Assembly (NCBI RefSeq): GCF_026241135.1
Contig: NZ_JAPFGA010000002.1
Span: 1-64,000, forward strand
DNA: 64,000 nucleotides
Direction: 5' to 3'
DNA from: Galbibacter kalidii
GTDB taxonomy: Bacteria; Bacteroidota; Bacteroidia; Flavobacteriales; Flavobacteriaceae
Part shown: positions 1-64,000 of the stretch, piece after piece
Numbering within the stretch: position 1 is the first letter of the stretch
Layout: every line of letters starts with the position of its first letter
Program-made: the position numbers and the translations under genes
Notes under the pieces: generated by a model
What the model was told of the DNA's origin: nothing
The model's input: only the letters and a program-made list of their open reading frames with translations
Databases searched by the model: none

Positions 1-75
1 GCCTTTAGAGCACAGTTTAGAGGAGTGAAAAATGTAGAGTTCTTCCTGTATAGATTAACAACAATTTTTGCATAA
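1..75 (+). CDS. C-terminal end of an unidentified gene (partial)
   Basis: Reading frame 1 is open from the window edge to a TAA at 73-75, giving the last 24 residues (ending RLTTIFA) of a protein whose body lies outside the window. A strong terminator-like hairpin follows about 55 bases later, which fits the end of a plus-strand transcript. The tail is too short to assign a family, and a short open frame can arise by chance, so confidence is low. Confidence 0.35.
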   Translation, partial: AFRAQFRGVKNVEFFLYRLTTIFA

Positions 76-130
76 ACACAACAATTGTGCTTGATCCGAT
101 AAACTTCTCGTCCTCACCAGCCATGTTTTT

Positions 131-176
131 CAAAACAAAAAACCCAACTCAATTGGGAGTCGGGTTTTTTGTTTTG
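131..176. terminator. Bidirectional intrinsic terminator
   Basis: A 15-bp outer stem (CAAAACAAAAAACCC at 131-145 against GGGTTTTTTGTTTTG at 162-176) has a short inner CTC/GAG stem. There is an A-run on the left and a T-run on the right, so it can end the plus-strand gene at the window edge and the minus-strand tRNA-Gln transcript that runs into it. Confidence 0.85.
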
Positions 177-180
177 GCAG

Positions 181-252
181 TTGGCCTACAAGGACTCGAA
201 CCTTGAACGACTGGACCAAAACCAGCTGTGTTGCCAATTACACCATAGGCCA
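181..252 (-). tRNA. tRNA-Gln (anticodon TTG)
   Basis: Read on the minus strand the sequence begins TGGCCTATGGTGTAATTGG. The 7-bp acceptor stem TGGCCTA pairs with TAGGCCA, followed by discriminator A. The anticodon loop lies inside CTGGTTTTGGTCCAG with TTG at its centre, and the T-arm carries GGTTCGAGTCC. The U1-A72 acceptor pair is typical of bacterial tRNA-Gln. No CCA is encoded. It is a single isolated tRNA ending just before the bidirectional terminator. Confidence 0.96.
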
Positions 253-437
253 TTAAACCTTGCCCTAGGACACCTGGTCTGTAAAAGCAGGTGCAAATTT
301 ATAACAAACTTTCATTTGCACAAATAAATTTAATAATAATTTTCGCTTAAAATAGGTTTCTGCTGTTAACGTTTTTCAAAAGTAGGCAACATTCGCTTAT
401 TATTTCTTAAATTCGCCTGCATTATAAGAAAATATAT

Positions 438-3400
438 ATGTCTGCCACTCAATTTAAAAAATGGGATACTATTCTTGGTTGGATAGTTTTTTTAATCGCA
501 TTAATTACCTATCACCTGACCGTAGAACCTACTTCCAGCTTTTGGGATGCAGGGGAATATATTGCCACTTCGGCCAAATTACAAGTAGGACACCCACCGG
601 GAGCTCCCTTCTTTCAAATGATCGGTGCTTTTTTTGCCATGTTTGCCTCAGATGCAGAAGCTGTGGCGGTGACCGTGAATCACATGTCGGTTTTTTCCAG
701 TGCTTTTGTAATCCTTTTTATGTTTTGGTCCATTACCAACATTACCCGAAAGCTCGCCTTAAAAACAGGGGAACTTACTCCGGCAAAACACATCGCCATT
801 TTGGGAAGTGGATTGGTCGGGACACTAACCTTTACTTTTTCAGATAGTTTTTGGTTTAATGCTGTAGAAGCCGAAGTTTATGCCATGGCCATGCTCCTTA
901 CCTCGCTCATGGTTTGGTTGGGACTGAAATGGGCAGACGAAATACATACGCCTCGGGGACATCGTTGGTTGGTTTTGATCGCATTGGTGGTCGGACTTTC
1001 ATTCGGAGTTCATTTTATGGCATTGCTGACTATTCCTTCTTTGGGGATGATCTATTATTTCAAAAATTATAAAAACTACAATGCCAAGTCCTTTATTATA
1101 GCCAATATCATTTCCATAGCCATATTGTTATTCATCTTTAAGCTTTTGCTTCCTAATGTGATGAAAGTATTCGGATATTTGGAGGTCTTCTTTGTAAACA
1201 GTATCGGATTGCCTTTCAATTCGGGGACGATCATTGCCGGTATCATTATCATCGCTATTTTTTATTATGCACTATCTTATACCCGCAAGAAAAATTATAA
1301 ACTGATCAACACCATAGTACTTAGTGTGCTATTCATCCTCATCGGTTTTTCTACGTGGATGATGGTTCCCATACGTGCCAATGCAGGAACGGTCATCAAC
1401 GAAAATAGCCCTACGGATGCACGTCAGCTTTTGGCGTACTATAATCTGGAGCAATACCCGGAAACGCATTTGTTCTACGGTCCTATGTATTCTGATGCTT
1501 TTGCAGGGCAAGATCCGGACAACCCCTACATGGACGATAAACCTAAATACGAAAGGGATTATAAAACCGGCAAATATGTTATCGTAAACAAATACAAAAA
1601 TTCAAGGGTTGCTCCCAATAGTGCTCATGAAGGTTTTCTGCCGAGAATGTGGAGCAGCGAACACGCGGCTAACTACATGAAAATTACCGGGCCGCTCAAT
1701 ATCAAACCCAAACCGCAATATCGAAGTGAAAAACAACTCACCGACGCCATCAGCCAGTTTAAACGCGATTTGGAAAACCGCACTATTGATGAAGAAGAAT
1801 ACACCAATTTCATCAAGCAGTTTGGGGAGTATATCACCGTTGAAAAACCGAGTTTCTGGCAGAATATGCACTACCTGTTTGAATTTCAAATGGGTTATAT
1901 GTACTGGCGTTATTTTATGTGGAATTTTGTAGGCCGTCAGGATGATGTCCAAGGAAAATTGGATAACCACGGGAATTGGCTCAGCGGAATAAAATTTATA
2001 GATGAATGGCGTTTAGGATCACAGGACAACCTCCCATCGGATGTGCTGGACAACAAAGGCCGAAACACTTATTTCTTCTTGCCACTTATTCTCGGACTGA
2101 TCGGTTTTATCTTTCTTTTAAAATCGAGCAAGCAACAATTCTGGGTGTTATTCGCTTTGTTTTTGTTCATGGGGGTGGCACTGAAAATATATCTGAACGA
2201 AAGGCCTTTTGAACCCCGCGAGAGGGATTATGCCCTCGTAGGATCGTTTTTCGTGTTTTCCATGTGGGTTGGTATGGGTGTTTATGCCCTTTTTGAAGAG
2301 TTTAAAAAATACCTCAAACCAAAAATTTTGGCTCCGGCTATTACTTTGGTTTGTCTGTTTGCCGTTCCAACGGTGATGGCTTATCAAAACTGGGATGATC
2401 ACGACAGAGCCAATCGCTATACGGCACAGTCGATGGCAAAATCATATCTGGATTCTATTGAAGAAGACGCAGGCGCCATGTTGTTTACCATTGGGGATAA
2501 CGACACCTTCTCTTTATGGTATGCCCAGGAAATTGAAGGTTACCGTACCGATGTAAGGACCATCAACACCAGTTTGTTTGCTACGGATTGGTATATCGAC
2601 CAGATGAAGCGTGCTGCTTATGAAAGTGCTCCGATACCTTCGCAGCTTACACACGATAAATACGCTTTCGGAATCAGGGATGCTGTTTACCTCCAACAGT
2701 TGACCGATGAACGATGGGACATCAAAAAATTTATGGACTGGGTGGGCAATGACCAAAATACCATTCGCAATCTCATCAAAAAACAAGGTGGTGATACGAG
2801 TCAGTATCCGGAGAACTACCTCAATATTCATTTTTACCCTACCAACAAGATACGGGTACCTGTCAATAAGGCCAAAGTGCTTGAAAACGGTTTGGTAAAA
2901 GCAAAGGATTCTGCCGATGTTGTGGATTATATTGATATTAACCTTCCAAGTGCGTTGACCAAAAACAGATTGTTAATGCTCGATATTTTGGCAAATAACG
3001 ATTGGGAACGCCCTATCTATTTTACCGGAGGAAGTTTTGACAAGGCCGAATATATGTGGATGAAAGACTATTTACAACTCGACGGATTGGTATACAAGCT
3101 CGTTCCTATCAAAACGCCGATAGCCCCGAACAACCCATACGAAATGGGAAGGATAGACGAAGACCTGATGTATGATATTGTGAAAAAATGGGATTGGGGA
3201 AATTCAGAATCGCCGGATATTTATCACGACCCTGAAACCCGAAAGAACAGCATCTCATACCGTGGAAACCTTGCCCGATTGACCGAAAAATTGATAAAAA
3301 CGGATAAAAAAGACAAAGCAAAAGATATTTTGGACCTTGCGATGGAAAAAATGCCGTTTGGTTATTTTGGGTATTACGTCTTTTTAGAACCCTATGTTGA

Positions 3401-3764
3401 AGGCTATTATCTGGTAGAAGAAACGGAAAAAGCCCGCAAGCTTTACAAAGACATTGCTAAAAAATATCAGGAACAACTCGACTTTTATAGCAGTATGGAT
3501 ATTGACACACAATACAATTACGCATCAGATATTGTGAGTAATATTGAACGTTATAGAGCCTTGCTCGACATTGTTGTTGAAAACGACAGTGAAGAATTCG
3601 GATTACCGGAGACCAAAACTTTTAACGAGTATCTGGAGCGTTTCAATCATTTTTACAGAAGTCAGCAACCATCGCAACAACAAATGATTCCGCAAGAGAG
3701 TCCCGATTTGGAGGGTGAAACGGAAATTCCGGTAGAAATGGATACGGTAACGGTTGAGGAATAA
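438..3764 (+). CDS. DUF2723 / GT117-family polytopic membrane glycosyltransferase
   Basis: This 1108-residue membrane protein belongs to the DUF2723 family, which NCBI names glycosyltransferase family 117 and which is related to protein O-mannosyltransferases such as TMEM260. The N-terminal ~380 residues hold about ten hydrophobic helices. The first loop carries WDAGEY and GHPPGAP, the acidic motif expected of a GT-C enzyme acting on a lipid-linked sugar. A soluble stretch (~385-540) follows, then a second helix block (~545-660), then a periplasmic C-terminal half with the Bacteroidota-typical GDNDTFSLWYAQ segment near residue 690. The last ~40 residues are rich in Q, P and E. The acceptor is unknown. 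Length and domain order look intact. The ATG start is preceded by AT-rich sequence with no upstream gene in the same unit. Confidence 0.85.
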   Translation: MSATQFKKWDTILGWIVFLIALITYHLTVEPTSSFWDAGEYIATSAKLQVGHPPGAPFFQMIGAFFAMFASDAEAVAVTVNHMSVFSSAFVILFMFWSITNITRKLALKTGELTPAKHIAILGSGLVGTLTFTFSDSFWFNAVEAEVYAMAMLLTSLMVWLGLKWADEIHTPRGHRWLVLIALVVGLSFGVHFMALLTIPSLGMIYYFKNYKNYNAKSFIIANIISIAILLFIFKLLLPNVMKVFGYLEVFFVNSIGLPFNSGTIIAGIIIIAIFYYALSYTRKKNYKLINTIVLSVLFILIGFSTWMMVPIRANAGTVINENSPTDARQLLAYYNLEQYPETHLFYGPMYSDAFAGQDPDNPYMDDKPKYERDYKTGKYVIVNKYKNSRVAPNSAHEGFLPRMWSSEHAANYMKITGPLNIKPKPQYRSEKQLTDAISQFKRDLENRTIDEEEYTNFIKQFGEYITVEKPSFWQNMHYLFEFQMGYMYWRYFMWNFVGRQDDVQGKLDNHGNWLSGIKFIDEWRLGSQDNLPSDVLDNKGRNTYFFLPLILGLIGFIFLLKSSKQQFWVLFALFLFMGVALKIYLNERPFEPRERDYALVGSFFVFSMWVGMGVYALFEEFKKYLKPKILAPAITLVCLFAVPTVMAYQNWDDHDRANRYTAQSMAKSYLDSIEEDAGAMLFTIGDNDTFSLWYAQEIEGYRTDVRTINTSLFATDWYIDQMKRAAYESAPIPSQLTHDKYAFGIRDAVYLQQLTDERWDIKKFMDWVGNDQNTIRNLIKKQGGDTSQYPENYLNIHFYPTNKIRVPVNKAKVLENGLVKAKDSADVVDYIDINLPSALTKNRLLMLDILANNDWERPIYFTGGSFDKAEYMWMKDYLQLDGLVYKLVPIKTPIAPNNPYEMGRIDEDLMYDIVKKWDWGNSESPDIYHDPETRKNSISYRGNLARLTEKLIKTDKKDKAKDILDLAMEKMPFGYFGYYVFLEPYVEGYYLVEETEKARKLYKDIAKKYQEQLDFYSSMDIDTQYNYASDIVSNIERYRALLDIVVENDSEEFGLPETKTFNEYLERFNHFYRSQQPSQQQMIPQESPDLEGETEIPVEMDTVTVEE

Positions 3765-3783
3765 TAATTATTTGATTTTATTC

Positions 3784-3888
3784 AGACCTCACAGCACAGG
3801 TTTTCTCGACGAATACCCTTCGACAACCCTTCGACAAGCTCAGGGTGACAAGGGTGACATGTCGAGACAAGCGAAACCTGTGAGGTCT
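3784..3888. repeat. Intergenic inverted repeat with CTTCGACAAGCTCAG core
   Basis: Imperfect inverted arms (AGACCTCACAG...AGGTTTTCTCGAC at the left, GTCGAGACAAGCGAAACCT...AGGTCT at the right) enclose CCTTCGACAAGCTCAGGGTGACA. The same CTTCGACAAGCTCAG core occurs in the two ~125-bp elements at 47.9 and 53.5 kb. The element fills the gap between the GT117 gene and the deacetylase gene and would fold into a long hairpin. Confidence 0.75.
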
Positions 3889-3901
3889 TAAAACTTTTAC
3901 A

Positions 3902-4546
3902 GTGAAACCCTATTTGGTCAAAACCCCGGCGCTTATCAAATGGATTTTCCCAAAACTATGTTGGGATATAAAAACCAACCAAAAGGATATTTTTTTGACC
4001 TTCGACGACGGTCCCACTCCCGAGGTCACTCCTTTTGTTTTAAAGGAATTGGAAAAATACAACGCCAAAGCTACTTTCTTTTGCATCGGTAAGAATGTTG
4101 ATCAACACCCTGATATCTTTAACAAGATTGTAGTGGCAGGCCATGCCATAGGCAACCATACCCATAATCACTATAATGTAAAACATCATTTACTAAAGGA
4201 TTACTTGGAAAATATTGATTGGGCTGAAAAAACCATTGAAAATTATCACCCGAAGAAAATGGAAAAACTATTCAGGCCTCCTTACGGAAGGATTTCAAGA
4301 AAAGCCACGAAAGCCATCAGAAAAAAAGGGTATAAAATTGTGATGTGGGATGTGTTGAGTGCCGATTTTGATGTTGACAACAGCCCCGAGCAATGTCTCA
4401 AATATGTTTTAAACAACATACGCCCCGGAAGCATCGTCGTTTTTCACGACAGTGTGAAAGCATTTGAAAAACTGAAAGTCATCTTACCAAAAGTGCTGAA
4501 AACACTTCACGAAAAAGAATACAACTGCAAGGTTTTAAGGAACTAA
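3902..4546 (+). CDS. Polysaccharide deacetylase (NodB fold, CE4)
   Basis: This 214-residue NodB-homology protein would remove N-acetyl groups from a glycan such as peptidoglycan or a capsular sugar. The metal-dependent CE4 motifs are all visible: TFDDGP (residues ~33-38, catalytic Asp and metal Asp), HTHNH (~86-90, metal His pair), RPPYG (~126-130), and WDVLSADFD plus FHDS late in the chain. There is no clear signal peptide, although the N-terminus has a hydrophobic patch (ALIKWIFPKLCW), so the location is uncertain. The start used is GTG; no ATG lies nearby in frame. The stop codon overlaps by three bases the stop of the converging thioredoxin-like gene. Confidence 0.85.
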   Translation: MKPYLVKTPALIKWIFPKLCWDIKTNQKDIFLTFDDGPTPEVTPFVLKELEKYNAKATFFCIGKNVDQHPDIFNKIVVAGHAIGNHTHNHYNVKHHLLKDYLENIDWAEKTIENYHPKKMEKLFRPPYGRISRKATKAIRKKGYKIVMWDVLSADFDVDNSPEQCLKYVLNNIRPGSIVVFHDSVKAFEKLKVILPKVLKTLHEKEYNCKVLRN

Positions 4547-4839
4547 ACGTATTCCTGCAACAAACCAATTAATGTGTTTGCGTCCTGCTCGCCACTTTGG
4601 CGCCACACCATTTCACCACTTTTGTAGATCATCAGTGTAGGCAGGCCTTTTACACGTAATGCATCGGCCAACTCCTGATTTTTATCAATATCTATTTTGA
4701 TCACCCTTGCTTTATCACCAAGAGCGGCAGCCACATCTCGCAACACGGGATGCATTGATGTGGAAGATTCATTCCAATCTGTATAAAAGTCCAGTAGCAC
4801 AGGGATATTTCCGTCAATTAACTCGCCAAACTTTGACAT
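4543..4839 (-). CDS. Thioredoxin-fold protein lacking the CxxC active site
   Basis: The 98-residue chain follows the thioredoxin pattern throughout: VLLDFYTDW, then VIKIDIDKNQELADALRVKGLPTLMIYKSGEMVWRQSG with the cis-proline loop at GLPT. At the position of WCGPCK it has WNESST (residues 22-27), so both catalytic cysteines are gone and it cannot be a normal disulfide reductase. It contains no cysteine at all. A chaperone-like, docking or regulatory role is possible, but nothing nearby points to a partner. It converges with the deacetylase gene, their stop codons overlapping. Confidence 0.8.
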   Translation of the reverse strand: MSKFGELIDGNIPVLLDFYTDWNESSTSMHPVLRDVAAALGDKARVIKIDIDKNQELADALRVKGLPTLMIYKSGEMVWRQSGEQDANTLIGLLQEYV

Positions 4840-4937
4840 ATATATTCTATTTTAACAACTTGTTCAAATCAAAAATATTAAAAAAAACGATAAAATACCT
4901 TAAACAGACTGTTTTAGAATACTTTTAATGCTAAAAT

Positions 4938-6185
4938 CTAAACTGTTCCTTTAGTTTTTCTCTTTAATTCTATTACTGATACTTCGGGCCATATCCCTAC
5001 TCTTCCGGAATAACCTATGAATCCTAACCCGCGGTTTACGTTGATGTATTGTCCCATTTCTTTATAGATTCCTGCCCAATATTTATAACGCCATTTTACC
5101 GGACTCCACTTAAACCAGCCGGGGATTTCAACACCGAATTGCATTCCGTGTGTATGTCCGCTCAACGTTAAATGATAATGATATGGATGATCGATCACTT
5201 CATATTCCCAATGCGATGGATCGTGACTCATCAGGATCTTAAAGTCATTCGCATCAATATTTTCAATGGCTTTGTTCAAGTCACCTGCTTTTTTAAATCC
5301 GCCTTGACCCCAATTCTCCACACCGATAAGTGCTATACGCTGACCGTTCTTTTCCAAAAATCGGCTTTCGTTCAACAGCAAATCAAAATCCATCTCTTTT
5401 TGGATCTGTTTCAACTCTTCAAGGTTTTCAGCTTTAGCAGCTTCACTTTCCCACTCGGCATAATCCCCATAATCGTGATTTCCAAGGATTGAGAATTTCC
5501 CGTCTTTTGCTTTCAGATTTGCAAAAATCTCTTTCCACGGATGCATTTCACGAGCAAGATTATTTACCATGTCTCCGGTAAACAACAAAACATCGGAAGC
5601 CTGTTCATTGATCAAATCCACAACATATTTCACCTTCTCTTTATTGTCAAAACTTCCACTGTGAATATCGGATATCTGAGTGATCGTATACCCATCGAAA
5701 GCATCGGGGAGATCGTCAAACTCCAATGTGTATTTCAGCACTTGATAATCATATTTCCCTTTGTACATGCCATAAAAAATGGATAAAAACGGAACGGCTG
5801 CCACGCCCAACGCCAAACTACTTACAAACTTCCTTCGGGAAGGAAAAACCATTGTGTTTTCACCCCCTGATCCCAACTGAAAAACCTTCCCGAAGGCCCA
5901 ACTGAAAAACCGGACTACATCTTCCACCAGCATAAAGATCCCCGAAAAAAGAGCAAAGAGTAAAAAGGCCAAAAACAATCCTATGGCTAAACTCATGGCA
6001 GAAGTTAAGCCCTGAGAACGATCAAAATAATTAAACTGAAAATACAGATTGACCAAAACACCTATAAAGCAAAGTCCGTAGGCTATCTGCAAATACGGGT
6101 TTTTAACAAGTGTTCTAAAAGCTTGAAAACCGTAGAAGGCGGTAATCAAATATAGAATGACCAAAACAATAAAAAAGCGCGACAT
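4938..6185 (-). CDS. Membrane-anchored metallophosphoesterase
   Basis: The 415-residue protein has about four N-terminal membrane helices (~1-100 and ~120-140) followed by a calcineurin-like phosphoesterase domain. The two-metal motifs appear in order: DISH (D173, H175), GDMVN (~202), GNHD (~236), SHDPSH (~290) and GHTHG (~325). This matches the YkuE-like branch of membrane phosphoesterases, some of which act on lipid pyrophosphates such as UDP-diacylglucosamine; the substrate here cannot be told. It is a single gene on its strand. A GAACTCATTTAA motif sits about 25 bp before the start codon. Confidence 0.85.
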   Translation of the reverse strand: MSRFFIVLVILYLITAFYGFQAFRTLVKNPYLQIAYGLCFIGVLVNLYFQFNYFDRSQGLTSAMSLAIGLFLAFLLFALFSGIFMLVEDVVRFFSWAFGKVFQLGSGGENTMVFPSRRKFVSSLALGVAAVPFLSIFYGMYKGKYDYQVLKYTLEFDDLPDAFDGYTITQISDIHSGSFDNKEKVKYVVDLINEQASDVLLFTGDMVNNLAREMHPWKEIFANLKAKDGKFSILGNHDYGDYAEWESEAAKAENLEELKQIQKEMDFDLLLNESRFLEKNGQRIALIGVENWGQGGFKKAGDLNKAIENIDANDFKILMSHDPSHWEYEVIDHPYHYHLTLSGHTHGMQFGVEIPGWFKWSPVKWRYKYWAGIYKEMGQYINVNRGLGFIGYSGRVGIWPEVSVIELKRKTKGTV

Positions 6186-6208
6186 ATTATTCTTTCTCGG
6201 TTTATAAT

Positions 6209-6220
6209 GAACTCATTTAA
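6209..6220. repeat. Solo GAACTC[AG]TTTAA motif
   Basis: GAACTCATTTAA followed by ACAAAAA lies upstream of the metallophosphoesterase gene. The same 12-mer forms the ends of the repeats at 26.7 and 33.2 kb and occurs alone at 54.8 and 59.0 kb. Confidence 0.6.
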
Positions 6221-6263
6221 ACAAAAATATCTTATATGGAGAGACTTACAGTTATTTTAGAGT

Positions 6264-6986
6264 TTATTTAACTAAGTTAACCAACGTCTGTACTGTTTGT
6301 AAGTCGGTGTTTCTCAGATAACTTTCATCAAAAACATGATTGTTGAACGAAATTTTCGGCGTTGTAGTCAGGTTTTTTTTCAGTTTGCTTGCCGAAAAAT
6401 GGATCTCTTTAAACCCTTTTTCTTTAAAAGTTTGAATGTTTGCTGCGTTCACTCCGCTTCCCGGCATCAATTGTATTTGATTTCCATATTTTTCATTCCA
6501 TTTTACGAGATCACCCAGTCCCGCTTCAGCTTTGGGTTTTTGTCCGCTCGTCAAGATCCGATTGCAACCCATGGCAATCAATTGTTCAATAGCCTCATCA
6601 GGATTTGGCAACCAATCGAATGCCCGATGAAAGGTAAACGATAACGACCCTGAAAGCTCCACCAATGCTTTGGTACGTTCCACATCCAATGTGTTATCGG
6701 CATTCAACACCCCCGAAACGATTCCGTCGCACCCTATTTCTTTACAAAATTGGATATCCCGCTTCATCACTTCAAACTCCGTTTCAGTATAGGTGAAATT
6801 TCCGCTCCGCGGACGAATCAGCACATGCACAGGAATGGAAAGTTGTTCCCGAACCAAGGCAATTACACCATAAGAAGGTGTTACACCTCCCACTTCCAAT
6901 TCGCCACATAACTCAATTCTATCCGCTCCTCCTTTTTGGGCGTTTAGTGCAGATTCAACGGAATTGGCGCAAACTTCTATGATCAT
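6264..6986 (-). CDS. cutC: CutC family protein
   Basis: This 240-residue TIM-barrel protein has the CutC signature: MIIEVCANSVESALNAQ at the N-terminus, GGADRIELC at ~19-27, HVLIRPRSGNF at ~54-64, FHRAFDW at ~139 and LMPGSGVNAANI in the C-terminal half. CutC has been called a copper homeostasis protein, but its reaction is not settled. Length is normal for the family. It is divergent from the glycosylasparaginase gene, with 44 bases between the starts. Confidence 0.92.
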   Translation of the reverse strand: MIIEVCANSVESALNAQKGGADRIELCGELEVGGVTPSYGVIALVREQLSIPVHVLIRPRSGNFTYTETEFEVMKRDIQFCKEIGCDGIVSGVLNADNTLDVERTKALVELSGSLSFTFHRAFDWLPNPDEAIEQLIAMGCNRILTSGQKPKAEAGLGDLVKWNEKYGNQIQLMPGSGVNAANIQTFKEKGFKEIHFSASKLKKNLTTTPKISFNNHVFDESYLRNTDLQTVQTLVNLVK

Positions 6987-7030
6987 ATTTTATTATCTTT
7001 AGCGTCATTAAATATAAAGAACCCTTTTTT

Positions 7031-8026
7031 ATGCAACGAAGAAATTTTTTAAAAAAGACCGGATTAGGCTCAGCCGGATTGATTTCAATTCCATTTTTGT
7101 CTTCATGGAGTAAACCGAACAGTAAAATTGATCCGAAAACCATCAAAAAACCTATCCGACCGGTGGTGGTCTGTACTTGGAATTTTCACAACGCCACAAC
7201 AAAAGCCTGGGAGGTTTTAAGTGGTGGAGGGAATTCCCTTGACGCCGTTGAACAAGGCGTGATGATCGAAGAAGCCAATGTAAACAACCAAACCGTCGGA
7301 AAAGGTGGTCGCCCCGACAGGGATGGCAATGTAACTTTGGATGCCTGTATTATGGACAAAGACGGAAATTGTGGTTCGGTGGTCTATCTACAAAACATCA
7401 CCCATCCGGTTTCAGTAGCCCGAAAGGTTATGGAAAACACTCCACATGTGATCCTTGCAGGAAAAGGCGCAGAACAGTTTGCATATGAAAAAGGATTCCA
7501 AAAAGAAGATTTGCTTACCGAAAAATCGAAACAAGAATGGTTGGAATGGAAAAAGGAATCCAAATATGAAACCATTATCAACATAGAAAACCACGACACC
7601 ATCGGAATGCTTGCCATTGATGAAAACGGAGATCTTTCCGGAGCATGTACTACCAGTGGTATGGCATACAAAGTAGGTGGACGCGTAGGGGATTCCCCCA
7701 TTATCGGAGCGGGGCTTTTTATCGACAACGAAGTAGGTGGCGCTACTGCAACGGGTGTTGGGGAAGAAGTAATAAAAACTGTAGGGTCTTTTTTGATCGT
7801 CGAATTAATGCGACAGGGCAAATCACCACAAGAAGCTTGTGAAGAAGCTGTTAATCGTATCATTGCAAAAAACAAAGAGAAGCATAAAGATTTTCAGATA
7901 GGTTTTCTTGCCATTGACAAAAACGGAGAAACCGGCGCCTATTGCATTCACCCCGGATTTAGTTATAGTAAATATGATAGTACCGGACAAAGCAATAATC
8001 CTTCAGGGGCCTTTGTGAAAGAATGA
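7031..8026 (+). CDS. N4-(beta-N-acetylglucosaminyl)-L-asparaginase (glycosylasparaginase)
   Basis: This 331-residue Ntn-hydrolase cleaves the bond between asparagine and GlcNAc in breakdown products of N-glycoproteins. The N-terminus (MQRRNFLKKTGLGSAGLIS) is a twin-arginine-type signal, so the folded enzyme should be exported. Family motifs include HNATTKAWEVLSGGGNSLDAVEQG and GGRPDRDGNVTLDA. The autocleavage site HDTIG places the nucleophilic threonine at residue 190, and GACTTSGMAYKVGGRVGDSP follows. It appears complete. A GH92 alpha-mannosidase in the same window could feed it, though the two genes are far apart. A TATCTTTA box at 6993-7000 in the divergent gap may be its -7 element. Confidence 0.92.
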   Translation: MQRRNFLKKTGLGSAGLISIPFLSSWSKPNSKIDPKTIKKPIRPVVVCTWNFHNATTKAWEVLSGGGNSLDAVEQGVMIEEANVNNQTVGKGGRPDRDGNVTLDACIMDKDGNCGSVVYLQNITHPVSVARKVMENTPHVILAGKGAEQFAYEKGFQKEDLLTEKSKQEWLEWKKESKYETIINIENHDTIGMLAIDENGDLSGACTTSGMAYKVGGRVGDSPIIGAGLFIDNEVGGATATGVGEEVIKTVGSFLIVELMRQGKSPQEACEEAVNRIIAKNKEKHKDFQIGFLAIDKNGETGAYCIHPGFSYSKYDSTGQSNNPSGAFVKE

Positions 8027-8135
8027 TCCCATATATAAAACGATTACAACTAACAAAGGACATCTTTAACATAAATATCACCTCGCTGACTTTGTTTTTT
8101 TATGAATAAAATTGTTTTTTTACAAAAAATAAATA

Positions 8136-9305
8136 ATGAATACATCTCCGAAATATTTCCCTTCCATCCTGAAAAGTAACAGCAGTCAAGTTGATTTTAC
8201 CTATTGGGATCGTGTAATGGATTTTTACGACGCCAAACAATACAAAGAAACAGCAATTGGAGTGATTCGATATGCAAATCCGACACTGTTTGAAAAATTT
8301 GGCAATGCCGATAAAACTGAATTCAATATCCCGCATGGATCGGTGGTGATCAATATAAGGGTTACCGATGAAACGTTTAAAGTAAGCGCACCTTTTTTGA
8401 TCATCCCAAGAGAAAATCCTATTCCTCTTTACAGGCAAGTTGCTCAACTCAATTTTTCACCTTTAAATCTGACAAACATCCTTTTAAAAGGAGAGCAATT
8501 GTCTTTTGAATATGAATGTCCTATAGAGACCTGTGAGCCTTATAAAATCTGGGATGTTCTATATGACATTTGTATTTATGCAGATAATTATGACGATAAA
8601 TTCATAGAACAATTTAACGCGGAACGAATCAACGAACCTATTGTCAAGAATCACCCTCCGGAAAAACTGACGGAACTCTACGATAATGTCATGACAATAG
8701 TGGATGAAGCCCTTCAGTACATCAGTCATTTTGAACAAAAGCGCTGGGAGTATTTCACCTGGGATATTATCGCGATTACCCTTTTTAAGATCGACAATTA
8801 TTGTTTTCCACAAGGGTTTTTAAGAACTGAACTGGAAAAAGAAATCAGTTATCAAATGACTTCCCAGGATCCAATTCCCCAACGAATTAATTACGCCAAA
8901 GAGTTTTTGAAGAAATTACAAGATTGGGATGCCGAAAAATTCAAGAACGATCTGTATGATATTGAGAATTTTGTATCCCCAAAAAGAAGTGCTAATGACG
9001 AAGCCGTTAAGGGAATTATCAAAAACATCTATGAAAGGGCCAAAAAAGAATTCGACAAGAAAGATTATTTGGCTTGTAGCCTGTCTGTTCAATATATCTT
9101 TTATTACTTGCTCTATTATAACACTGTCGAGGACAAATATTCCAATGTAATATATAACGCACTAAAGAAAGTAGGAGGAAAACCTTGGGAAGAATCGGGC
9201 AAAATACTTTTTAAAGCCATAGATAATATAATGACCGGCAACTTATCAGCGGTTTCTTTCAAATCAGGTAAAAAAGGATTTTTCGCAAGATTATTTAACA
9301 ACTAA
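8136..9305 (+). CDS. Uncharacterised two-part protein, partner of a serine protease
   Basis: I do not recognise this 389-residue protein. Residues ~1-145 look like an alpha/beta domain that resembles the YbjN / type III secretion chaperone-like fold: a helix with WDRVMDFYDAKQYKETAIGVIRY, strands with SVVINIRV, and an internal SAPFLIIP. Residues ~160-375 are mostly helical and charged. The end, FKSGKKGFFARLFNN, is a short basic amphipathic tail that could bind membrane. There is no signal peptide or membrane helix. The next gene starts 27 bases downstream on the same strand and encodes a cytoplasmic trypsin-like protease whose C-terminal domain has the same general look. The two are probably one operon acting together. 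Fold assignment is tentative. Confidence 0.7.
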   Translation: MNTSPKYFPSILKSNSSQVDFTYWDRVMDFYDAKQYKETAIGVIRYANPTLFEKFGNADKTEFNIPHGSVVINIRVTDETFKVSAPFLIIPRENPIPLYRQVAQLNFSPLNLTNILLKGEQLSFEYECPIETCEPYKIWDVLYDICIYADNYDDKFIEQFNAERINEPIVKNHPPEKLTELYDNVMTIVDEALQYISHFEQKRWEYFTWDIIAITLFKIDNYCFPQGFLRTELEKEISYQMTSQDPIPQRINYAKEFLKKLQDWDAEKFKNDLYDIENFVSPKRSANDEAVKGIIKNIYERAKKEFDKKDYLACSLSVQYIFYYLLYYNTVEDKYSNVIYNALKKVGGKPWEESGKILFKAIDNIMTGNLSAVSFKSGKKGFFARLFNN

Positions 9306-9332
9306 CCCCAATTTTAAAACAATCATTCGGTT

Positions 9333-10424
9333 ATGAACAATGTTTCAGATTCAATTTTCAAAATAAACACTGCATCAGGAAGTGGTTCAGGATTTTATAT
9401 TAAAGAACACGATATCATAATAACCAATTATCACGTCGTTAATGGGAACAGGGAAGTCGCTGTCGAGAACACTACAAAGGATCGTTATCTAGCCAATGTT
9501 GTTATGGTAAATCCTGTTACAGATCTTGCCTTTCTGAAATGTAGCGACAGTTTTAATGCTGCAGGAGTCAAGATCAACAAAGAAACTATTCCTGCCGGAA
9601 GGGATCAGGTTTTTGTACATGGGTTCCCTTTCGGAATGCCCTACACCGTTACCCAAGGTATTATTTCTTCACCTGATCAATTGATGGATGGAAGACATTT
9701 TGTTCAAACGGATGCTGCAGTAAACCCCGGAAACAGTGGAGGTCCAATGCTTAATAACAATAATGAATTGGTAGCTGTTACGACTTCAAAATTCAACCAT
9801 GCCGACAATGTAGGTTTTGGTATTCCACTAAATACCGTTATAGAAGAACTGGATACTTTGTCATCTATAACCGATTACTCTACCTATTCTTTAAAATGTG
9901 ATTCCTGCGGAACACTCATTTCTGAAAGGATTGAATATTGTACTAGCTGCGGAAACAACGTCGACACCAAAGTTTTTGCCTTTGAAACCAATCAATTGAG
10001 CAAAATAGCTGTATTCGTGGAAGATGCATTGACACAGGCAGGAACCAACCCGGTTTTAGCAAGAAGTGGTGCCAATGTATGGGAATTTCATCACGGTAGT
10101 TCCCTGATAAGGATTTTTATTTTCAAGAATAATTACCTCTATATCACATCGCCATTGAACGAATTACCAAAAGGTAATTTAGGTTCTTTACTCGAGTATA
10201 TACTACAAGATAATGTAAAACCCTACAAATTGGGAGTTCACAAAGACACCATCTTTATTTCATATCGCGTAGCCATAGCCGATCTGTTTTCACCAAAAGC
10301 CAACGAAATAAAAAACAATATCACACAAATGCTTCAAAAGGCTGATGATTTGGATGACTTTTTTGTGGATAATTACAATTGCAAAATGACTTCATTTTCT
10401 AAAATTGTAGAGAAGCAGTTGTAA
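9333..10424 (+). CDS. Cytoplasmic trypsin-like protease with zinc ribbon and YbjN-like C-terminal domain
   Basis: The 363-residue protein starts with an S1/HtrA-type protease domain without any signal peptide. The catalytic triad is visible: H34 in TNYHVV, D64 in VTDLAFLKC and S135 in NPGNSGGPML. Instead of a PDZ domain it carries a zinc ribbon (C189, C192, C203, C206; CDSCG and CTSCG), then a ~150-residue alpha/beta domain (~212-355). That domain has SGANVWEFHHGSSLIRIFIF and a helical end, reminiscent of YbjN / secretion-chaperone folds. HtrA proteases normally act in the periplasm, so a cytoplasmic enzyme of this design is unusual. It follows the 389-aa gene by 27 bases and a hairpin ends the unit. 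The substrate is unknown. Confidence 0.8.
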   Translation: MNNVSDSIFKINTASGSGSGFYIKEHDIIITNYHVVNGNREVAVENTTKDRYLANVVMVNPVTDLAFLKCSDSFNAAGVKINKETIPAGRDQVFVHGFPFGMPYTVTQGIISSPDQLMDGRHFVQTDAAVNPGNSGGPMLNNNNELVAVTTSKFNHADNVGFGIPLNTVIEELDTLSSITDYSTYSLKCDSCGTLISERIEYCTSCGNNVDTKVFAFETNQLSKIAVFVEDALTQAGTNPVLARSGANVWEFHHGSSLIRIFIFKNNYLYITSPLNELPKGNLGSLLEYILQDNVKPYKLGVHKDTIFISYRVAIADLFSPKANEIKNNITQMLQKADDLDDFFVDNYNCKMTSFSKIVEKQL

Positions 10425-10464
10425 ATCGTACTCCCTCAATTGAAGGAGCGTCCAATCCTAATTC

Positions 10465-10494
10465 CCTTGCCCTGTTATCGACAATAGGGCAAGG
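10465..10494 (+). terminator. Terminator-like hairpin after the protease operon
   Basis: A perfect 9-bp stem, CCTTGCCCT and AGGGCAAGG, closes a 12-base loop 40 bases after the protease stop. The U-rich tract that follows is weak and interrupted. It separates this operon from polA; the ~200 bases between the hairpin and polA hold no gene I can support. Confidence 0.55.
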
Positions 10495-10700
10495 TGTGTT
10501 TATGGTTTTTTCTGAATAGCTGCACGTCTTTTCAGTTCTATTTATTACTAATTCTTCTGCTGAAACAGTTAAGGGATCAGCTATGCCTAAAAATTGATGA
10601 CTGCTTTAGCATTTCCCTATATCTTTTAGTTACTTTTCATTTCACTATACTCTTTAAACTTGTTAACTTTACAACTTTCAACTTCAAACACCATAGAAAA

Positions 10701-13526
10701 ATGTCAGATCAAAAAAGGCTGTTTCTTTTAGATGCATATGCTCTAATCTTTAGAGGTTATTATGCCTTTATCAAAAACCCGAGGATCAATTCCAAAGGAA
10801 TGGACACTTCGGCCATTATGGGATTCATGAATTCCGTATTAGATGTCATCAAAAGAGAAAATCCTGATCATCTTGCAGTTGCTTTTGACAAAGGCGGGAG
10901 CAAAGACCGCGTTGAAATGTTTGAAGAATACAAAGCCAATCGTGACGAAACACCCGAAGCCATTCGGATAGCCGTACCTATTATTAAGGATATTTTAAAG
11001 GCTATGCACATTCCCTGTATTGAAAAGGAGGGATATGAAGCCGATGATATTATAGGAACACTGTCTAAACAAGCCGAAAAGGCCAACTACAAAGTCTACA
11101 TGGTAACACCCGATAAAGATTTTGCCCAGCTGGTTTCTGAAAATATTTTTATGTACCGCCCGGCGAGAATGGGTAATGGTATTGAGATATGGGGCATCCC
11201 CGAAATACAGAAAAAATTTGAAGTTGAAGTTCCCGAACAGGTGATCGATTATCTCGGGATGATGGGTGATGCGGTTGATAATATTCCCGGACTTCCCGGT
11301 GTTGGTGATAAAACCGCCAAGAAATTCATCAAACAATTCGGGAGTTTGGAAGGTCTTTTGGCCAATACCAATCAGCTTAAAGGGAAAATGAAGGAAAAAG
11401 TGGAGACCAATGCCGAACAAGGCATCCTTTCAAAAAAACTGGCGCGTATCATGCTGGATGTTCCAGTTGAATTTCACGAAGAAGATTATGAATTGAACAC
11501 ACCGGACATTCCTAAAGTAAAAGAAATTTTTCAGGAATTGGAATTTAGAAGGCTTACGGAAAACCTTTTGAAAACTTTCAATCAAGAACCTGCTTCTGCA
11601 ACGGATAAAGCACCTGAGAAAAAAGCAAAGGTAAACGATAAACTCGATGTGCAATACGATCTTTTTGGAAGTGATGCTGATGAAGAAACACCGGAAACAC
11701 CTGCATCGGGATACAAAACCATCGAACAAGTACCGCATTTTTACCAACATGCGAATACGCCACTAGCCAGAAAATTGCTTTTATCAAAATTACTCCAACA
11801 AAAAAGCGTTTGTTTCGACACGGAGACCACCAGTATTAAATCCTTGGAAGCTGAATTGGTTGGCTGTGCCTTTTCATGGGAACCCGGCACCGGATTTTAC
11901 GTTTCCTTTCCGGAAGACCAGGAAAAAACAAAAGTCATTTTGGAAGAATTCCGTCCCTTCTTTGAAGATGAGAACATTCAAAAAGTAGGACAAAATTTAA
12001 AGTACGATATCAAAGTACTCTCCAACTACGACATGCCTGTTCGAGGACCTATTTTCGACACCATGATCGCACATTATCTCATCAATCCGGATATGCGCCA
12101 CAATATGGATGTGTTATCAGAAACCTATTTGAAATATTCGCCGGTTCCCATCGTAACCCTGATCGGTAAAAAAGGGAAGAATCAACGTTCTATGCGAACG
12201 GTCCCCGTAGAACAACAAACCGAATATGCCGTAGAAGATGCTGATATCACCCTTCAGCTGAAAAATATTTTCGAACAGGAATTACCCAACCGTAACGCTC
12301 AAAAATTATTTGAGGAGATCGAAGCCCCTCTGGTTCAGGTCTTGGCCGATATGGAAATTGAAGGCATCAATTTGAATGAAAAATACCTCCATTCGTTGAC
12401 AAAAGATCTGAACAGCGATATTTCAAGACTGGAGAAAGGCATATACAAACAAGCCGGAGAGACTTTCAACTTAGCATCGCCAAAACAATTGGGCCCTATT
12501 TTATTCGACAAGTTGAAATTGGTTGACAAACCAAAAAAGACCAAAACCGGACAATACTCCACCGCAGAAGATGTGCTTTCCTATTTGGCAAAAGACCATC
12601 AGATCGTGGCCGACATTCTGGAATGGCGACAGTTGAACAAACTAAAAAGTACCTATGTCGATGCACTACCCAACGAGGTCAACAAAAAAACCCATAGGAT
12701 CCACACCGTTTATAGTCAGGCGGTAGCAGCCACTGGGCGACTCAGTTCCAACAATCCGAATTTACAGAACATCCCGATCCGCACAGAAAGAGGCCGACAG
12801 GTAAGAAAAGCATTTGTGCCGAGAAATAAAGAATATACACTACTCGCAGCCGACTACTCTCAAATTGAATTGCGGATTATAGCCGCCTTAAGTCAGGAAG
12901 AAAACATGATCAAAGCCTTTAAAAATGGCGAAGATATTCACGCCTCTACCGCCGCACAGGTTTTTAAAGTAGATCTGGACAAAGTCACCCGCGAACAACG
13001 AAGCAATGCAAAAACGGTCAACTTCGGCATCATTTATGGGGTTTCTGCATTCGGACTCAGCAATCAAACTTCCCTTAACCGAAGTGAGGCAAAAGAACTA
13101 ATAGACACCTATTATGAAACCTATCCGAAGTTAAAAGCATACATAAGCAAACAAGTACATTTTGCTCAGGACAACGGTTATGTAGAAACGGTTTTAGGCC
13201 GCCGACGGTATTTAAAAAACATCAATTCCCGCAACCACGTAGTGCGTAGTGGAGCAGAGCGAAATGCCGTGAATGCTCCCATACAGGGAAGTGCTGCCGA
13301 TATCATCAAAATCGCCATGATCAACATCCATAAAAAACTGAAAGAAGGCAATTTTAAAACAAAAATGTTGTTGCAGGTACATGATGAATTGGTTTTTGAC
13401 GCCTATAAAGAAGAATTGGAAGAGATAAAACCATTGATCAAAACCGAAATGGAAAACGCCTACAAACTCAGCGTTCCCCTAGATGTAGAAATGGGTCATG
13501 GTGATGATTGGTTAGAGGCGCATTAA
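10701..13526 (+). CDS. polA: DNA polymerase I
   Basis: This 941-residue repair and Okazaki-fragment polymerase has three domains in order. Residues ~1-290 are the 5'-3' exonuclease (LFLLDAYALIFRGYYA, YEADDIIGT, VTPDKDFAQLV, GLPGVGDKTAKK). Residues ~345-530 are a 3'-5' exonuclease with intact acidic residues (D373 and E375 in FDTETTS), so proofreading is expected. Residues ~545-941 are the polymerase, with motif A at D718 (ADYSQIELRI), the O-helix RSNAKTVNFGIIYG and motif C HDE at 894-896. The open frame extends upstream to 10494, but that part overlaps the previous terminator hairpin and has no family similarity; the ATG at 10701 fits the family start. Confidence 0.97.
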   Translation: MSDQKRLFLLDAYALIFRGYYAFIKNPRINSKGMDTSAIMGFMNSVLDVIKRENPDHLAVAFDKGGSKDRVEMFEEYKANRDETPEAIRIAVPIIKDILKAMHIPCIEKEGYEADDIIGTLSKQAEKANYKVYMVTPDKDFAQLVSENIFMYRPARMGNGIEIWGIPEIQKKFEVEVPEQVIDYLGMMGDAVDNIPGLPGVGDKTAKKFIKQFGSLEGLLANTNQLKGKMKEKVETNAEQGILSKKLARIMLDVPVEFHEEDYELNTPDIPKVKEIFQELEFRRLTENLLKTFNQEPASATDKAPEKKAKVNDKLDVQYDLFGSDADEETPETPASGYKTIEQVPHFYQHANTPLARKLLLSKLLQQKSVCFDTETTSIKSLEAELVGCAFSWEPGTGFYVSFPEDQEKTKVILEEFRPFFEDENIQKVGQNLKYDIKVLSNYDMPVRGPIFDTMIAHYLINPDMRHNMDVLSETYLKYSPVPIVTLIGKKGKNQRSMRTVPVEQQTEYAVEDADITLQLKNIFEQELPNRNAQKLFEEIEAPLVQVLADMEIEGINLNEKYLHSLTKDLNSDISRLEKGIYKQAGETFNLASPKQLGPILFDKLKLVDKPKKTKTGQYSTAEDVLSYLAKDHQIVADILEWRQLNKLKSTYVDALPNEVNKKTHRIHTVYSQAVAATGRLSSNNPNLQNIPIRTERGRQVRKAFVPRNKEYTLLAADYSQIELRIIAALSQEENMIKAFKNGEDIHASTAAQVFKVDLDKVTREQRSNAKTVNFGIIYGVSAFGLSNQTSLNRSEAKELIDTYYETYPKLKAYISKQVHFAQDNGYVETVLGRRRYLKNINSRNHVVRSGAERNAVNAPIQGSAADIIKIAMINIHKKLKEGNFKTKMLLQVHDELVFDAYKEELEEIKPLIKTEMENAYKLSVPLDVEMGHGDDWLEAH

Positions 13527-13599
13527 GCATATTAAAAACCATTTCACTACCTCCTACAAACCACCCCATTTAATTATTCAAATAATTCACAAGCCGCTA

Positions 13600-13630
13600 T
13601 TTGCTTTTAATAGAAATAGTTGTACTTTTG
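13600..13630 (+). promoter_or_regulatory. Bacteroidota-type promoter of rplM-rpsI
   Basis: TTTG at 13600-13603 and TACTTTTG at 13623-13630 are separated by exactly 19 bases, matching the Bacteroidota housekeeping consensus (TTTG, N19, TAnnTTTG). Transcription would begin near 13637, leaving a leader of about 60 bases that includes CCCCC/GGGG-rich pairing before the GTG start. This also rules out the longer rplM reading frame beginning at 13601. Confidence 0.8.
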
Positions 13631-13699
13631 CACCCCCATTATCCCGAGTTGACATTCAGGGGTAAGGGAATGGAATGTTTAATTTTTAAAAAAGTTAGT

Positions 13700-14155
13700 G
13701 TGGATACATTAAGCTACAAAACAATCTCAGCCAACAAAGCTACTGTAGACAAACAGTGGGTTTTGGTGGATGCTGAAGGTCAGACGTTGGGCCGTCTTTC
13801 TTCCAAGGTAGCCAAGCTACTTAGAGGTAAGCACAAGCCTAATTACACGCCGCATGTTGATTGTGGAGATAATGTTGTTATTATCAACGCAGAGAAAATC
13901 AATTTAACCGGGAAAAAATGGGACGCTAAAGAATATGTGCGTTACACAGGATATCCGGGCGGACAAAGAATCACAACCGCGACAGAGCTTTTCAAAAAAG
14001 ACCCTACGCGTTTGTTGGAAAAATCTATTAAAGGAATGCTTCCTAAAAACAAATTGGGTGCAGAGCTATTCCGTAATTTGAAAGTGTATGTTGGTCCAGA
14101 GCACAAACAAGAAGCTCAAAAACCAACTGCAATTAACTTAAACGATCTTAAATAA
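13700..14155 (+). CDS. rplM: Large ribosomal subunit protein uL13
   Basis: This 151-residue L13 has clear family motifs: [43 protein letters not shown] and [10 protein letters not shown]. The start is GTG at 13700 ([14 protein letters not shown]), which matches the usual Bacteroidota N-terminus; 33 upstream in-frame codons run through the promoter and are not coding. It is cotranscribed with rpsI, whose ATG directly follows the rplM stop, the standard L13-S9 pair. Confidence 0.97.
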
Positions 14156-14542
14156 ATGGAAGTAATTCACAAAATCGGCAGAAGAAAAACTGCAGTTGCA
14201 CGTGTGTACGTTTCTGAAGGTAAAGGAAACATCACTATCAACAAAAAAGAATTTACGCAATACTTCCCAACACCAACATTACAGTACAAAGTAAAACAGC
14301 CATTGTCTTTGACAGAGAACGCTGATAACTTTGACGTTAAAGTAAATGTTTTTGGTGGAGGTGTTACCGGACAAGCAGAAGCTATCCGCTTGGCTATTTC
14401 CAGAGCACTTTGTGAAGTAGATGTAGAAAACAGAAGAACCCTTAAACCAGAAGGATTGTTGACAAGAGATCCGAGAATGGTAGAGCGTAAGAAATTCGGT
14501 CAGAAGAAAGCACGTAAGAAATTCCAGTTCTCTAAACGTTAA
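14156..14542 (+). CDS. rpsI: Small ribosomal subunit protein uS9
   Basis: The 128-residue S9 begins EVIHKIGRRKTAVARVYVSEGKGNITINKK and ends with the basic tail KKFGQKKARKKFQFSKR, whose last arginine reaches the tRNA in the P site. GGGVTGQAEAIRLAISRAL is the family signature. It starts immediately after the rplM stop, indicating translational coupling. Confidence 0.98.
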   Translation: MEVIHKIGRRKTAVARVYVSEGKGNITINKKEFTQYFPTPTLQYKVKQPLSLTENADNFDVKVNVFGGGVTGQAEAIRLAISRALCEVDVENRRTLKPEGLLTRDPRMVERKKFGQKKARKKFQFSKR

Positions 14543-14659
14543 TTGTATCCTGTCCCGAGGATTCGGGAGTTTCAGGATTTGTTTAAAGATTTCTTGGCAT
14601 ACTGAACCAGAATTAAACTCAGTGAAATATTGAAAAAGATGCTGAAATAAATTCAGCAT

Positions 14660-14838
14660 AAATTATTAAAACATGTCGTTGCTCCGTTTTCCGCAAGGAA
14701 AAGGAGGTTAGTTTAGCATCCAAATGCTAGAGGCGATCGGTAAAACGTGACCACTTTAACATTGCTAAATAAACAAGCCTGACAACAATCGGGCACCAAA
14801 CCCACACAGTGGGCAACGGAACGTAAACTATTACAAAA
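14660..14838 (+). promoter_or_regulatory. Structured leader of rpsB-tsf (possible S2 autoregulatory leader)
   Basis: The 296 bases between rpsI and rpsB hold no gene. The last ~160 contain several hairpins: CCGTTTTCC/GGAAAAGG near 14690, AGCATCCAAATGCT near 14716, and CCCACACAGTGGG near 14800. In E. coli S2 represses its own rpsB-tsf message through the leader; a similar role here is inference from position and folding potential only. Confidence 0.45.
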
Positions 14839-15663
14839 ATGGCAAATAACATAGAAGTAAAAGACTTACTGGAAGCAGGTGTACACTTTGGACACTTGAC
14901 CAGAAAATGGAATCCAAACATGGCTCCTTATATCTACATGGAGCGTAACGGGATTCACGTAATCAATTTATACAAAACAGCCGCTAAGATCGAAGAGGCC
15001 AACGAAGCCCTTAAAAAAATCGCGGCATCAGGTAGAAAAATCCTATTTGTAGCTACCAAAAAACAAGCAAAAGATATCGTTGCTGATAAAGCAGGAGCTG
15101 TAAACATGCCATACATCACAGAAAGATGGCCCGGTGGTATGCTTACCAATTTTGTTACGATAAGAAAAGCCGTTAAAAAAATGGCTGCTATCGACAGAAT
15201 GAAAAAAGACGGTACTTTTGATACACTTTCAAAGAAAGAAAAACTACAAGTAGATCGTTTAAGAGCCAAGTTGGACAAAAACTTAGGTTCAATTGCAGAT
15301 ATGACCCGTTTGCCGGGAGCATTGTTTGTTGTAGACACCATGCGTGAACACATCGCTGTAAAAGAAGCACAAAAATTAAACATTCCAATCTTTGCGATGG
15401 TAGATACAAACTCAGACCCAAGAGAGGTTGAGTATGTGATCCCATCAAACGACGATGCTTCAAAATCTATTGAAAAAGTCCTTGCCCACGTTACAGGTGC
15501 TGTAGCAGAAGGACTAGCTGAAAGAAAAGCTGACAAAACTGCTGCTGAAGAAAAGAAAGCTGAAGAGAAAAAGGAGAAAGAGGAGAAAAAAGCAAAAGCA
15601 GAACAAGAGGCTAAAGACAAAAAAGCTGAAACAGTAGAAACTGAAGAAAACGAAAAGAAATAA
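14839..15663 (+). CDS. rpsB: Small ribosomal subunit protein uS2
   Basis: The 274-residue S2 begins NNIEVKDLLEAGVHFGHLTRKWNPNM. It has the family motifs FVATKKQAKDIVA, ERWPGGMLTNF, RLPGALFVVDT and IPIFAMVDTNSDP. After about residue 225 it carries a ~50-residue Lys/Glu-rich, low-complexity tail that most bacteria lack but that is common in Bacteroidota; it is likely disordered. It precedes tsf in the usual rpsB-tsf pair, 92 bases apart. Confidence 0.98.
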   Translation: MANNIEVKDLLEAGVHFGHLTRKWNPNMAPYIYMERNGIHVINLYKTAAKIEEANEALKKIAASGRKILFVATKKQAKDIVADKAGAVNMPYITERWPGGMLTNFVTIRKAVKKMAAIDRMKKDGTFDTLSKKEKLQVDRLRAKLDKNLGSIADMTRLPGALFVVDTMREHIAVKEAQKLNIPIFAMVDTNSDPREVEYVIPSNDDASKSIEKVLAHVTGAVAEGLAERKADKTAAEEKKAEEKKEKEEKKAKAEQEAKDKKAETVETEENEKK

Positions 15664-15755
15664 TAATTTCGTAAAGTCGTTACCCACACAGCTTTCATAC
15701 TTTTGTAATGAAACAGAATAGGTAACGACTTTAAACTATTAAAACTGAAAAAGAA

Positions 15756-16574
15756 ATGGCAAAAATTACAGCCGCTGAAGTAAATAAACTAAGAAAGTCT
15801 ACCGGTGCCGGTATGATGGATTGCAAAAACGCCTTGGTAGAAGCTGATGGTGATTTTGACAAAGCAGTAGAGATCCTTCGTAAAAAAGGACAAAAAGTTG
15901 CAGCAAAAAGAGCCGACAGAGAGTCTTCTGAAGGTGCTGTGATCGCAAAAGTAAATGGAAGTAAAGGAGTTATTGTTTCCCTTAACTGTGAAACTGATTT
16001 CGTTGCCAAAAACGAATCATTCGTTACCCTTGCCACCAATTTGGCTGAATTGGCTTTGAATTGCGATTCAAAAGAAGCCCTACTTGATGCTGACTATGAA
16101 GGTATCAAAGTTTCAGAAAAATTGACTGAGCAAACTGGGGTTATCGGTGAAAAAATCGAGATCGGGGATTTCAGGACTTTGGAAGCTCCTTTCGTAGGTT
16201 CATACATCCATGCTGGTAACAAAATTGCTACCTTGATTGGTCTTTCTGCAGATGTCGAAGGAGCAGATGTTGCCGCTAAAGATGTAGCTATGCAAGCAGC
16301 CGCTATGAATCCTGTTGCATTGGATGAAAGCGGAGTTGATCAGGAAGTGATCGATAAAGAGATTGAAATCGCCAAAGACACCCTTAGAGCCGAAGGTAAA
16401 CCTGAAGCTATGCTTGACAATATCGCAAAAGGTAAATTGAAGCGTTTCTTTAAAGACAACACTTTGATAAACCAAGCATTCATCAAAGACAGTAAACAAA
16501 GCGTTGCTGATTACGTAAAATCTGTAAACGGCGAACTTACCATCACTGCTTTTGAAAGGGTTGCTTTAGGGTAA
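15756..16574 (+). CDS. tsf: Translation elongation factor Ts
   Basis: EF-Ts (272 residues) is the nucleotide exchange factor for EF-Tu. The N-terminal UBA-like domain and signature STGAGMMDCKNALVEADGD are at ~12-30, and the core motif VSLNCETDFVAKN at ~75-87. The chain includes FVGSYIHAGNKIATLI and MQAAAMNPVALDESGV. The length is normal for a short bacterial EF-Ts. It is transcribed with rpsB and is followed by a strong terminator. Confidence 0.98.
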   Translation: MAKITAAEVNKLRKSTGAGMMDCKNALVEADGDFDKAVEILRKKGQKVAAKRADRESSEGAVIAKVNGSKGVIVSLNCETDFVAKNESFVTLATNLAELALNCDSKEALLDADYEGIKVSEKLTEQTGVIGEKIEIGDFRTLEAPFVGSYIHAGNKIATLIGLSADVEGADVAAKDVAMQAAAMNPVALDESGVDQEVIDKEIEIAKDTLRAEGKPEAMLDNIAKGKLKRFFKDNTLINQAFIKDSKQSVADYVKSVNGELTITAFERVALG

Positions 16575-16612
16575 CAAATAAATATCATCCCTCTTTTGGG
16601 GAGAAAAATCAA

Positions 16613-16647
16613 GCCGCTTTTGAATCTATTTCAAAAGCGGTTTTTTT
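16613..16647 (+). terminator. Intrinsic terminator of rpsB-tsf
   Basis: A 10-bp perfect stem CCGCTTTTGA / TCAAAAGCGG with a 7-base loop is followed by TTTTTTT. It separates tsf from pyrH. Confidence 0.92.
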
Positions 16648-16688
16648 ATGTTCGCTAAATCTACAATCCATCGCTTAATTATTTTGCT

Positions 16689-16696
16689 TATTTTTG
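16689..16696 (+). promoter_or_regulatory. -7 box of pyrH-frr
   Basis: TATTTTTG matches TAnnTTTG and lies between the tsf terminator and pyrH. No clear -33 TTTG is seen at 19 bases. Transcription near 16703 would exclude the longer pyrH frame that begins at 16698. Confidence 0.6.
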
Positions 16697-16736
16697 CTTG
16701 GAAAATTTTCAGGAACAAAAATCCATCCAGATAAAT

Positions 16737-17444
16737 ATGCAATACAAAAGAATACTTCTAAAACTAAGTGGAGAAGCCCTTATGGGAGAAAAACAATATG
16801 GAATAGACCCAAAAAGGCTGAAAGAATATGCGGAAGAGATCGGTTCGGTTATCGAAAAAGGTGTAGAAGTTGCTATTGTGATTGGTGGAGGAAATATTTT
16901 TAGAGGTTTGGCCGGTGCCAGTAGTGGAATGGACCGTGTACAAGCTGACCATATGGGAATGCTCGCAACGGTAATCAACGGTTTGGCACTGCAAAGCGCT
17001 CTCGAAGACGAAGGCATCGAAACCCGCTTGCAATCGGCTATTAAAATCAACGAAGTGGCCGAGCCTTTTATCAGAAGGCGTGCTGTAAGGCACCTTGAAA
17101 AAGGCCGTGTGGTCATTTTTGGTGGCGGAACGGGAAATCCTTATTTTACAACCGATTCGGCCGCGGTTTTACGTGCTATTGAAATTGATGCCAACGTGAT
17201 TTTAAAAGGAACAAGGGTAGATGGCATCTATACCTCAGATCCTGAAAAAAACAAAGACGCAACCAAGTTCGATTTCATCTCGTTTGAAGATGTCATCAAA
17301 AAAGGATTAAAAGTAATGGACACCACTGCTTTTACATTAAGTCAAGAAAATGAGTTGCCCATTATTGTTTTTGATATGAACAAACCCGGAAATCTCCTAA
17401 AAGTGGTATTGGGGGAAAATATTGGTACTAAAGTGAATCTTTAA
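16737..17444 (+). CDS. pyrH: UMP kinase
   Basis: UMP kinase (235 residues) phosphorylates UMP to UDP in pyrimidine synthesis and belongs to the amino-acid kinase fold. Motifs seen are [16 protein letters not shown] at the start, [42 protein letters not shown] and [15 protein letters not shown]. The ATG at 16737 gives the standard N-terminus; the alternative start 13 codons earlier overlaps the expected promoter region. frr follows in the classic pyrH-frr order. Confidence 0.97.
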
Positions 17445-17489
17445 CTGGTTTGGTTTAAATAGCCGAACTATTTAAAAAATTACATAGTT

Positions 17490-18044
17490 ATGAACGACGA
17501 AATTAAATTTATACTGGACACTACCAAAGAATCGATGGATGGTTCTTTGAAGCACCTTGAAAAAGAATTGGCAAACATACGCGCCGGAAAGGCTAGCCCT
17601 TCCATGCTATCAAGTGTGATGGTTGACTACTACGGTTCCCAAACACCTTTGAATCAAGTAGCCAATGTAAATACTCCTGACGCAAGGACTATTTCTATTC
17701 AACCTTGGGAGAAAGCGATGCTCCAAGAGATCGAAAAGGGAATAATGATGGCCAATCTCGGTTTTAATCCTATGAACAATGGGGAAATGGTAATTATCAA
17801 CGTACCGCCTTTGACCGAGGAAAGAAGAAAAACCCTCGTAAAACAAGCTAAAGCTGAAGCTGAAGACGCCAAGGTTTCCATCAGAAATGCAAGACAGGAT
17901 GCTAACAAGGAGATAAGAAAACTCGATGCTTCTGAAGATCTTATGGCAAATGCCGAAGTTGATGTTCAGGAATTAACCGACAGTCATATCCAAAAAGTAG
18001 ACGATATCCTGGCTGTAAAAGAAAAAGAAATCATGACTGTTTAA
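17490..18044 (+). CDS. frr: Ribosome recycling factor
   Basis: RRF (184 residues) splits post-termination ribosomes together with EF-G. Motifs include LEKELANIRAGKASPSML near the N-terminus, the domain II strand segment VANVNTPDARTISIQPWEK, GEMVIINVPPLTEERRK and a helical C-terminus rich in K and E. The gene is complete and lies 45 bases after pyrH, so the two are likely cotranscribed. Confidence 0.97.
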   Translation: MNDEIKFILDTTKESMDGSLKHLEKELANIRAGKASPSMLSSVMVDYYGSQTPLNQVANVNTPDARTISIQPWEKAMLQEIEKGIMMANLGFNPMNNGEMVIINVPPLTEERRKTLVKQAKAEAEDAKVSIRNARQDANKEIRKLDASEDLMANAEVDVQELTDSHIQKVDDILAVKEKEIMTV

Positions 18045-18203
18045 CTTACCTATCTATTATATGAGTTAAATTACCTTAAGGAAAGCCCACGAGACATTAA
18101 GAAGAAAACCTAAAAACGTTTTAACGCAGGTCTGTCTGCCGACAAAGGCAGGCGTTGGAACATATCAAATCTCACTTAGTGAGTTAAACTTTCACTAAAA
18201 TTA

Positions 18204-18236
18204 TAAAGCGGCTATAAAAAGTCGCTTTTATTTTTT
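18204..18236 (+). terminator. Terminator after frr
   Basis: The stem AAAGCG / CGCTTT with a 12-base loop is followed by TATTTTTTG. A palindrome of the CTGCC...GGCAG type (GTCTGTCTGCCGACAAAGGCAGGC) lies upstream at about 18130 and is a common interspersed sequence in this genome. Confidence 0.65.
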
Positions 18237-18275
18237 GTAACATTACGTTACGTATGTATAACAGTCACATTCCGA

Positions 18276-20792
18276 ATGAAACACTTGATATCCCTCTTTT
18301 TTCTATTATTTATCGTTAACGTGAATTTCGCTCAGGATATCATTTATGGGACTGTTGTCGACAAAGAGAAAGCACATCCCCTTCCATTTGCCACCATTAA
18401 CATCAACACAGGGAAAAACACTATTTCAGATCTTGAAGGGAAGTTTGAAATTGCCAAAGACAGCCTAACACAAACACTATTCATCAGTTATATTGGTTAT
18501 GCCCCCCAAGAAGTTAAGATCACTTCAGCAAATATAACAGTCAAGCTGAAGAAAAAAGTGGACCCCTTAAGTGAAGTTGTTCTCAAAGAAAATGAGAATT
18601 CAGCAACAAAAATCATACAACAGGTCATTGAGAGAAAAGAAAAGAACAATCCTGAAGACATTTTAAAATCGTTTAGCTATACCGCCTACAGCAAATTATT
18701 GATTACTGCCAATCCAGATTCTATCAACGGAGCCATCGATTCCATTTATAAAACAAAAAGGGGTGTCCTTAAATTCAAGGAAGTCGATTCAACCAATTAT
18801 CAGCTAAAAAAACAACTCGAAAAATCCCACCTCTACATCACCGAAAAGGCTTCCAATATTTCTTTTACACAAGAAAAAGGAAAACGGGAAACTGTATTGG
18901 GAACACATATGGCCGGGTTTAAAAACCCAATTTATGAAGTCATGGCTTTGGAGCTTCAGTCATTTTCATTCTATCAAAAGCGTTACAAGGTTTTTGGCAC
19001 GGAGTTTATAAGTCCGCTTGGTCAAAAAGCATTAAAAACCTACCGTTTCAGAATTTTAGACACCATACAACAACAAGGCCGAAAGGGTTATATGATCTAC
19101 TATTTCCCAAAAAAAGGCAGAGAACAAATAGGCTTGGAAGGGGTTTTATATATCGATACTGAAAGTTATGCCCTACAAAAAGGGATTTCGCAACTGAATG
19201 CTGCCATAGACGTAAAAGCTACTCAAAACTTCATCTATTTTCCGGAGGAAGACATTTGGTTCCCAAGCCACAATGAAATTATCGTAGGAAAAGGCGAAAA
19301 CAATAAGGTAGTCAACCTTTTTGGTAAACTCAGGATCGTTTCAAACGAACAAAAAACTGATTCGATTACGGTTAACACCAACCCCAATGATGTCACCCAA
19401 AAGATATTCCTGAAAGCCAAAACAAATCATTTTAATGTCCAATTGAACAAAGAAGTCATCATTGAACGCAGCGGTGTTGCTATTGAACTCATGGATGTCG
19501 CTACAAAAAGAGATGAAGATTTTTGGCAAGAATACCGAACAGACAGCATCACGCAAAGGGAACTGGAAACCTATGCAGCTGTCGACAGTCTTGTAGAGGC
19601 CAGAAATTATGAAAAGAAGATTTCCTTTGTGCGGAAATTCATGGTCGGCTATATCACTACAAAATATATCGATTTTGATTCCAAGTCCCTGATCAAATTT
19701 AACCGCTATGAAGGTTTCAGGCTCGGGATGAGCGCTATTACCAACAACACCTTCTCCAAAAAATACAGACTACATGCTTATGGGGCTTATGGAACAAAAG
19801 ACAAAGACTTTAAATACGGTTTTGGAGCAGAAAGCAGACTGGACAAATATGATGACACCCGTATTGGCATCAATTATAAAGATGACCTCACGGAGACCGG
19901 AAGTTTAACTTTTATTACAGACGGAAGGGCTTTTTATCTTTTTGAGCCGCGTTTGTTCAACATCAGTCAGTTTCACAAAACAAAAGACCTTAGCGCTTAC
20001 CTCACCCATGAATTTACGCCTAAGATTAATACAAGATTACAATTCTCCCATCAAAATGTAACACCTACATTCAACTACACCTACATCAAAGATGGTATTA
20101 CGACATATGAAACCTTTCAAACAAGTACGATTACCGCTTCTTTCCAGTGGAATCCGTTCAACACATACATGCAAACCAGTGAAGGAAAGGTGGTGATCGA
20201 TAATAAATTCCCGCAATTTACTTTTCAAGCCACCCAGGGTTTTGAGAATATAACTGATAGTGATCTTAATTTTTCAAAGTTTGCTTTGCGGATGAGACAC
20301 GAAATACAACCATTGAACAAAGGAAAAACAAGTCTACTCTTTCTTGGAGGCATCAATTTTGGCGACTTGCCTATTACAGAATTATATAATGCTTCGCCCA
20401 ACCAACCCGACGGAGAGGTTATTTTAAGACGTTTTTCTGTCGGTGGCAGGGATAGTTTTGAAACCATGTATTTTAATGAGTTTTTTTCAGATAGGTATGC
20501 TGTACTTCAGGCCAAACATTATTTCAAGCGGTTTGGTATTACTAAAAAAATACGTCCGGAACTTGTTATTATCTCCAGATTTGCCATTGGAGATGTTTCC
20601 AACAGGGAAAACCATACGGGGATTGAATTCAATTCTCTCGAAAATGGCTATATGGAAAGCGGTTTAGAGCTGAACAAGATCTTCAAAGGTTTTGGGCTTC
20701 ATTTTATGTACAGGTACGGCGCTTATCATTTACCCCATTTTGACGACAATATTTCCTTCAAATTCACGTATTATTTTAGTTTGGGATTTTAG
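18276..20792 (+). CDS. DUF5686 outer-membrane protein with carboxypeptidase-regulatory-like domain
   Basis: The 838-residue protein has a signal peptide (~1-19, ending NVNFAQ). A CarboxypepD_reg-like beta domain follows (~22-95: GTVVDKEKAHPLPFATININTGKNT, FISYIGYAPQEV), as found at the front of TonB-dependent receptors. The remaining ~740 residues match the DUF5686 family pattern. Its second half alternates short amphipathic strands and ends in YYFSLGF with a terminal Phe, as expected for an outer-membrane beta-barrel. There is no TonB box or plug domain. Its role is unknown; family members are often near transport or cell-envelope genes. An MMPL transporter follows 45 bases later. Confidence 0.85.
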   Translation: MKHLISLFFLLFIVNVNFAQDIIYGTVVDKEKAHPLPFATININTGKNTISDLEGKFEIAKDSLTQTLFISYIGYAPQEVKITSANITVKLKKKVDPLSEVVLKENENSATKIIQQVIERKEKNNPEDILKSFSYTAYSKLLITANPDSINGAIDSIYKTKRGVLKFKEVDSTNYQLKKQLEKSHLYITEKASNISFTQEKGKRETVLGTHMAGFKNPIYEVMALELQSFSFYQKRYKVFGTEFISPLGQKALKTYRFRILDTIQQQGRKGYMIYYFPKKGREQIGLEGVLYIDTESYALQKGISQLNAAIDVKATQNFIYFPEEDIWFPSHNEIIVGKGENNKVVNLFGKLRIVSNEQKTDSITVNTNPNDVTQKIFLKAKTNHFNVQLNKEVIIERSGVAIELMDVATKRDEDFWQEYRTDSITQRELETYAAVDSLVEARNYEKKISFVRKFMVGYITTKYIDFDSKSLIKFNRYEGFRLGMSAITNNTFSKKYRLHAYGAYGTKDKDFKYGFGAESRLDKYDDTRIGINYKDDLTETGSLTFITDGRAFYLFEPRLFNISQFHKTKDLSAYLTHEFTPKINTRLQFSHQNVTPTFNYTYIKDGITTYETFQTSTITASFQWNPFNTYMQTSEGKVVIDNKFPQFTFQATQGFENITDSDLNFSKFALRMRHEIQPLNKGKTSLLFLGGINFGDLPITELYNASPNQPDGEVILRRFSVGGRDSFETMYFNEFFSDRYAVLQAKHYFKRFGITKKIRPELVIISRFAIGDVSNRENHTGIEFNSLENGYMESGLELNKIFKGFGLHFMYRYGAYHLPHFDDNISFKFTYYFSLGF

Positions 20793-20812
20793 GCAGAAAC
20801 ACATAGGTTTTC

Positions 20813-20820
20813 TACCTTTG
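20813..20820 (+). promoter_or_regulatory. -7 box of the MMPL transporter gene
   Basis: TACCTTTG matches TAnnTTTG, 17 bases before the ATG at 20838. A T-rich segment about 19 bases upstream could be the -33 element, giving a very short leader. This would allow transcription independent of the DUF5686 gene. Confidence 0.55.
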
Positions 20821-20837
20821 CTCGGAATTTTTTTCGG

Positions 20838-23231
20838 ATGATAAACAAGATCACTAAAGGCTTTTGGAAGACTACAGCGAGGATTATTCTTCGCAATCGC
20901 ATAATTATATTAATATTGGTTCTTGGAATCACCGTTTTTCTTGCCATGCAATGGAAAAACATGCGATTTACCTTTACTGAAGCCAACCTTTTGCCCGATC
21001 ATCACCCCATCAATCTGGAATACAACAAATTTCTTGATACTTTTGGCGAAGAAGGAAATCTGATCGTAATTGCCATTAAAGACAGTAGTCTTTTCACTCC
21101 TGAAAATTTTAACGAGTGGAACAAACTGAGCAAACAATTGCAAGCAGAACCCGAAATATCACTCGTCGTTTCGACCGATAATCTGCAAAAACTGGTCAAA
21201 AATACCGACAAAAAACAATTTGAGCTTCAACCTTTAATTCAGAACAAAATACAAGACCAAGTAGAAATGGATAGCATAAAGGAAGAGATTTTCCTAAAAT
21301 TGCCATTCTATCAAAGTTTATTGTACAATAAGGAAACACAAACCATAAGAACTGTGGTGTATCTCGATAAGGAGATCGTGAACACATCGGTTAGGAGGGA
21401 TTTTATTTTTAACGACTTTGAACCCCTAATCCAGGATTTTGAAAAGAACACCGGACTGGACGTTAAAGTGTCGGGGATGCCTTATATCAGGACATTAAAT
21501 TCGCAAAATATCATAGACGAAATAAGCATGTTCATAGGGGCTGCCCTTGGAATCACCTCACTTATTTTCTTTTTCTTTTTCAGGTCGTTCAGAGCTACTT
21601 TTATTTCCATGATCGTGGTGATCATTGGTGTAATGTGGGCCTTCGGGATTCTCGGTCTGCTGCATTATGAAATTACGGTGTTAACAGCACTTATCCCGCC
21701 TTTGATTATCGTTATTGGGATTCCAAATTGTATTTTCCTTATTAACAAATACCAACAAGAAGTCCAAAAACACGGAAACCAGGCAAAATCATTACAACGG
21801 GTAATCTCCAACATAGGAAATGCCACCTTGATGACCAATATGACCACTGCTGCTGGTTTTGCTACTTTTATTATTACTGAAAGTAAACTGCTGAAAGAAT
21901 TTGGTATTGTCGCTTCCCTTAATATAATTGCCATTTTCATACTGTCTCTGCTTATTATTCCTGTGATATACAGTTTTATGCCATTGCCTAAAACCAAGCA
22001 CCTGAAACACCTGAACAAAACATGGATAAGCATGTTTGTAGGTTGGATGGAAAACACGGTAAAAGAACACAGGATAGCAATTTTTATTATCTCACTTATC
22101 GCTCTTATCGGGAGTATTATTGGCATCTATCAAATACGGATTTCAGGAAGCCTGATTGAAGACATGCCTAAAAGTGCCGCTTTCTTTGATGATATCCGCT
22201 TTTTTGAAAAGGAATTTGATGGTGTGTTGCCGGTAGAAATCATGGTGGACACCAAAAGGAGAAACGGAGTGATGAAGCTCTCCACACTTCGCCGGATGGA
22301 AGACCTCGAAGAACTCATCAAAGAGATTCCCGAGCTTTCAGACCCGATTTCTATCACCAGTCTCGTAAAATATTCCAAACAGGCATACTACAATGGCAAT
22401 CCTAATTATTATCAATTACCCAATAATCAAGAAAACACCTTTATACTTTCGTATGCGAGAAAATCTTCCAACAGTTCCGGTTTACTGAAAAGCTTTGTCG
22501 ATTCTACCGGACAAACAGCGAGGATCACCACTTTTATGCAAGATATAGGAACCGACAAAATAGAAGGTATCGAAGCCGACCTTTGGAAGAAGATCAACAA
22601 GGTTTTACCGGAAGATCGATACGACGTTACCCTAACGGGAAAAGCTCTTGTTTTTATGAAGGGAACAAAATATCTGGTTAAAAATCTGGTCATGTCCCTG
22701 ACTCTGGCCATTTTTCTTATTTCCTTATTTATGGCCTATATGTTCCGGTCGTTTAAAATGATTATCATATCCTTGATCCCAAACATATTGCCCCTTATCA
22801 TCACTGCCGGTATGATGGGATTTTTAGGGATTCCCATAAAACCTTCAACTATTTTGGTATTTAGTGTGGCCTTTGGTATTTCCGTAGATGACACTATCCA
22901 TTTCTTGGCTAAATACAGGCAAGAACTTACCAAAAACAGATGGCAGATCAAAAAATCGGTGTACAACGCCCTAAAAGAGACCGGAGTGAGTATGTTCTAC
23001 ACTTCCATAGTGTTGTTCTTTGGATTCTCTGTCTTTATGCTCAGCAGTTTTGGCGGCACCAAGGCATTGGGTGGTTTGGTTTCGTTTACCTTACTTGTCG
23101 CCATGTTGGCCAACTTGATTTTGCTTCCGGCACTCTTACTTGCCTTAGAACGGAATATCGCCAACAAGAAAGTATTGAAAAAGCCAAATATCGATGTACT
23201 TCCCAAAAACGGAAAAGAAGAAGATCTCTAA
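20838..23231 (+). CDS. MMPL/RND-superfamily transporter
   Basis: The 797-residue protein has the two-fold RND layout: TM1 (~18-36), a periplasmic loop (~37-215), TM2-6 (~220-370), TM7 (~408), a second loop (~430-620) and TM8-12 (~630-770). The second transmembrane half contains GISVDDTIHFLAKY, with the acidic pair expected for proton relay. It is shorter than AcrB-type pumps and matches the MMPL / hydrophobe-exporter branch, which moves lipids or other hydrophobic compounds. No membrane-fusion or TolC partner is adjacent; the preceding DUF5686 protein is the only envelope neighbour. Substrate unknown. Confidence 0.88.
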   Translation: MINKITKGFWKTTARIILRNRIIILILVLGITVFLAMQWKNMRFTFTEANLLPDHHPINLEYNKFLDTFGEEGNLIVIAIKDSSLFTPENFNEWNKLSKQLQAEPEISLVVSTDNLQKLVKNTDKKQFELQPLIQNKIQDQVEMDSIKEEIFLKLPFYQSLLYNKETQTIRTVVYLDKEIVNTSVRRDFIFNDFEPLIQDFEKNTGLDVKVSGMPYIRTLNSQNIIDEISMFIGAALGITSLIFFFFFRSFRATFISMIVVIIGVMWAFGILGLLHYEITVLTALIPPLIIVIGIPNCIFLINKYQQEVQKHGNQAKSLQRVISNIGNATLMTNMTTAAGFATFIITESKLLKEFGIVASLNIIAIFILSLLIIPVIYSFMPLPKTKHLKHLNKTWISMFVGWMENTVKEHRIAIFIISLIALIGSIIGIYQIRISGSLIEDMPKSAAFFDDIRFFEKEFDGVLPVEIMVDTKRRNGVMKLSTLRRMEDLEELIKEIPELSDPISITSLVKYSKQAYYNGNPNYYQLPNNQENTFILSYARKSSNSSGLLKSFVDSTGQTARITTFMQDIGTDKIEGIEADLWKKINKVLPEDRYDVTLTGKALVFMKGTKYLVKNLVMSLTLAIFLISLFMAYMFRSFKMIIISLIPNILPLIITAGMMGFLGIPIKPSTILVFSVAFGISVDDTIHFLAKYRQELTKNRWQIKKSVYNALKETGVSMFYTSIVLFFGFSVFMLSSFGGTKALGGLVSFTLLVAMLANLILLPALLLALERNIANKKVLKKPNIDVLPKNGKEEDL

Positions 23232-23344
23232 ATTGATCATAATGGAGTCCTATCTCTCTATCGAATCACGAGTAAAAAACAAGAGCAAGAATCAATTTTT
23301 CTAAAGATAAATAAGTTATAAATTTTCTTTTTCTTTTATATAAA

Positions 23345-23461
23345 AACAAAAAAGTCTGCCGAAACGAATTTCGAGCAGACTTTAAGGTTCCCCCAAACCT
23401 ACAATTTTAAATATCATTAATTACTGAAAATCAGTGACTTCAATAATATATATCAAATTTA
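23345..23461 (-). ncRNA. Candidate minus-strand small RNA
   Basis: The 487-base gap between the MMPL and asnS genes has no protein gene. On the minus strand a TAnnTTTG box (TAAATTTG, 23461-23454) is followed by a hairpin ACTGA-TTT-TCAGT, a small hairpin GGTT-TGGGGG-AACC with a G-rich loop, and a terminator stem AAAGTCTGC...GCAGACTTT that ends in a T-run on the minus strand only. Both flanking genes are on the plus strand, so this terminator has no other transcript to serve. The RNA would be about 105 bases. No family was recognised and the -33 element is unclear. Confidence 0.45.
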
Positions 23462-23685
23462 CTTCTTTTATTTCAAATTTTCACTGGTGTTTTTCTCTAT
23501 TTTAGATTTATAGAAACGATTTTAACGAAACAAAAGATATTGTAAATATTCGTAAAAACAAAATTGGAGTAGGTAAAATCTTACTTTTAACACTAAATTA
23601 ACAAATTTAAAAATAACGAATAATTGCTCAATTATTTTTTAGATTTTATAGCCATATTAAAATTTAATACTCACATTAAAAATTT

Positions 23686-23693
23686 TATCTTTG
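23686..23693 (+). promoter_or_regulatory. -7 box of asnS
   Basis: TATCTTTG matches TAnnTTTG, 25 bases before the asnS ATG. TTTA at 23663-23666 sits at the expected 19-base distance as a near-match to the -33 element. Confidence 0.7.
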
Positions 23694-23718
23694 CTCCCAA
23701 TTACTGAAGTGAATAAAG

Positions 23719-25152
23719 ATGAAGTTACACAGTGTAAAAGAACTGCTGGCAGGGGATAAACTCCTACAGGAAGTAAAAGTTAAAGGTTGGATAAGAACAT
23801 TCAGAAGTAATCGTTTTATTGCATTAAACGACGGTTCAACCATCAATAATATTCAATGTGTTGTAGATTTTGAAAAAACTCCTGAAGACACCTTAAAGCA
23901 ATTAACTACCGGAGCGGCAGTTTCCATTACCGGAGCCATAGTTGAAAGTCAGGGTAGAGGGCAAAATGTAGAGATTCAGGTTTCAGAAATAAAAATTCTG
24001 GGAAAGGCAGATCCTGAAGAATACCCTATTCAGCCTAAAAAGCATTCCTTGGAATTCTTAAGGGAAAAAGCACACTTGAGAATTCGCACCAATACGTTCA
24101 GCGCTGTAATGCGAGTGCGTTCGGCTTTATCTTTTGCCGTACATCAGTATTTTCAGAAAAACGATTTTTACTATGTAAACACCCCTATCATTACAGGGTC
24201 TGATGCTGAAGGCGCCGGAGAAATGTTTAGGGTATCGACCTTAGATCCCAAAAATCCACCCTTGACAAATGACAAGGAGATTGATTATAAAGAAGATTTT
24301 TTCGGTAAAGAAACCAACCTGACCGTTTCCGGCCAATTGGAAGCCGAAACTTATGCTATGGGACTTGGTAAAGTGTATACTTTCGGACCGACCTTTAGGG
24401 CTGAAAACTCTAACACTTCAAGACACCTTGCTGAGTTCTGGATGATAGAACCCGAAGTGGCTTTTCTCGACCTGGATGGCAATATGGATCTTGCTGAAGA
24501 CTTCATTAAATATATTATTAAATACGTACTGGATAACTGTCAGGACGACTTGGCCTTCCTTGAACAACGATTGGCTCAAGAAGAAAAGAGCAAACCACAA
24601 GCCCAAAGAAGTGAGATGACGCTTACTGAAAAGCTTCATTTTGTACTCGATAACAACTTTAAAAGGGTGACTTATACGGAAGCCATCGATATTTTAAAGA
24701 ATTCGAAACCTAACAAAAAGAAAAAATTCAACTATATTATTGAAGAATGGGGAGCTGATCTTCAAAGTGAACACGAGCGCTATTTGGTTGAAAAACACTT
24801 TAAAGCACCGGTGATTTTATTTGATTATCCGGCCAAGATCAAAGCTTTTTACATGCGCCTCAACGAAGACGGAAAAACTGTAAGGGCGATGGACATCCTT
24901 TTCCCCGGAATTGGGGAAATTGTTGGTGGATCACAACGTGAAGAACGTTTTGATGTTCTCAAAGAGAAGATAGACGCCATGGGCATTGATGAAAAAGAAC
25001 TTTGGTGGTATCTCGAACTGAGAAAATTTGGAACGGCAACACATAGTGGATTTGGATTGGGATTTGAACGATTGGTGCAATTTGCAACAGGCATGACCAA
25101 TATCAGAGATGTGATTCCATTCCCAAGGTCACCTCAAAATGCAGAGTTTTAG
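23719..25152 (+). CDS. asnS: Asparaginyl-tRNA synthetase
   Basis: The 477-residue class IIb synthetase charges tRNA-Asn. The N-terminal OB-fold anticodon-binding domain (~1-105) has VKGWIRTFRSNRFIALNDG. The catalytic domain has motif 2 at FRAENSNTSRHLAEFWMIEPE and motif 3 at GFGLGFERLVQFATG, then the family-typical end NIRDVIPFPRSPQNAEF. Direct charging fits the absence here of gatCAB genes, though those could lie elsewhere. It has its own promoter and a terminator before rpoN. Confidence 0.97.
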   Translation: MKLHSVKELLAGDKLLQEVKVKGWIRTFRSNRFIALNDGSTINNIQCVVDFEKTPEDTLKQLTTGAAVSITGAIVESQGRGQNVEIQVSEIKILGKADPEEYPIQPKKHSLEFLREKAHLRIRTNTFSAVMRVRSALSFAVHQYFQKNDFYYVNTPIITGSDAEGAGEMFRVSTLDPKNPPLTNDKEIDYKEDFFGKETNLTVSGQLEAETYAMGLGKVYTFGPTFRAENSNTSRHLAEFWMIEPEVAFLDLDGNMDLAEDFIKYIIKYVLDNCQDDLAFLEQRLAQEEKSKPQAQRSEMTLTEKLHFVLDNNFKRVTYTEAIDILKNSKPNKKKKFNYIIEEWGADLQSEHERYLVEKHFKAPVILFDYPAKIKAFYMRLNEDGKTVRAMDILFPGIGEIVGGSQREERFDVLKEKIDAMGIDEKELWWYLELRKFGTATHSGFGLGFERLVQFATGMTNIRDVIPFPRSPQNAEF

Positions 25153-25208
25153 AAGGCATACATCAAAAATTATACCCCATTTAGTGGAATTAACACTAAA
25201 ATAACTAG

Positions 25209-25248
25209 AAAACCAGCCTATGATCACATTACATATAGCTGGTTTTTT
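25209..25248 (+). terminator. Intrinsic terminator of asnS
   Basis: AAAACCAGC pairs with GCTGGTTTT around a 20-base loop, followed by TTCATATTTTT. It separates asnS from rpoN. Confidence 0.8.
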
Positions 25249-25278
25249 CATATTTTTATATAAAGGATAAGATCGTAT

Positions 25279-26742
25279 ATGCTAAAACAGCAATTACAGT
25301 TTAAGTTATCGCAAAAACTATCGCCGCAACAAATTCAATTGATGAAATTGATACAGTTGCCTACACAAGCTTTTGAACAACGTTTAAAACAAGAGCTTGA
25401 AGAGAATCCTGCGCTCGAAAGCGGAAAAGACGATAGCGCTAAAGAATATGAAGATGAGATGGATCAGTCTGTGCAAGACGATGAATTTGATAACGAAACC
25501 ATCGACGCCGAAGACATCAATGTTGACGAATACTTGAGTGATGATGAAATCCCCGAATACCGATTACAAGCCAATAACTATAGTAGTGATGATGATGAGA
25601 AAACGGTTCCTTATGCCGCCGGCACTTCATTTCATCAGTATTTATTAAATCAACTCAATACATTTAGACTCAGTGATGACGAAAGGGACATTGCTGAATT
25701 TTTGGTAGGTAGTGTTGATGAGAGCGGATACATCCGCAGGTCTATTCCCGATATTGTAGATGACCTTGCCTTTACGCAAAATGTTTATACCGATGAGCCT
25801 CAGGTTGAAAAAGTACTCAAAAAAGTCCAAAAACTAGATCCTGCCGGAGTCTGTGCAAGAAGTCTTCAAGAGTGTTTGCTCCTTCAATTAGACAGAAAAG
25901 AACCTACCACCGAGATCACACTGGCGATGGAAATCCTACAGAAGTCTTTTGAACAGTTTACCAAAAAACACTACAAAAAACTCATACAAAAACACGATAT
26001 CGATGAGGGACAACTACGGGATGCCATCCATGAAATAGAACGTTTGAACCCGAAACCGGGGGGGGCTTATTCAGGAAACAACCGTATTGTTGAACACATT
26101 GTTCCGGATTTTACCATCAGGATCACAGATGGAATTCTAGAGCTTTCACTCAACGGAAGAAACGCTCCTGACCTACACGTGTCCCGCGAGTATAACAACA
26201 TGCTAAAAGGCTATAAAAACAGCAAGAAGAAATCAAAATCCCAAAAGGATGCAGTTATGTTCATCAAACAAAAGTTGGACGCCGCTAAATGGTTTATTGA
26301 TGCTATCAAACAACGTCAGGAAACCCTGTATGTGACCATGAATTGTATCATGCACTATCAGAAAGAATATTTTTTAACGGGTGATGAGCGAAAGTTAAAA
26401 CCCATGATCTTAAAAGACATTGCCGACACCATCGGGATGGATGTTTCTACTGTTTCACGTGTGGCAAACAGCAAATATGTAGACACACCCTACGGCACCA
26501 TCCTAATCAAAGAATTCTTCTCTGAATCCATGAAAAATGACGAAGGCGAAGACGTTTCCACGAGAGAGATTAAAAAGATTCTGGAAACGGTGGTCAACGA
26601 AGAAAACAAAAGAAAACCATTAACCGACGATAAACTTGCTGCCATTTTAAAAGAAAAAGGATATCCTATTGCCCGTAGAACTGTAGCCAAATACAGAGAG
26701 CAATTACACATTCCCGTAGCGCGTCTAAGAAAAGAAATATGA
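25279..26742 (+). CDS. rpoN: RNA polymerase sigma-54 factor
   Basis: Sigma-54 (487 residues) directs RNA polymerase to -24/-12 promoters and needs an AAA+ activator. Region I is Gln/Leu-rich (LKQQLQFKLSQKLSPQQ, 2-18, then IQLMKLIQLPTQAFEQRL). Region II is an acidic linker (~50-110). The core-binding domain and helix-turn-helix (DIADTIGMDVSTVSRVANSK) follow. The RpoN box ARRTVAKYRE is exact at ~465-474. The gene ends directly against a dispersed repeat. No enhancer-binding activator is encoded in the window. Confidence 0.97.
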   Translation: MLKQQLQFKLSQKLSPQQIQLMKLIQLPTQAFEQRLKQELEENPALESGKDDSAKEYEDEMDQSVQDDEFDNETIDAEDINVDEYLSDDEIPEYRLQANNYSSDDDEKTVPYAAGTSFHQYLLNQLNTFRLSDDERDIAEFLVGSVDESGYIRRSIPDIVDDLAFTQNVYTDEPQVEKVLKKVQKLDPAGVCARSLQECLLLQLDRKEPTTEITLAMEILQKSFEQFTKKHYKKLIQKHDIDEGQLRDAIHEIERLNPKPGGAYSGNNRIVEHIVPDFTIRITDGILELSLNGRNAPDLHVSREYNNMLKGYKNSKKKSKSQKDAVMFIKQKLDAAKWFIDAIKQRQETLYVTMNCIMHYQKEYFLTGDERKLKPMILKDIADTIGMDVSTVSRVANSKYVDTPYGTILIKEFFSESMKNDEGEDVSTREIKKILETVVNEENKRKPLTDDKLAAILKEKGYPIARRTVAKYREQLHIPVARLRKEI

Positions 26743-26743
26743 T

Positions 26744-26953
26744 GAACTCGTTTAAACTTTTTCCAATTAGCTCCAAAATGGTCTTTTTTGCCCATGCGCA
26801 TCCCGGCCCATTCGCTAAAACAGTCCTCTGGACTGTTTCTTCACGCTCTGTCCTAGCTTTTTCTTACCCCATAGCTAATGCAGTGCAAAAAAGCCTTCAT
26901 CTGGAGCAAAAATCCCTATTTTTCGCTTCAATCAAAAAAATTTAAATGAGTTC
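26744..26953. repeat. Dispersed repeat family B, copy 1 (GAACTC[AG]TTTAA ends)
   Basis: A ~210-bp sequence begins GAACTCGTTTAAACTTTTTC one base after the rpoN stop and ends CGCTTCAATCAAAAAAA-TTTAAATGAGTTC. The two ends are inverted copies of one another. A second copy with the same ends and a different middle is at 33169-33329. The open frame across it (26739-26945) is a by-product of the repeat and not a gene. Confidence 0.75.
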
Positions 26954-27560
26954 TATGCGTGTATTCTCAAAACTGATAAGCTACTTGTTCAATCCCATAT
27001 TGATTCCCATCGCAGGCACCATTATCTATTTTTTTGTGTCTCCGAAATTCAATCCACCGGAAACAAAAAAACTTATTTTGACAGCGATGTTGATCGTTAC
27101 CGTTGTCATCCCGATCATATTCTACTTTCTTTTGAAAAACCTCGGGTGGATCACCAACAGTGACATGAACAATGTAAAAGAGCGCCGCATTCCACTCTAT
27201 ATTTGTATTATATTGATATACATTACACTGATTAAAATAACACCGGCTTCCTATTCTACCGAACTTTATTTTTATTTTGTAGGCCTGTTAGGGGCTTCAA
27301 TAGCCTGCCTTATCATGGCCTATTTTCGTTTTAAAGCCAGTCTGCATATGACGGGGATTAGTGCGTTAACAACCTTCGTGCTTGGCTTATCATTCCACTA
27401 CGAGATCAATATCACCTTCGGCTTGGCCATTCTTATTCTGGCTATGGGAGCCATAGCCACGGCACGACTTTATTTACAAATACACAATAGAACTGAAATT
27501 GTTTTAGGTATTTTTATAGGGGTTTTGAGCCAATTTATCACTTTTGGGTATTGGTTATAG
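26946..27560 (+). CDS. PAP2-like integral membrane protein
   Basis: This ~204-residue protein has about six membrane helices. Loop residues recall the PAP2 lipid-phosphatase motifs in degenerate form: KERRIPLY (K-x6-RxP-like), SLHMTG in place of PSGH, and RLYLQIHNRTEIVLG in place of R-x5-H-x3-D. A phosphatase or a decayed relative is possible. The first ATG (26946, MSSM) is created by the end of the adjacent repeat; the ATG at 26955 (MRVFSKL) is an equally good start. The last six bases overlap the end of the converging PorT-like gene. Confidence 0.75.
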   Translation: MSSMRVFSKLISYLFNPILIPIAGTIIYFFVSPKFNPPETKKLILTAMLIVTVVIPIIFYFLLKNLGWITNSDMNNVKERRIPLYICIILIYITLIKITPASYSTELYFYFVGLLGASIACLIMAYFRFKASLHMTGISALTTFVLGLSFHYEINITFGLAILILAMGAIATARLYLQIHNRTEIVLGIFIGVLSQFITFGYWL

Positions 27561-28250
27561 AATGTAGAAGATCAACCCAATTTTTAGGGATTGTGATTCC
27601 AGAGGTGTCCCATCGATCAAATATTTTTCATCCTCAAACATATTTTTTGGGTTGTATTGCGCGTAGAAATTCCAGGTATTATAACCAAAACTGAAATAGA
27701 TCCCGTATTGAAAGTCCCGGATATCAGGATTTGAGAATTTAATAGTCTCATCACTGGAAACAAACTTGGATGTCCCTGTAATCAAATAAGACAGTCTCAC
27801 CCCACTGTAAACACGCCAAAAACGATAATCTTCAGCACGTGACGAACGCCAACGGAATTCAATAGGGAATTCCAGGAAACTCATCGCCATTTTGTTTCTT
27901 TTATATGAAACGTCCCCGGAGATTTTTTCATAAACAATATATCCATCGCTGTTTTTGGTCGCCAATAAATCATGATAAACAGCATTAAAAGACAATCCAG
28001 CGCCCAAACCAAAACCAACATTACGCCTTTTATTGATGGGAAGGTCTTTGATATATCCTGTCATAATACCATAAGAAAATCCGTTTTGCCTAACTCCGGA
28101 CGGGGAATTCGTAAGGATATTGTAGTTGACCCCAACATAGAATTGATCATCAAAATACTTGGTATCGGCCTCTACAACCACGAGAGAATCTTGTTGTGAC
28201 CAAGACAAAGAAACCCAAAAAAACAGTAAAAAAATGATGCTATTTTTCAA
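27555..28250 (-). CDS. PorT-like outer-membrane beta-barrel protein
   Basis: The 231-residue protein has a signal peptide (~1-18, ending SLSWSQ), then alternating amphipathic beta strands with aromatic girdles (FYVGVNYNI, FSYGIMTGYI, VGFGLGAGLSFNAVY, MAMSFLEFPIEFRWRSS, YGIYFSFGYNTWNFYAQYN), ending LKIGLIFYIL. This is the small eight-strand barrel pattern of the PorT/OMP_b-brl family. PorT itself belongs to type IX secretion in Bacteroidota, but assignment to that exact role needs comparison. It lies next to, but is transcribed separately from, the ExbD operon because of the terminator at 28326. Confidence 0.75.
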   Translation of the reverse strand: MKNSIIFLLFFWVSLSWSQQDSLVVVEADTKYFDDQFYVGVNYNILTNSPSGVRQNGFSYGIMTGYIKDLPINKRRNVGFGLGAGLSFNAVYHDLLATKNSDGYIVYEKISGDVSYKRNKMAMSFLEFPIEFRWRSSRAEDYRFWRVYSGVRLSYLITGTSKFVSSDETIKFSNPDIRDFQYGIYFSFGYNTWNFYAQYNPKNMFEDEKYLIDGTPLESQSLKIGLIFYIL

Positions 28251-28325
28251 TGTTGAGATGTTTTTGCTGACTTAAAAGATATTATAAGTAAAGGTAATTG
28301 AAAAATTAGGGATTTCCATAAAAAT

Positions 28326-28357
28326 AAAAAACGCTTTGACCGAAATCAAAGCGTTTT
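28326..28357 (-). terminator. Terminator of the ExbB-ExbD operon
   Basis: A 13-bp perfect stem AAAAACGCTTTGA / TCAAAGCGTTTTT closes a 6-base loop, with T-runs on both strands. It lies just after the last exbD gene on the minus strand. Confidence 0.9.
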
Positions 28358-28388
28358 TATATATAAGTATAAGTTTAATCGAAATGGA

Positions 28389-28871
28389 TTATTGCAAGTT
28401 TTGAGAAGCTTTACCAGATCTAGTGGTATAATTTATTTTAAGTGCATTCACTTTTCTCAATTCCTGCTTAATATCCGACACAAGTCCCATATTGGTCTCG
28501 TTGTCAACTTTCAAAGCGGTGGTAAGTACGTTCTGCAATTCCTCACGCTTTGATGCTCTTTCGGCAAGCACATAGTTGGCTACTTCAGAAACATCGGCAA
28601 ACTTGTCGTTCAGCTGAATTTTAGCTGCTGTTCCGAATTTTCCCTGATAGCGCGGACTAGGCTTTCCTGCATAGATATAAATTACCCTGTCTTTCTTATC
28701 CAGTTTTTGAGTCTGGTCTGCATAGGGCAATTCATTCTTAATCATCAAAGAGCTGTCTTTCATTACGGTTACCGTCATGAAGAAAAACAACAACATAAAA
28801 ACGATATCCGGCAATGAAGCAGTCGAAACCGCAGGTAAATCCCCATCTTTTTTCTTTGTAAATTTTGCCAT
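28389..28871 (-). CDS. exbD: ExbD/TolR family biopolymer transport protein (second copy)
   Basis: This 160-residue protein has a single N-terminal membrane helix (PDIVFMLLFFFMTVTVM, with the conserved Asp that carries protons in ExbD/TolR/MotB), preceded by the short basic cytoplasmic stretch AKFTKKKDGDLPAVSTASL, and a periplasmic C-terminal domain. The start is set at ATG 28871, seven bases after the previous gene; the open frame extends further up, but that part overlaps the first exbD. Together with ExbB and the first ExbD it should power TonB at the outer membrane. Confidence 0.92.
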   Translation of the reverse strand: MAKFTKKKDGDLPAVSTASLPDIVFMLLFFFMTVTVMKDSSLMIKNELPYADQTQKLDKKDRVIYIYAGKPSPRYQGKFGTAAKIQLNDKFADVSEVANYVLAERASKREELQNVLTTALKVDNETNMGLVSDIKQELRKVNALKINYTTRSGKASQNLQ

Positions 28872-28878
28872 AATAGCT

Positions 28879-29499
28879 TTAGTTTGTTTTTGGTTCTGCC
28901 TCAGATAATTTTTGAGGATACATTTTCTGTATGCGCTCAATTTTCGGCTTTAATTCGTCTTTCACGTCGTCTGAAGTCTTTGGATCCAAATAAAGATTAT
29001 TCATCGCTGTAAAATCCGTTCCGAAAATTCTTTGCGCCTCCCTATTCCTAAGTTCGTTATATGCACCTACCAATTCGTTTTGTACTGCAATATATGTCCC
29101 GTACTCAGTTAACCTGTCATTCTGCAAAGAGATAATAGCTTTGCTAGGGTGATCTGAAGATTCAGGATTCTTTGCACCCTTACAGTAATCGCAAGGTTCT
29201 CCTTTTTCTCCAGTTCCTCCACCATTATCTAAAAACTCAACAGCAGCTGCCTTCAAGTCCTCGAGTTGCATCAATTCATCTTCTACCAAAAGTTGGTTGT
29301 TTTTGTTTACAACCACGGTAAAGATATTCTTTTGTTTAATGATTGGCGGGTTTTCAGGCGGTTCAATTGGCGGCAACTTACGATCCAATCCTGCATCTGT
29401 TTCAATGGTAGTGGTTACCAAGAAAAAGATCAAGAGTAGGAAGGCAATATCTGCCATTGAGCCTGCATTAACCTCTGGTGCTCCTCCTCTTCTAGCCAT
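28879..29499 (-). CDS. exbD: ExbD/TolR family biopolymer transport protein (first copy)
   Basis: The 206-residue ExbD starts ARRGGAPEVNAGSMADIAFLLLIFFLVTTTI, with the single membrane helix and its proton-carrying Asp. The periplasmic domain is longer than in the second copy and includes an unusual loop with CDYCKG (near residue 100), a CxxC that could form a disulfide. Paired exbD genes are normal in Bacteroidota. It lies between a 142-aa membrane protein (2 bases upstream) and the shorter exbD. Confidence 0.92.
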   Translation of the reverse strand: MARRGGAPEVNAGSMADIAFLLLIFFLVTTTIETDAGLDRKLPPIEPPENPPIIKQKNIFTVVVNKNNQLLVEDELMQLEDLKAAAVEFLDNGGGTGEKGEPCDYCKGAKNPESSDHPSKAIISLQNDRLTEYGTYIAVQNELVGAYNELRNREAQRIFGTDFTAMNNLYLDPKTSDDVKDELKPKIERIQKMYPQKLSEAEPKTN

Positions 29500-29501
29500 A
29501 A

Positions 29502-29930
29502 TTATCTAGTTAATATTTTTTTCACTCCCGAAACAACCATCGCCAATATAGCTATGATCGCTAACAGATAGAATGCCCATAAACCGGCACCTACTGTTTT
29601 AGAAGTTCCCTCTGTCACGTCAATTCCTTTGTCTGCCATTGCTTGCAAGTCTACATCCGTTCCTGAAGACAACACAAAGTAGCTGATAAGTAATACCAAA
29701 CCAAAGGCAACAATGGAAATTAACGATTTTTTCAATTTGTCAGGATGGGATAACAACTGTACAATGGCAAACAGCACTGTAACTACAGCCGTGATAATAG
29801 TCATCCACTTTCCTACATTTATCATTAAGCTGATCATACCCTCGTTGTCATTAGAATTTGCTATTACAACCCATAGCACTAATCCAACGATACCAAGTAT
29901 GATTGCTAATATTTTAGCTATTTTATACAT
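29502..29930 (-). CDS. Small four-helix membrane protein of the ExbBD operon
   Basis: This 142-residue protein has four hydrophobic helices (~5-25, ~38-60, ~72-90, ~112-135) and no recognisable motif. It sits in the ExbB-ExbD operon, with its stop two bases before the first exbD. The same position is taken by an unnamed membrane protein in other flavobacteria, so it is probably an accessory part of the proton-channel complex; this is inference from context. Confidence 0.8.
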   Translation of the reverse strand: MYKIAKILAIILGIVGLVLWVVIANSNDNEGMISLMINVGKWMTIITAVVTVLFAIVQLLSHPDKLKKSLISIVAFGLVLLISYFVLSSGTDVDLQAMADKGIDVTEGTSKTVGAGLWAFYLLAIIAILAMVVSGVKKILTR

Positions 29931-29962
29931 AATAATTTCCTGTTTATTAAGTCCTTAAACTA

Positions 29963-30769
29963 TTATTTTTTGTGTTCTACCAACAAATCAACCAAAGTGA
30001 TCGATGCATCTTCCATATTGTTTACGATACTGTCGATTTTGGCGATGATGTAGTTGTAGAAAATCTGAAGGATAATAGCCACGATAAGACCAAATACTGT
30101 TGTCAATAACGCTACTTTAATATCACCTGCAATTAGGGAAGCGTCCAATCCACCAGCGGCACTAATTTTATCGAATGCACGAATCATACCGATTACTGTA
30201 CCCATGAATCCTAACATCGGAGCAATCGCGATGAATAATGACAACCAAGAAACATTTTTCTCTAATTGACCCATTTGCACACCACCGTAAGCTACAACAG
30301 CTTTTTCAGCAGCTTCAACACCTTCGTCAACTCTGTCTAATCCTTGATAATAAATTGATGCTACAGGCCCTTTTGTATTTCTGCAAACTTCTTTTGCTGC
30401 TTCAACACCTCCAGATGCCAATGCATCTTCTACTTGTTGTGCCAGTTTCTTAGTGTTTGTAGTGGCCATGTTCAAGAAAATAATTCTTTCAATAGCTACT
30501 GCAAGTCCTAAAATAAGACACAATAGTACAATACCCATAAATCCGGCACCACCTTCGATAAATCTTTCTTTCAATACTTGGTGAAAGCCTTTGGATTCTT
30601 CTTCGGCTGCGGGAGCCTCGTCTTGTACCAATGCTGATGCAGCATCATCGATAGCAACAATTTCTGAGATTTGATCAGATACAGCAGGAGTTGTTTCCTT
30701 TGCGTTGGCGTTTGTTGCATTAAAAGCCAATAATCCGGCAATTGCCAGAATAGAGAATAGTCTTTTCAT
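29963..30769 (-). CDS. exbB: MotA/TolQ/ExbB proton channel family protein
   Basis: This 268-residue protein opens with a cleavable signal-like segment (KRLFSILAIAGLLAFNATNANAKE). An acidic Ala-rich linker follows, then three helices of the ExbB fold: ~75-95 (GGAGFMGIVLLCLILGLAVAIERI), ~180-200 (LFIAIAPMLGFMGTVIGMIRAF) and ~215-245 (GDIKVALLTTVFGLIVAIILQIFYN). The conserved Thr/Pro/Gly-rich pore sequence GFMGTVIGM is intact. It is the first gene of the minus-strand operon exbB - membrane protein - exbD - exbD. Confidence 0.92.
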   Translation of the reverse strand: MKRLFSILAIAGLLAFNATNANAKETTPAVSDQISEIVAIDDAASALVQDEAPAAEEESKGFHQVLKERFIEGGAGFMGIVLLCLILGLAVAIERIIFLNMATTNTKKLAQQVEDALASGGVEAAKEVCRNTKGPVASIYYQGLDRVDEGVEAAEKAVVAYGGVQMGQLEKNVSWLSLFIAIAPMLGFMGTVIGMIRAFDKISAAGGLDASLIAGDIKVALLTTVFGLIVAIILQIFYNYIIAKIDSIVNNMEDASITLVDLLVEHKK

Positions 30770-30845
30770 TTCTTCTAAACTTAAATTTGTTCGTTAATAG
30801 GGTTAAAGATAAAAAAAAAATGTTATTAAACATTAAAAACTACAG

Positions 30846-30933
30846 CAGAGAGGAAGGGATTCGAACCCTCGATACGCTTTTGACGTATACACACTTTCCA
30901 GGCGTGCGCCTTCGACCACTCGGCCACCTCTCT
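30846..30933 (-). tRNA. tRNA-Ser (anticodon GGA)
   Basis: On the minus strand it reads AGAGAGGTGGCCGAGTGG at the 5' end. The acceptor stem AGAGAGG pairs with CCTCTCT, with discriminator G. The anticodon stem-loop has GGA flanked by GCACGCCT and AAGTGTG, and a long variable arm (GTATACGTC...GCGTAT) marks it as a class II tRNA. The T-loop is GGTTCGAATCC. Length is 88. Confidence 0.96.
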
Positions 30934-31003
30934 TTTTAACATATAGCTTTAGAGCGCCAAATAACGAATTTTTTTTTAGTTCTTAAAATTTATGCAGCTA
31001 TTT

Positions 31004-32023
31004 TTAACTCATTTCACCTCTGAGAGCGGTTTCGAAGATGGTTTTGAACACTTTAGGCTGAATTTTATTCCCCAAGAGGTACATCAATTTTGCTATTGCT
31101 GCCTCTGTTGTGATGTCTTTTCCGCTAATGAGCCCTAATTTTTTAAGGTGTGTGCTGGTTTCATATTGACCCATAATGACACTTCCTCCTGAACATTGGG
31201 TGACATTAATTATGATCTTACCCTGTTTTATGGCTTCTTTTATCAGTTTTGAAAACCAGGCTTGGGTAGGTGCGTTTCCGGCGCCGTAGGTTTCCAGAAT
31301 CACAGCTTTTACTTCCGGATTTGTTAATACGATCTCTAAAGATTTTTTATTGACTCCCGGAAAGAGTTTAATCAGTGCAATATCAGCATCCATGGTTTTG
31401 TGCACTTTCAATTTTTTTCTTGTGGGTTTTAACAAGTAGTCGTGATTTATTTTTAAATGAACCCCACTTTCTGCCAATGGCGGATAATTCAAAGATGCAA
31501 AGGCCTCAAAATGCTCAGCGTTTATTTTAGTAGTTCTATTGGCCCGGTACAATTTGTATTCAAAATACAGACATACTTCCCTAATTGCTGGTCTGCTGCG
31601 ATACTGAAGCGAGGCAATCTGAATGGAAGTAATCAAATTCTCCTTGGCATCGGTACGCAAATCGCCAATGGGAAGTTGCGATCCGGTGAAGATGACCGGC
31701 TTGGATAAATTCTCGAGCATAAAACTCAAAGCCGATGCTGTGTAACTCATAGTATCACTTCCGTGCAAAATCACAAACCCATCATAATTATCATAACCCT
31801 CTTCAATGATTTCAACGATTTTAACCCAGTACTCTGGATTCATATTGGAAGAATCGATAGGTTTTTCAAAGGAAACAGTGTCAATATCACAATCCAAATG
31901 CGAGAGTTCGGGAATTCTTTTCAGCAGTTTGTCAAAATCGAAAGCACGCAGAGCCCCGGTTTCAAAATCCTTGACCATCCCGATGGTTCCTCCAGTATAA
32001 ATAAGCAGTATTTTAGCCCGCAC
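31004..32023 (-). CDS. ansA: Type I (cytosolic) L-asparaginase
   Basis: This 339-residue asparaginase hydrolyses asparagine to aspartate and ammonia. Both catalytic threonine motifs are present: YTGGTIGMV (~9-17) and LHGSDTMSYTASAL (~84-97), with the catalytic lysine region DLRTDAKENL. There is no signal peptide, so it is the cytosolic AnsA type. Its start overlaps by 11 bases the end of the upstream acyltransferase gene, indicating one transcript. Confidence 0.93.
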   Translation of the reverse strand: MRAKILLIYTGGTIGMVKDFETGALRAFDFDKLLKRIPELSHLDCDIDTVSFEKPIDSSNMNPEYWVKIVEIIEEGYDNYDGFVILHGSDTMSYTASALSFMLENLSKPVIFTGSQLPIGDLRTDAKENLITSIQIASLQYRSRPAIREVCLYFEYKLYRANRTTKINAEHFEAFASLNYPPLAESGVHLKINHDYLLKPTRKKLKVHKTMDADIALIKLFPGVNKKSLEIVLTNPEVKAVILETYGAGNAPTQAWFSKLIKEAIKQGKIIINVTQCSGGSVIMGQYETSTHLKKLGLISGKDITTEAAIAKLMYLLGNKIQPKVFKTIFETALRGEMS

Positions 32024-33152
32024 TGACTTTAGCTTTTAATTGATTGAAAACCGGATTTGCATACATCCGTAAAAAGTTTTCCAATTCCACTTCGTTTCCT
32101 TTTTCCACACGTCTTTTTATGCGACGTTCAAATTGTCTTTTTTCTTTTTCGGTATATTTTTTCTCAAATCGCTTTTCACCTTTCAGCATATCATAGGCCA
32201 GGTAGTTGGAAGGCCATAATTTGTAGTTTTTATGAATTTGCTCATCGATGAGCTCGGCCAGCATTTGAAATTGTTTATTGGCAGGTTCGCCTCCTGATTT
32301 GATAGCATCCAATTCCTCATCCAAAACACCTCCGGATGCCATATGGATCCGTTTTTTCTTTCCGGTTACTCCTTTTAATATACTGTTGAAATCTTCATTG
32401 TTTGATTTCACATATTCTATCTCCTTATGTTTTGCCATCAACTCGGGCATTTTCAGCACATCGGTAGGATCGTATTCATAGGAAATGGAAACGGGAACAA
32501 TTTTCAGCTTTCTAAAATAGTCCATCACTTCATCTTCATCTCCGGCCAAAGCCAGCATTTTAAGTACCCCTTGTTGGGTTTGATCGTTGCCATCTTTAGT
32601 CCTTCCTTCCCGCTGGGCGATCCAAACTGATCTTTTTTCTTCTTGGAGTTTTTGTTTTATATAGCTCGAAACCAAGCGCGAACTTTTCAGCATTTCCCTA
32701 GGCGAAAGGTCTCTTTTTATCAAAAAATTCCGAGTGAGGCGCGACAATGCCATCAGAAATGGTTTTTTAACCAAATTATCACCGATTGCAGAAGCCGTCA
32801 TTACCAAATCGTGTTCATACAAAGCCACATTTAGCAAAGAAGTATCTAAAATGATATCGCGATGGTTGGAGACAAACATATACGACTCCCCTGGAGTTAA
32901 CGCATCAAAACCGGAAGTGGAAAAGCCATCGGAACTTTTTTCGAGCACCATTCTTACACTATTGTATATCACCTTGGTTTGAAAATCCCTGATGGAATGA
33001 CAGCTTTTGACAATTTCTCCAATTGCATCTATATCCTTATCCGCAAAGGTAAATTGAAGTAACTCCCGAATCATGGGGTGTTCCATGTATTTCTGAAGCG
33101 CCTCGTTTACCTCTGAATCATGATAAGGTCTTATATCGTCTATTGTTATCAC
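32013..33152 (-). CDS. 1-acyl-sn-glycerol-3-phosphate acyltransferase-like protein
   Basis: The 379-residue protein has the PlsC/LPLAT acyltransferase motifs: block I NHRDIILDTSLL (HX4D), block III REGRTKDGND, and a block IV-like VPVSISYEYDP. It is longer than PlsC because of ~90 N-terminal and ~80 C-terminal residues, the latter basic (KRFEKKYTEKEKRQFERRIKRRVEKG). There is no membrane helix. It should acylate a glycerophospholipid precursor; the acyl donor and substrate are not clear. The gene order (tatD, acyltransferase, ansA, tRNA, exbB) looks typical of flavobacteria. Confidence 0.85.
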   Translation of the reverse strand: MITIDDIRPYHDSEVNEALQKYMEHPMIRELLQFTFADKDIDAIGEIVKSCHSIRDFQTKVIYNSVRMVLEKSSDGFSTSGFDALTPGESYMFVSNHRDIILDTSLLNVALYEHDLVMTASAIGDNLVKKPFLMALSRLTRNFLIKRDLSPREMLKSSRLVSSYIKQKLQEEKRSVWIAQREGRTKDGNDQTQQGVLKMLALAGDEDEVMDYFRKLKIVPVSISYEYDPTDVLKMPELMAKHKEIEYVKSNNEDFNSILKGVTGKKKRIHMASGGVLDEELDAIKSGGEPANKQFQMLAELIDEQIHKNYKLWPSNYLAYDMLKGEKRFEKKYTEKEKRQFERRIKRRVEKGNEVELENFLRMYANPVFNQLKAKVSAG

Positions 33153-33168
33153 TTCCGTATTATTTAAT

Positions 33169-33329
33169 GAACTCGTTTAAACTTTTTCTAATTGGCTAAA
33201 AAATTACTCTTTTGAGCCTGCTCTTTGGCTTTTTTTCCTTCCGTAGCCCAGCTATGCAACTCAAAAAAGCCTTCAATCAGGCTCAAAATAATTAATTTTC
33301 GCTTCAATCAAAAAAGCTTAAATGAGTTC
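33169..33329. repeat. Dispersed repeat family B, copy 2
   Basis: It begins GAACTCGTTTAAACTTTTTC and ends CGCTTCAATCAAAAAAGC-TTAAATGAGTTC, matching the ends of copy 1 at 26744-26953; only the middle differs. The termini are inverted relative to each other. It fills the gap between the acyltransferase and tatD genes. Confidence 0.75.
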
Positions 33330-33386
33330 AATGACAAAAAAACAAAAATTAGTTTACTTTGGGTTTACTTTCTCTTTAAATGCTTG

Positions 33387-34154
33387 TTAAACCCCAAATA
33401 CATCAACTGAATTTTGAGTTGTTACTTCTACGATCTTCTCCAAAGGTAGCTTGTAAACTTCAGCCAACTTATCAGCTACTTTGGTTATATACGAACTTTC
33501 ATTCCGCTTTCCTCGATAGGGTGTTGGCGCCAAATAAGGGGCATCCGTTTCCAAAACAATATGAGAAAGATTTATTTCGTTTAAAAATTTGTCGATTTTT
33601 CCATTCTTGAAGGTGACCACACCTCCAATGCCCAGTTTCATGTTGTATGAAATGGTTTGTTTGGCCTGTTCTAAAGTTCCGGTAAAACAATGGAAAATCC
33701 CAAAAAGGGAATCGTCTTTTTCTTCTTCCAGTACTTCAAAGATCTCATCAAAGGCTTCCCTGCAATGGATCACTATGGGGAGTTTATTTTTTTTTGCGAG
33801 TTGTATTTGATATTTGAAAGCCTGCTGTTGTTCCTTTAAAAAAGTCTTGTCCCAATACAGATCGATCCCGATCTCGCCTACCGCATAAAATTTCCTTTCG
33901 GAAAGCAAAGCTTCCACATGTCGCAGTTCTTCTTCATAATTTTCCTTCACATGTGTGGGATGTAAGCCCGTCATTAAAAAAACATGTTCCGGATATTTTG
34001 CTTCCAATTGAAACATAGCTTTGGTGTAGGTAGAATCAATGGCGGGGATAAAAAACCGTTTGATTCCGGCTTCCATAGCCCGACCTATCATTTCATCCCT
34101 ATCTTCATCAAAAGCCTCACTGTATAAATGTGTATGCGTATCTGTTAAAACCAT
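33387..34154 (-). CDS. tatD: TatD family metal-dependent hydrolase
   Basis: TatD-type deoxyribonucleases remove damaged nucleotides from DNA ends. The 255-residue protein has the TIM-barrel metal ligands: DTHTHLY (~5-11), VGEIGIDLYWD (~90-100), VIHCREAFDEI (~127), FHCFTGT (~153) and ETDAPYLAP (~204). The start is the ATG at 34154, giving the family N-terminus MVLTDTHTH. Forty-one upstream codons are open but cross the divergent promoter and are not used. Confidence 0.93.
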   Translation of the reverse strand: MVLTDTHTHLYSEAFDEDRDEMIGRAMEAGIKRFFIPAIDSTYTKAMFQLEAKYPEHVFLMTGLHPTHVKENYEEELRHVEALLSERKFYAVGEIGIDLYWDKTFLKEQQQAFKYQIQLAKKNKLPIVIHCREAFDEIFEVLEEEKDDSLFGIFHCFTGTLEQAKQTISYNMKLGIGGVVTFKNGKIDKFLNEINLSHIVLETDAPYLAPTPYRGKRNESSYITKVADKLAEVYKLPLEKIVEVTTQNSVDVFGV

Positions 34155-34180
34155 GGCACAAAAATAATAGTTTAAACGGC

Positions 34181-34188
34181 TATCTTTG
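34181..34188 (+). promoter_or_regulatory. -7 box of the retropepsin-like gene
   Basis: TATCTTTG matches TAnnTTTG, 18 bases before the ATG at 34207. It lies in the 52-base divergent gap with tatD, and it makes the TTG start at 34186 impossible for the same gene. Confidence 0.7.
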
Positions 34189-34206
34189 CATAAAATTAGA
34201 GAGATA

Positions 34207-34650
34207 ATGCAAAGTCTGAAAAAATTCCTTGCTGAAAAAGGATATGTAAAAGCCCCACTTACTTTAACCAAAACCAATCATTTTGAAGTAGTCGCCAAGA
34301 TCAATGGAATCACTGGCCGATTTATCCTAGACACGGGGGCATCCAACACCTGTATTGGGTTTGATTGTATTGAACATTTCGGATTGGAAACGGAATCTTC
34401 TGAAGTAAAAGCTGCCGGAGCAGGAGCAACCAATATGCTAACACAGGTATCCAAAAAGAATAAATTGGAAATTGAATCATGGTCAAAAAAGAAGGTGAAA
34501 ATCGTGCTTTTTGACCTCACCCATGTCAACTCAGCCCTTACCATACACGATGCACTCCCCGTCCACGGAATTATTGGCGCCGATATCTTGAAAAAGGCCA
34601 AAGCTGTTATTGATTATAACAAGAAAACTCTTTTTCTTAAAGTGAAGTAA
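34207..34650 (+). CDS. Retropepsin-like aspartic protease (clan AA)
   Basis: The 147-residue protein has the retroviral-protease signature FILDTGASNTCIG with catalytic Asp at residue 42, a flexible-flap region and a second hydrophobic IIGADIL segment near residue 122. A single copy of the motif implies a homodimer enzyme. There is no signal peptide or membrane helix, so it is probably cytoplasmic. These bacterial clan AA proteins are widespread in Bacteroidota but have no settled function. ATG 34207 is preferred over an upstream TTG because of the promoter box. Confidence 0.82.
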   Translation: MQSLKKFLAEKGYVKAPLTLTKTNHFEVVAKINGITGRFILDTGASNTCIGFDCIEHFGLETESSEVKAAGAGATNMLTQVSKKNKLEIESWSKKKVKIVLFDLTHVNSALTIHDALPVHGIIGADILKKAKAVIDYNKKTLFLKVK

Positions 34651-34676
34651 AATTCTGCATAAGAAAATATATCAGC

Positions 34677-34720
34677 TTGAAAGCCCTCCCCGCCTCGGGC
34701 GGGAGGCTAGGAGGGGACAA
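34677..34720. repeat. GC-rich interspersed palindrome
   Basis: GAAAGCCCTCCCCGCCTCG-GGCGGGAGGCTAGGAGGGGAC forms nested CCCTCC/GGAGGG and CCGCC/GGCGG stems. It resembles the arms of the REPIN-like repeats at 39.7 and 56.4 kb, where similar CCTCC/GGAGG stems occur. Confidence 0.5.
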
Positions 34721-34840
34721 AAAGGGAGTTTTTCTTAATCCCGGTCAGGAATTTACTTGTATAAAAAAGGGGATTTTCCCTGTTGATATATGTCTAAACT
34801 TATTAGACATTTACATCAGCATTCAAAAAACAAGTAATTT

Positions 34841-34963
34841 ATGGAAACACCAACCACCGACCATTTACAAGGAAGATCAAACGACATCGCTTTGACTATT
34901 ACGATAGTCGGCTTATCGTTAATCACATTTCTTCTAAATATTTATTTAGTTTTTTCGATTTAA
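34841..34963 (+). CDS. 40-residue single-helix membrane peptide
   Basis: ATG at 34841 opens a 40-codon frame ending TAA at 34961-34963. The peptide has a polar N-terminus (METPTTDHLQGRSND) and one strong membrane helix (IALTITIVGLSLITFLLNIY). It has its own surroundings: a 21-bp palindrome ATGTCTAA-N5-TTAGACAT at 34790-34810 upstream and a strong terminator at 34997-35033 downstream. The placement between a regulatory palindrome and a terminator is what supports it as a real gene. Its function is unknown; small membrane peptides often modulate a larger transporter or act as toxins. Confidence 0.55.
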   Translation: METPTTDHLQGRSNDIALTITIVGLSLITFLLNIYLVFSI

Positions 34964-34996
34964 CATTTCCTTCCTTTTAGTTAGCCAACTTAAGCT

Positions 34997-35033
34997 AAAA
35001 ACGCCCTTACCGGTTCCGGTAGGGCGTTTTTTT
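34997..35033 (+). terminator. Intrinsic terminator after the 40-residue peptide
   Basis: An 11-bp stem (CGCCC-T-TACCGG / CCGGTA-GGGCG) with a 2-base loop and T-run GTTTTTTT sits 34 bases downstream of the 40-codon frame. Confidence 0.88.
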
Positions 35034-35061
35034 ATATATAGAACTCATTTTAAGTTTTTAT

Positions 35062-35242
35062 AACAATTCTGTCCTAAATAAATTTTTACCTGTTCATTTT
35101 TTTATTCACCTCTTTTTATTGTTTTATAGGTGTTCATGATTGCTGCGCAATTCATTGATGAAAAAACCCTTCGGCTACGCTCAGGATAAACCAAGCCAAA
35201 AAAATCTAGGCTGACGATAAAAACGTTTCGGACGCTATTATT
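35062..35242. repeat. Dispersed repeat family C, short copy (internally deleted)
   Basis: It begins ACAATTCTGTCCTAAATAAAT and ends GATAAAAACGTTTCGGACGC-TATTATT. It shares the left part (CTGTCC...GATGAAAAAA...TCTAGGCTGACGATAAAAAC) and the right end with the copy at 41909-42222. The middle is missing between the two ATAAAAAC boxes, as if lost by recombination between them. It sits between the peptide terminator and the end of sucB. A GAACTCATTTTAA sequence at 35041 lies just before it. Confidence 0.7.
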
Positions 35243-35243
35243 T

Positions 35244-36464
35244 TTATAATTCCAAAGCCTTTTTCACATTATTGTCCATCAACAATTCTTCCGGACTTTC
35301 CAAGGCTTCTTTTATGGCCACCAAGAATCCAACCGACTCTTTTCCGTCGATAATTCTATGGTCATAAGACAAGGCCACATACATCATAGGGTGTATTTCC
35401 ACTTTTCCGTCGACAGCAATAGGACGTTCGATGATATTATGCATCCCTAAAATACCACTTTGCGGTGGATTGATAATTGGTGTTGACAACATCGATCCGA
35501 AAACACCACCATTTGAAATGGTAAAAGTACCTCCGGTCATTTCATCTACAGTAATTTTTCCATCCCTGGCTTTTATTGCCAAGTTTTTAATTTCGGCTTC
35601 GATTCCCCTAAAACTCAGGTTTTCTGCATTTCTCACTACGGGTACCATCAAACCTTTTGGTCCGGATACCGCTACGGAAATATCGCAGAAATCATAGGTC
35701 ACTTTATAATCCCCATCGATCATCGAGTTTACATCAGGATATAACTGAAGTGCTCTTACAACGGCTTTGGTAAAGAAGCTCATAAAACCAAGGCTCACAC
35801 CGTGTTTTGCTTTGAACTCTTCTTTATATTGACTTCGTAATGCAAAAATCGGACTCATATTCACCTCGTTGAAGGTAGTAAGCATCGCCGTTTCGTTCTT
35901 AGCCGAAACCAAACGCTCTGCTACTTTACGACGAAGCATGGAGAGTTTTTTGCGCTCGCTTCCTCTGCTTCCGGCACCCGGAGTTCCCATGGACGGCGTT
36001 GCTTTTACCGCATCATCTTTGATGATACGTCCGTCTTTTCCGGTTCCTTTTACATCATTGGCATCTATGCCTTTTTCAGCCAATACTTTTTTAGCTGCCG
36101 GGCTCGTTGTTCCGGTAGCATAGGTTTCTTTTGTTGCTGAAGGCACACTCTCTTTTGCTGCTTCTGCCGGTTTGCTTTCCGCTTTTTCAGCTTTTGGAGC
36201 TGCTTCTTCTCCTCCTGCTGGTTTTTCAGCTGAAGTATCTATTAAACACACTACTTCGCCTACAGCTACAGCGTCTCCTTCTTCAGCTTTTAAGGTAATT
36301 GTTCCGCTGGCTTCCGCCGGTAATTCTAAGGTAGCTTTATCAGAATCTACTTCGGCAATGGCTTGGTCTTTTTCAACATAATCACCATCTTCGACCAACC
36401 ACTCTGCTATTTCTACCTCTGTAATAGATTCCCCGGGAGAGGGAACTTTCATTTCTAAAACCAT
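35244..36464 (-). CDS. sucB: 2-oxoglutarate dehydrogenase E2 (dihydrolipoyl succinyltransferase)
   Basis: The 406-residue E2 core carries succinyl groups in the TCA cycle. The N-terminal lipoyl domain (~1-76) has [14 protein letters not shown] with the lipoylated lysine at ~44. An Ala/Pro/Lys/Glu linker follows, then the E1/E3-binding domain (~118-155: [25 protein letters not shown]). The catalytic domain (~175-406) contains the SYDHRIIDG active-site histidine motif. It has one lipoyl domain, as in SucB. sucA is directly upstream on the same strand. Confidence 0.95.
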
Positions 36465-36530
36465 TGTTCTGTTTTATTTAGTTTTAATGTTTTGATGTCT
36501 TATTTCAGATATATAATTATAAATATACTC

Positions 36531-39344
36531 TTAATTGTTGTTTTGTTGCATGTTGTCTTTGGTTTTATCAAAAACATACTCGATCACCTGCTCGTGCCTA
36601 CGTTTAGAACGCGTTGCACTACCGGCAGCCGGTGCTGCATAAAAACGTCTTGAAGCCACTCTAAAACTTCTCGCTTCTTCTAGGTGCAACAACAAATGAC
36701 TCCACGCCCCCATGTTTCTCGGTTCTTCTTGTGCCCAAACCACTTCTTCAGCATTTTTGTACTTGGCAATGATTTCCCTGATGCGGGCTGCAGGCAATGG
36801 AAATAACTGTTCGATTCGAACCAAAGCCACATCGTCACGGCTTTTTTCTTCCTTAGCAGCAAGAAGGTCGTAATAGAACTTCCCGGTACAGAACACCAAT
36901 GTTTTTGTTTTTTTGACCTGAGCTTCCGAATCATCGATCACGGTTTGGAAACTTCCATTCACCAACTCATCTACCGATGATACCACCTTAGGATGTCTCA
37001 ACAAACTTTTTGGGGTAAAAACAACAAGTGGTTTTCTGTATTCGGCTTTCATTTGTCTTCTCAATAGGTGAAACAAATTAGACGGCGTTGTACAATCGGC
37101 CACAAACATATTGTCTTTGGCACACAATTGTAGATAACGCTCCATTCTTGCCGAGGAGTGTTCTGCTCCTTGCCCCTCATAACCGTGAGGTAACAACATC
37201 ACCAATCCGTTTTGTAACTTCCACTTATCTTCTGCAGCAGAAATATACTGATCGATCATGATCTGTGCACCGTTACTGAAATCTCCAAACTGCGCCTCCC
37301 AAATGGTCAAGGTTTTCGGACTCGCCATGGCGTATCCGTAGTCAAACCCAACCACTCCATATTCAGATAATAAGGAGTTGTACACATCAAAATGTGCATT
37401 TTGGTTTTCCTTCAACTCGTTGAGCAACACGATTTCTTCTTCAGAATCTTCTACTTTAATCACGGCATGACGGTGTGAAAAAGTCCCACGTTCCACATCC
37501 TGACCCGACATTCTCACGGCATAACCTTCTTCCAGCAAAGAACCGTAGGCCAATAATTCGCCCATGGCCCAATCCAGCTCATCAGTTTCAAAGAACATTT
37601 TATTTCGTTGACCGATAAGTCTTTGTGTTTTTCGCAAGAACTTTTTGTCTTCCGGAAGATTGGTAATCGCCTCCGCTATTTCCGTAAGTTTTTCTTTCGG
37701 ATAGCTGGTATCCACCGGTTCCATCATTTTCTTTTCAAGGGCAGGTTTGAATCCGCTCCATTCATCTTGCATGAACGGTGTGATGGTAGTTTTATCTTCT
37801 TTTCTGGAATCTTCCAGTTTTTCTTCAAGCGAAGCTTTATAATCGTTTTCCAGTTCTTTCACATACGAATCGTCTATAACGCCTTCATTTTTCAGGCGTT
37901 CTGCATAGATATCACGCGGACTCTTATGTTTAGCGATCGCTTTGTATAATTTCGGTTGTGTAAAACGAGGCTCATCCCCTTCGTTATGTCCGTATTTTCT
38001 ATACCCCAAGAGATCTATAAACACATCCCTTCCGAATTTCATACGGTAATCCAAAGCAAAGGTAGCCGCATGAACCACAGCTTCGGCATCGTCTGCATTA
38101 ACGTGCAACACAGGCGACAAGGTTGCTTTTCCAACATCGGTACAATAGGTAGAAGACCTTCCGTCTAAATAGTTGGTGGTAAACCCAATCTGGTTGTTTA
38201 CTATTATGTGGATAGTCCCTCCGGTTTTATAACCGTCCAAAAGTGCCATTTGCACCACTTCGTAGGCAATTCCCTGTCCTGCGATTGCGGCATCTCCATG
38301 AACAACGATCGGCAATACTTTGGAAATATCATCTTTACAATGCCTGTCTTGTTTTGCCCTTGTGATTCCTTCTACAACAGCACCTACCGTTTCCAGATGA
38401 GATGGGTTGGGGGCAATGTTCATATTGATTTTCTTACCGCTGTTGGTTTTGCGATCGCTCGTCCATCCCAAGTGATATTTTACATCCCCGTCAAAAATAT
38501 CGAGTTCATAATCTTTTCCGTCAAATTCACTAAAGATATCCTTAGCCGATTTCCCGAAAATATTGGTCAGCACATTCAAACGTCCACGGTGTGCCATTCC
38601 CATAACGAATTGCTCCACACCCATATTGACCGCTTTTTCTACAACAGTATCCAAAGCCGGAATCAAGGATTCGTTCCCTTCCAAAGAGAATCTTTTTTGT
38701 CCGACGTATTTGGTGTTCAAGAAGTTTTCAAAAGAAATCGCCTCATTCAATTTACGAAGGATATCTTTCTTCTCTTCAGCCGTAAATTTTGGATGGTTAT
38801 CATTGACATTCAACCAGTCCTGAATCCACTGTACACGTTCCGGATTCCTGATATACATATATTCAGTTCCGATGGAATCGCAATAAATCGATTCAAGGTG
38901 ATTGATAATATCTTGTAAAGTAGTTGGACCAAGACTGAGAATATCACCAGCATTAAAAACCGTTTGCAAGTCTGATTTTTCCAAACCAAAGTTCTCTATC
39001 GCCAATGTAGGGGCGTATTGCCTTCTTTCCCGAACCGGGTTTGTTTTAGTAAACAAGTGACCCCGGCTTCTATAGCCGTCGATAAGGCGTATTACTTGAA
39101 ATTCTTTAATAACATCTTGGGATATCTCTACTTTTTCTCCCGTTGCAGGAACTTCAAAAGTAACGGTCCCGTTTTCTGACATTGCTGCCATATCTCCCGA
39201 AGATGCATTTTCCAATCCAAAGTCAAATCCTTGACAAAATGCTCTCCAACTTGGTTCTACACTGTCGGGATTAATTAAATATTGATCGTATAAATCCGCA
39301 AAAAAAGCGGTATGCGCCGCATTTAAAAAGGAATATTTATCCAT
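36531..39344 (-). CDS. sucA: 2-oxoglutarate dehydrogenase E1
   Basis: The 937-residue thiamine-diphosphate enzyme decarboxylates 2-oxoglutarate and passes the succinyl group to SucB. It begins with the SucA N-terminal arm (DKYSFLNAAHTAFFADLYDQYLINPDSVEPSW). Motifs include RFSLEGNESLIPALD, MGMAHRGRLNVL, the TDP-binding region GDAAIAGQGIAYEVVQM and IHIIVNNQIGFTT, and in the C-terminal half PHGYEGQGAEHSSARMERYLQ. Length is full. It is the first gene of the sucA-sucB operon on the minus strand; E3 (lpd) is not in this window. Confidence 0.97.
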   Translation of the reverse strand: MDKYSFLNAAHTAFFADLYDQYLINPDSVEPSWRAFCQGFDFGLENASSGDMAAMSENGTVTFEVPATGEKVEISQDVIKEFQVIRLIDGYRSRGHLFTKTNPVRERRQYAPTLAIENFGLEKSDLQTVFNAGDILSLGPTTLQDIINHLESIYCDSIGTEYMYIRNPERVQWIQDWLNVNDNHPKFTAEEKKDILRKLNEAISFENFLNTKYVGQKRFSLEGNESLIPALDTVVEKAVNMGVEQFVMGMAHRGRLNVLTNIFGKSAKDIFSEFDGKDYELDIFDGDVKYHLGWTSDRKTNSGKKINMNIAPNPSHLETVGAVVEGITRAKQDRHCKDDISKVLPIVVHGDAAIAGQGIAYEVVQMALLDGYKTGGTIHIIVNNQIGFTTNYLDGRSSTYCTDVGKATLSPVLHVNADDAEAVVHAATFALDYRMKFGRDVFIDLLGYRKYGHNEGDEPRFTQPKLYKAIAKHKSPRDIYAERLKNEGVIDDSYVKELENDYKASLEEKLEDSRKEDKTTITPFMQDEWSGFKPALEKKMMEPVDTSYPKEKLTEIAEAITNLPEDKKFLRKTQRLIGQRNKMFFETDELDWAMGELLAYGSLLEEGYAVRMSGQDVERGTFSHRHAVIKVEDSEEEIVLLNELKENQNAHFDVYNSLLSEYGVVGFDYGYAMASPKTLTIWEAQFGDFSNGAQIMIDQYISAAEDKWKLQNGLVMLLPHGYEGQGAEHSSARMERYLQLCAKDNMFVADCTTPSNLFHLLRRQMKAEYRKPLVVFTPKSLLRHPKVVSSVDELVNGSFQTVIDDSEAQVKKTKTLVFCTGKFYYDLLAAKEEKSRDDVALVRIEQLFPLPAARIREIIAKYKNAEEVVWAQEEPRNMGAWSHLLLHLEEARSFRVASRRFYAAPAAGSATRSKRRHEQVIEYVFDKTKDNMQQNNN

Positions 39345-39564
39345 GTTATCTTTTCACTGTCTCTATTAGACAAAGTTTATACAAAAGTACAATAATTACG
39401 AAAATTGATACGCGGTTTTAATATATTTATAAGATATATATTAGTAATATGAACATTTATAACATTGGCTGTTTTAAAAAATACATATTTACGCTATTTG
39501 TGTTAGGAATAACGTATTTTGCTTTGGTTCAGGTTCAAAATACTTTCAATAATATTGTATTGAT

Positions 39565-39628
39565 GGTGCGGGAATGTTTTCCGTGCAAAGCTTTGTTCAT
39601 GCACGGATTGCAAATCCGCGCTATCTAG
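39565..39628. repeat. REP-like hairpin sequence
   Basis: GCGGGAATGTTTTCCGTGC...GCACGGATTGCAAATCCGCGC contains CGGATT-GCA-AATCCG and GCACGG/CCGTGC stems. Sequences of this kind lie around RAYT transposases in many Bacteroidota; no transposase remains here. Confidence 0.5.
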
Positions 39629-39673
39629 TTGACCGTTTTTGAATCTATAATATTCTTTCATTAGTTATCAAAC

Positions 39674-39866
39674 GGCTCCCCTCTTCAGACGAAGAGGGGA
39701 ATGAATCCGCCAACGGCGGAGAAAGGGGAGTTTTGAAAGCCCAAGCTTTATGGTTAAATCACCAAGTATTTGTTCTATACTAATGGTATGGGATTTCAGA
39801 ACCCTCCGTCTTCAGTTCTGCTATCGCAAAACTGAATCCACCTCCCTTTGTCTAAAGGGAGGAGCC
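39674..39866. repeat. REPIN-like inverted doublet, copy 1
   Basis: Two ~75-bp arms, each a GGCTCC-CCTCTT/AAGAGGGG hairpin followed by a variable inner hairpin and GGAGGGTTTTGAAA-like end, face each other across ~45 bases. The left arm has ATCCGCC-AAC-GGCGGA inside, the right one CAGTTTTGCGATAGCAGAACTG. The whole 39345-39950 gap otherwise holds no supported gene. A second doublet of the same design lies at 56371-56561. Confidence 0.7.
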
Positions 39867-39950
39867 ATTTTTTGCTTTTATTATTTATTACTTGAATGAA
39901 ATCAAAATTGCAAATTCTATGGTCAATCTATATCAGGGACGTACACCATC

Positions 39951-40301
39951 CTAGTGCTTGGCCCTAAACCAAACCTTTTGCCATTCCCTTTTCAAGATCA
40001 AAAAAGCCACTTCTTCAGCTAGTTTGACCACATCGGTGCCGTCCAGGGTTTTGACTTGCGCCTCGGAAACATCTACGATATAAAGCAGGTTAAGATAGTC
40101 GGAAAACTTTTCGTTGATCAGCAGGAAGATCACTTCGTGTAAGTCCCTTTTAAGCTTTCCAGCAGAAACATCAGGACTGAATTCTTCATCCAGATTGGCG
40201 AGTTTCAGATCCTTGTTCAGCTGGGCAATCAATTTTTTATAGAGTTCCATTTCGGAAGCCATGCCCAACAACTCGTCACTATTTACAAAAGAAAGTTTCA
40301 T
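39951..40301 (-). CDS. Uncharacterised small helical protein
   Basis: I do not recognise this 116-residue protein. It is predicted mostly helical and acidic in its middle, with amphipathic stretches ELYKKLIAQLNKDLKLANLDEEF and LKRDLHEVIFLLINEKFSDYLNLLYIVDVSEAQV, and a C-terminal AFLILKREWQKVWFRAKH. There is no signal or membrane helix. It is 99 bases downstream of ruvC on the same strand, so they may share a transcript. Codon use and start look normal. Confidence 0.75.
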   Translation of the reverse strand: MKLSFVNSDELLGMASEMELYKKLIAQLNKDLKLANLDEEFSPDVSAGKLKRDLHEVIFLLINEKFSDYLNLLYIVDVSEAQVKTLDGTDVVKLAEEVAFLILKREWQKVWFRAKH

Positions 40302-40400
40302 GTGTTTATTTTTATTGCTTTTTAATGGTCACATGTAACCTTTGACGTTTAAAATAATCATTCCGCTGTGTGTTTAATGATTATTTTAAACATGTCGGTT

Positions 40401-40958
40401 TCATTTTTTTATTCTGGATTCGTTTTGTTTTACAAAGGCATCCCAACCCGTATAACTTTTCCCTGTTTTTACTTTTCCGCTGTTGTAAAAATGACAAACC
40501 GCTGCCGCCAATCCGTCGGTAGCGTCGAGGTTATCGGGTAGGGTTTTCAGGTTTACCAAACTTTGCAACATTCTGGCTACTTGTTCCTTACTTGCATTTC
40601 CGTTTCCGGTGATCGCCATCTTGATCTTCTTGGGCGAATATTCCGTGATTGGGATCTGTCTCGATAGTCCTGCCGCCATCGCCACTCCCTGTGCCCTTCC
40701 CAATTTGAGCATGGATTGTACGTTTTTCCCGAAAAAAGGGGCTTCAATGGCTATCTCGTCCGGATGATAACTCTCTATGAGTCCGATGGTATGTTCAAAT
40801 ATCTTCTGAAGTTTCAGGTAGTGATCTTTATATTTTTTTAGGATGAGTTCATCTATCTGAAGTAATTCCATTTTTTTCCCGTTACAGACAATAAGTCCGA
40901 ACCCCATAATCGTGGTTCCGGGGTCTATTCCTAATATGATTTTCTCCTTTTTAGACAA
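40401..40958 (-). CDS. ruvC: Holliday junction resolvase RuvC
   Basis: RuvC (185 residues) is the endonuclease that cuts Holliday junctions during recombination. Catalytic acids appear as GIDPGTT (D12), IAIEAPFFGKN and NLDATDGLAAA in the expected order, with the conserved ITGNGNASKEQVA DNA-binding segment. The start is a TTG at 40958 (MSKKEKIILGIDPG); the longer open frame to 41048 runs into a dispersed repeat (family C) and has no family match. It is therefore an unusual start codon, with the repeat ending about 25 bases upstream, so the repeat supplies its promoter region. Confidence 0.9.
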   Translation of the reverse strand: MSKKEKIILGIDPGTTIMGFGLIVCNGKKMELLQIDELILKKYKDHYLKLQKIFEHTIGLIESYHPDEIAIEAPFFGKNVQSMLKLGRAQGVAMAAGLSRQIPITEYSPKKIKMAITGNGNASKEQVARMLQSLVNLKTLPDNLDATDGLAAAVCHFYNSGKVKTGKSYTGWDAFVKQNESRIKK

Positions 40959-40984
40959 ACTTTTTGTTTTTCTGAATAGTTTAC

Positions 40985-41248
40985 AAAGCAATTCCGTCCT
41001 AAATAAATTTTCATCTGTTCTTTTTTGCATCGCCCAAAAAAGAACCAAAAAAGTCTAGGCTGACGATAAAAACATAAGAAAATACTACGGAATCCCCAGC
41101 CACACCTGCCTGCCGGCAGGCAGGGATAAAAATAACTCATTCCGCCTTCGAGCGGAACTCAAACAGATTTTTATCTTTAACCCACCGCTGCTTCCTTGAT
41201 TTTCAATATTTTTATCGTAGGCCCGAACCAAATCCCAAAACCTTGAAA
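40985..41248. repeat. Dispersed repeat family C, copy at ruvC
   Basis: It runs from GCAATTCCGTCCTAAATAAAT through GTCTAGGCTGACGATAAAAAC and ATAAGAAAATACTACGGAAT to ATTTTTATCGTAGGCCCGAA. Inverted GGCTGACGATAAAAA / TTTTTATCGTAGGCC boxes and nested hairpins (TTCCGC-N6-GCGGAA, GATAAAAAT/ATTTTTATC) dominate. Unlike the copy at 41909 it carries an extra CCTGCCTGCCGGCAGGCAGG palindrome at about 41106-41125. Confidence 0.78.
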
Positions 41249-41361
41249 TTTAGCCTGAGCCCCAGCAAATTCAATTAATTTCGAAAATTATGCATAAATA
41301 TTTTGGCCGCTATTGGTTACAAAGCTATAAAATACTTATGGAGTTTATGCTGAAAAAAACT

Positions 41362-41838
41362 TTATTCCACCGTTAAAATAATTGGCAATTGTATCTTCAT
41401 GTTCACGGGAATATTCCGTTTCAAGGCCGGATATACTTTAGGCATGGTCTTAACGCTATGGGCAATCAAAGTATCTATTTGCGGGATTTCCTTGGCCACT
41501 TTTTTATTCTTTTTGATCTGAAGAATGCTCACATGCCCCTCTTTCCCGATAAGCAATTGTACTTTTATAGTGTCGTTCAAGGTTTTGTGTACCACCAATT
41601 GTTCTTGGGCCAAGGTCTTATAAAAATGCGCTGTAAAAGTTTCCTGAAAGCATTGGTATTGCACTTCCCTTTCGGCCGTTTCGTCACAAGTTTCAAAAAG
41701 CGGATATTGATCGACATCATTCCAATTGATACTTTGCCGTTCCCTCTTCAAAATTTGTTCTTTGGCCTCCTTCGGGGAAGTGAAAAACTCACAAGAAATA
41801 AACAGTAAGCAAAAAAGAAAAGCCCCAAACTTTTGCAT
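41362..41838 (-). CDS. Lipoprotein with TonB-C-like domain
   Basis: The 158-residue protein opens with a lipoprotein signal (FGAFLFCLLFISC, lipobox Cys at ~16). An FETCDETAE...QCFQETFTAHFYKTL segment follows, then a beta-rich end (DTIKVQLLIGKEGHVSILQI, MPKVYPALKRNIPVNMKIQLPIILTV). This is the pattern of small proteins related to the TonB C-terminal domain in Bacteroidota (YP.F..C..., then VNMKIQLPI). It would be exported and lipid-anchored. Specific role unknown. Confidence 0.7.
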   Translation of the reverse strand: MQKFGAFLFCLLFISCEFFTSPKEAKEQILKRERQSINWNDVDQYPLFETCDETAEREVQYQCFQETFTAHFYKTLAQEQLVVHKTLNDTIKVQLLIGKEGHVSILQIKKNKKVAKEIPQIDTLIAHSVKTMPKVYPALKRNIPVNMKIQLPIILTVE

Positions 41839-41908
41839 GAATTCATTTTAAAACTGAAAATTACAATTTTTTGGAGCAATTAGGAACAAAAACAGGGGTT
41901 TAAAACCA

Positions 41909-42222
41909 ATTCTGTCCTAAATAAATTTATACCTGTTCATTTTTTCCATTGATGAAAAAACGAACCAAAAAAATCTAGGCTGACGATAAAAACATAAGAA
42001 AATACTACGGAATCCCCAGCCACAGATAAAAATAACTCATTCCGCCTTTGGGGCGGAACTCAAACAGATTTTTATCTCTATACCACCGCTGCTTCCCTGA
42101 TTTTCAATATTTTTATCGTAGGCCGAAACCAAACTACATATGTTGAAATTTCATCTAAACCTCAGCAAATTTAGTATGTTAAAAAATTTAATAAAAACGT
42201 TTTGTACGCTATTAGTTTAAAA
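41909..42222. repeat. Dispersed repeat family C, full copy
   Basis: The longest copy, about 315 bp: ACCAATTCTGTCCTAAATAAAT at the left, TAATAAAAACGTTTTGTACGC-TATTAG at the right. Internal boxes GGCTGACGATAAAAA and TTTTTATCGTAGGCC are inverted, and TTCCGCC-TTTG-GGCGGAA with flanking GATAAAAAT/ATTTTTATC forms a nested hairpin. The loop and stem bases differ from the 40985 copy while pairing is kept. Confidence 0.78.
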
Positions 42223-42322
42223 CATATTTTTCCATTTTGCTTGTATTTAAAAGACCTGACAGGTTTTCCTTGCGCTTTGGAATTTCGAATAGGTGTGGGC
42301 AAGCCATGGCTTGTAGTCTTTG

Positions 42323-43417
42323 TTATAAGCCGGTATTATTATCAAATAGTTCTTTAAGTTTCTTTTTTAATTTTTCCCCTCGTATAAACCTGGCAATGAT
42401 TACCCCCTTTTCATCAATCAGAAAATTGTCAGGAATATCCCGAACCCCATAAATCATTGCTGCTTCATTATCATTACCTTTTAGGTCACTGATATTTGGC
42501 CAGGTCAGCCCATCTTTTTCAATTGCTTTTTTCCACTTTTCTTTATTGGTATCCAATGATACACCCAGAATTTCAAATCCTTTGTTTTTATATAATTCAT
42601 ATTGTTCGACAAGTTCGGAATTGAAACTTCTACAAGGACCACACCAGGAAGCCCAAAATTCTATTAAAGTATATTTCCCCTTTATTTCAGAGAGTTTAAT
42701 CATTTGCCCATCTATATTGGGTTGTTCAAAATCAATGAAGATATCCCCAACTTGTAAGTCTTTGTTTTTGGTTATGAATTCGCTTATTGATTTTCCTTCT
42801 TCTGTTGATTGTAATTTTTCATTCAATAAAGAAAACACCTTGGCCGTTTCATCACTCCCCAATCGTTCTTTTGACCAATTTAATTGAGTAAGACTTTCAT
42901 AGGAGTCAGGATAATCTTTAACAAACCTCTTGTTAATGTCTACAACCACACTCTCCATTTTTTGATAAATCACAAAAAGGGAATCACGGTTGCTATCTGT
43001 TACCATAGCTTCAAGTTTTTTCATTTCCTTAAAAATGGAATCTTTTCTTTTTAAAAGTATTTCCGACTCCTTTTGTGTCTTAGAACCAATTATTTGGCTC
43101 TCGGAAAAATTGCCTTTCTTGCCTATGAAATCTATTTTACGGTTCTCCAACCAAAACGTCCTGTCATCCTTACTGCTTATAATTCTCAAATGTGCTAATC
43201 TTGGACGTTTTAGGCTTCCCTCAAATTGGAACTTTTCATTGATAACAACTGTTGAATCAGCAACTACAAACGCTTTTGGATAAAGGTACATTAAAACCGT
43301 AGTGCTGTCGGGCACATTTTTTGCAATTCCGTTGATCGTATATCCCTTTGTTTCTGATTTATTTTGACAAGAAATTAATGTTGTCAATAAAATTATAATA
43401 ATTCCTATATCTTTCAT
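42323..43417 (-). CDS. TlpA-type thiol-disulfide oxidoreductase with DUF4369 domain, lipoprotein
   Basis: The 364-residue protein has a lipoprotein signal ending LLTTLISC (lipobox Cys ~17). An N-terminal beta domain of the DUF4369 kind (~25-125: YTINGIAKNVPDSTTVLMYL) is joined by a helical linker to a redoxin domain (~225-364). The latter holds the active site FWASWCGPCRSF and VRDIPDNFLIDEKGVIIAR with cis-Pro. It is a periplasmic or surface-tethered disulfide reductase. ATG 43417 is preferred over the upstream in-frame start because the signal peptide begins there. A related gene follows upstream on the same strand. Confidence 0.87.
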   Translation of the reverse strand: MKDIGIIIILLTTLISCQNKSETKGYTINGIAKNVPDSTTVLMYLYPKAFVVADSTVVINEKFQFEGSLKRPRLAHLRIISSKDDRTFWLENRKIDFIGKKGNFSESQIIGSKTQKESEILLKRKDSIFKEMKKLEAMVTDSNRDSLFVIYQKMESVVVDINKRFVKDYPDSYESLTQLNWSKERLGSDETAKVFSLLNEKLQSTEEGKSISEFITKNKDLQVGDIFIDFEQPNIDGQMIKLSEIKGKYTLIEFWASWCGPCRSFNSELVEQYELYKNKGFEILGVSLDTNKEKWKKAIEKDGLTWPNISDLKGNDNEAAMIYGVRDIPDNFLIDEKGVIIARFIRGEKLKKKLKELFDNNTGL

Positions 43418-43466
43418 TTGATAGTTATCTAATGGCTTATGCAACCATAGTTATGTACAGTGTTTC

Positions 43467-44855
43467 TTATTCTAAATATTTACTTAAATCCGAGATAATT
43501 ACATTTGCATTCAATATCTTTCCATTTTGGTCTATTAATATGTATCTAGGTATGGCTTTAATTTGGAAATGTTCCGCAAAAGAGCTTTGAAACCCATTTG
43601 GGACATATAGCTTTAAGCTTCCAGGGACATCCAATTTTTCAATACTTTCTTTGAAGTTTGTTATGTCTTCATCGATTGATAGAGAAACAACTGTCAATTG
43701 GTCTTTATATTTGTTTTCTAGGGATTTTACTTCCGGAAATTTAACGATACAAGGCTTACACCAACTTGCCCAAATGTCTAAAAGAATCATTTTATCTAAC
43801 TTATTCACTTCTAAATTAAAGTCATTTGATAAGTGATCTTTAAAAGTGAATTCTGGCACATCGGCTCCTCTTTCATAAGATTTCTTTTTATTTTCAGCCA
43901 GGTCATATATTTTTATCAGTTTATTATAAGCCTCCTCATTTAAAGCTGATTTATATTGATTAAACATTTCCTTGGGTGGTGTCAAATTCAATGAATCTGG
44001 AAAATGGTCAAACTCCAGTGGATAATATTTTAGATCATTATAAATTAGCATAGATTTTATAGGCTGTGGAAAATACTCTGAAATGATATTCTCTCTTAAA
44101 ATGTAGAGTTCTTGCTCTTTTCTTACCTCATTCAATTTTTCACGATATTTTTTCTTTAAGAAATATTCAACCCCCATTTTTCTGTAAAATGATTTTAAAA
44201 ATGAAGACTCTAAATAAGGTTCTATTGTTTGAAAATTGATTAAATCTTTGTCAAGATATTGAAAAAACAGACTATCCTTCTTAGAATTGCCATTCCTGTT
44301 TATATAATCTAGATATACTGTATTCTTGAGGGCTTTGCTTTCTATTAATTGTAAGTTATAAAAATGCTTATTTTCTTTTTCAGAGATGTAGTCGGTCAAT
44401 AATTTGTCTTTAGCCCTAAAATATTCATCCACCTGATTTTTGAAATCATTAAATGAATTTTTGTAGTTCCATTCTTTACTTTTTAAATCTGCATTTGATA
44501 AGACCTCTTGCATAAATTCGTTTTCACGTTCAGAAGTTCCTTCATAAACGTATATATCATTTTCTTTAGATATTTTTAAATGCTCCGAGGGTTGGACATA
44601 TAGTTGAAGCACTTTTCCCTGTAATTGAAGATAGAGATATTGAGGTCTATCAATTGACAAAGTAATTTTTCGTTCATCAGGATTATTGATGAGGATTGTA
44701 TCATTATAATCGACAAAATTTTCGGAAAACCTTGTAATTATAACTTGCTGAGGAAATTCTTTTACGAAATTCAATTCTACAAATTCTGAACCCCCTTCTC
44801 TTTTACAACTAAAAAGAAAAATTATAAAAATGACAAATATCTTAAATCCTCTCAT
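43467..44855 (-). CDS. TlpA-like redoxin lipoprotein with long N-terminal domain
   Basis: The 462-residue protein begins with a lipoprotein signal (MRGFKIFVIFIIFLFSC), then ~320 residues of an uncharacterised helical and beta region, and ends in a thioredoxin-like domain. That domain has WASWCKPCIVKFPEV (CKPC active site) and IKAIPRYILIDQNGKI. It is transcribed from a promoter and ~100-base leader that are almost identical to those of the CPA2 antiporter gene 2.4 kb away. ATG 44855 is chosen so that the signal peptide is at the N-terminus; 13 upstream codons are open but lie in the leader. Confidence 0.85.
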   Translation of the reverse strand: MRGFKIFVIFIIFLFSCKREGGSEFVELNFVKEFPQQVIITRFSENFVDYNDTILINNPDERKITLSIDRPQYLYLQLQGKVLQLYVQPSEHLKISKENDIYVYEGTSERENEFMQEVLSNADLKSKEWNYKNSFNDFKNQVDEYFRAKDKLLTDYISEKENKHFYNLQLIESKALKNTVYLDYINRNGNSKKDSLFFQYLDKDLINFQTIEPYLESSFLKSFYRKMGVEYFLKKKYREKLNEVRKEQELYILRENIISEYFPQPIKSMLIYNDLKYYPLEFDHFPDSLNLTPPKEMFNQYKSALNEEAYNKLIKIYDLAENKKKSYERGADVPEFTFKDHLSNDFNLEVNKLDKMILLDIWASWCKPCIVKFPEVKSLENKYKDQLTVVSLSIDEDITNFKESIEKLDVPGSLKLYVPNGFQSSFAEHFQIKAIPRYILIDQNGKILNANVIISDLSKYLE

Positions 44856-44871
44856 TGGGACAGTTTTTTTA

Positions 44872-45097
44872 CATTGCACACAACTTATTAACAACCTTAA
44901 TATAAATAACCATTTACCAAAAAAATTGACCAGATATACACAATATCACATATATTCCTTTCAAATATAACCCTTTTCCTTTTAGGTATAATCAAGCTGT
45001 TTTTAGCCCAAAAGCTATCCCATTTAGGTAAAAAGGTGTTCCGTTTAGGTTCAATCATGTTCCGTTTAGCGAAAAAGGTGAAACTTTTAGGTCTTAT
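44872..45097. repeat. Promoter-leader cassette with 6-unit 21-bp array (short copy)
   Basis: The block from GCACACAACTTATT through the -7 box CAAATATA (44962-44969, TATATTTG on the minus strand) to six 21-bp units (44972-45097) is nearly identical to 47340-47559 on the other side of the antiporter gene. Units 2-6 are CAAGCTGTTTTTAGCCCAAAA, then GGTGTTCC-GTTTAGG types, each carrying a TTTAGG core. It drives the minus-strand TlpA gene at 44855. After the sixth unit the two copies part. Confidence 0.85.
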
Positions 45098-45149
45098 CTT
45101 GAAGCACGAAAACCCTGCTTGTGTTTAGGTGCTGTTGGGCGTCTGGGCT

Positions 45150-47318
45150 TTATTTTCTTCTGAATATTTTCGCAATCGTTTTTCCAATTTCGTCAAATTT
45201 TTCAATCGGTTCTAATATGGTCGGGTCTTTCAAGTCAATTTTTGATGTGTCTGTAACCCCAATCTGCATAGGATAAATCAGGATAAAGCTGTTGTCCTGA
45301 AAATACTTATTGAGGTAAGACGGTATCCTTTCCATATTGCTGTGGTAGGAAGGCTTATCCTTTCGGCTTAGTATAATAATCAGGTTGTCGTCTTTCTGAA
45401 AGTCCCTTGATAAAATAAGGAAGTCATCCCAATCGCTAAATTCTGTAAATTCAGATTCCACAGGATGCTTTGAATGTATTTCTTTAATGAATTTAAGCGT
45501 TTTTCCTGTTGCATAAAACACAAGTTTTGCTCCTGTATTTCTTGCGATATTCCAAACCTTAATGAGCCAAAAGGGAAAGCCGATTTCCTTTTCTGCTTCG
45601 TTCGGAACGATGATGATATGCCTTTTTAATGTCCCAAATGGTTGGGCAGGTTTATAGATTAAAATTGTCGCGTTGCATTTTGTTAATATGCCTTCGGTCA
45701 GGTTGCCCAAGAATGAATCGGAAATTCCTTTCTTCATGTGAAGCCCTAATATTAAATCACTTATTTTATGTTCCTTCACCACACTAGTAATTCCGTTTAC
45801 AATATTGAGATCATATCGAAGAAGTTCATGCAAAAAATTGTCGGTTGCAGAAGCGGTTACGGCTGCTCTATTCAATATCTTCTTTGCTTTTTTGTCTGCT
45901 GAATCGTCTGTCGTATTGTTGTCGATAATGCTTAAGGCATACAAGCCGTCTCTGTTTTTCTTTGATTTTATGGTGATGCCTAAATTGATGAGTTCATCTG
46001 TTGTTTCCGGGTTGTTGATTGGGATTAAAATTCTTTCACAGGCTTCTGATTCATCGCTTGCTGTGTCACTTGCCTCTGCAAGGGCGATATTTTTGGCTCC
46101 TTTTTGCGCAACGAATGAAGCAATAGTGCAGGTAAATAAAATCATTAGAATAGTTCCATTCAGGACGCTCTCATTTAACAAGCGGACAGGTTCGCCCGTT
46201 TCGGTTTCGCCAACTATGATATTATAACCGACTAACACGGCCGCTAATGTGGCTGCTGCCTGCGCGTTACTCAATCCAAAAATCAATCTTCTTTCATCAC
46301 CGGAAAATTTAAAGGTTTTTTGAGTGAGCCATGCAGCGATGAATTTTGCGGAAGTAGCAATAATTATCATTACGGCTGCCACTTTCATGGTTTCCAAATC
46401 CTCAAAGAAAGCCCTGTAATCAATGAGCATACCCACTCCTATGAGGAAAAACGGAATAAAAATGGCGTTTCCAACAAATTCAATCCTGTTCATTAAGGGC
46501 GATGTTTGCGGGATAAGTCGGTTTAAAGCCAATCCTGCTAAAAAAGCTCCAAGGATTGCTTCTATTCCAGCCGCTTCAGCAAGAACAGCACCAAGAAATA
46601 CCATTACCAGAACGAATATGTATTGGGAAACATTATCGTCAAACCGCTTGAAAAACCATCTGCCGATAATTGGAAAAAGCAACATCACAATAAGTCCGAA
46701 AACGACAATGGAAACAGACAGCCTTACCCAAAATTCTGTATTTACTTCACCTGTGGTCATACCCACAATAACGGCAAGTACCAATAAAGCTAAAGTGTCG
46801 GTTATCATTGTTCCGCCTACGGTTATGTTTACCGCCTTGTTTTTGGCAATGCCCAATTTGCTGATTAAAGGATAGGCGATTAAAGTGTGTGAGGCAAACA
46901 TACTTGCCAGCAAAATGGATGTGGGGATTGAAAATTCTAAAACGTAAATTCCGGTTAAAGTCCCCAAAGTCATTGGCATCAGGAAAGTGTAAAGTCCAAA
47001 TACCAGACTCTTTTGACTGTTCTTTTTGAAGTCGGCTAAATTTATTTCCAGACCTGCAAGGAACATAATGTATAAAAGTCCTGCAGTTCCTGACAGTATA
47101 ATGCTGCTGTCACGATTCATCAGGTGAAAACCGTTTGGCCCGATTACCGCACCTGCTATAATAAGTCCTAAGAGATGAGGAATTTTAATTTTGTTCAGAA
47201 TAATGGGAGCGAACAAAATAATTACGAGTATCAAAAGGAATTTTAATACCGGATTTGTCAGTGGTAAGGCTGTCTCAAATATGTTTAATAATATCATTCC
47301 TTGTCTTATGATTGTCAT
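45150..47318 (-). CDS. CPA2 family cation:proton antiporter with UspA domains
   Basis: The 722-residue protein has the CPA2 monovalent cation:proton antiporter fold in its first ~410 residues: about 12 helices, with PHLLGLIIAGAVIGPNGFHL, a broken-helix region LGIAKNKAVNITVGGTMITDTLALL and AEAAGIEAILGAFLAGLALNRL. The second half (~430-722) carries two universal-stress-protein-like regions (RILIPINNPETTDEL, then LILGLHMKKGISDSFLGNLTEGIL), as in NhaS3/KefB-UspA types, with no TrkA-N nucleotide domain. It would exchange Na+ or K+ for H+ under nucleotide or stress control. It is flanked on both sides by the duplicated promoter cassette. Confidence 0.88.
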   Translation of the reverse strand: MTIIRQGMILLNIFETALPLTNPVLKFLLILVIILFAPIILNKIKIPHLLGLIIAGAVIGPNGFHLMNRDSSIILSGTAGLLYIMFLAGLEINLADFKKNSQKSLVFGLYTFLMPMTLGTLTGIYVLEFSIPTSILLASMFASHTLIAYPLISKLGIAKNKAVNITVGGTMITDTLALLVLAVIVGMTTGEVNTEFWVRLSVSIVVFGLIVMLLFPIIGRWFFKRFDDNVSQYIFVLVMVFLGAVLAEAAGIEAILGAFLAGLALNRLIPQTSPLMNRIEFVGNAIFIPFFLIGVGMLIDYRAFFEDLETMKVAAVMIIIATSAKFIAAWLTQKTFKFSGDERRLIFGLSNAQAAATLAAVLVGYNIIVGETETGEPVRLLNESVLNGTILMILFTCTIASFVAQKGAKNIALAEASDTASDESEACERILIPINNPETTDELINLGITIKSKKNRDGLYALSIIDNNTTDDSADKKAKKILNRAAVTASATDNFLHELLRYDLNIVNGITSVVKEHKISDLILGLHMKKGISDSFLGNLTEGILTKCNATILIYKPAQPFGTLKRHIIIVPNEAEKEIGFPFWLIKVWNIARNTGAKLVFYATGKTLKFIKEIHSKHPVESEFTEFSDWDDFLILSRDFQKDDNLIIILSRKDKPSYHSNMERIPSYLNKYFQDNSFILIYPMQIGVTDTSKIDLKDPTILEPIEKFDEIGKTIAKIFRRK

Positions 47319-47422
47319 TGTCCTGTCGGATTTTCAGCCTTGCGCACAACTTATTTATAACCTCAATATAATACCGCATATCCCCCAACCGGTCAGATAT
47401 ACATAATGGCATATATTCCTTT

Positions 47423-47430
47423 CAAATATA
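47423..47430 (-). promoter_or_regulatory. -7 box of the CPA2 antiporter
   Basis: CAAATATA on the plus strand reads TATATTTG on the minus strand, matching TAnnTTTG. The 21-bp array begins four bases upstream of it, and the leader to the ATG at 47318 is about 100 bases. The same box, at the same distance from the start codon, precedes the TlpA gene at 44855. Confidence 0.7.
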
Positions 47431-47433
47431 ATC

Positions 47434-47853
47434 CTTTTTTCTTTTAGGTATAATCAAGTTGTTTTTAGCTCAAAAGGTGTTCCATTTAGGTAAAAAGGTG
47501 TTCCGTTTAGGTTCAATCATGTTCCTTTTAGCGAAAAAGGTGAAACTTTTAGGTCTTATCATGAAATTTTTAAGGGGAAAAGCCAAACTTTTAACCAAAA
47601 TGCCCAAAACTTTAGGTATTACTCCCAAATTTTTAGGTGTTGAGGCTAAATAGGATATGATTTTGATGAAACATTTCATGAAATAACCTAAACGTATGGA
47701 GTTTGACGCTAAAACTTTGGGTAGGCATTCTAAACGATTGGTTTTTATGTCCAAAGTTTTAGGTATCGACCCTAAAGTTTTAGGTCCGGGAGCTAAAAAA
47801 TGCTGCATTTGACCTAAAGGCATCATGTTTTTACCTAAATAGGGCAGTTTAAT
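47434..47853. repeat. Twenty-unit 21-bp degenerate tandem array
   Basis: Cutting the sequence every 21 bases from 47434 gives 20 units in register with no insertions or deletions to 47853. Most units have a core near CCTAAA-NN-TTTAGG, for example CCCTAAAGTTTTAGGTCCGGG at 47770 without its last base. The first six match the short copy at 44972-45097. The spacing equals two turns of B-DNA, so the cores face the same side. Any frame therefore encodes seven-residue periods (PKxLGxx on the minus strand, 47470-47856); no known protein family appears. Confidence 0.92.
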
Positions 47854-47863
47854 CAAAAAAAAA

Positions 47864-47987
47864 CTGTCTAAAAAGCCCTAGATGAACTTGATTTGCCAGT
47901 CTGAGCTTGTCGAAGACATGTTAATCTTTAGCAAATTATGCTTCGACAAGCTCAGCATGACATCTGAATTTGTAGCTTTTTAGACAG
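47864..47987. mobile_element. MITE-like element E, copy 1
   Basis: Ends CTGTCTAAAAAG and CTTTTTAGACAG are perfect inverted repeats. Inside, AGTCTGAGCTTGTCGAAGACA and TGCTTCGACAAGCTCAGCATGACA form a second inverted pair. A copy in the opposite orientation lies at 53500-53623. No transposase is encoded; such ends resemble those of several Bacteroidota insertion sequences, so it is probably a non-autonomous element. Confidence 0.8.
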
Positions 47988-48008
47988 CCTCATCGTGTTT
48001 AACAACTG

Positions 48009-48479
48009 TTAATTTTCAGAAATATCGGTTTTACGGGTACGCGGGAAAAACTGTTTTAATTCCGCTACCTTTTCGGTAAACCCGTTTGAACCTGCTCCTT
48101 TTTTATACTGAGAATAAGCATAGTCTGTCAACGCATCGTGATAGTTGTCATAATCGTGGAGTATCTTGGTGCTTTCCATCTGGAAAGCAATACTCATAAA
48201 GCGCTCTAATCGATTTTCAAGAAAGTACCTGGCGTGATAATCTTTTTCGAAATCACTCCAATCCACTTCAGAAGCACTTAATTCTTCATTTCTTTTACGG
48301 TAGTCATAGACCTTGTTTACAAAAAGCTTGTTCATCTCGTTGATCGAACCGTACTTTAGGCGTTCTTCTTCTGTAAGTGCAGGGAGTTTCCCCTTGATTA
48401 CGGCTTCCAGATTGTCGATCGCTTTGTCAATTTTGGTTTGGTCTTGTTGGGTCAGTTTTGATTGGATAACATTTCTCAT
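48009..48479 (-). CDS. Uncharacterised helical protein
   Basis: The 156-residue protein has no signal or membrane helix and is mostly helical and charged (IDKAIDNLEAVIKGKLPALTEEE, YGSINEMNKLFVNKVYDYRKRNEELSASEV, RYFLENRLERFMSIAFQM). The start is the ATG at 48479 (MRNVIQSKLTQQDQTK); 10 upstream codons are open but weakly supported. The MITE-like element lies just past its stop codon and may serve as its transcript end. I cannot assign a family or function. Confidence 0.65.
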   Translation of the reverse strand: MRNVIQSKLTQQDQTKIDKAIDNLEAVIKGKLPALTEEERLKYGSINEMNKLFVNKVYDYRKRNEELSASEVDWSDFEKDYHARYFLENRLERFMSIAFQMESTKILHDYDNYHDALTDYAYSQYKKGAGSNGFTEKVAELKQFFPRTRKTDISEN

Positions 48480-48666
48480 TAACTTGATTTTTATAATTAA
48501 TAAGCTCAAACATATAAAATAAACTATTTGTAAACAAAAAATATCTAAAATAATCGATTAACGGAAAGTGTTTTTCTATTCATTAGGTAGTAAGAAGTCA
48601 GCAGTGGTGTATTATCAGGGTTATAATGTTCAGTAAGTATTGTTTTAATATTTTCAAAATTACCTG

Positions 48667-49947
48667 CTACTGTCTATCCTTTAAAATAAGCTCAATCTCC
48701 TCTATGTTATTGGTGTTGCCTGCCCCTCTGTAGATAATCTTTAGGTTTTCATCCAGCAATATAAAAGTAGGGAATGCAATTATTCTTAGGTCCTTTAATA
48801 TCTTGGGGTGGGTTTTACTACTACTTTTTGGAACTCCTTTTATGATTCCATTGAACCAATCCATATTGTTTTTTGCTGCATATTCAATTACGGGTTGAGC
48901 GTCTTGTTGAAAGGCGAAGCTGGCCATAGTCACCTTATCTTTGTACTTCTCATTGAATGCAACGATCTCCGGAGTCATTTTCTTACAAGGACCGCACCAG
49001 GTGCCCCAAAAGTCTATCAACAGAAATTTTCTGCCGTTAAAAAGGGCTTTAATGTTTTGTTTTCCGCCTTGTACATCTTCAATGGCATAGTCCTCAATGA
49101 TCTGTCCTTTTCTAAATCCATAAACATTTTCTTCAATGGACAGTTTCGTAAGGTTCAACCGAATGGGGTCGTTTTTTATTTTACCTATCCTGTAATATGA
49201 ACCTCCGATATTGATAGTATCTAAAAATTTATACTCTTCCCTTCGGGTATCACCGGGTTTATAAAATTCTTTGTCAAACTCTTCCACAAGTACTGAAGGT
49301 CTCCAGCTATTTATATTAATTGCCATTTTATATTTTTTGTCTTCAATACTAAAAGTCCCATGCAAATAGTCCTCTATTCTGGCTCCAAGAAAAGAGGTTT
49401 TTTGCTTCTTGGCAATTATCTTTTTATTTTCGTCCCGAGCTAAATAATATTGTTGCGGATATACGGTGAGATGCATTTCACTTTCCAATAAAGTACTGTT
49501 TATGTACTTATTTACCTTTAATTTAATCCTTGGGAACGAATCTATCAAGGATTTGTTCGCGTGGGTTTTAAGACCAATATTTTTGGGAAAAGTTACCTTT
49601 TCATCATCGCTAAAATCTTTGTTACCGTTCCTATCTATAATGTAAAATTGCTTATCATCGGTAAACCCGGTTGAGGCATAAATGTAATTCTTTTCATTTT
49701 CAACCGATTTTTGATCGGGGGCTTTATAAATTCTGTAACGCAATATGGCAGAGCTGTCCGCTTCAGGAGCTCCTTTAATATCTTGTGGGATTGTATTCGA
49801 ATATGAAAAGGACGTAATCAATGGAGGGAAGGGGACGTTTTTGATTAGAGATTTGCTTTCCAACTCAACGGTAATAGGTTCTTCGTTGTTTTTTACTGAA
49901 CATGAAGTAAAGAGGATAATCAGGGTACATAAAAGGGATTTAAACAT
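48667..49947 (-). CDS. TlpA-like redoxin lipoprotein
   Basis: The 426-residue protein has a lipoprotein signal (FKSLLCTLIILFTSC, lipobox Cys at ~16). A ~280-residue N-terminal region follows, ending in an Ig-like beta segment (EENVYGFRKGQIIEDYAIEDV), then a redoxin domain with active site FWGTWCGPCKKMTPE and IAFPTFILLDENLKI with cis-Pro. This is the third TlpA-like lipoprotein in a 7.6-kb stretch (42.3-49.9 kb), all with CxxC motifs but different N-terminal regions. Function: thiol reduction at the cell surface or periplasm; the partner substrate is unknown. Confidence 0.85.
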   Translation of the reverse strand: MFKSLLCTLIILFTSCSVKNNEEPITVELESKSLIKNVPFPPLITSFSYSNTIPQDIKGAPEADSSAILRYRIYKAPDQKSVENEKNYIYASTGFTDDKQFYIIDRNGNKDFSDDEKVTFPKNIGLKTHANKSLIDSFPRIKLKVNKYINSTLLESEMHLTVYPQQYYLARDENKKIIAKKQKTSFLGARIEDYLHGTFSIEDKKYKMAININSWRPSVLVEEFDKEFYKPGDTRREEYKFLDTINIGGSYYRIGKIKNDPIRLNLTKLSIEENVYGFRKGQIIEDYAIEDVQGGKQNIKALFNGRKFLLIDFWGTWCGPCKKMTPEIVAFNEKYKDKVTMASFAFQQDAQPVIEYAAKNNMDWFNGIIKGVPKSSSKTHPKILKDLRIIAFPTFILLDENLKIIYRGAGNTNNIEEIELILKDRQ

Positions 49948-50179
49948 AGATTATGGATTTTACAAACAATTTGCCCAAAGAATCCTTTGTGCAATTTCAT
50001 TAATACTTAAATATATAAACTTGTAGCCTTTGTATGTCTATTATTTGAGGAATGGAATTTTCTAAAGTTAATATTTTTTTAATAATTAGTCCTAGCTACT
50101 ATTGTTTTTACTTGTTTTAAATCACCTGCTGTAAAAAGCAAAACCTTCAAGGTTTTTGAAATTTGAAGGTTAGAAAGTT

Positions 50180-51325
50180 TTAATCCCCCAACGACATATG
50201 AATCTCAGTTTTTAATTCTGAAACCCTATTGGTTGCATATTTGCTATAGTAATTTTTTTTGGGGAAGCGCTCTAGGAAATCCTCATACAAACGCAGTTTC
50301 AATGCAGGGTCTTTATAGTATTTATCTGAATAGAAACACACCTGATACAGCGCGCGGTAATCCCTTTTATCTTCGGCATAGACTTTTTTGTAATAGTCTA
50401 TTGCTGTTTTTACATCTTTTTCATCTAATGCAATACGTGCCAATGCCAAATACTCTTTTTTGAAACTCACTTTTTGCACTTCGATAGCCGTTTGAAAACT
50501 GACTTTGGCACTGTCGTACTGTTTTTCTCTCAAATACAAATACCCCAAGCCCCTATAAGCCTCAGGATTTGCATTGTCAAATACCAAAATCGTTTTGTAA
50601 CAGGCAAAGGCTTTGTCGTATTCCCAAACAAATTTGTAGCACTCTGCCAGATTTTTATAAATATATATTTCGTGCTGTCCCAGTTCTAGAAGTTTTTCAA
50701 AATAAGGAATAGCTTCTTCTTTTTCATCAAAATTGTAGTATGTCAGAGCTTTCAGGTTGTTTATCTCGACGGAATTGGGTGCTATCCTCAAACCTACATC
50801 GGCATATTTATGTACGGAATCAAATTCCCTGTGCCGCAAATGGTGTTTCCCTATCTCATAGAGGTTTTTAATGTTTGTGCTGTCCAATGTATATGAACGC
50901 TTAAAATGGGCTATGGCCGTTTTTTCGTTCTTGGTTTTGTCTTCAATCATTCCCAATTGATAGTAATAGAAGGGGTTTTTATCGTCTTTTTCAATCAATT
51001 CGCTATAAACAGTCCGGGCATCATCAAAAAAAGATTTTTTGTAATACAGCTTCCCCAACTCGTTTTTGGCGACCAATAGCGAACTGTCTTTTTTAACCAC
51101 AGAAAGGTATTGACGGATGGCTTTTTCATAGTTCCCCAAAGCATTGTAGGAACGGGCAATTTGCAATTGCGCTTTCGATGAATTCTGTTTTGCATATGCA
51201 TTGATCGCCCGAAGGTAATTCCCTGTTTTATACAGGCTGTCTGCCACAGCAAAAGCCGAAGACTGTGCTTCGGCTTTGCATAAACCCATCAAGAAAATAC
51301 AAAACAACAATCTTGATATCATCAT
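50180..51325 (-). CDS. Secreted tetratricopeptide-repeat protein
   Basis: The 381-residue protein has a signal peptide (MMISRLLFCIFLMGLCKAEAQ) and about nine to ten TPR units from residue ~30 to ~350. Examples are AIRQYLSVVKKDSSLLVAKNELGKLYYKK, ALTYYNFDEKEEAIPYFEKLLELG and AYRGLGYLYLREKQYDSAKVSFQTAIE. TPRs make a protein-binding superhelix. It follows the M56/BlaI pair 28 bases downstream and is probably in that operon, so it may be the output of the sensor or bind the envelope complex it controls. Confidence 0.85.
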   Translation of the reverse strand: MMISRLLFCIFLMGLCKAEAQSSAFAVADSLYKTGNYLRAINAYAKQNSSKAQLQIARSYNALGNYEKAIRQYLSVVKKDSSLLVAKNELGKLYYKKSFFDDARTVYSELIEKDDKNPFYYYQLGMIEDKTKNEKTAIAHFKRSYTLDSTNIKNLYEIGKHHLRHREFDSVHKYADVGLRIAPNSVEINNLKALTYYNFDEKEEAIPYFEKLLELGQHEIYIYKNLAECYKFVWEYDKAFACYKTILVFDNANPEAYRGLGYLYLREKQYDSAKVSFQTAIEVQKVSFKKEYLALARIALDEKDVKTAIDYYKKVYAEDKRDYRALYQVCFYSDKYYKDPALKLRLYEDFLERFPKKNYYSKYATNRVSELKTEIHMSLGD

Positions 51326-51353
51326 TGACTAATTCAATTAAGCGTAAACCTCA

Positions 51354-53057
51354 TTACATGATTACTTTATAGCTATTTTCTTCCCTTACACTAAAACCTG
51401 TTTGAGGTAAATCCTTAAATTGAAGAACAACTTTGTCCCCCTTTTGGGCTTGGATTTTAAAGTCCCCATCGAAATTAGTTATAGCCCCCATTTTAGTTCC
51501 ATTAACAAAAATATGTGCCCCCGGCAATCCAATTTCATTATTGGAAATATTCCCTTGAATATATCCGGAAGGAAGGGTTTGACTTACACTTGCCACAACC
51601 TTTCTTTTAGCCGGGTTATCTTTAGTTTTAAATTCATTGCGGGATGCTTGGGAATCATCACTCAACTTAAACACAATAGGGTAGGCAAAGGTTACTGGTT
51701 GAGGGGTTCCATTTTTATCCCGTCCCGGATTAAGCGTAGGCAAGGTATTGATGATACGTCTGGCTTCGGCATCCAACGACTCAGACGGAGCACGGGTATT
51801 CAATATGGTCACTGTTCCATCAGTATTAATTCTGAAATTGACATATACGCGTCCTTGTTCTCCCTGTTCTTGTGCTTCTTCTGGATATATAAAGGTTCTT
51901 ATTACATGCTGATCCAAGTTTTCTTTAAAGCAGGCGAATTGTTGTTCATTTGGAATCCCTTTACATTTTTCAAACATCGGTTTGTCTTCAATAACGGCAA
52001 AAGGGATGTCTGTTCCGGGTTTCACTTCTTTCCCTTCTAATACTTCTAGTATCCCTGCTTCGGGCTTCTCTACCAAAGATGGCAATGACAAAATCCTTGC
52101 TTTCTCTTCAGCTGTAAGCTCAATTTCATTATCCTTAAGCAAAGTTTCCAACTCCTGAATACGGTCTTCCAAGCTTATGTTTTTTTCCTCAGCAACTGGG
52201 GTTTCTTTTTCACAGGACGTATAAAACAACATTCCCGCAACCAGGGGTACTAACATGAGGTATTTAAGTTGCCATACTTTTTTTGATTTTGATTTTTGTA
52301 TCATAACGATTCGTTTTTTGATTAATGAATGATTAAAAAATTGATTGACAAAGGAGATGTTTTCCGTTTGAAAAGCTTCTTGCAACAACAGTTTACAGTG
52401 CTCCTTTTTATTGTTTTTAACCGTTTTGGCATCGGCGATGAACTCATGCAATTCGGTTATTCTGTTTTGATAAATATAGACCAGCGGGTTGAACCAGAAG
52501 ACAATCCGAAGCAATTCAAAAAACAACAGGTCCCAAGTATGTTTTTCCTTCACATGAACCAATTCGTGATCTATGATGTGGGTGTGTTCTTTTTCCATCA
52601 GCTTTTTGCCCAGAAAAATATTTTGAAAAAAGGAAAAAGCCGTGTCTTCTTTGGGCACCTCAACCCGGGTGTAGTCTTTGAAATAATGTATTTTTCCGCT
52701 TCTTTTTAGTTGAATGATCTGTATCAACTTATAGCCAAACCAGAGTGCGCTTAACACCCCTCCCGAAAAGAGCGTCCATTCCCAGGCAGTCCAGTCTGGT
52801 AGCCAGGACGTTGCGGTTTTCGTCACTGTCTCCGCTCCGCTGCCCACGACTACTTCGGGCAACAAAAAAATATAGTTTTCGGACACGGTGGTCTTCAGGC
52901 TTTCCAATTTGATAAAGGGAAGTGCCAGCGAAAGTACCGGGGTAAGCAACAGGTAGGCCCTGTTCCAGTTGAAAAAGGTTTCTTTCTTTAAAAAGAAATC
53001 ATAGATCACCAGAAACAGCAGTTGAAACGCTAGGGTTTGTATGATATAATTTAGCAT
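51354..53057 (-). CDS. M56 (BlaR1-type) metallopeptidase with TonB C-terminal domain
   Basis: The 567-residue protein combines three modules. Residues ~1-280 form the M56 sensor: membrane helices at ~1-20, 35-50, 92-112 and 265-282, with the zinc-protease motif HELVH at 164-168. A linker (~285-360) is rich in charged residues. Residues ~365-470 form a TonB-like C-terminal domain (FACFKENLDQHVIRTFIYPEEAQEQGEQGRVYVNFRINTDGTVTILN). Residues ~490-567 form a CarboxypepD_reg-like beta domain (YIQGNISNNEIGLPGAHIFVNGTKMGAITNFDGDFKIQ). It works with the adjacent BlaI-type repressor; in BlaR1/MecR1 systems the M56 enzyme leads to repressor cleavage. Confidence 0.9.
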   Translation of the reverse strand: MLNYIIQTLAFQLLFLVIYDFFLKKETFFNWNRAYLLLTPVLSLALPFIKLESLKTTVSENYIFLLPEVVVGSGAETVTKTATSWLPDWTAWEWTLFSGGVLSALWFGYKLIQIIQLKRSGKIHYFKDYTRVEVPKEDTAFSFFQNIFLGKKLMEKEHTHIIDHELVHVKEKHTWDLLFFELLRIVFWFNPLVYIYQNRITELHEFIADAKTVKNNKKEHCKLLLQEAFQTENISFVNQFFNHSLIKKRIVMIQKSKSKKVWQLKYLMLVPLVAGMLFYTSCEKETPVAEEKNISLEDRIQELETLLKDNEIELTAEEKARILSLPSLVEKPEAGILEVLEGKEVKPGTDIPFAVIEDKPMFEKCKGIPNEQQFACFKENLDQHVIRTFIYPEEAQEQGEQGRVYVNFRINTDGTVTILNTRAPSESLDAEARRIINTLPTLNPGRDKNGTPQPVTFAYPIVFKLSDDSQASRNEFKTKDNPAKRKVVASVSQTLPSGYIQGNISNNEIGLPGAHIFVNGTKMGAITNFDGDFKIQAQKGDKVVLQFKDLPQTGFSVREENSYKVIM

Positions 53058-53126
53058 AAATTCCAGTTTTATCCTCCCCCAACCCCTCCAAAGGAGGGGA
53101 GTTTGGTTACATTATTAGGATTGGGT

Positions 53127-53489
53127 TTACTTTTTATTATTATCTATTTCTTTCATTATCGCTTCCATTTCTTTTAGGCTGATATCGTTTTTCTTTACAA
53201 AAAAGGACACCATACTCTTAAATGAACCTTGAAAATAGCCGTCCACCAACTTGTTAATGGACTGGTTGCTGTATTCTGATTTTTTGACTAATGGAAAATA
53301 CAAATGTCCTTTTCCTTCCCGCTGATGATCTACAAAACCCTTGGTTTCCAGAATCCGTACAATGGTCGACACCGTATTGTAGGCCGGTTTGGGCTCAGGC
53401 AATTGCTCAATGATAGCCGCCACATTGGCTCGCTCCAATTGCCATAGGATCTGCATTACTTCTTCTTCTGCTTTTGTGAGTTGTTTCAT
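53127..53489 (-). CDS. BlaI/MecI/CopY-family transcriptional repressor
   Basis: The 120-residue regulator has the BlaI winged helix (LTKAEEEVMQILWQLERANVAAIIEQL, PAYNTVSTIVRILETKGFVDHQREGKGHLYFPLV) and a C-terminal dimerisation helix segment (YFQGSFKSMVSFFVKKNDISLKEMEAIMKEI). It should repress its own operon with the M56-TonB gene (69 bases downstream) and the TPR gene. A MITE-like element begins 11 bases upstream of its start codon, so the promoter must lie within or beyond that element. Confidence 0.93.
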   Translation of the reverse strand: MKQLTKAEEEVMQILWQLERANVAAIIEQLPEPKPAYNTVSTIVRILETKGFVDHQREGKGHLYFPLVKKSEYSNQSINKLVDGYFQGSFKSMVSFFVKKNDISLKEMEAIMKEIDNNKK

Positions 53490-53499
53490 GTGTATGAGG

Positions 53500-53623
53500 C
53501 TGTCTAAAAAGCTGCAAATTTAGATGTCATGCTGAGCCTGTCGAAGCATAATTTCTTGAAGACCAATATGTCTTCGACAAGCTCAGACTGACAAACCAAG
53601 TTCACTCAAGGCTTTTTAGACAG
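53500..53623. mobile_element. MITE-like element E, copy 2
   Basis: The inverted ends CTGTCTAAAAAG and CTTTTTAGACAG are 124 bp apart, and the inside matches copy 1 at 47864-47987 in reverse orientation with few differences. It starts 11 bases from the blaI ATG, in the operon's leader or promoter. Confidence 0.82.
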
Positions 53624-53756
53624 TTTCCTTATTTTTATGGTTACTATTTCTTTTTCAGACACAAATATAACTAAATTTTTAGTTTAAACTAATTTTTTAG
53701 TTAAAAATATTTTGTAACAAACTTTCACTACTTTAGTCCTATAGAAAAATTAAACT

Positions 53757-54269
53757 ATGGATATACTTTTAGTCTTTTTAGGTCTGGTCTTTATCATCTT
53801 AGGCATTTTAGGAAGTTTTTTGCCCATACTCCCCGGACCACCAATGAGTTGGTTGGGACTGCTTTTTATTCATCTTACAAAAGCCGTACCCCAAAATTGG
53901 ACATTTTTAGGCATCACCCTGGCCGTAGCTATACTCATTTTAGTGTTGGATTATATCATTCCGGTCGTGGGAACAAAAAAGTTTGGAGGCACCAAATATG
54001 GTATGATCGGAACTACAGTAGGATTATTGATCGCCATCTTTTTCCCGGTTCTGGGCCCTTTTGGCATTATCATCTGGCCTTTTGCCGGCGCACTTATTGG
54101 TGAATTACTGAATAAAGCTGATAACAAAACGGCTACCAAAGCTGCCTTTGGTTCGTTTCTTGGTTTTTTAACCGGAACTTTTATGAAGTTTCTTATCGCT
54201 ATTATTTATGCGGGCTTTTTCTTTAAAAAGATTTGGGAATATAAAGGGGTGTTGTTTGATTTTAATTGA
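53757..54269 (+). CDS. DUF456 domain membrane protein
   Basis: The 170-residue protein is almost entirely hydrophobic with about five helices and Gly-rich turns: LVFIILGILGSFLPILPGPPMSW, ITLAVAILILVLDYIIPVVGTKKFGGTKYGMIGTTVGLLIAIFFP and FAGALIGELLNKA. This matches DUF456 (YqgC-like). DUF456 proteins have no established function. The start follows an AT-rich gap with TACTTTAG nearby. It diverges from the BlaI operon. Confidence 0.85.
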   Translation: MDILLVFLGLVFIILGILGSFLPILPGPPMSWLGLLFIHLTKAVPQNWTFLGITLAVAILILVLDYIIPVVGTKKFGGTKYGMIGTTVGLLIAIFFPVLGPFGIIIWPFAGALIGELLNKADNKTATKAAFGSFLGFLTGTFMKFLIAIIYAGFFFKKIWEYKGVLFDFN

Positions 54270-54288
54270 ATTCAGAAAACAACATATG

Positions 54289-54364
54289 TCACCTCGAGCG
54301 CAGTCGAGAGGTTTTGGACTTTGGTGACTTTGGATGATGAGGTCTCGACTGCGCTCGACCTGAC
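54289..54364. repeat. TCGAGCGCAGTCGAG inverted repeat
   Basis: GTCACCTCGAGCGCAGTCGA and TCGACTGCGCTCGACCTGAC form 22-bp inverted arms 32 bases apart. The ends are very similar to a type of interspersed palindrome found throughout Bacteroidota chromosomes. It separates the DUF456 gene from the end of umuD. Confidence 0.65.
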
Positions 54365-54380
54365 AATTCCTACACAATAC

Positions 54381-54827
54381 CTACATCTTTTTAATCACAT
54401 AGGTAACAATTCCCCACACAATAAGTTTGTTTTCTTCTGATACTTTTATGGGGTTGTATTTTTTGTTTTCGGGCATCAGAAAAAGTCCTTTTTTATCCAC
54501 TTTTAAGCGTTTTACGGTAAACTCTCCGTCAATAAAACAGACAGCAATCTTTCCATTTTCCGGTTCCAGACTTTTATCAATAACAAGCAGGTCACCATCA
54601 TCCAAACCCGCGTCTTCCATCGATTGTCCGCTCACCCTCGCATAAAAAGTAGCCTCTTTATTTTTGATCAACTCCTTGTTCAGGTCGATACGGGTTTCTT
54701 TAAAATCTTCCGCAGGGGAAGGGAATCCTGCTGCTATTCCGCCTTCTGCCATGTCCAATTCCAACGGAAGCTCAAAATCAGCTTTGATAAAATGTAGTTT
54801 GTTCCCTTTTTTATCCATTGAACTCAT
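54381..54827 (-). CDS. umuD: UmuD-like S24 self-cleaving peptidase
   Basis: The 148-residue S24 peptidase is the processed subunit of DNA polymerase V. The self-cleavage bond is A33-G34 in IAAGFPSP. The catalytic pair is S69 in SGQSMEDAG and K106 in GEFTVKRL. There is no N-terminal DNA-binding domain, so it is UmuD and not LexA. The start ATG (MSSMDKK) overlaps the umuC stop as ATGA; an in-frame ATG nine bases on (MDKKGNK) is an alternative. umuD lies after umuC here, the reverse of the E. coli order. Confidence 0.88.
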   Translation of the reverse strand: MSSMDKKGNKLHFIKADFELPLELDMAEGGIAAGFPSPAEDFKETRIDLNKELIKNKEATFYARVSGQSMEDAGLDDGDLLVIDKSLEPENGKIAVCFIDGEFTVKRLKVDKKGLFLMPENKKYNPIKVSEENKLIVWGIVTYVIKKM

Positions 54828-56086
54828 TTAACCTTTAGAATCTCATTGATATTGGTAGTATATCGCGGCGAGAGATACTCTTGTCTCATCCTCCAAGTGT
54901 GTTCCAGATCCTGATTAGCAATTTTTATTTTATAATCCCCATATTTTTCATTCACCCAATCGATGGTTTTCATCAACTGTTTGTGTTTGGGGTTTTCCTC
55001 CTGAAACAGATCCAATTGTTTTGCATTGGTGGGCACCAAACCTGAAACCACCACCCCAGCTCTTTTGTATTTTATCCCGGTTCGATAGATATTCCCTACT
55101 GCTTTTACGGCATAATTTACCAAGGTCAATGTAGAATCCGTGGGGTAGGGCAAAGTGACCAACAACCCCACCCTATGTTGATTTTCATCTTTTTTATGCC
55201 TGTCGCTACGCAAAAAAACGTACATGAAATTGCAACTGCTGTGTTGTTTTCTTAGTTTTTCGGCACAACTTCCCGCAAAAGTGGAAACTCGTTCTTTTAA
55301 ATTCCCCAGATCGGAAAAGGTATATTCAAAACTACGTGTGGTGGCAATGGCCTTTTTAGGAGCGGTCACATCGTTCTCCAAGTCCAAAGTGGGTTGACCT
55401 TCCAGGTCTTTTTTCAACCGCAATCCGGGAACGCCAAGATGGGAACGCACCCAGCCGTCATCCAACATCACAAAATCCAGCGCTGTTTTAACGCCGCGTA
55501 CTTCCAAGCGTTTGGTATTGCCTCTTCCTATCCCCCAAACCGACTCAATCTTTGTCCACCGCAAGGCTTTGATCCGTTTTTCTTCGGAATCGATCACATA
55601 CACACCGTCTGTTCTGTCTTTATATTTCTTGGCAATTTTATTGGCTACTTTGGTCAAAGCTTTTGTCGAAGCTATCCCTATACTGATGGGCATCCCTGTC
55701 CATTGCAACACCCTGTTTTTAATTGCTTTTCCTAAATCATCAAAGTTATCCGGATTGTACATTTCAAACTTTAGAAAGGCCTCATCGATACTGTAATGCT
55801 CAACCAAAGGCGTGAATTGCTTCAGAATATTCATGACCCGCGTACTCATATCACCATACAAAGGATAGTTTGAAGAGAAGACATGAATTTTATTCTTTTT
55901 GAAAAACTCCTTGTATTTAAACGTCGGTGCTCCCATGGGTAGCCCCAGACGTTTTGCTTCGTCACTACGGGAAATCACGCAACCGTCGTTGTTGGAAAGT
56001 ATGGCAATAGGACAATTATTGAGCTGAGGCTGAAAAACCCGCTCACAAGATGCATAAAAATTATTACAATCAACTAAGGCATACAT
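54824..56086 (-). CDS. umuC: UmuC-like Y-family DNA polymerase
   Basis: UmuC (420 residues) is the error-prone polymerase V catalytic subunit for translesion synthesis. The Y-family acids are at D6 (ALVDCNNFYASCERVFQP) and D101/E102 (YSIDEAFL), and the helix-hairpin-helix IESVWGIGRGNTKRLEVRG and little-finger domain follow. The C-terminal ~100 residues are the UmuC-specific end. A TAnnTTTG promoter and two palindromic hairpins precede it. The gene ends in ATGA overlap with umuD. Confidence 0.95.
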   Translation of the reverse strand: MYALVDCNNFYASCERVFQPQLNNCPIAILSNNDGCVISRSDEAKRLGLPMGAPTFKYKEFFKKNKIHVFSSNYPLYGDMSTRVMNILKQFTPLVEHYSIDEAFLKFEMYNPDNFDDLGKAIKNRVLQWTGMPISIGIASTKALTKVANKIAKKYKDRTDGVYVIDSEEKRIKALRWTKIESVWGIGRGNTKRLEVRGVKTALDFVMLDDGWVRSHLGVPGLRLKKDLEGQPTLDLENDVTAPKKAIATTRSFEYTFSDLGNLKERVSTFAGSCAEKLRKQHSSCNFMYVFLRSDRHKKDENQHRVGLLVTLPYPTDSTLTLVNYAVKAVGNIYRTGIKYKRAGVVVSGLVPTNAKQLDLFQEENPKHKQLMKTIDWVNEKYGDYKIKIANQDLEHTWRMRQEYLSPRYTTNINEILKVK

Positions 56087-56090
56087 ATTG

Positions 56091-56098
56091 CAAAGATA
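56091..56098 (-). promoter_or_regulatory. -7 box of umuCD
   Basis: CAAAGATA on the plus strand reads TATCTTTG on the minus strand, five bases upstream of the umuC ATG, so the leader would be extremely short or the message leaderless. The expected -33 position falls at the edge of the palindrome centred at 56128. Confidence 0.65.
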
Positions 56099-56101
56099 GG
56101 T

Positions 56102-56183
56102 AGGACCGAGCGTTAAGAAAAGGTACAGTGTACCTTTTTAGCAGGACCGAGTGTAAAGAAAATGCCCAGTGGGCATTTTTAAC
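56102..56183. repeat. 41-bp doublet with covarying hairpins upstream of umuC
   Basis: Two direct 41-bp units, each AGGACCGAG[CT]GT[TA]AAG then a hairpin. The hairpins are AAAAGGTA-CAGTG-TACCTTTT (56118-56138) and AAAATGCC-CAGTG-GGCATTTT (56159-56179). The stem bases differ but pair in both, and the loop is the same. A further GCTTGCC...GGGCAAGC inverted pair follows at ~56193-56237. Confidence 0.8.
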
Positions 56184-56370
56184 GAAGGGGCCGGCTTGCC
56201 GCGCAGGAATATAGGGCCAGGTGGCATGCGGGCAAGCTTAGGCAGATTACCTTATAAGAACGGTAAAACTTAACCGCTAGGAGCGCAAAGGAATACGCAA
56301 GGTTCGCTATGTCTCAACAGAATTTAAATGTATAATCCTGATTGATATTAGTATAAGGAGTAAAAAGCAA

Positions 56371-56561
56371 GCTCCTCCCTTCAGACGAAGGGAGGTGGAT
56401 TATCCGCCCTAAGCGGATAAGACGGAGGGTTTTGAAATCCCAAGCCACAGGTGTGAAAAACAAACATTTGCTGATAAAGCCAAAAGCTCGGGCTATCAAA
56501 ACACCCCGTCTCACCTCAGTTCCTGAGCTGAGCCACCCCTCTTCGTCTGAAGAAGGGAGCC
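56371..56561. repeat. REPIN-like inverted doublet, copy 2
   Basis: The left arm GCTCCTCCCTTCAGACGAAGG carries ATCCGCCCTAAGCGGAT inside and ends GACGGAGGGTTTTGAAAT. The right arm is inverted: CTATCAAAACACCCCGTCTC, inner CAGTTCCTGAGCTG, then CTCTTCGTCTGAAGAAGGGAGC. This is the same design as 39674-39866. The minus-strand open frame at 56314-56514 inside it is not a gene. Confidence 0.7.
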
Positions 56562-56610
56562 GATTAATTACTATCCTAAAAAATTATGCTTAGTTTTACA
56601 AAAAAGAAAA

Positions 56611-56727
56611 ATGGACTTTTCCACACTTCTTACTAAATTAAGATCAAAATCTACTGAGGAAATCAGTCTTGAAGATATTACAAAAGAAGTTGAAAACGTG
56701 AGAAAGTCACGTTATGAAAAGAAATGA
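56611..56727 (+). CDS. 38-residue ORF resembling an antitoxin tail
   Basis: ATG at 56611 to TGA at 56725 encodes MDFSTLLTKLRSKSTEEISL followed by EDITKEVENVRKSRYEKK, a charged, probably helical peptide. Peptides ending in a V..VR..RY-type helix occur as antitoxins of PIN/VapC-type pairs. No toxin gene follows. It may be a remnant of a lost toxin-antitoxin pair or a chance frame. It lies just beyond the REPIN-like repeat. Confidence 0.35.
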   Translation: MDFSTLLTKLRSKSTEEISLEDITKEVENVRKSRYEKK

Positions 56728-56775
56728 CAAACCTCACTTCCTAATACGCTATACTTAATACTTTGTACTAAAAAA

Positions 56776-57954
56776 TCATTTAAACGCCTGTTCTCCGGTA
56801 ATGTCGGCTCCGGTGATCAATAAATGAATGTCGTGGGTGCCTTCGTAGGTAATCACACTTTCCAAATTCATCATATGACGCATAATGCTGTATTCTCCGG
56901 TAATTCCCATCGCTCCCAATATCTGGCGTGCTTCTCTGGCAATCTTCAAAGCCATATCGACATTGTTTCGTTTTGCCATGGATATTTGGGCTGTGGTGGC
57001 CTTGCCTTCGTTTTTCAACTGCCCCAAACGCAAGGCGAGTAATTGGGCCTTGGTGATTTCAGTTATCATTTCCGCCAGTTTTTTTTGCTGAAGTTGTGTG
57101 GCGGCTATCGGTTTGTCAAATTGTATTCGCTCTTTGGCATATCGCAAGGCGGTGTCATAACAATCCATCGCAGCTCCAATAGCCCCCCAGGCGATTCCAT
57201 ATCTGGCCGAATCCAAACAGCCTAAAGGTGCGCCGAGTCCACTTTTCCCGGGCAGGAGGTTCTCTTTAGGCACTTTTACATTATCAAAAATCAATTCTCC
57301 CGTCGCCGATGCCCTTAACGACCATTTGTTATGGGTTTCCGGTGTCGAAAAACCTTCCATACCCCGTTCTGCGATAAGTCCGTGTATCCTACCTTCCTCG
57401 TTTTTTGCCCAGACTATGGCAACATCGGCAAAAGGCGCATTGGAAATCCACAATTTAGCTCCATTCAACAAATAATGATCACCTGCATCTTTAAATTTGG
57501 TTTCCATTCCACCCGGATTGGAGCCATGGTTGGGTTCTGTGAGTCCAAAACAACCCATAAATTCCCCGGAAGCCAGTTTTGGAAGAAATTTTTTCCGTTG
57601 TTCTTCTGTTCCGTATCTCCATATTGGAAACATCACCAAAGAGGATTGTACCGAAGCTGTAGAACGTACTCCACTATCCCCTCTTTCGATTTCCTGCATA
57701 ATCAAGCCGTAACTGATCTGATCCAGCCCTGCTCCTCCATATTCCTCAGGGATATAAGGTCCAAAAGCCCCTATTTCGGCCAAACCGTTTATCAATTGCT
57801 TCGGAAAAGCAGCCTTTTGGGCATAATCTTCAATAATGGGAGACACTTCCCGTTTTACCCAACTGCGTGCAGCATCGCGCACTAATTTATGTTCGTCGGA
57901 AAGAAGATCATCGATGTTATAATAATCCGGAGCTTCAAAAAGGTCTGGTTTCAT
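56776..57954 (-). CDS. Acyl-CoA dehydrogenase (glutaryl-CoA dehydrogenase-like)
   Basis: This 392-residue FAD enzyme oxidises an acyl-CoA at the alpha-beta bond. The catalytic base E371 lies in TYEGTHDIH, as in glutaryl-CoA dehydrogenase. Motifs FGLTEPNHGSNPGGMETKF, LWISNAPFADVAIVWAKNEEG and LRASATGELIFDNVKVPKENLLPG are typical. The substrate could be glutaryl-CoA from lysine breakdown, or another acyl-CoA. A possible promoter TATATTTG on the minus strand is at 58134-58141. The gap 57955-58317 otherwise holds only CCTGCC...GGCAGG palindromes and AT-rich sequence. Confidence 0.9.
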   Translation of the reverse strand: MKPDLFEAPDYYNIDDLLSDEHKLVRDAARSWVKREVSPIIEDYAQKAAFPKQLINGLAEIGAFGPYIPEEYGGAGLDQISYGLIMQEIERGDSGVRSTASVQSSLVMFPIWRYGTEEQRKKFLPKLASGEFMGCFGLTEPNHGSNPGGMETKFKDAGDHYLLNGAKLWISNAPFADVAIVWAKNEEGRIHGLIAERGMEGFSTPETHNKWSLRASATGELIFDNVKVPKENLLPGKSGLGAPLGCLDSARYGIAWGAIGAAMDCYDTALRYAKERIQFDKPIAATQLQQKKLAEMITEITKAQLLALRLGQLKNEGKATTAQISMAKRNNVDMALKIAREARQILGAMGITGEYSIMRHMMNLESVITYEGTHDIHLLITGADITGEQAFK

Positions 57955-58317
57955 CTGCTAATATTTATTGTTTTTCAAAGGTCAGACCTGCCTATGCCGG
58001 CAGGTGGAATACCCAACTTATCATTTACTCACTTCACTTATGTTATTCAAATCGGTGTTCGTGAAATTTCGGTTTCGGTTGATTTGATAAATTCGTTAAT
58101 GGGCATTTCACACGTTTAAAATTTTATAATCATCAAATATAAAAATATAACAAAGCAAAGACTAATTGTTATATACTAAAATTCACTCCATTTCTTTTTA
58201 TTTCATTTATACTAAACTCCTTTTAGAGGTAGTTGATTTCATAGTAATCAACAAAATAATTGTTTCCCGTCTATTTTTTGAGTAAGATTGTAGTGTGTAT
58301 GCTATTACACTTTCCTT

Positions 58318-58770
58318 ATGAAAAAGCTTACTTCCTTTATATCAAAAATTGCATCTACGCTCCATATTGATTTATCGGATCAAGAGTACAGCAATTCGCC
58401 ACTTATCGGTAAGTGGCAGGCTGTTTCTTATACCGAGAAAACGTATGAGAACGGAAAACTAAATGATGGGGATCATTTTTCATATAACGAGGGGCGTACT
58501 TTTTACATCATTTTCAAAAAAAACGGCACTTTTGTCCAAGGAGAACGAACTGAAAATGATGTTGCGGAAAAAATCAGCCGTAAAGGGACTTATTCTGTTG
58601 AAAATGATAAAATCACATTAACATACAGTGGTGCGCCCGAAGGTGAAAATACCGTAATCTTAACTTTCACCATTACCGACGACGAACTTACAACCCACAA
58701 CGACTATGAACGCAAAGATGTTGATGATGTCTACAGGCATATAAGTAAGCGTGTTTTTGTTAAGAACTAA
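58318..58770 (+). CDS. Lipocalin-like protein
   Basis: The 150-residue protein has a GKWQAVSYTEKTYENGKL motif (~31-48) and a beta-rich core (TFYIIFKKNGTFVQGE, KGTYSVENDKITLTYSGA, VILTFTITDDELTTHND), the pattern of small bacterial lipocalin-like proteins. The N-terminus (KKLTSFISKIASTLHID) is amphipathic and not a normal signal peptide, so location is uncertain. Ligand unknown. It is a single gene between the acyl-CoA dehydrogenase and the GMC operon. Confidence 0.7.
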   Translation: MKKLTSFISKIASTLHIDLSDQEYSNSPLIGKWQAVSYTEKTYENGKLNDGDHFSYNEGRTFYIIFKKNGTFVQGERTENDVAEKISRKGTYSVENDKITLTYSGAPEGENTVILTFTITDDELTTHNDYERKDVDDVYRHISKRVFVKN

Positions 58771-58823
58771 ACTCCTCTGGACTAAAAGTCTGGTTGCCAC
58801 GAATTCACAAATGTTTTTTTTCC

Positions 58824-58850
58824 CCTTCCCAGTAATTATCAGGGGGAAGG
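58824..58850 (+). terminator. Terminator-like hairpin after the lipocalin gene
   Basis: CCTTCCC pairs with GGGAAGG around a 13-base loop, followed by TTTTAAA and preceded by a run of T. The 200 bases from here to 59050 contain nothing else I can name. Confidence 0.5.
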
Positions 58851-59042
58851 TTTTAAACCCATAACTGAGACTAATAAAAAACAGCCATTGAAAATCTTTC
58901 CAACAGCCGTCTCTATATAATTTTATAAACCGTGATCGAAATTAAGGTTTTAACCAAAAATCACTTGTTCTCGATACTTTTTTGCTATCGCAAAAAAAAC
59001 TCGAACTGACGTGATTTTCATCCCTAACTCACATTACAATAA

Positions 59043-59056
59043 GAACTCGTTTAAAC
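59043..59056. repeat. Solo GAACTCGTTTAAAC motif at a gene end
   Basis: GAACTCGTTTAAAC overlaps the stop codon of the gluconate-dehydrogenase-type subunit gene. It is identical to the outer ends of repeat family B. Confidence 0.6.
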
Positions 59057-59770
59057 CTCGTAATTATCCCAATTAGCGATTTCATTTCGCTCTTCGGGTT
59101 TGATACAAACATCTAATGTACGCTGATCGTACTTCATATTATATTGTGCTAAGACCTCATCAGGGACACCATCCCATACATTTGGGGTATTCCCAACATA
59201 GCCCAGATATTCAATTCCCTCTTTACTGGTAAAATATCCGGTAGCTACCAAGTTACGCAGGGTAGAAAAGAAGCGTTCCCCTTGAACGAACTCCGGTTTT
59301 ACATCCTCCGGATAAGCAATATCTTCAATAATTGCTATTTGTTCTTCTTCTGAAGCATCTTTAAACACCTTGTCATAACGTTTGTTACTCTCATGGTCCA
59401 ACCACATCAATCCGCCTCGTAAGGGCAATTGGTAATGCGGCATATCCTTGACGATATATTCGATGAATTCGGGTACTCCAACTTCACTCGCAGCACTGTA
59501 TTCTCCTTCAGCAGGAATAATAATGTCTGCCAACACGATAATGGTCGCCATTTCGTGTTCATTGAAATAATCATCTTGTTCCCGGAGTTTCTTTTCATAT
59601 TCCAACTCTTCAACCGTACGTGTGGTGTCATAGTTGTTATCGCCTTCATTTTGTGCCACATCGGTTGCGGCACCGGTTTTTTCTTCAGTATCGGTTAAAC
59701 ATCCCGAAAACATAAATCCGGATGTTACTGTCCCGGCCACCATGGCCTTTAAACTTTTTCTTCTATCCAT
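59051..59770 (-). CDS. Gluconate 2-dehydrogenase subunit 3 family protein (Tat lipoprotein)
   Basis: This is the 239-residue small partner of a GMC sugar dehydrogenase. The N-terminus combines a twin-arginine-like start (MDRRKSLKAMVAG) with a lipobox (FMFSGC, Cys24), so a folded, lipid-anchored product is expected. The family core follows: MATIIVLADIIIPAEGEYSAASEVGVPEFIEYIVKDMPHY, then GLMWLDHESNKRYDKVF and GYVGNTPNVWDGVP. The GMC oxidoreductase lies 12 bases upstream in the same operon. Because the GMC subunit has no signal of its own, it may be exported together with this one. Confidence 0.9.
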   Translation of the reverse strand: MDRRKSLKAMVAGTVTSGFMFSGCLTDTEEKTGAATDVAQNEGDNNYDTTRTVEELEYEKKLREQDDYFNEHEMATIIVLADIIIPAEGEYSAASEVGVPEFIEYIVKDMPHYQLPLRGGLMWLDHESNKRYDKVFKDASEEEQIAIIEDIAYPEDVKPEFVQGERFFSTLRNLVATGYFTSKEGIEYLGYVGNTPNVWDGVPDEVLAQYNMKYDQRTLDVCIKPEERNEIANWDNYEV

Positions 59771-59782
59771 GACCTTTATGTT

Positions 59783-61525
59783 TTAAATATTCATTTTTTT
59801 CATTTCTTCTGTCAAATACTCTGATGCTCTCCACGCCAATGCGAGGATGGTCCAAGTCGGGTTTTTATCGGCTTGCGATACAAATGGTCCTCCGTCCATC
59901 ACAAACAAGTTAGGAACATCATGTGTTTGATTGTATTTATTCACCACCGAAGTTTTAGCATCATCTCCCATTCGGGTGGTTCCTACTTCGTGAATGATCC
60001 TTCCCGGAGCTTCTAAACCGTAGTCATTTTCTTTTCCGGGTCTATCCCCTAACGGAATTGCTCCCATATTGTGGTAGAGTTCTTCAAAAGTATCGTGCAT
60101 GTGTTTGGCTTGCTTGCGTTCGTCGTCTGTCCAATTATAATTAAAACGCAATACCGGAATTCCGTATTTATCCACTACATTCGGATCGATCTCACAGTAA
60201 TTATCTTTCTGCGGAATACTTTCCCCTCTACCAGCCATACCAACCATGGCTCCGTAGTATTTATAGACATCTTTTTTCAGTCCGACGCCATAGCCTCCGG
60301 CCTTCTTCTTTTTCTCTCCTTTTCCGGGAAATTTCCCGTTGAGATTTTCTATACCCATTCCGGTTCCGTAGGATGGCATTCCCATACCGCCCCAAAACTC
60401 GATGTGATATCCTCTGGAGAAACCGAGGTCTTTTTTGTCATTCAGCCACCATGGCACATATAGGTGCATTCCACCAACACCGTCTTCGTTGTATCGTTTT
60501 CTATCCATCAATTTCGGAATAATAGCTGACCTCGAAGCTCCTGTCGAATCGTGAAGGTATTTCCCTACAACCCCACTCGAATTGGCAATTCCGTTAGGGA
60601 ATCTGGACGATTTTGAATTCAGCAATATACGGGCAGAACCACAAGCACTGGCCGCCAAAATGACCACTTTAGCTTTTACCGTATATTCTTGCATGTCTCT
60701 TTTGTTGATATAAGAAACCCCGATTGCTTTTCCATCATCATCTGTAAGTACCTCACGTACCATAGCATTAACATACAGATCGACATTGTCATATTCCAGT
60801 GCAGGTTTTACCAAGACCGAAGAAGACGAAAAATCTCCGTAGATACTACACGAGCGCGAACATTGGCTGCAATAGAAACAAGCCCCTCGTCTGTTATCTA
60901 CCCGTTTTGTAAGAATTGAAAGTCGGGAAGGAATGACAGGCACACCCGCTTTTTTTCCGGCTTCTTTTAAATACAACTCGTGCAAACGCGGTTTTGGAGG
61001 TGGTAAAAAATAACCATCAGGTTCGTTCGGGAGGTTTTCTTTGGTCCCGAAGACTCCTATTAATTTATCTACTTTATCATAGTATGGTTTTACATCCTCA
61101 TAACCGATAGGCCAGTTATCACCTTTGCCGTCAAAATCTTTTCTTTTAAAATCCAAAGGTCCGAAACGAAGCGAAATACGCCCCCAGTGGTTTGTTCTTC
61201 CTCCCAGCATTCTGGAGCGAAACCAGTCGAATTTCGTTCCGTTTTTGTGTGTATAGGGTTCTCCTTCAAGCTCCCATCCACCGTAGGCCATATCGTAATC
61301 ACCAAAGGCTCTTGTTGTACCCGCACCTCTTCGAGGCGATTCATAAGGCCACTTAAATTGTGTTTGTTGTTCGGGGTTGGCAGGATCAAAATTTGGTCCG
61401 GCTTCTAAAACTGCAATATTGAAACCAGCTTCAGAAAGCACTTTTGTCGCCATTCCTCCCCCTGCTCCCGATCCTACTATCAGTACATCGTAGACTTTAG
61501 AAGTTTTTTTAATTTGAAAAGACAT
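59783..61525 (-). CDS. GMC-family FAD oxidoreductase (sugar or alcohol dehydrogenase)
   Basis: The 580-residue flavoprotein belongs to the glucose-methanol-choline family, with the FAD-binding VYDVLIVGSGAGGGMATKVLSEAG near the N-terminus, WPIGYEDVKPYYDKVDKLIGVFG and the C-terminal HEVGTTRMGDDAKTSVVN. A cysteine-rich loop CFYCSQCSRSCSIYGDFSS (~215) is typical of the gluconate/sugar dehydrogenase branch. It has no signal peptide. It is the first gene of the operon with the subunit 3 protein and should oxidise a sugar or sugar acid. A cytochrome subunit was not seen. Confidence 0.88.
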   Translation of the reverse strand: MSFQIKKTSKVYDVLIVGSGAGGGMATKVLSEAGFNIAVLEAGPNFDPANPEQQTQFKWPYESPRRGAGTTRAFGDYDMAYGGWELEGEPYTHKNGTKFDWFRSRMLGGRTNHWGRISLRFGPLDFKRKDFDGKGDNWPIGYEDVKPYYDKVDKLIGVFGTKENLPNEPDGYFLPPPKPRLHELYLKEAGKKAGVPVIPSRLSILTKRVDNRRGACFYCSQCSRSCSIYGDFSSSSVLVKPALEYDNVDLYVNAMVREVLTDDDGKAIGVSYINKRDMQEYTVKAKVVILAASACGSARILLNSKSSRFPNGIANSSGVVGKYLHDSTGASRSAIIPKLMDRKRYNEDGVGGMHLYVPWWLNDKKDLGFSRGYHIEFWGGMGMPSYGTGMGIENLNGKFPGKGEKKKKAGGYGVGLKKDVYKYYGAMVGMAGRGESIPQKDNYCEIDPNVVDKYGIPVLRFNYNWTDDERKQAKHMHDTFEELYHNMGAIPLGDRPGKENDYGLEAPGRIIHEVGTTRMGDDAKTSVVNKYNQTHDVPNLFVMDGGPFVSQADKNPTWTILALAWRASEYLTEEMKKMNI

Positions 61526-61608
61526 TCGTGTTTTTATTTAGTTAATTGTTTTATTTGTTGAACTCATTTGCTTCACGTGTTGTGATAAAAATATAACATT
61601 AATTTTTA

Positions 61609-63909
61609 TTATTCATTTGATAGTGAATAAGGTACATCTTCTTTGGCAATTCCCCTATTTTTATTCGGAGTACTTCCCATTTCAAAATTTATCGTTGCCC
61701 CCTTCATTAGAGCTTTATGGCTTACATAGTTTTTCGAGTATTCTTTACCGTTGAAAGTCATGTTCTGAATGTATTTGTTTTCATGATCATTCTTTGGTGC
61801 ATTAATCGTGACTTCATTTCCATTTTGAAGTGACAAGGTCATCTTTTTGAACAAAGGCGTTCCGATCACGTATTCATCTGTAGCAGGACAAACAGGGTAG
61901 AAGCCCATAGCCGAAAACACATACCAGGCAGAGGTTTGTCCGTTGTCTTCATCGCCACAATAGCCATCCGGGGTGGGTTGATACATTCTATCCATTGTTT
62001 CACGGACCCAATACTGTGCTTTCCATGGTTGTGATGCAAAATTGTATAAATAGATCATATGCTGAATAGGTTGATTCCCGTGAGCATACTGCCCCATATT
62101 GGCAATCTGCATTTCACGAATTTCATGAATAACCCCTCCATAATAACTTTCATCAAAAACAGGGGAGAGCGAGAACACCTCATCCAATTGTGTTGCAAAC
62201 GCATCCTTACCACCCATAAGATCCATCAAGCCTTGAACATCGTGGAAAACTGACCAGGTATAATGCCAGCTATTTCCTTCGGTGAAAGCATCGCCCCATT
62301 TAAACGGATTGAAAGGTGCCATAAATTCACCATCCTTATTTTTTCCACGCATAAGTTTGGTCTCCTTATCGTATAAATTTTTATAATTTAAGCTTCGCTT
62401 TTTGTAAAGCTCAATTTCTTTTTTTGGTCTACCCAGTTTTTTTGCCAATTGATAGATCGCAAAATCGTCGTAGGCATATTCTAATGTTCGCGCCGCATTT
62501 TCATTGATCCCGACATCATAAGGAACATATCCAAGGTCGTTGTAATATTCCACCCCGGCACGGCCAACGGCAGTCATCGGGCCTTCATTATTAGCTCCGT
62601 GAATTACCGCTTCGTACAAGGTTTCTATATCATAATCGGCATCTTGGATTTTAAGGTAAGCGTCTGCAACCACAGAAGCAGAGTTGTTCCCCACCATGAT
62701 ATTTCTAAGTCCGGGGCTTGCCCATTCCGGTAGCCATCCACTTTCTTTGTAGGCATTGGCCAAACCTTCCTGCATTTGTTCGTTTAACTCCGGATACATC
62801 ATATTCAGAAATGGGAATAAGGAACGGAAGGTATCCCAAAAACCGGTATCGGTAAACATATATCCGGGAAGTACTTTTCCGTTGTACGGACTGTAATGTA
62901 CTACATTTCCATCTTTATCATATTCAAAAAACTTCCTTGGGAACAACAGAGAGCGGTACAAGCATGAATAAAAAGTGCGAAACTGGTCTATTGAACCTCC
63001 ATCGACTTTAATTCTATTCAGTTCTTTATTCCATATATTTCGTCCCTCGGTTTTTAATCCATCAAAATCTTTTGTTCCAATTTCATTAAGGTTTAACGTC
63101 GCTTGTTCATGGCTAATAAAGGAAGAAGCCACTTTTGCGTTTACCACCTCTCCTTTTTCAGTTTCAAAACCAACAACAGCCCCTACATGATCGGCCTGTA
63201 CTTCCGAAGCTTCATTCAATTGATTTCCGTTAAAAGTATGTGTATTGGCAAAGGCTTTATCGAACTCGATAACAAAGTAATTTTTAAAGTTCTCCGGAAC
63301 CCCGCCACTATTTTTGGTGGTGTAGCCTATGATTTTGTTTTCCTTCGGAAGAATTTTTATGTATGACCCTTTATCTAAAGCATCAATCACTACATAAGCA
63401 CTATCCGTTTCCGGAAAGGTAAATCTAAAACGTGCTGCTCTTTCCGTGGGAGTAATCTCGGTAGTTACATTGTGATCTGCCAGATACACACTGTAATAAT
63501 GAGGTTTTACAACTTCCGATTTATGAGAAACCCAACTGGCACGTTCATCTTCATTAAAACGCAGTTTTCCGGTAACGGGCATAATGGCAAATTGTCCGTA
63601 ATCGTTCATCCATGGTGAAGGTTGGTGTGTCTGTTTAAAGCCTCTTATTTTATCGGCATCGTATTCATAGGCCCAACCGCTGCCCATTTTTCCGGTTTGA
63701 GGTGTCCAAAAGTTCATCCCCCAAGGCATAGCTATGGCAGGATAAACATTTCCGTTGGACAAACTCGGTTTGGAGTCTGTTCCCATCAACGGATTTACAT
63801 AATCGATCGGATTTTCAACGGCTCCAATTTGTTGTTGACCGAAGGATAAACGGCAAACAAACAATAAAAGGAGTGCAGCGTAACTTGTTAATCGCATTGT
63901 TTTGATCAT
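61609..63909 (-). CDS. GH92 alpha-mannosidase, secreted
   Basis: The 766-residue enzyme has a signal peptide (MRLTSYAALLLLFVCRLSFG) and the GH92 fold, a Ca-dependent exo-alpha-mannosidase for N-glycans and mannans. Counting along the chain, the BT3990 residues line up without gaps: catalytic acid in FTEGNSW, His-Glu in GGVIHEIREM, and two Asp in GDEDNGQTSAW. GNQP replaces the frequent GNEP near residue 600 of the reference numbering. The start is set at ATG 63909 for the signal peptide; the open frame reaches 63930. The product would free mannose; it may cooperate with the glycosylasparaginase encoded at 7 kb. Confidence 0.93.
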   Translation of the reverse strand: MIKTMRLTSYAALLLLFVCRLSFGQQQIGAVENPIDYVNPLMGTDSKPSLSNGNVYPAIAMPWGMNFWTPQTGKMGSGWAYEYDADKIRGFKQTHQPSPWMNDYGQFAIMPVTGKLRFNEDERASWVSHKSEVVKPHYYSVYLADHNVTTEITPTERAARFRFTFPETDSAYVVIDALDKGSYIKILPKENKIIGYTTKNSGGVPENFKNYFVIEFDKAFANTHTFNGNQLNEASEVQADHVGAVVGFETEKGEVVNAKVASSFISHEQATLNLNEIGTKDFDGLKTEGRNIWNKELNRIKVDGGSIDQFRTFYSCLYRSLLFPRKFFEYDKDGNVVHYSPYNGKVLPGYMFTDTGFWDTFRSLFPFLNMMYPELNEQMQEGLANAYKESGWLPEWASPGLRNIMVGNNSASVVADAYLKIQDADYDIETLYEAVIHGANNEGPMTAVGRAGVEYYNDLGYVPYDVGINENAARTLEYAYDDFAIYQLAKKLGRPKKEIELYKKRSLNYKNLYDKETKLMRGKNKDGEFMAPFNPFKWGDAFTEGNSWHYTWSVFHDVQGLMDLMGGKDAFATQLDEVFSLSPVFDESYYGGVIHEIREMQIANMGQYAHGNQPIQHMIYLYNFASQPWKAQYWVRETMDRMYQPTPDGYCGDEDNGQTSAWYVFSAMGFYPVCPATDEYVIGTPLFKKMTLSLQNGNEVTINAPKNDHENKYIQNMTFNGKEYSKNYVSHKALMKGATINFEMGSTPNKNRGIAKEDVPYSLSNE

Positions 63910-63952
63910 AAAAACTGTTTTTGAGCACAATAATATATGCTTTTTTAAAATA

Positions 63953-63984
63953 ATCCTCCCGCACCAAAAAAAGAGCGGGAGGAT
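63953..63984 (-). terminator. Hairpin upstream of the GH92 gene
   Basis: ATCCTCCCGC pairs perfectly with GCGGGAGGAT around a 12-base A-rich loop. On the minus strand a short T-rich stretch follows, so it may end a gene located beyond the window edge. Confidence 0.45.
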
Positions 63985-64000
63985 CCAAACTAACTAATAA

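Follow-up and report, generated by a model that had tools for sequence, protein, structure and literature searches.

REP and BIME sequences, as well as REPINs, are dispersed palindromic sequences that occupy intergenic regions in multiple copies. Rows of sites in helical phase are found in iteron-type partition and replication sites, such as parC bound by ParR, and in these systems the protein assembles on the rows. The DtxR/IdeR box, in turn, corresponds to TTAGGT-N7-ACCTAA. As far as we know, neither a xenogeneic silencer nor a phased-array nucleoid protein has been established for Bacteroidota. No description of a 21-bp-phased CCTAAA/TTTAGG array element was found in the open-licence literature, although this absence is weak evidence, and the nearest published analogue that we have seen is the TAACTGA repeat family, which is described as consisting of intergenic direct repeats present in Beggiatoaceae, Cyanobacteria and five Bacteroidetes, with a proposed post-transcriptional role near start codons (PMC4679880). 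The window analysed here, by which we mean the whole stretch of 64,000 nucleotides of Galbibacter kalidii DNA, contains two arrays of the 21-bp kind, and many others are found elsewhere in the genus.

Array, promoter and leader in the window

The larger array (Table 1) covers 420 bp and divides into twenty units of 21 bp with zero slips. An exact CTAAA or TTTAG half-site lies in register in 17 of the 20 units, and one matching in at least four of its five letters in 19, the maxima reached among 2000 dinucleotide-preserving shuffles per score being 3 and 8, respectively. The half-sites thereby keep a fixed helical register beyond chance, and both the extent and the slip-free 21-bp period given in a preliminary description of this DNA are borne out. 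Most units had also been described as near-palindromic, which overstates their symmetry, since both halves are present at four or more of five letters, forming a near-complete CCTAAA-NN-TTTAGG dyad, in only six of the 20 units (starting at 47582, 47603, 47624, 47708, 47750 and 47771). Units 1-6 retain only the TTTAG half and units 18-20 only the CTAAA half; this polarity is the main feature of the locus, and the image of a plain palindromic array is not supported.

As had been stated, the array abuts the -7-like box of a CPA2 antiporter gene, a box that we take to be of the Bacteroidota TAnnTTTG type. Among six congeners, the exchanger of the window has no match in four, shows 43% identity in G002, and has a weak partial match in G004. 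The second array, missed in the preliminary description, sits directly behind another TATATTTG box, and the thioredoxin-like gene that follows may have its true start further in than the one listed. Two other repeats of the window, an inverted-repeat element and a tandem repeat, are included in Table 1 as separate observations.

Table 1. Positions of the arrays, promoter elements, genes and additional repeats in the window.
Feature	Positions	Strand	Remarks
20-unit, 21-bp-phased array	47434..47853	.	TTTAGGs at the promoter side, near-complete dyads in the middle, CCTAAAs at the far end
TATATTTG -7-like box of the CPA2 gene	47423..47430	-	Nearest CTAAA starts 16 bp before TTATATTTG
Leader with predicted 13-pair hairpin	47338..47422	-	Conserved with 13 other copies in the same genome
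CPA2-type Na+/H+ exchanger gene	45150..47318	-	PF00999, E 7.1e-51
Second array, six units	44973..45098	.	94% identical to the 20-unit array over 130 bp
TATATTTG box of the second array	44962..44969	-	Nearest CTAAA starts 15 bp before TTATATTTG
Thioredoxin-like protein gene behind the second array	43467..44894	-	Pfam match; listed start codon TTG in the leader
Inverted-repeat element of roughly 125 bp, first copy	47863..47988		Ends CTGTCTAAAAAGC / GCTTTTTAGACAG, inner CTTCGACAAGCTCAG hairpin; adjoins the far end of the 20-unit array
Inverted-repeat element, second copy	53498..53623		
41-bp repeat, two tandem copies	56102..56181		79% matching

Copies in Galbibacter and other Bacteroidota

The array is not peculiar to the CPA2 promoter, since at least 13 distinct arrays occur in the G. 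kalidii genome (G000), corresponding to 15 matches of an array-only query for which the best 40 of 48 candidates were scored. Eleven of the 13, which are paralogues and do not represent 11 independent events, adjoin at their promoter side a TTATATTTG box (CAAATATAA on the other strand), those without it being C48:198932 and the fragment C19:32687. Leaving out C48, which has an array without the leader, 21 promoter/leader copies were examined for box spacing. The box was found in 20 of them. Within the 460 bp upstream of it, 18 of these 20 contain at least one CTAAA, the nearest of which starts 13-17 bp before TTATATTTG in 15 of the 18. Later CTAAA units step by 21 bp (16, 37, 58, 79, 100 and 121 bp in the window copy), so that the distance between array and box is loose, with a 4-bp range, and that between units is rigid. 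The leader that follows the box, of about 90 bp, is conserved in 14 aligned copies with a common predicted hairpin of 13 pairs, the covariation of which is weak (one pair changed on both sides), and among 60 genomes searched it was matched only in G000, with 15 matches.

Pfam matches were obtained for 12 of the 20 proteins scanned downstream of the G000 copies (from a total of 22, the two omitted having only ORFs of 50-54 codons), and comprise a Na+/H+ exchanger, a GNAT acetyltransferase, thioredoxin-like and AHSA1 proteins, a sigma factor, AraC- and LytTR-type regulators, glyoxalase-like and sulfatase-modifying-factor-like proteins, an AAA ATPase, and two reverse transcriptases; no partition genes appear among them. 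PADLOC gave matches for three of the ten downstream proteins submitted; for the two reverse transcriptases these are AbiP2 and UG17, which belong to the defence (DRT) group. In two regions of this genome (L066, G000:C19:25.7-37 kb; L014, G000:C92:64-77 kb), runs of genes with the same leader before each have the appearance of cassette clusters, encoding reverse transcriptases of the AbiP2 and UG17 groups and one AriA/NsnB-like ATPase.

Related genomes, in which the preliminary description had proposed to look for such arrays, do carry them, although not throughout. When TTTAGGN15TTTAGG was counted against a reversed-pattern control, G003, apparently Galbibacter mesophilus, gave 102 against 3, with at least 13 array clusters among the places listed, and G000 gave 26 against 8. 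The excess is little in G006 (8 vs 4) and absent in G002 (1 vs 5) and G005 (2 vs 4), and other repeats inflate the counts of G001 (41 vs 0) and G004 (51 vs 4). One of them is the heptamer TTTAGGC, distinct from the array unit but with the same TTTAGG letters, which forms runs at G001:C56:118639-118763 and 154497-154565 and at G004:C1:864791. A G003 array used as a query matched at least three of 60 relatives (G000, G001 and G003), the best candidates being scored. A strict two-dyad pattern retrieved 30 stretches of genome contigs, all of them from records titled Bacteroidota: ten from G. mesophilus, nine from one Chitinophagales MAG, and 11 others. Of 14 two-dyad loci inspected, L119 and L128 have only two or three units, and the rest are longer, with a period near 21 bp, several of those outside the genus slipping by 1-2 bp. 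Allowing two mismatches, 73 of 299 genomes of the family were matched, mostly by single hits and many also with control hits, a result that we do not take as evidence of spread. Viral contigs were considered as carriers and rejected, the two exact-match stretches being irregular, unrelated-looking repeats; these IMG/VR contigs (L146:13900-14400; L147:95-510 and 2770-3040) contain irregular CTCTAAAGCCTTAGG-like units that are not of the 21-bp kind.

The polarity recurs in these copies. In all 13 arrays of G003 scored, TTTAG exceeds CTAAA in the left half and the reverse holds in the right half, and the same is seen in L078 of G006 and in C103 and C19 of G000; the arrays of G001 came out split by the array finder in this scoring. 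The MAG arrays lack polarity, as exemplified by L133 (17,17 / 16,15).

With regard to gene context, 27 of 34 arrays have a called gene on both sides, in tandem (19), divergent (6) or convergent (2) arrangement, and at 25 of these 27 at least one gene starts on the array side; these neighbours are simple ORF calls, seven of the 34 arrays lacked a neighbour on one side, and the counts come with no background for intergenic length. The distance from the G003 arrays to the next gene is roughly 100-670 bp. In this genome, the genes downstream of the family F1 arrays are ordinary ones (menD-like, inositol monophosphatase, QRPTase and START-like), genes resembling toxin-antitoxin systems follow a single F3 copy in each of G003 and G006, and four of the ten proteins scanned beside F1 and F3 arrays have no Pfam match. 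At the menD locus, G003 has about 940 bp, including an array, between the upstream gene and the menD promoter region that is common to G006, and the matching blocks are separated by 15-201 bp in six of six congeners. The array-bearing insertion (L159) is flanked by direct repeats of 222 bp that are 81.5% identical, and its self-comparison lists these repeats and array self-matches, with no other inverted ends. In a Bacteroidetes MAG (L116:3477-4385), the genes on the two sides of an array converge, and one of them, which encodes a DtxR-like iron-dependent repressor, has its 3' end 24 bp away from the array.

Conservation of the register was assessed by aligning arrays within three families: F1 (seven arrays, 21 pairs), F3 (four arrays, six pairs) and a G000 family (five arrays, ten pairs). 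Indels other than of unit length numbered 6 in 5360 bp inside the arrays and 77 in 2569 bp of flank for F1, 0 in 1296 bp and 24 in 1281 bp for F3, and 9 in 1530 bp and 26 in 812 bp for the G000 family. Two other scorings changed the inside counts (25 and 12 for F1, 4 and 4 for F3, 2 and 18 for G000) and left the direction unchanged. Per base, across the three families and the three scorings, non-unit indels in the array interiors are rarer than in the flanks by a factor of about 3 (2.8) to 27; the Fisher p-values of the other scorings, from 1e-3 to 6e-35, are not to be taken literally, as pairs share history. Unit-length indels inside arrays (13, 8 and 8 for F1, F3 and the G000 family) predominate or not depending on the scoring, with 13 unit-length against 6 other in F1, or 11 against 25. 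Spacers, with identities of 0.75, 0.78 and 0.71 in the same order, diverge as much as the flanks (0.78, 0.80 and 0.80), while core columns reach 0.87, 0.87 and 0.84. Loss of the register in close relatives had been named beforehand as an argument against phased binding: G003 and G006 retain the register for the most part, but a 1-bp slip is present in each of the three G001 arrays inspected (L079, L080 and L081), and the G000 family is not free of non-unit indels.

Interpretation of the arrays

A spacing that is mostly kept while the letters in between change suggests that an uncharacterised protein may lie along one side of the DNA. Judging from sequence, the reading that we tentatively prefer, and to which we give a little less than an even chance, is that of a non-coding array that a putative sequence-specific protein would bind cooperatively, on one face of the helix and upstream of promoters; we infer this protein, its cooperativity and any effect on transcription. 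There would be one protein site per two helical turns, always on the same DNA face, each site being a dyad of two half-sites; peripheral sites mainly keep the half directed towards the array interior. Binding would start at the fuller dyads and extend outward by protein-protein contacts, the inward-facing peripheral half-sites being suggestive of such nucleation and cooperative spreading. In G. kalidii, the array lies close upstream of the -7-like box in a repeated module of promoter and leader that precedes mixed, partly accessory genes. It would probably act through a nucleoprotein structure built ahead of the promoter, for silencing, insulation or architecture, and not by touching RNA polymerase at one fixed position; a fixed contact is less likely in view of the 4-bp variation in the distance to the box.

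Conserved half-sites and a nearly rigid two-turn period match the needs of protein sites arranged in a row on one face of the DNA. The arrays do not behave as expected of a neutral relic (small indels as in the flanks), a coding repeat (an open frame) or a hairpin (pairing in the spacers). The earlier proposal of phased sites on one face is supported, with non-unit indels rare inside arrays, but not as regards plain palindromes. More speculatively, and with rather doubtful prospects, the arrays might constitute a new chromosomal nucleoprotein element of Bacteroidota, in which a dedicated filament protein would nucleate on complete CCTAAA-NN-TTTAGG dyads and spread outward over inward-facing half-sites at two-turn spacing, some species having made the array a mobile module that would mark or silence accessory genes, including anti-phage reverse transcriptases. 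If a protein does read the arrays, their 21-bp grammar would provide a ready bait and a clean phase test, and their patchy presence within one genus, abundant in G003 and without excess in G002 and G005, a natural comparison for finding the corresponding gene.

The main rival that remains is a dispersed selfish repeat, be it a miniature element or a cassette-boundary module, whose 21-bp period would be a relic of tandem duplication without a host role; we regard it as possible, albeit unlikely. The unit order and leader common to the copies, the restriction of the leader to one of 60 genomes, the menD insertion of G003 with its direct repeats, and the patchiness of the arrays are all in keeping with it, but a relic should gather small indels as its flanks do, and the arrays gather far fewer; their core columns are also more conserved than their spacers. 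Both readings are compatible, in that a functional array could form part of a mobile module. Putative intrinsically bent DNA, in which AAA/TTT tracts phased at two turns would need no specific protein, agrees with the return of A3/T3 tracts every 21 bp with the phase kept; it is nevertheless quite improbable, as the outer letters, unnecessary for bending alone, are conserved too (C 0.68 in column 1, G 0.76 in column 12). There is likewise only a slender chance that the arrays are conventional multi-site operators from which a regulator would touch RNA polymerase or directly obstruct the -7 box. The position of the first half-site in 15 of 18 promoters would fit such an operator, but the box distance varies by 4 bp with units fixed at 21, and the G003 arrays lie further from genes. 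Single operators spread over the genus, as for DtxR/MntR, were sought in the form TTTAGGT-N5-ACCTAAA with one mismatch in the array-less congeners G002 (3 vs 9 in the control) and G005 (0 vs 3); no excess was found, so that nothing in these two genomes points to a genus-wide operator, a result that also weighs against the preferred reading.

A heptapeptide-repeat protein, decayed or expressed, had been offered in the preliminary description as an alternative. It takes its appeal from the divisibility of 21 by 3 and from the open frames of 64 and 128 codons that cross the 20-unit array, but it is hardly credible and was rejected, given that stops interrupt every one of the six frames in 21 of 23 arrays (the exceptions being C103 and a 49-codon stretch of L142); the scarcity of stops in the PKxLG frames simply reflects a core that contains none. 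A structured RNA or terminator, with hairpins formed by the two arms or by each unit, is very unlikely in spite of long and strong predicted hairpins. In the pairing tests, which took 19 of the 23 arrays, arm complementarity exceeds that of unit shuffles when all columns are counted (Stouffer z 5.3), but spacer columns show none (z -1.4), and neither dyad shows covariation in 322 units of 23 arrays. G.T mismatches exceed A.C (243 vs 172, orientations mixed). Over 15 arrays, folding against column shuffles ranges from z 1.3 to -7.0, with five arrays more stable (z -3.6 to -7.0), whereas unit-order shuffles shift the folding energy little (z 0.7 to -2.3). No Rfam family reaches its gathering score, the six matches in five loci (best E 0.00073) all falling below it, and the two from L001 fall within the neighbouring hairpin element and not inside the array. 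We read the arm pairing as a by-product of core polarity, and put the column-shuffle signal down to the gradient of cores along the array, which the shuffle destroys within halves. The hairpin was thus rejected on the spacer-only complementarity and covariation tests, however impressive the folds.

Relation to known systems

Taking the protein-bound array as the preferred reading, its likeness to described systems is partial in each case. The arrays share with REP, BIME and REPIN sequences a dispersed, intergenic, palindromic and multi-copy nature, but their rows, at a constant helical phase, extend to 20 units or more, with neither spacer pairing nor covariation; the compensatory changes typical of REP/REPIN-type elements were found neither in the units nor in the spacers of the arrays compared. 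Like the iterons of parC/ParR, they are rows of sites in helical phase, and unlike them they occur at many chromosomal loci, with no partition genes among the 20 downstream proteins. The half-sites resemble those of the DtxR/IdeR box (AGGT...ACCT), and the MAG array adjoining a DtxR-like gene may be taken as a lead only; the spacing, however, is N5 and not N7, and arrays are not single boxes. With the TAACTGA repeats the arrays have in common a short motif, intergenic direct repeats at many loci, patchy occurrence in distant lineages and a frequent position upstream of genes, and differ from them in having a half-site spaced at 21 bp instead of a heptamer and in a polarity that the abstract of that publication does not mention for the heptamer.
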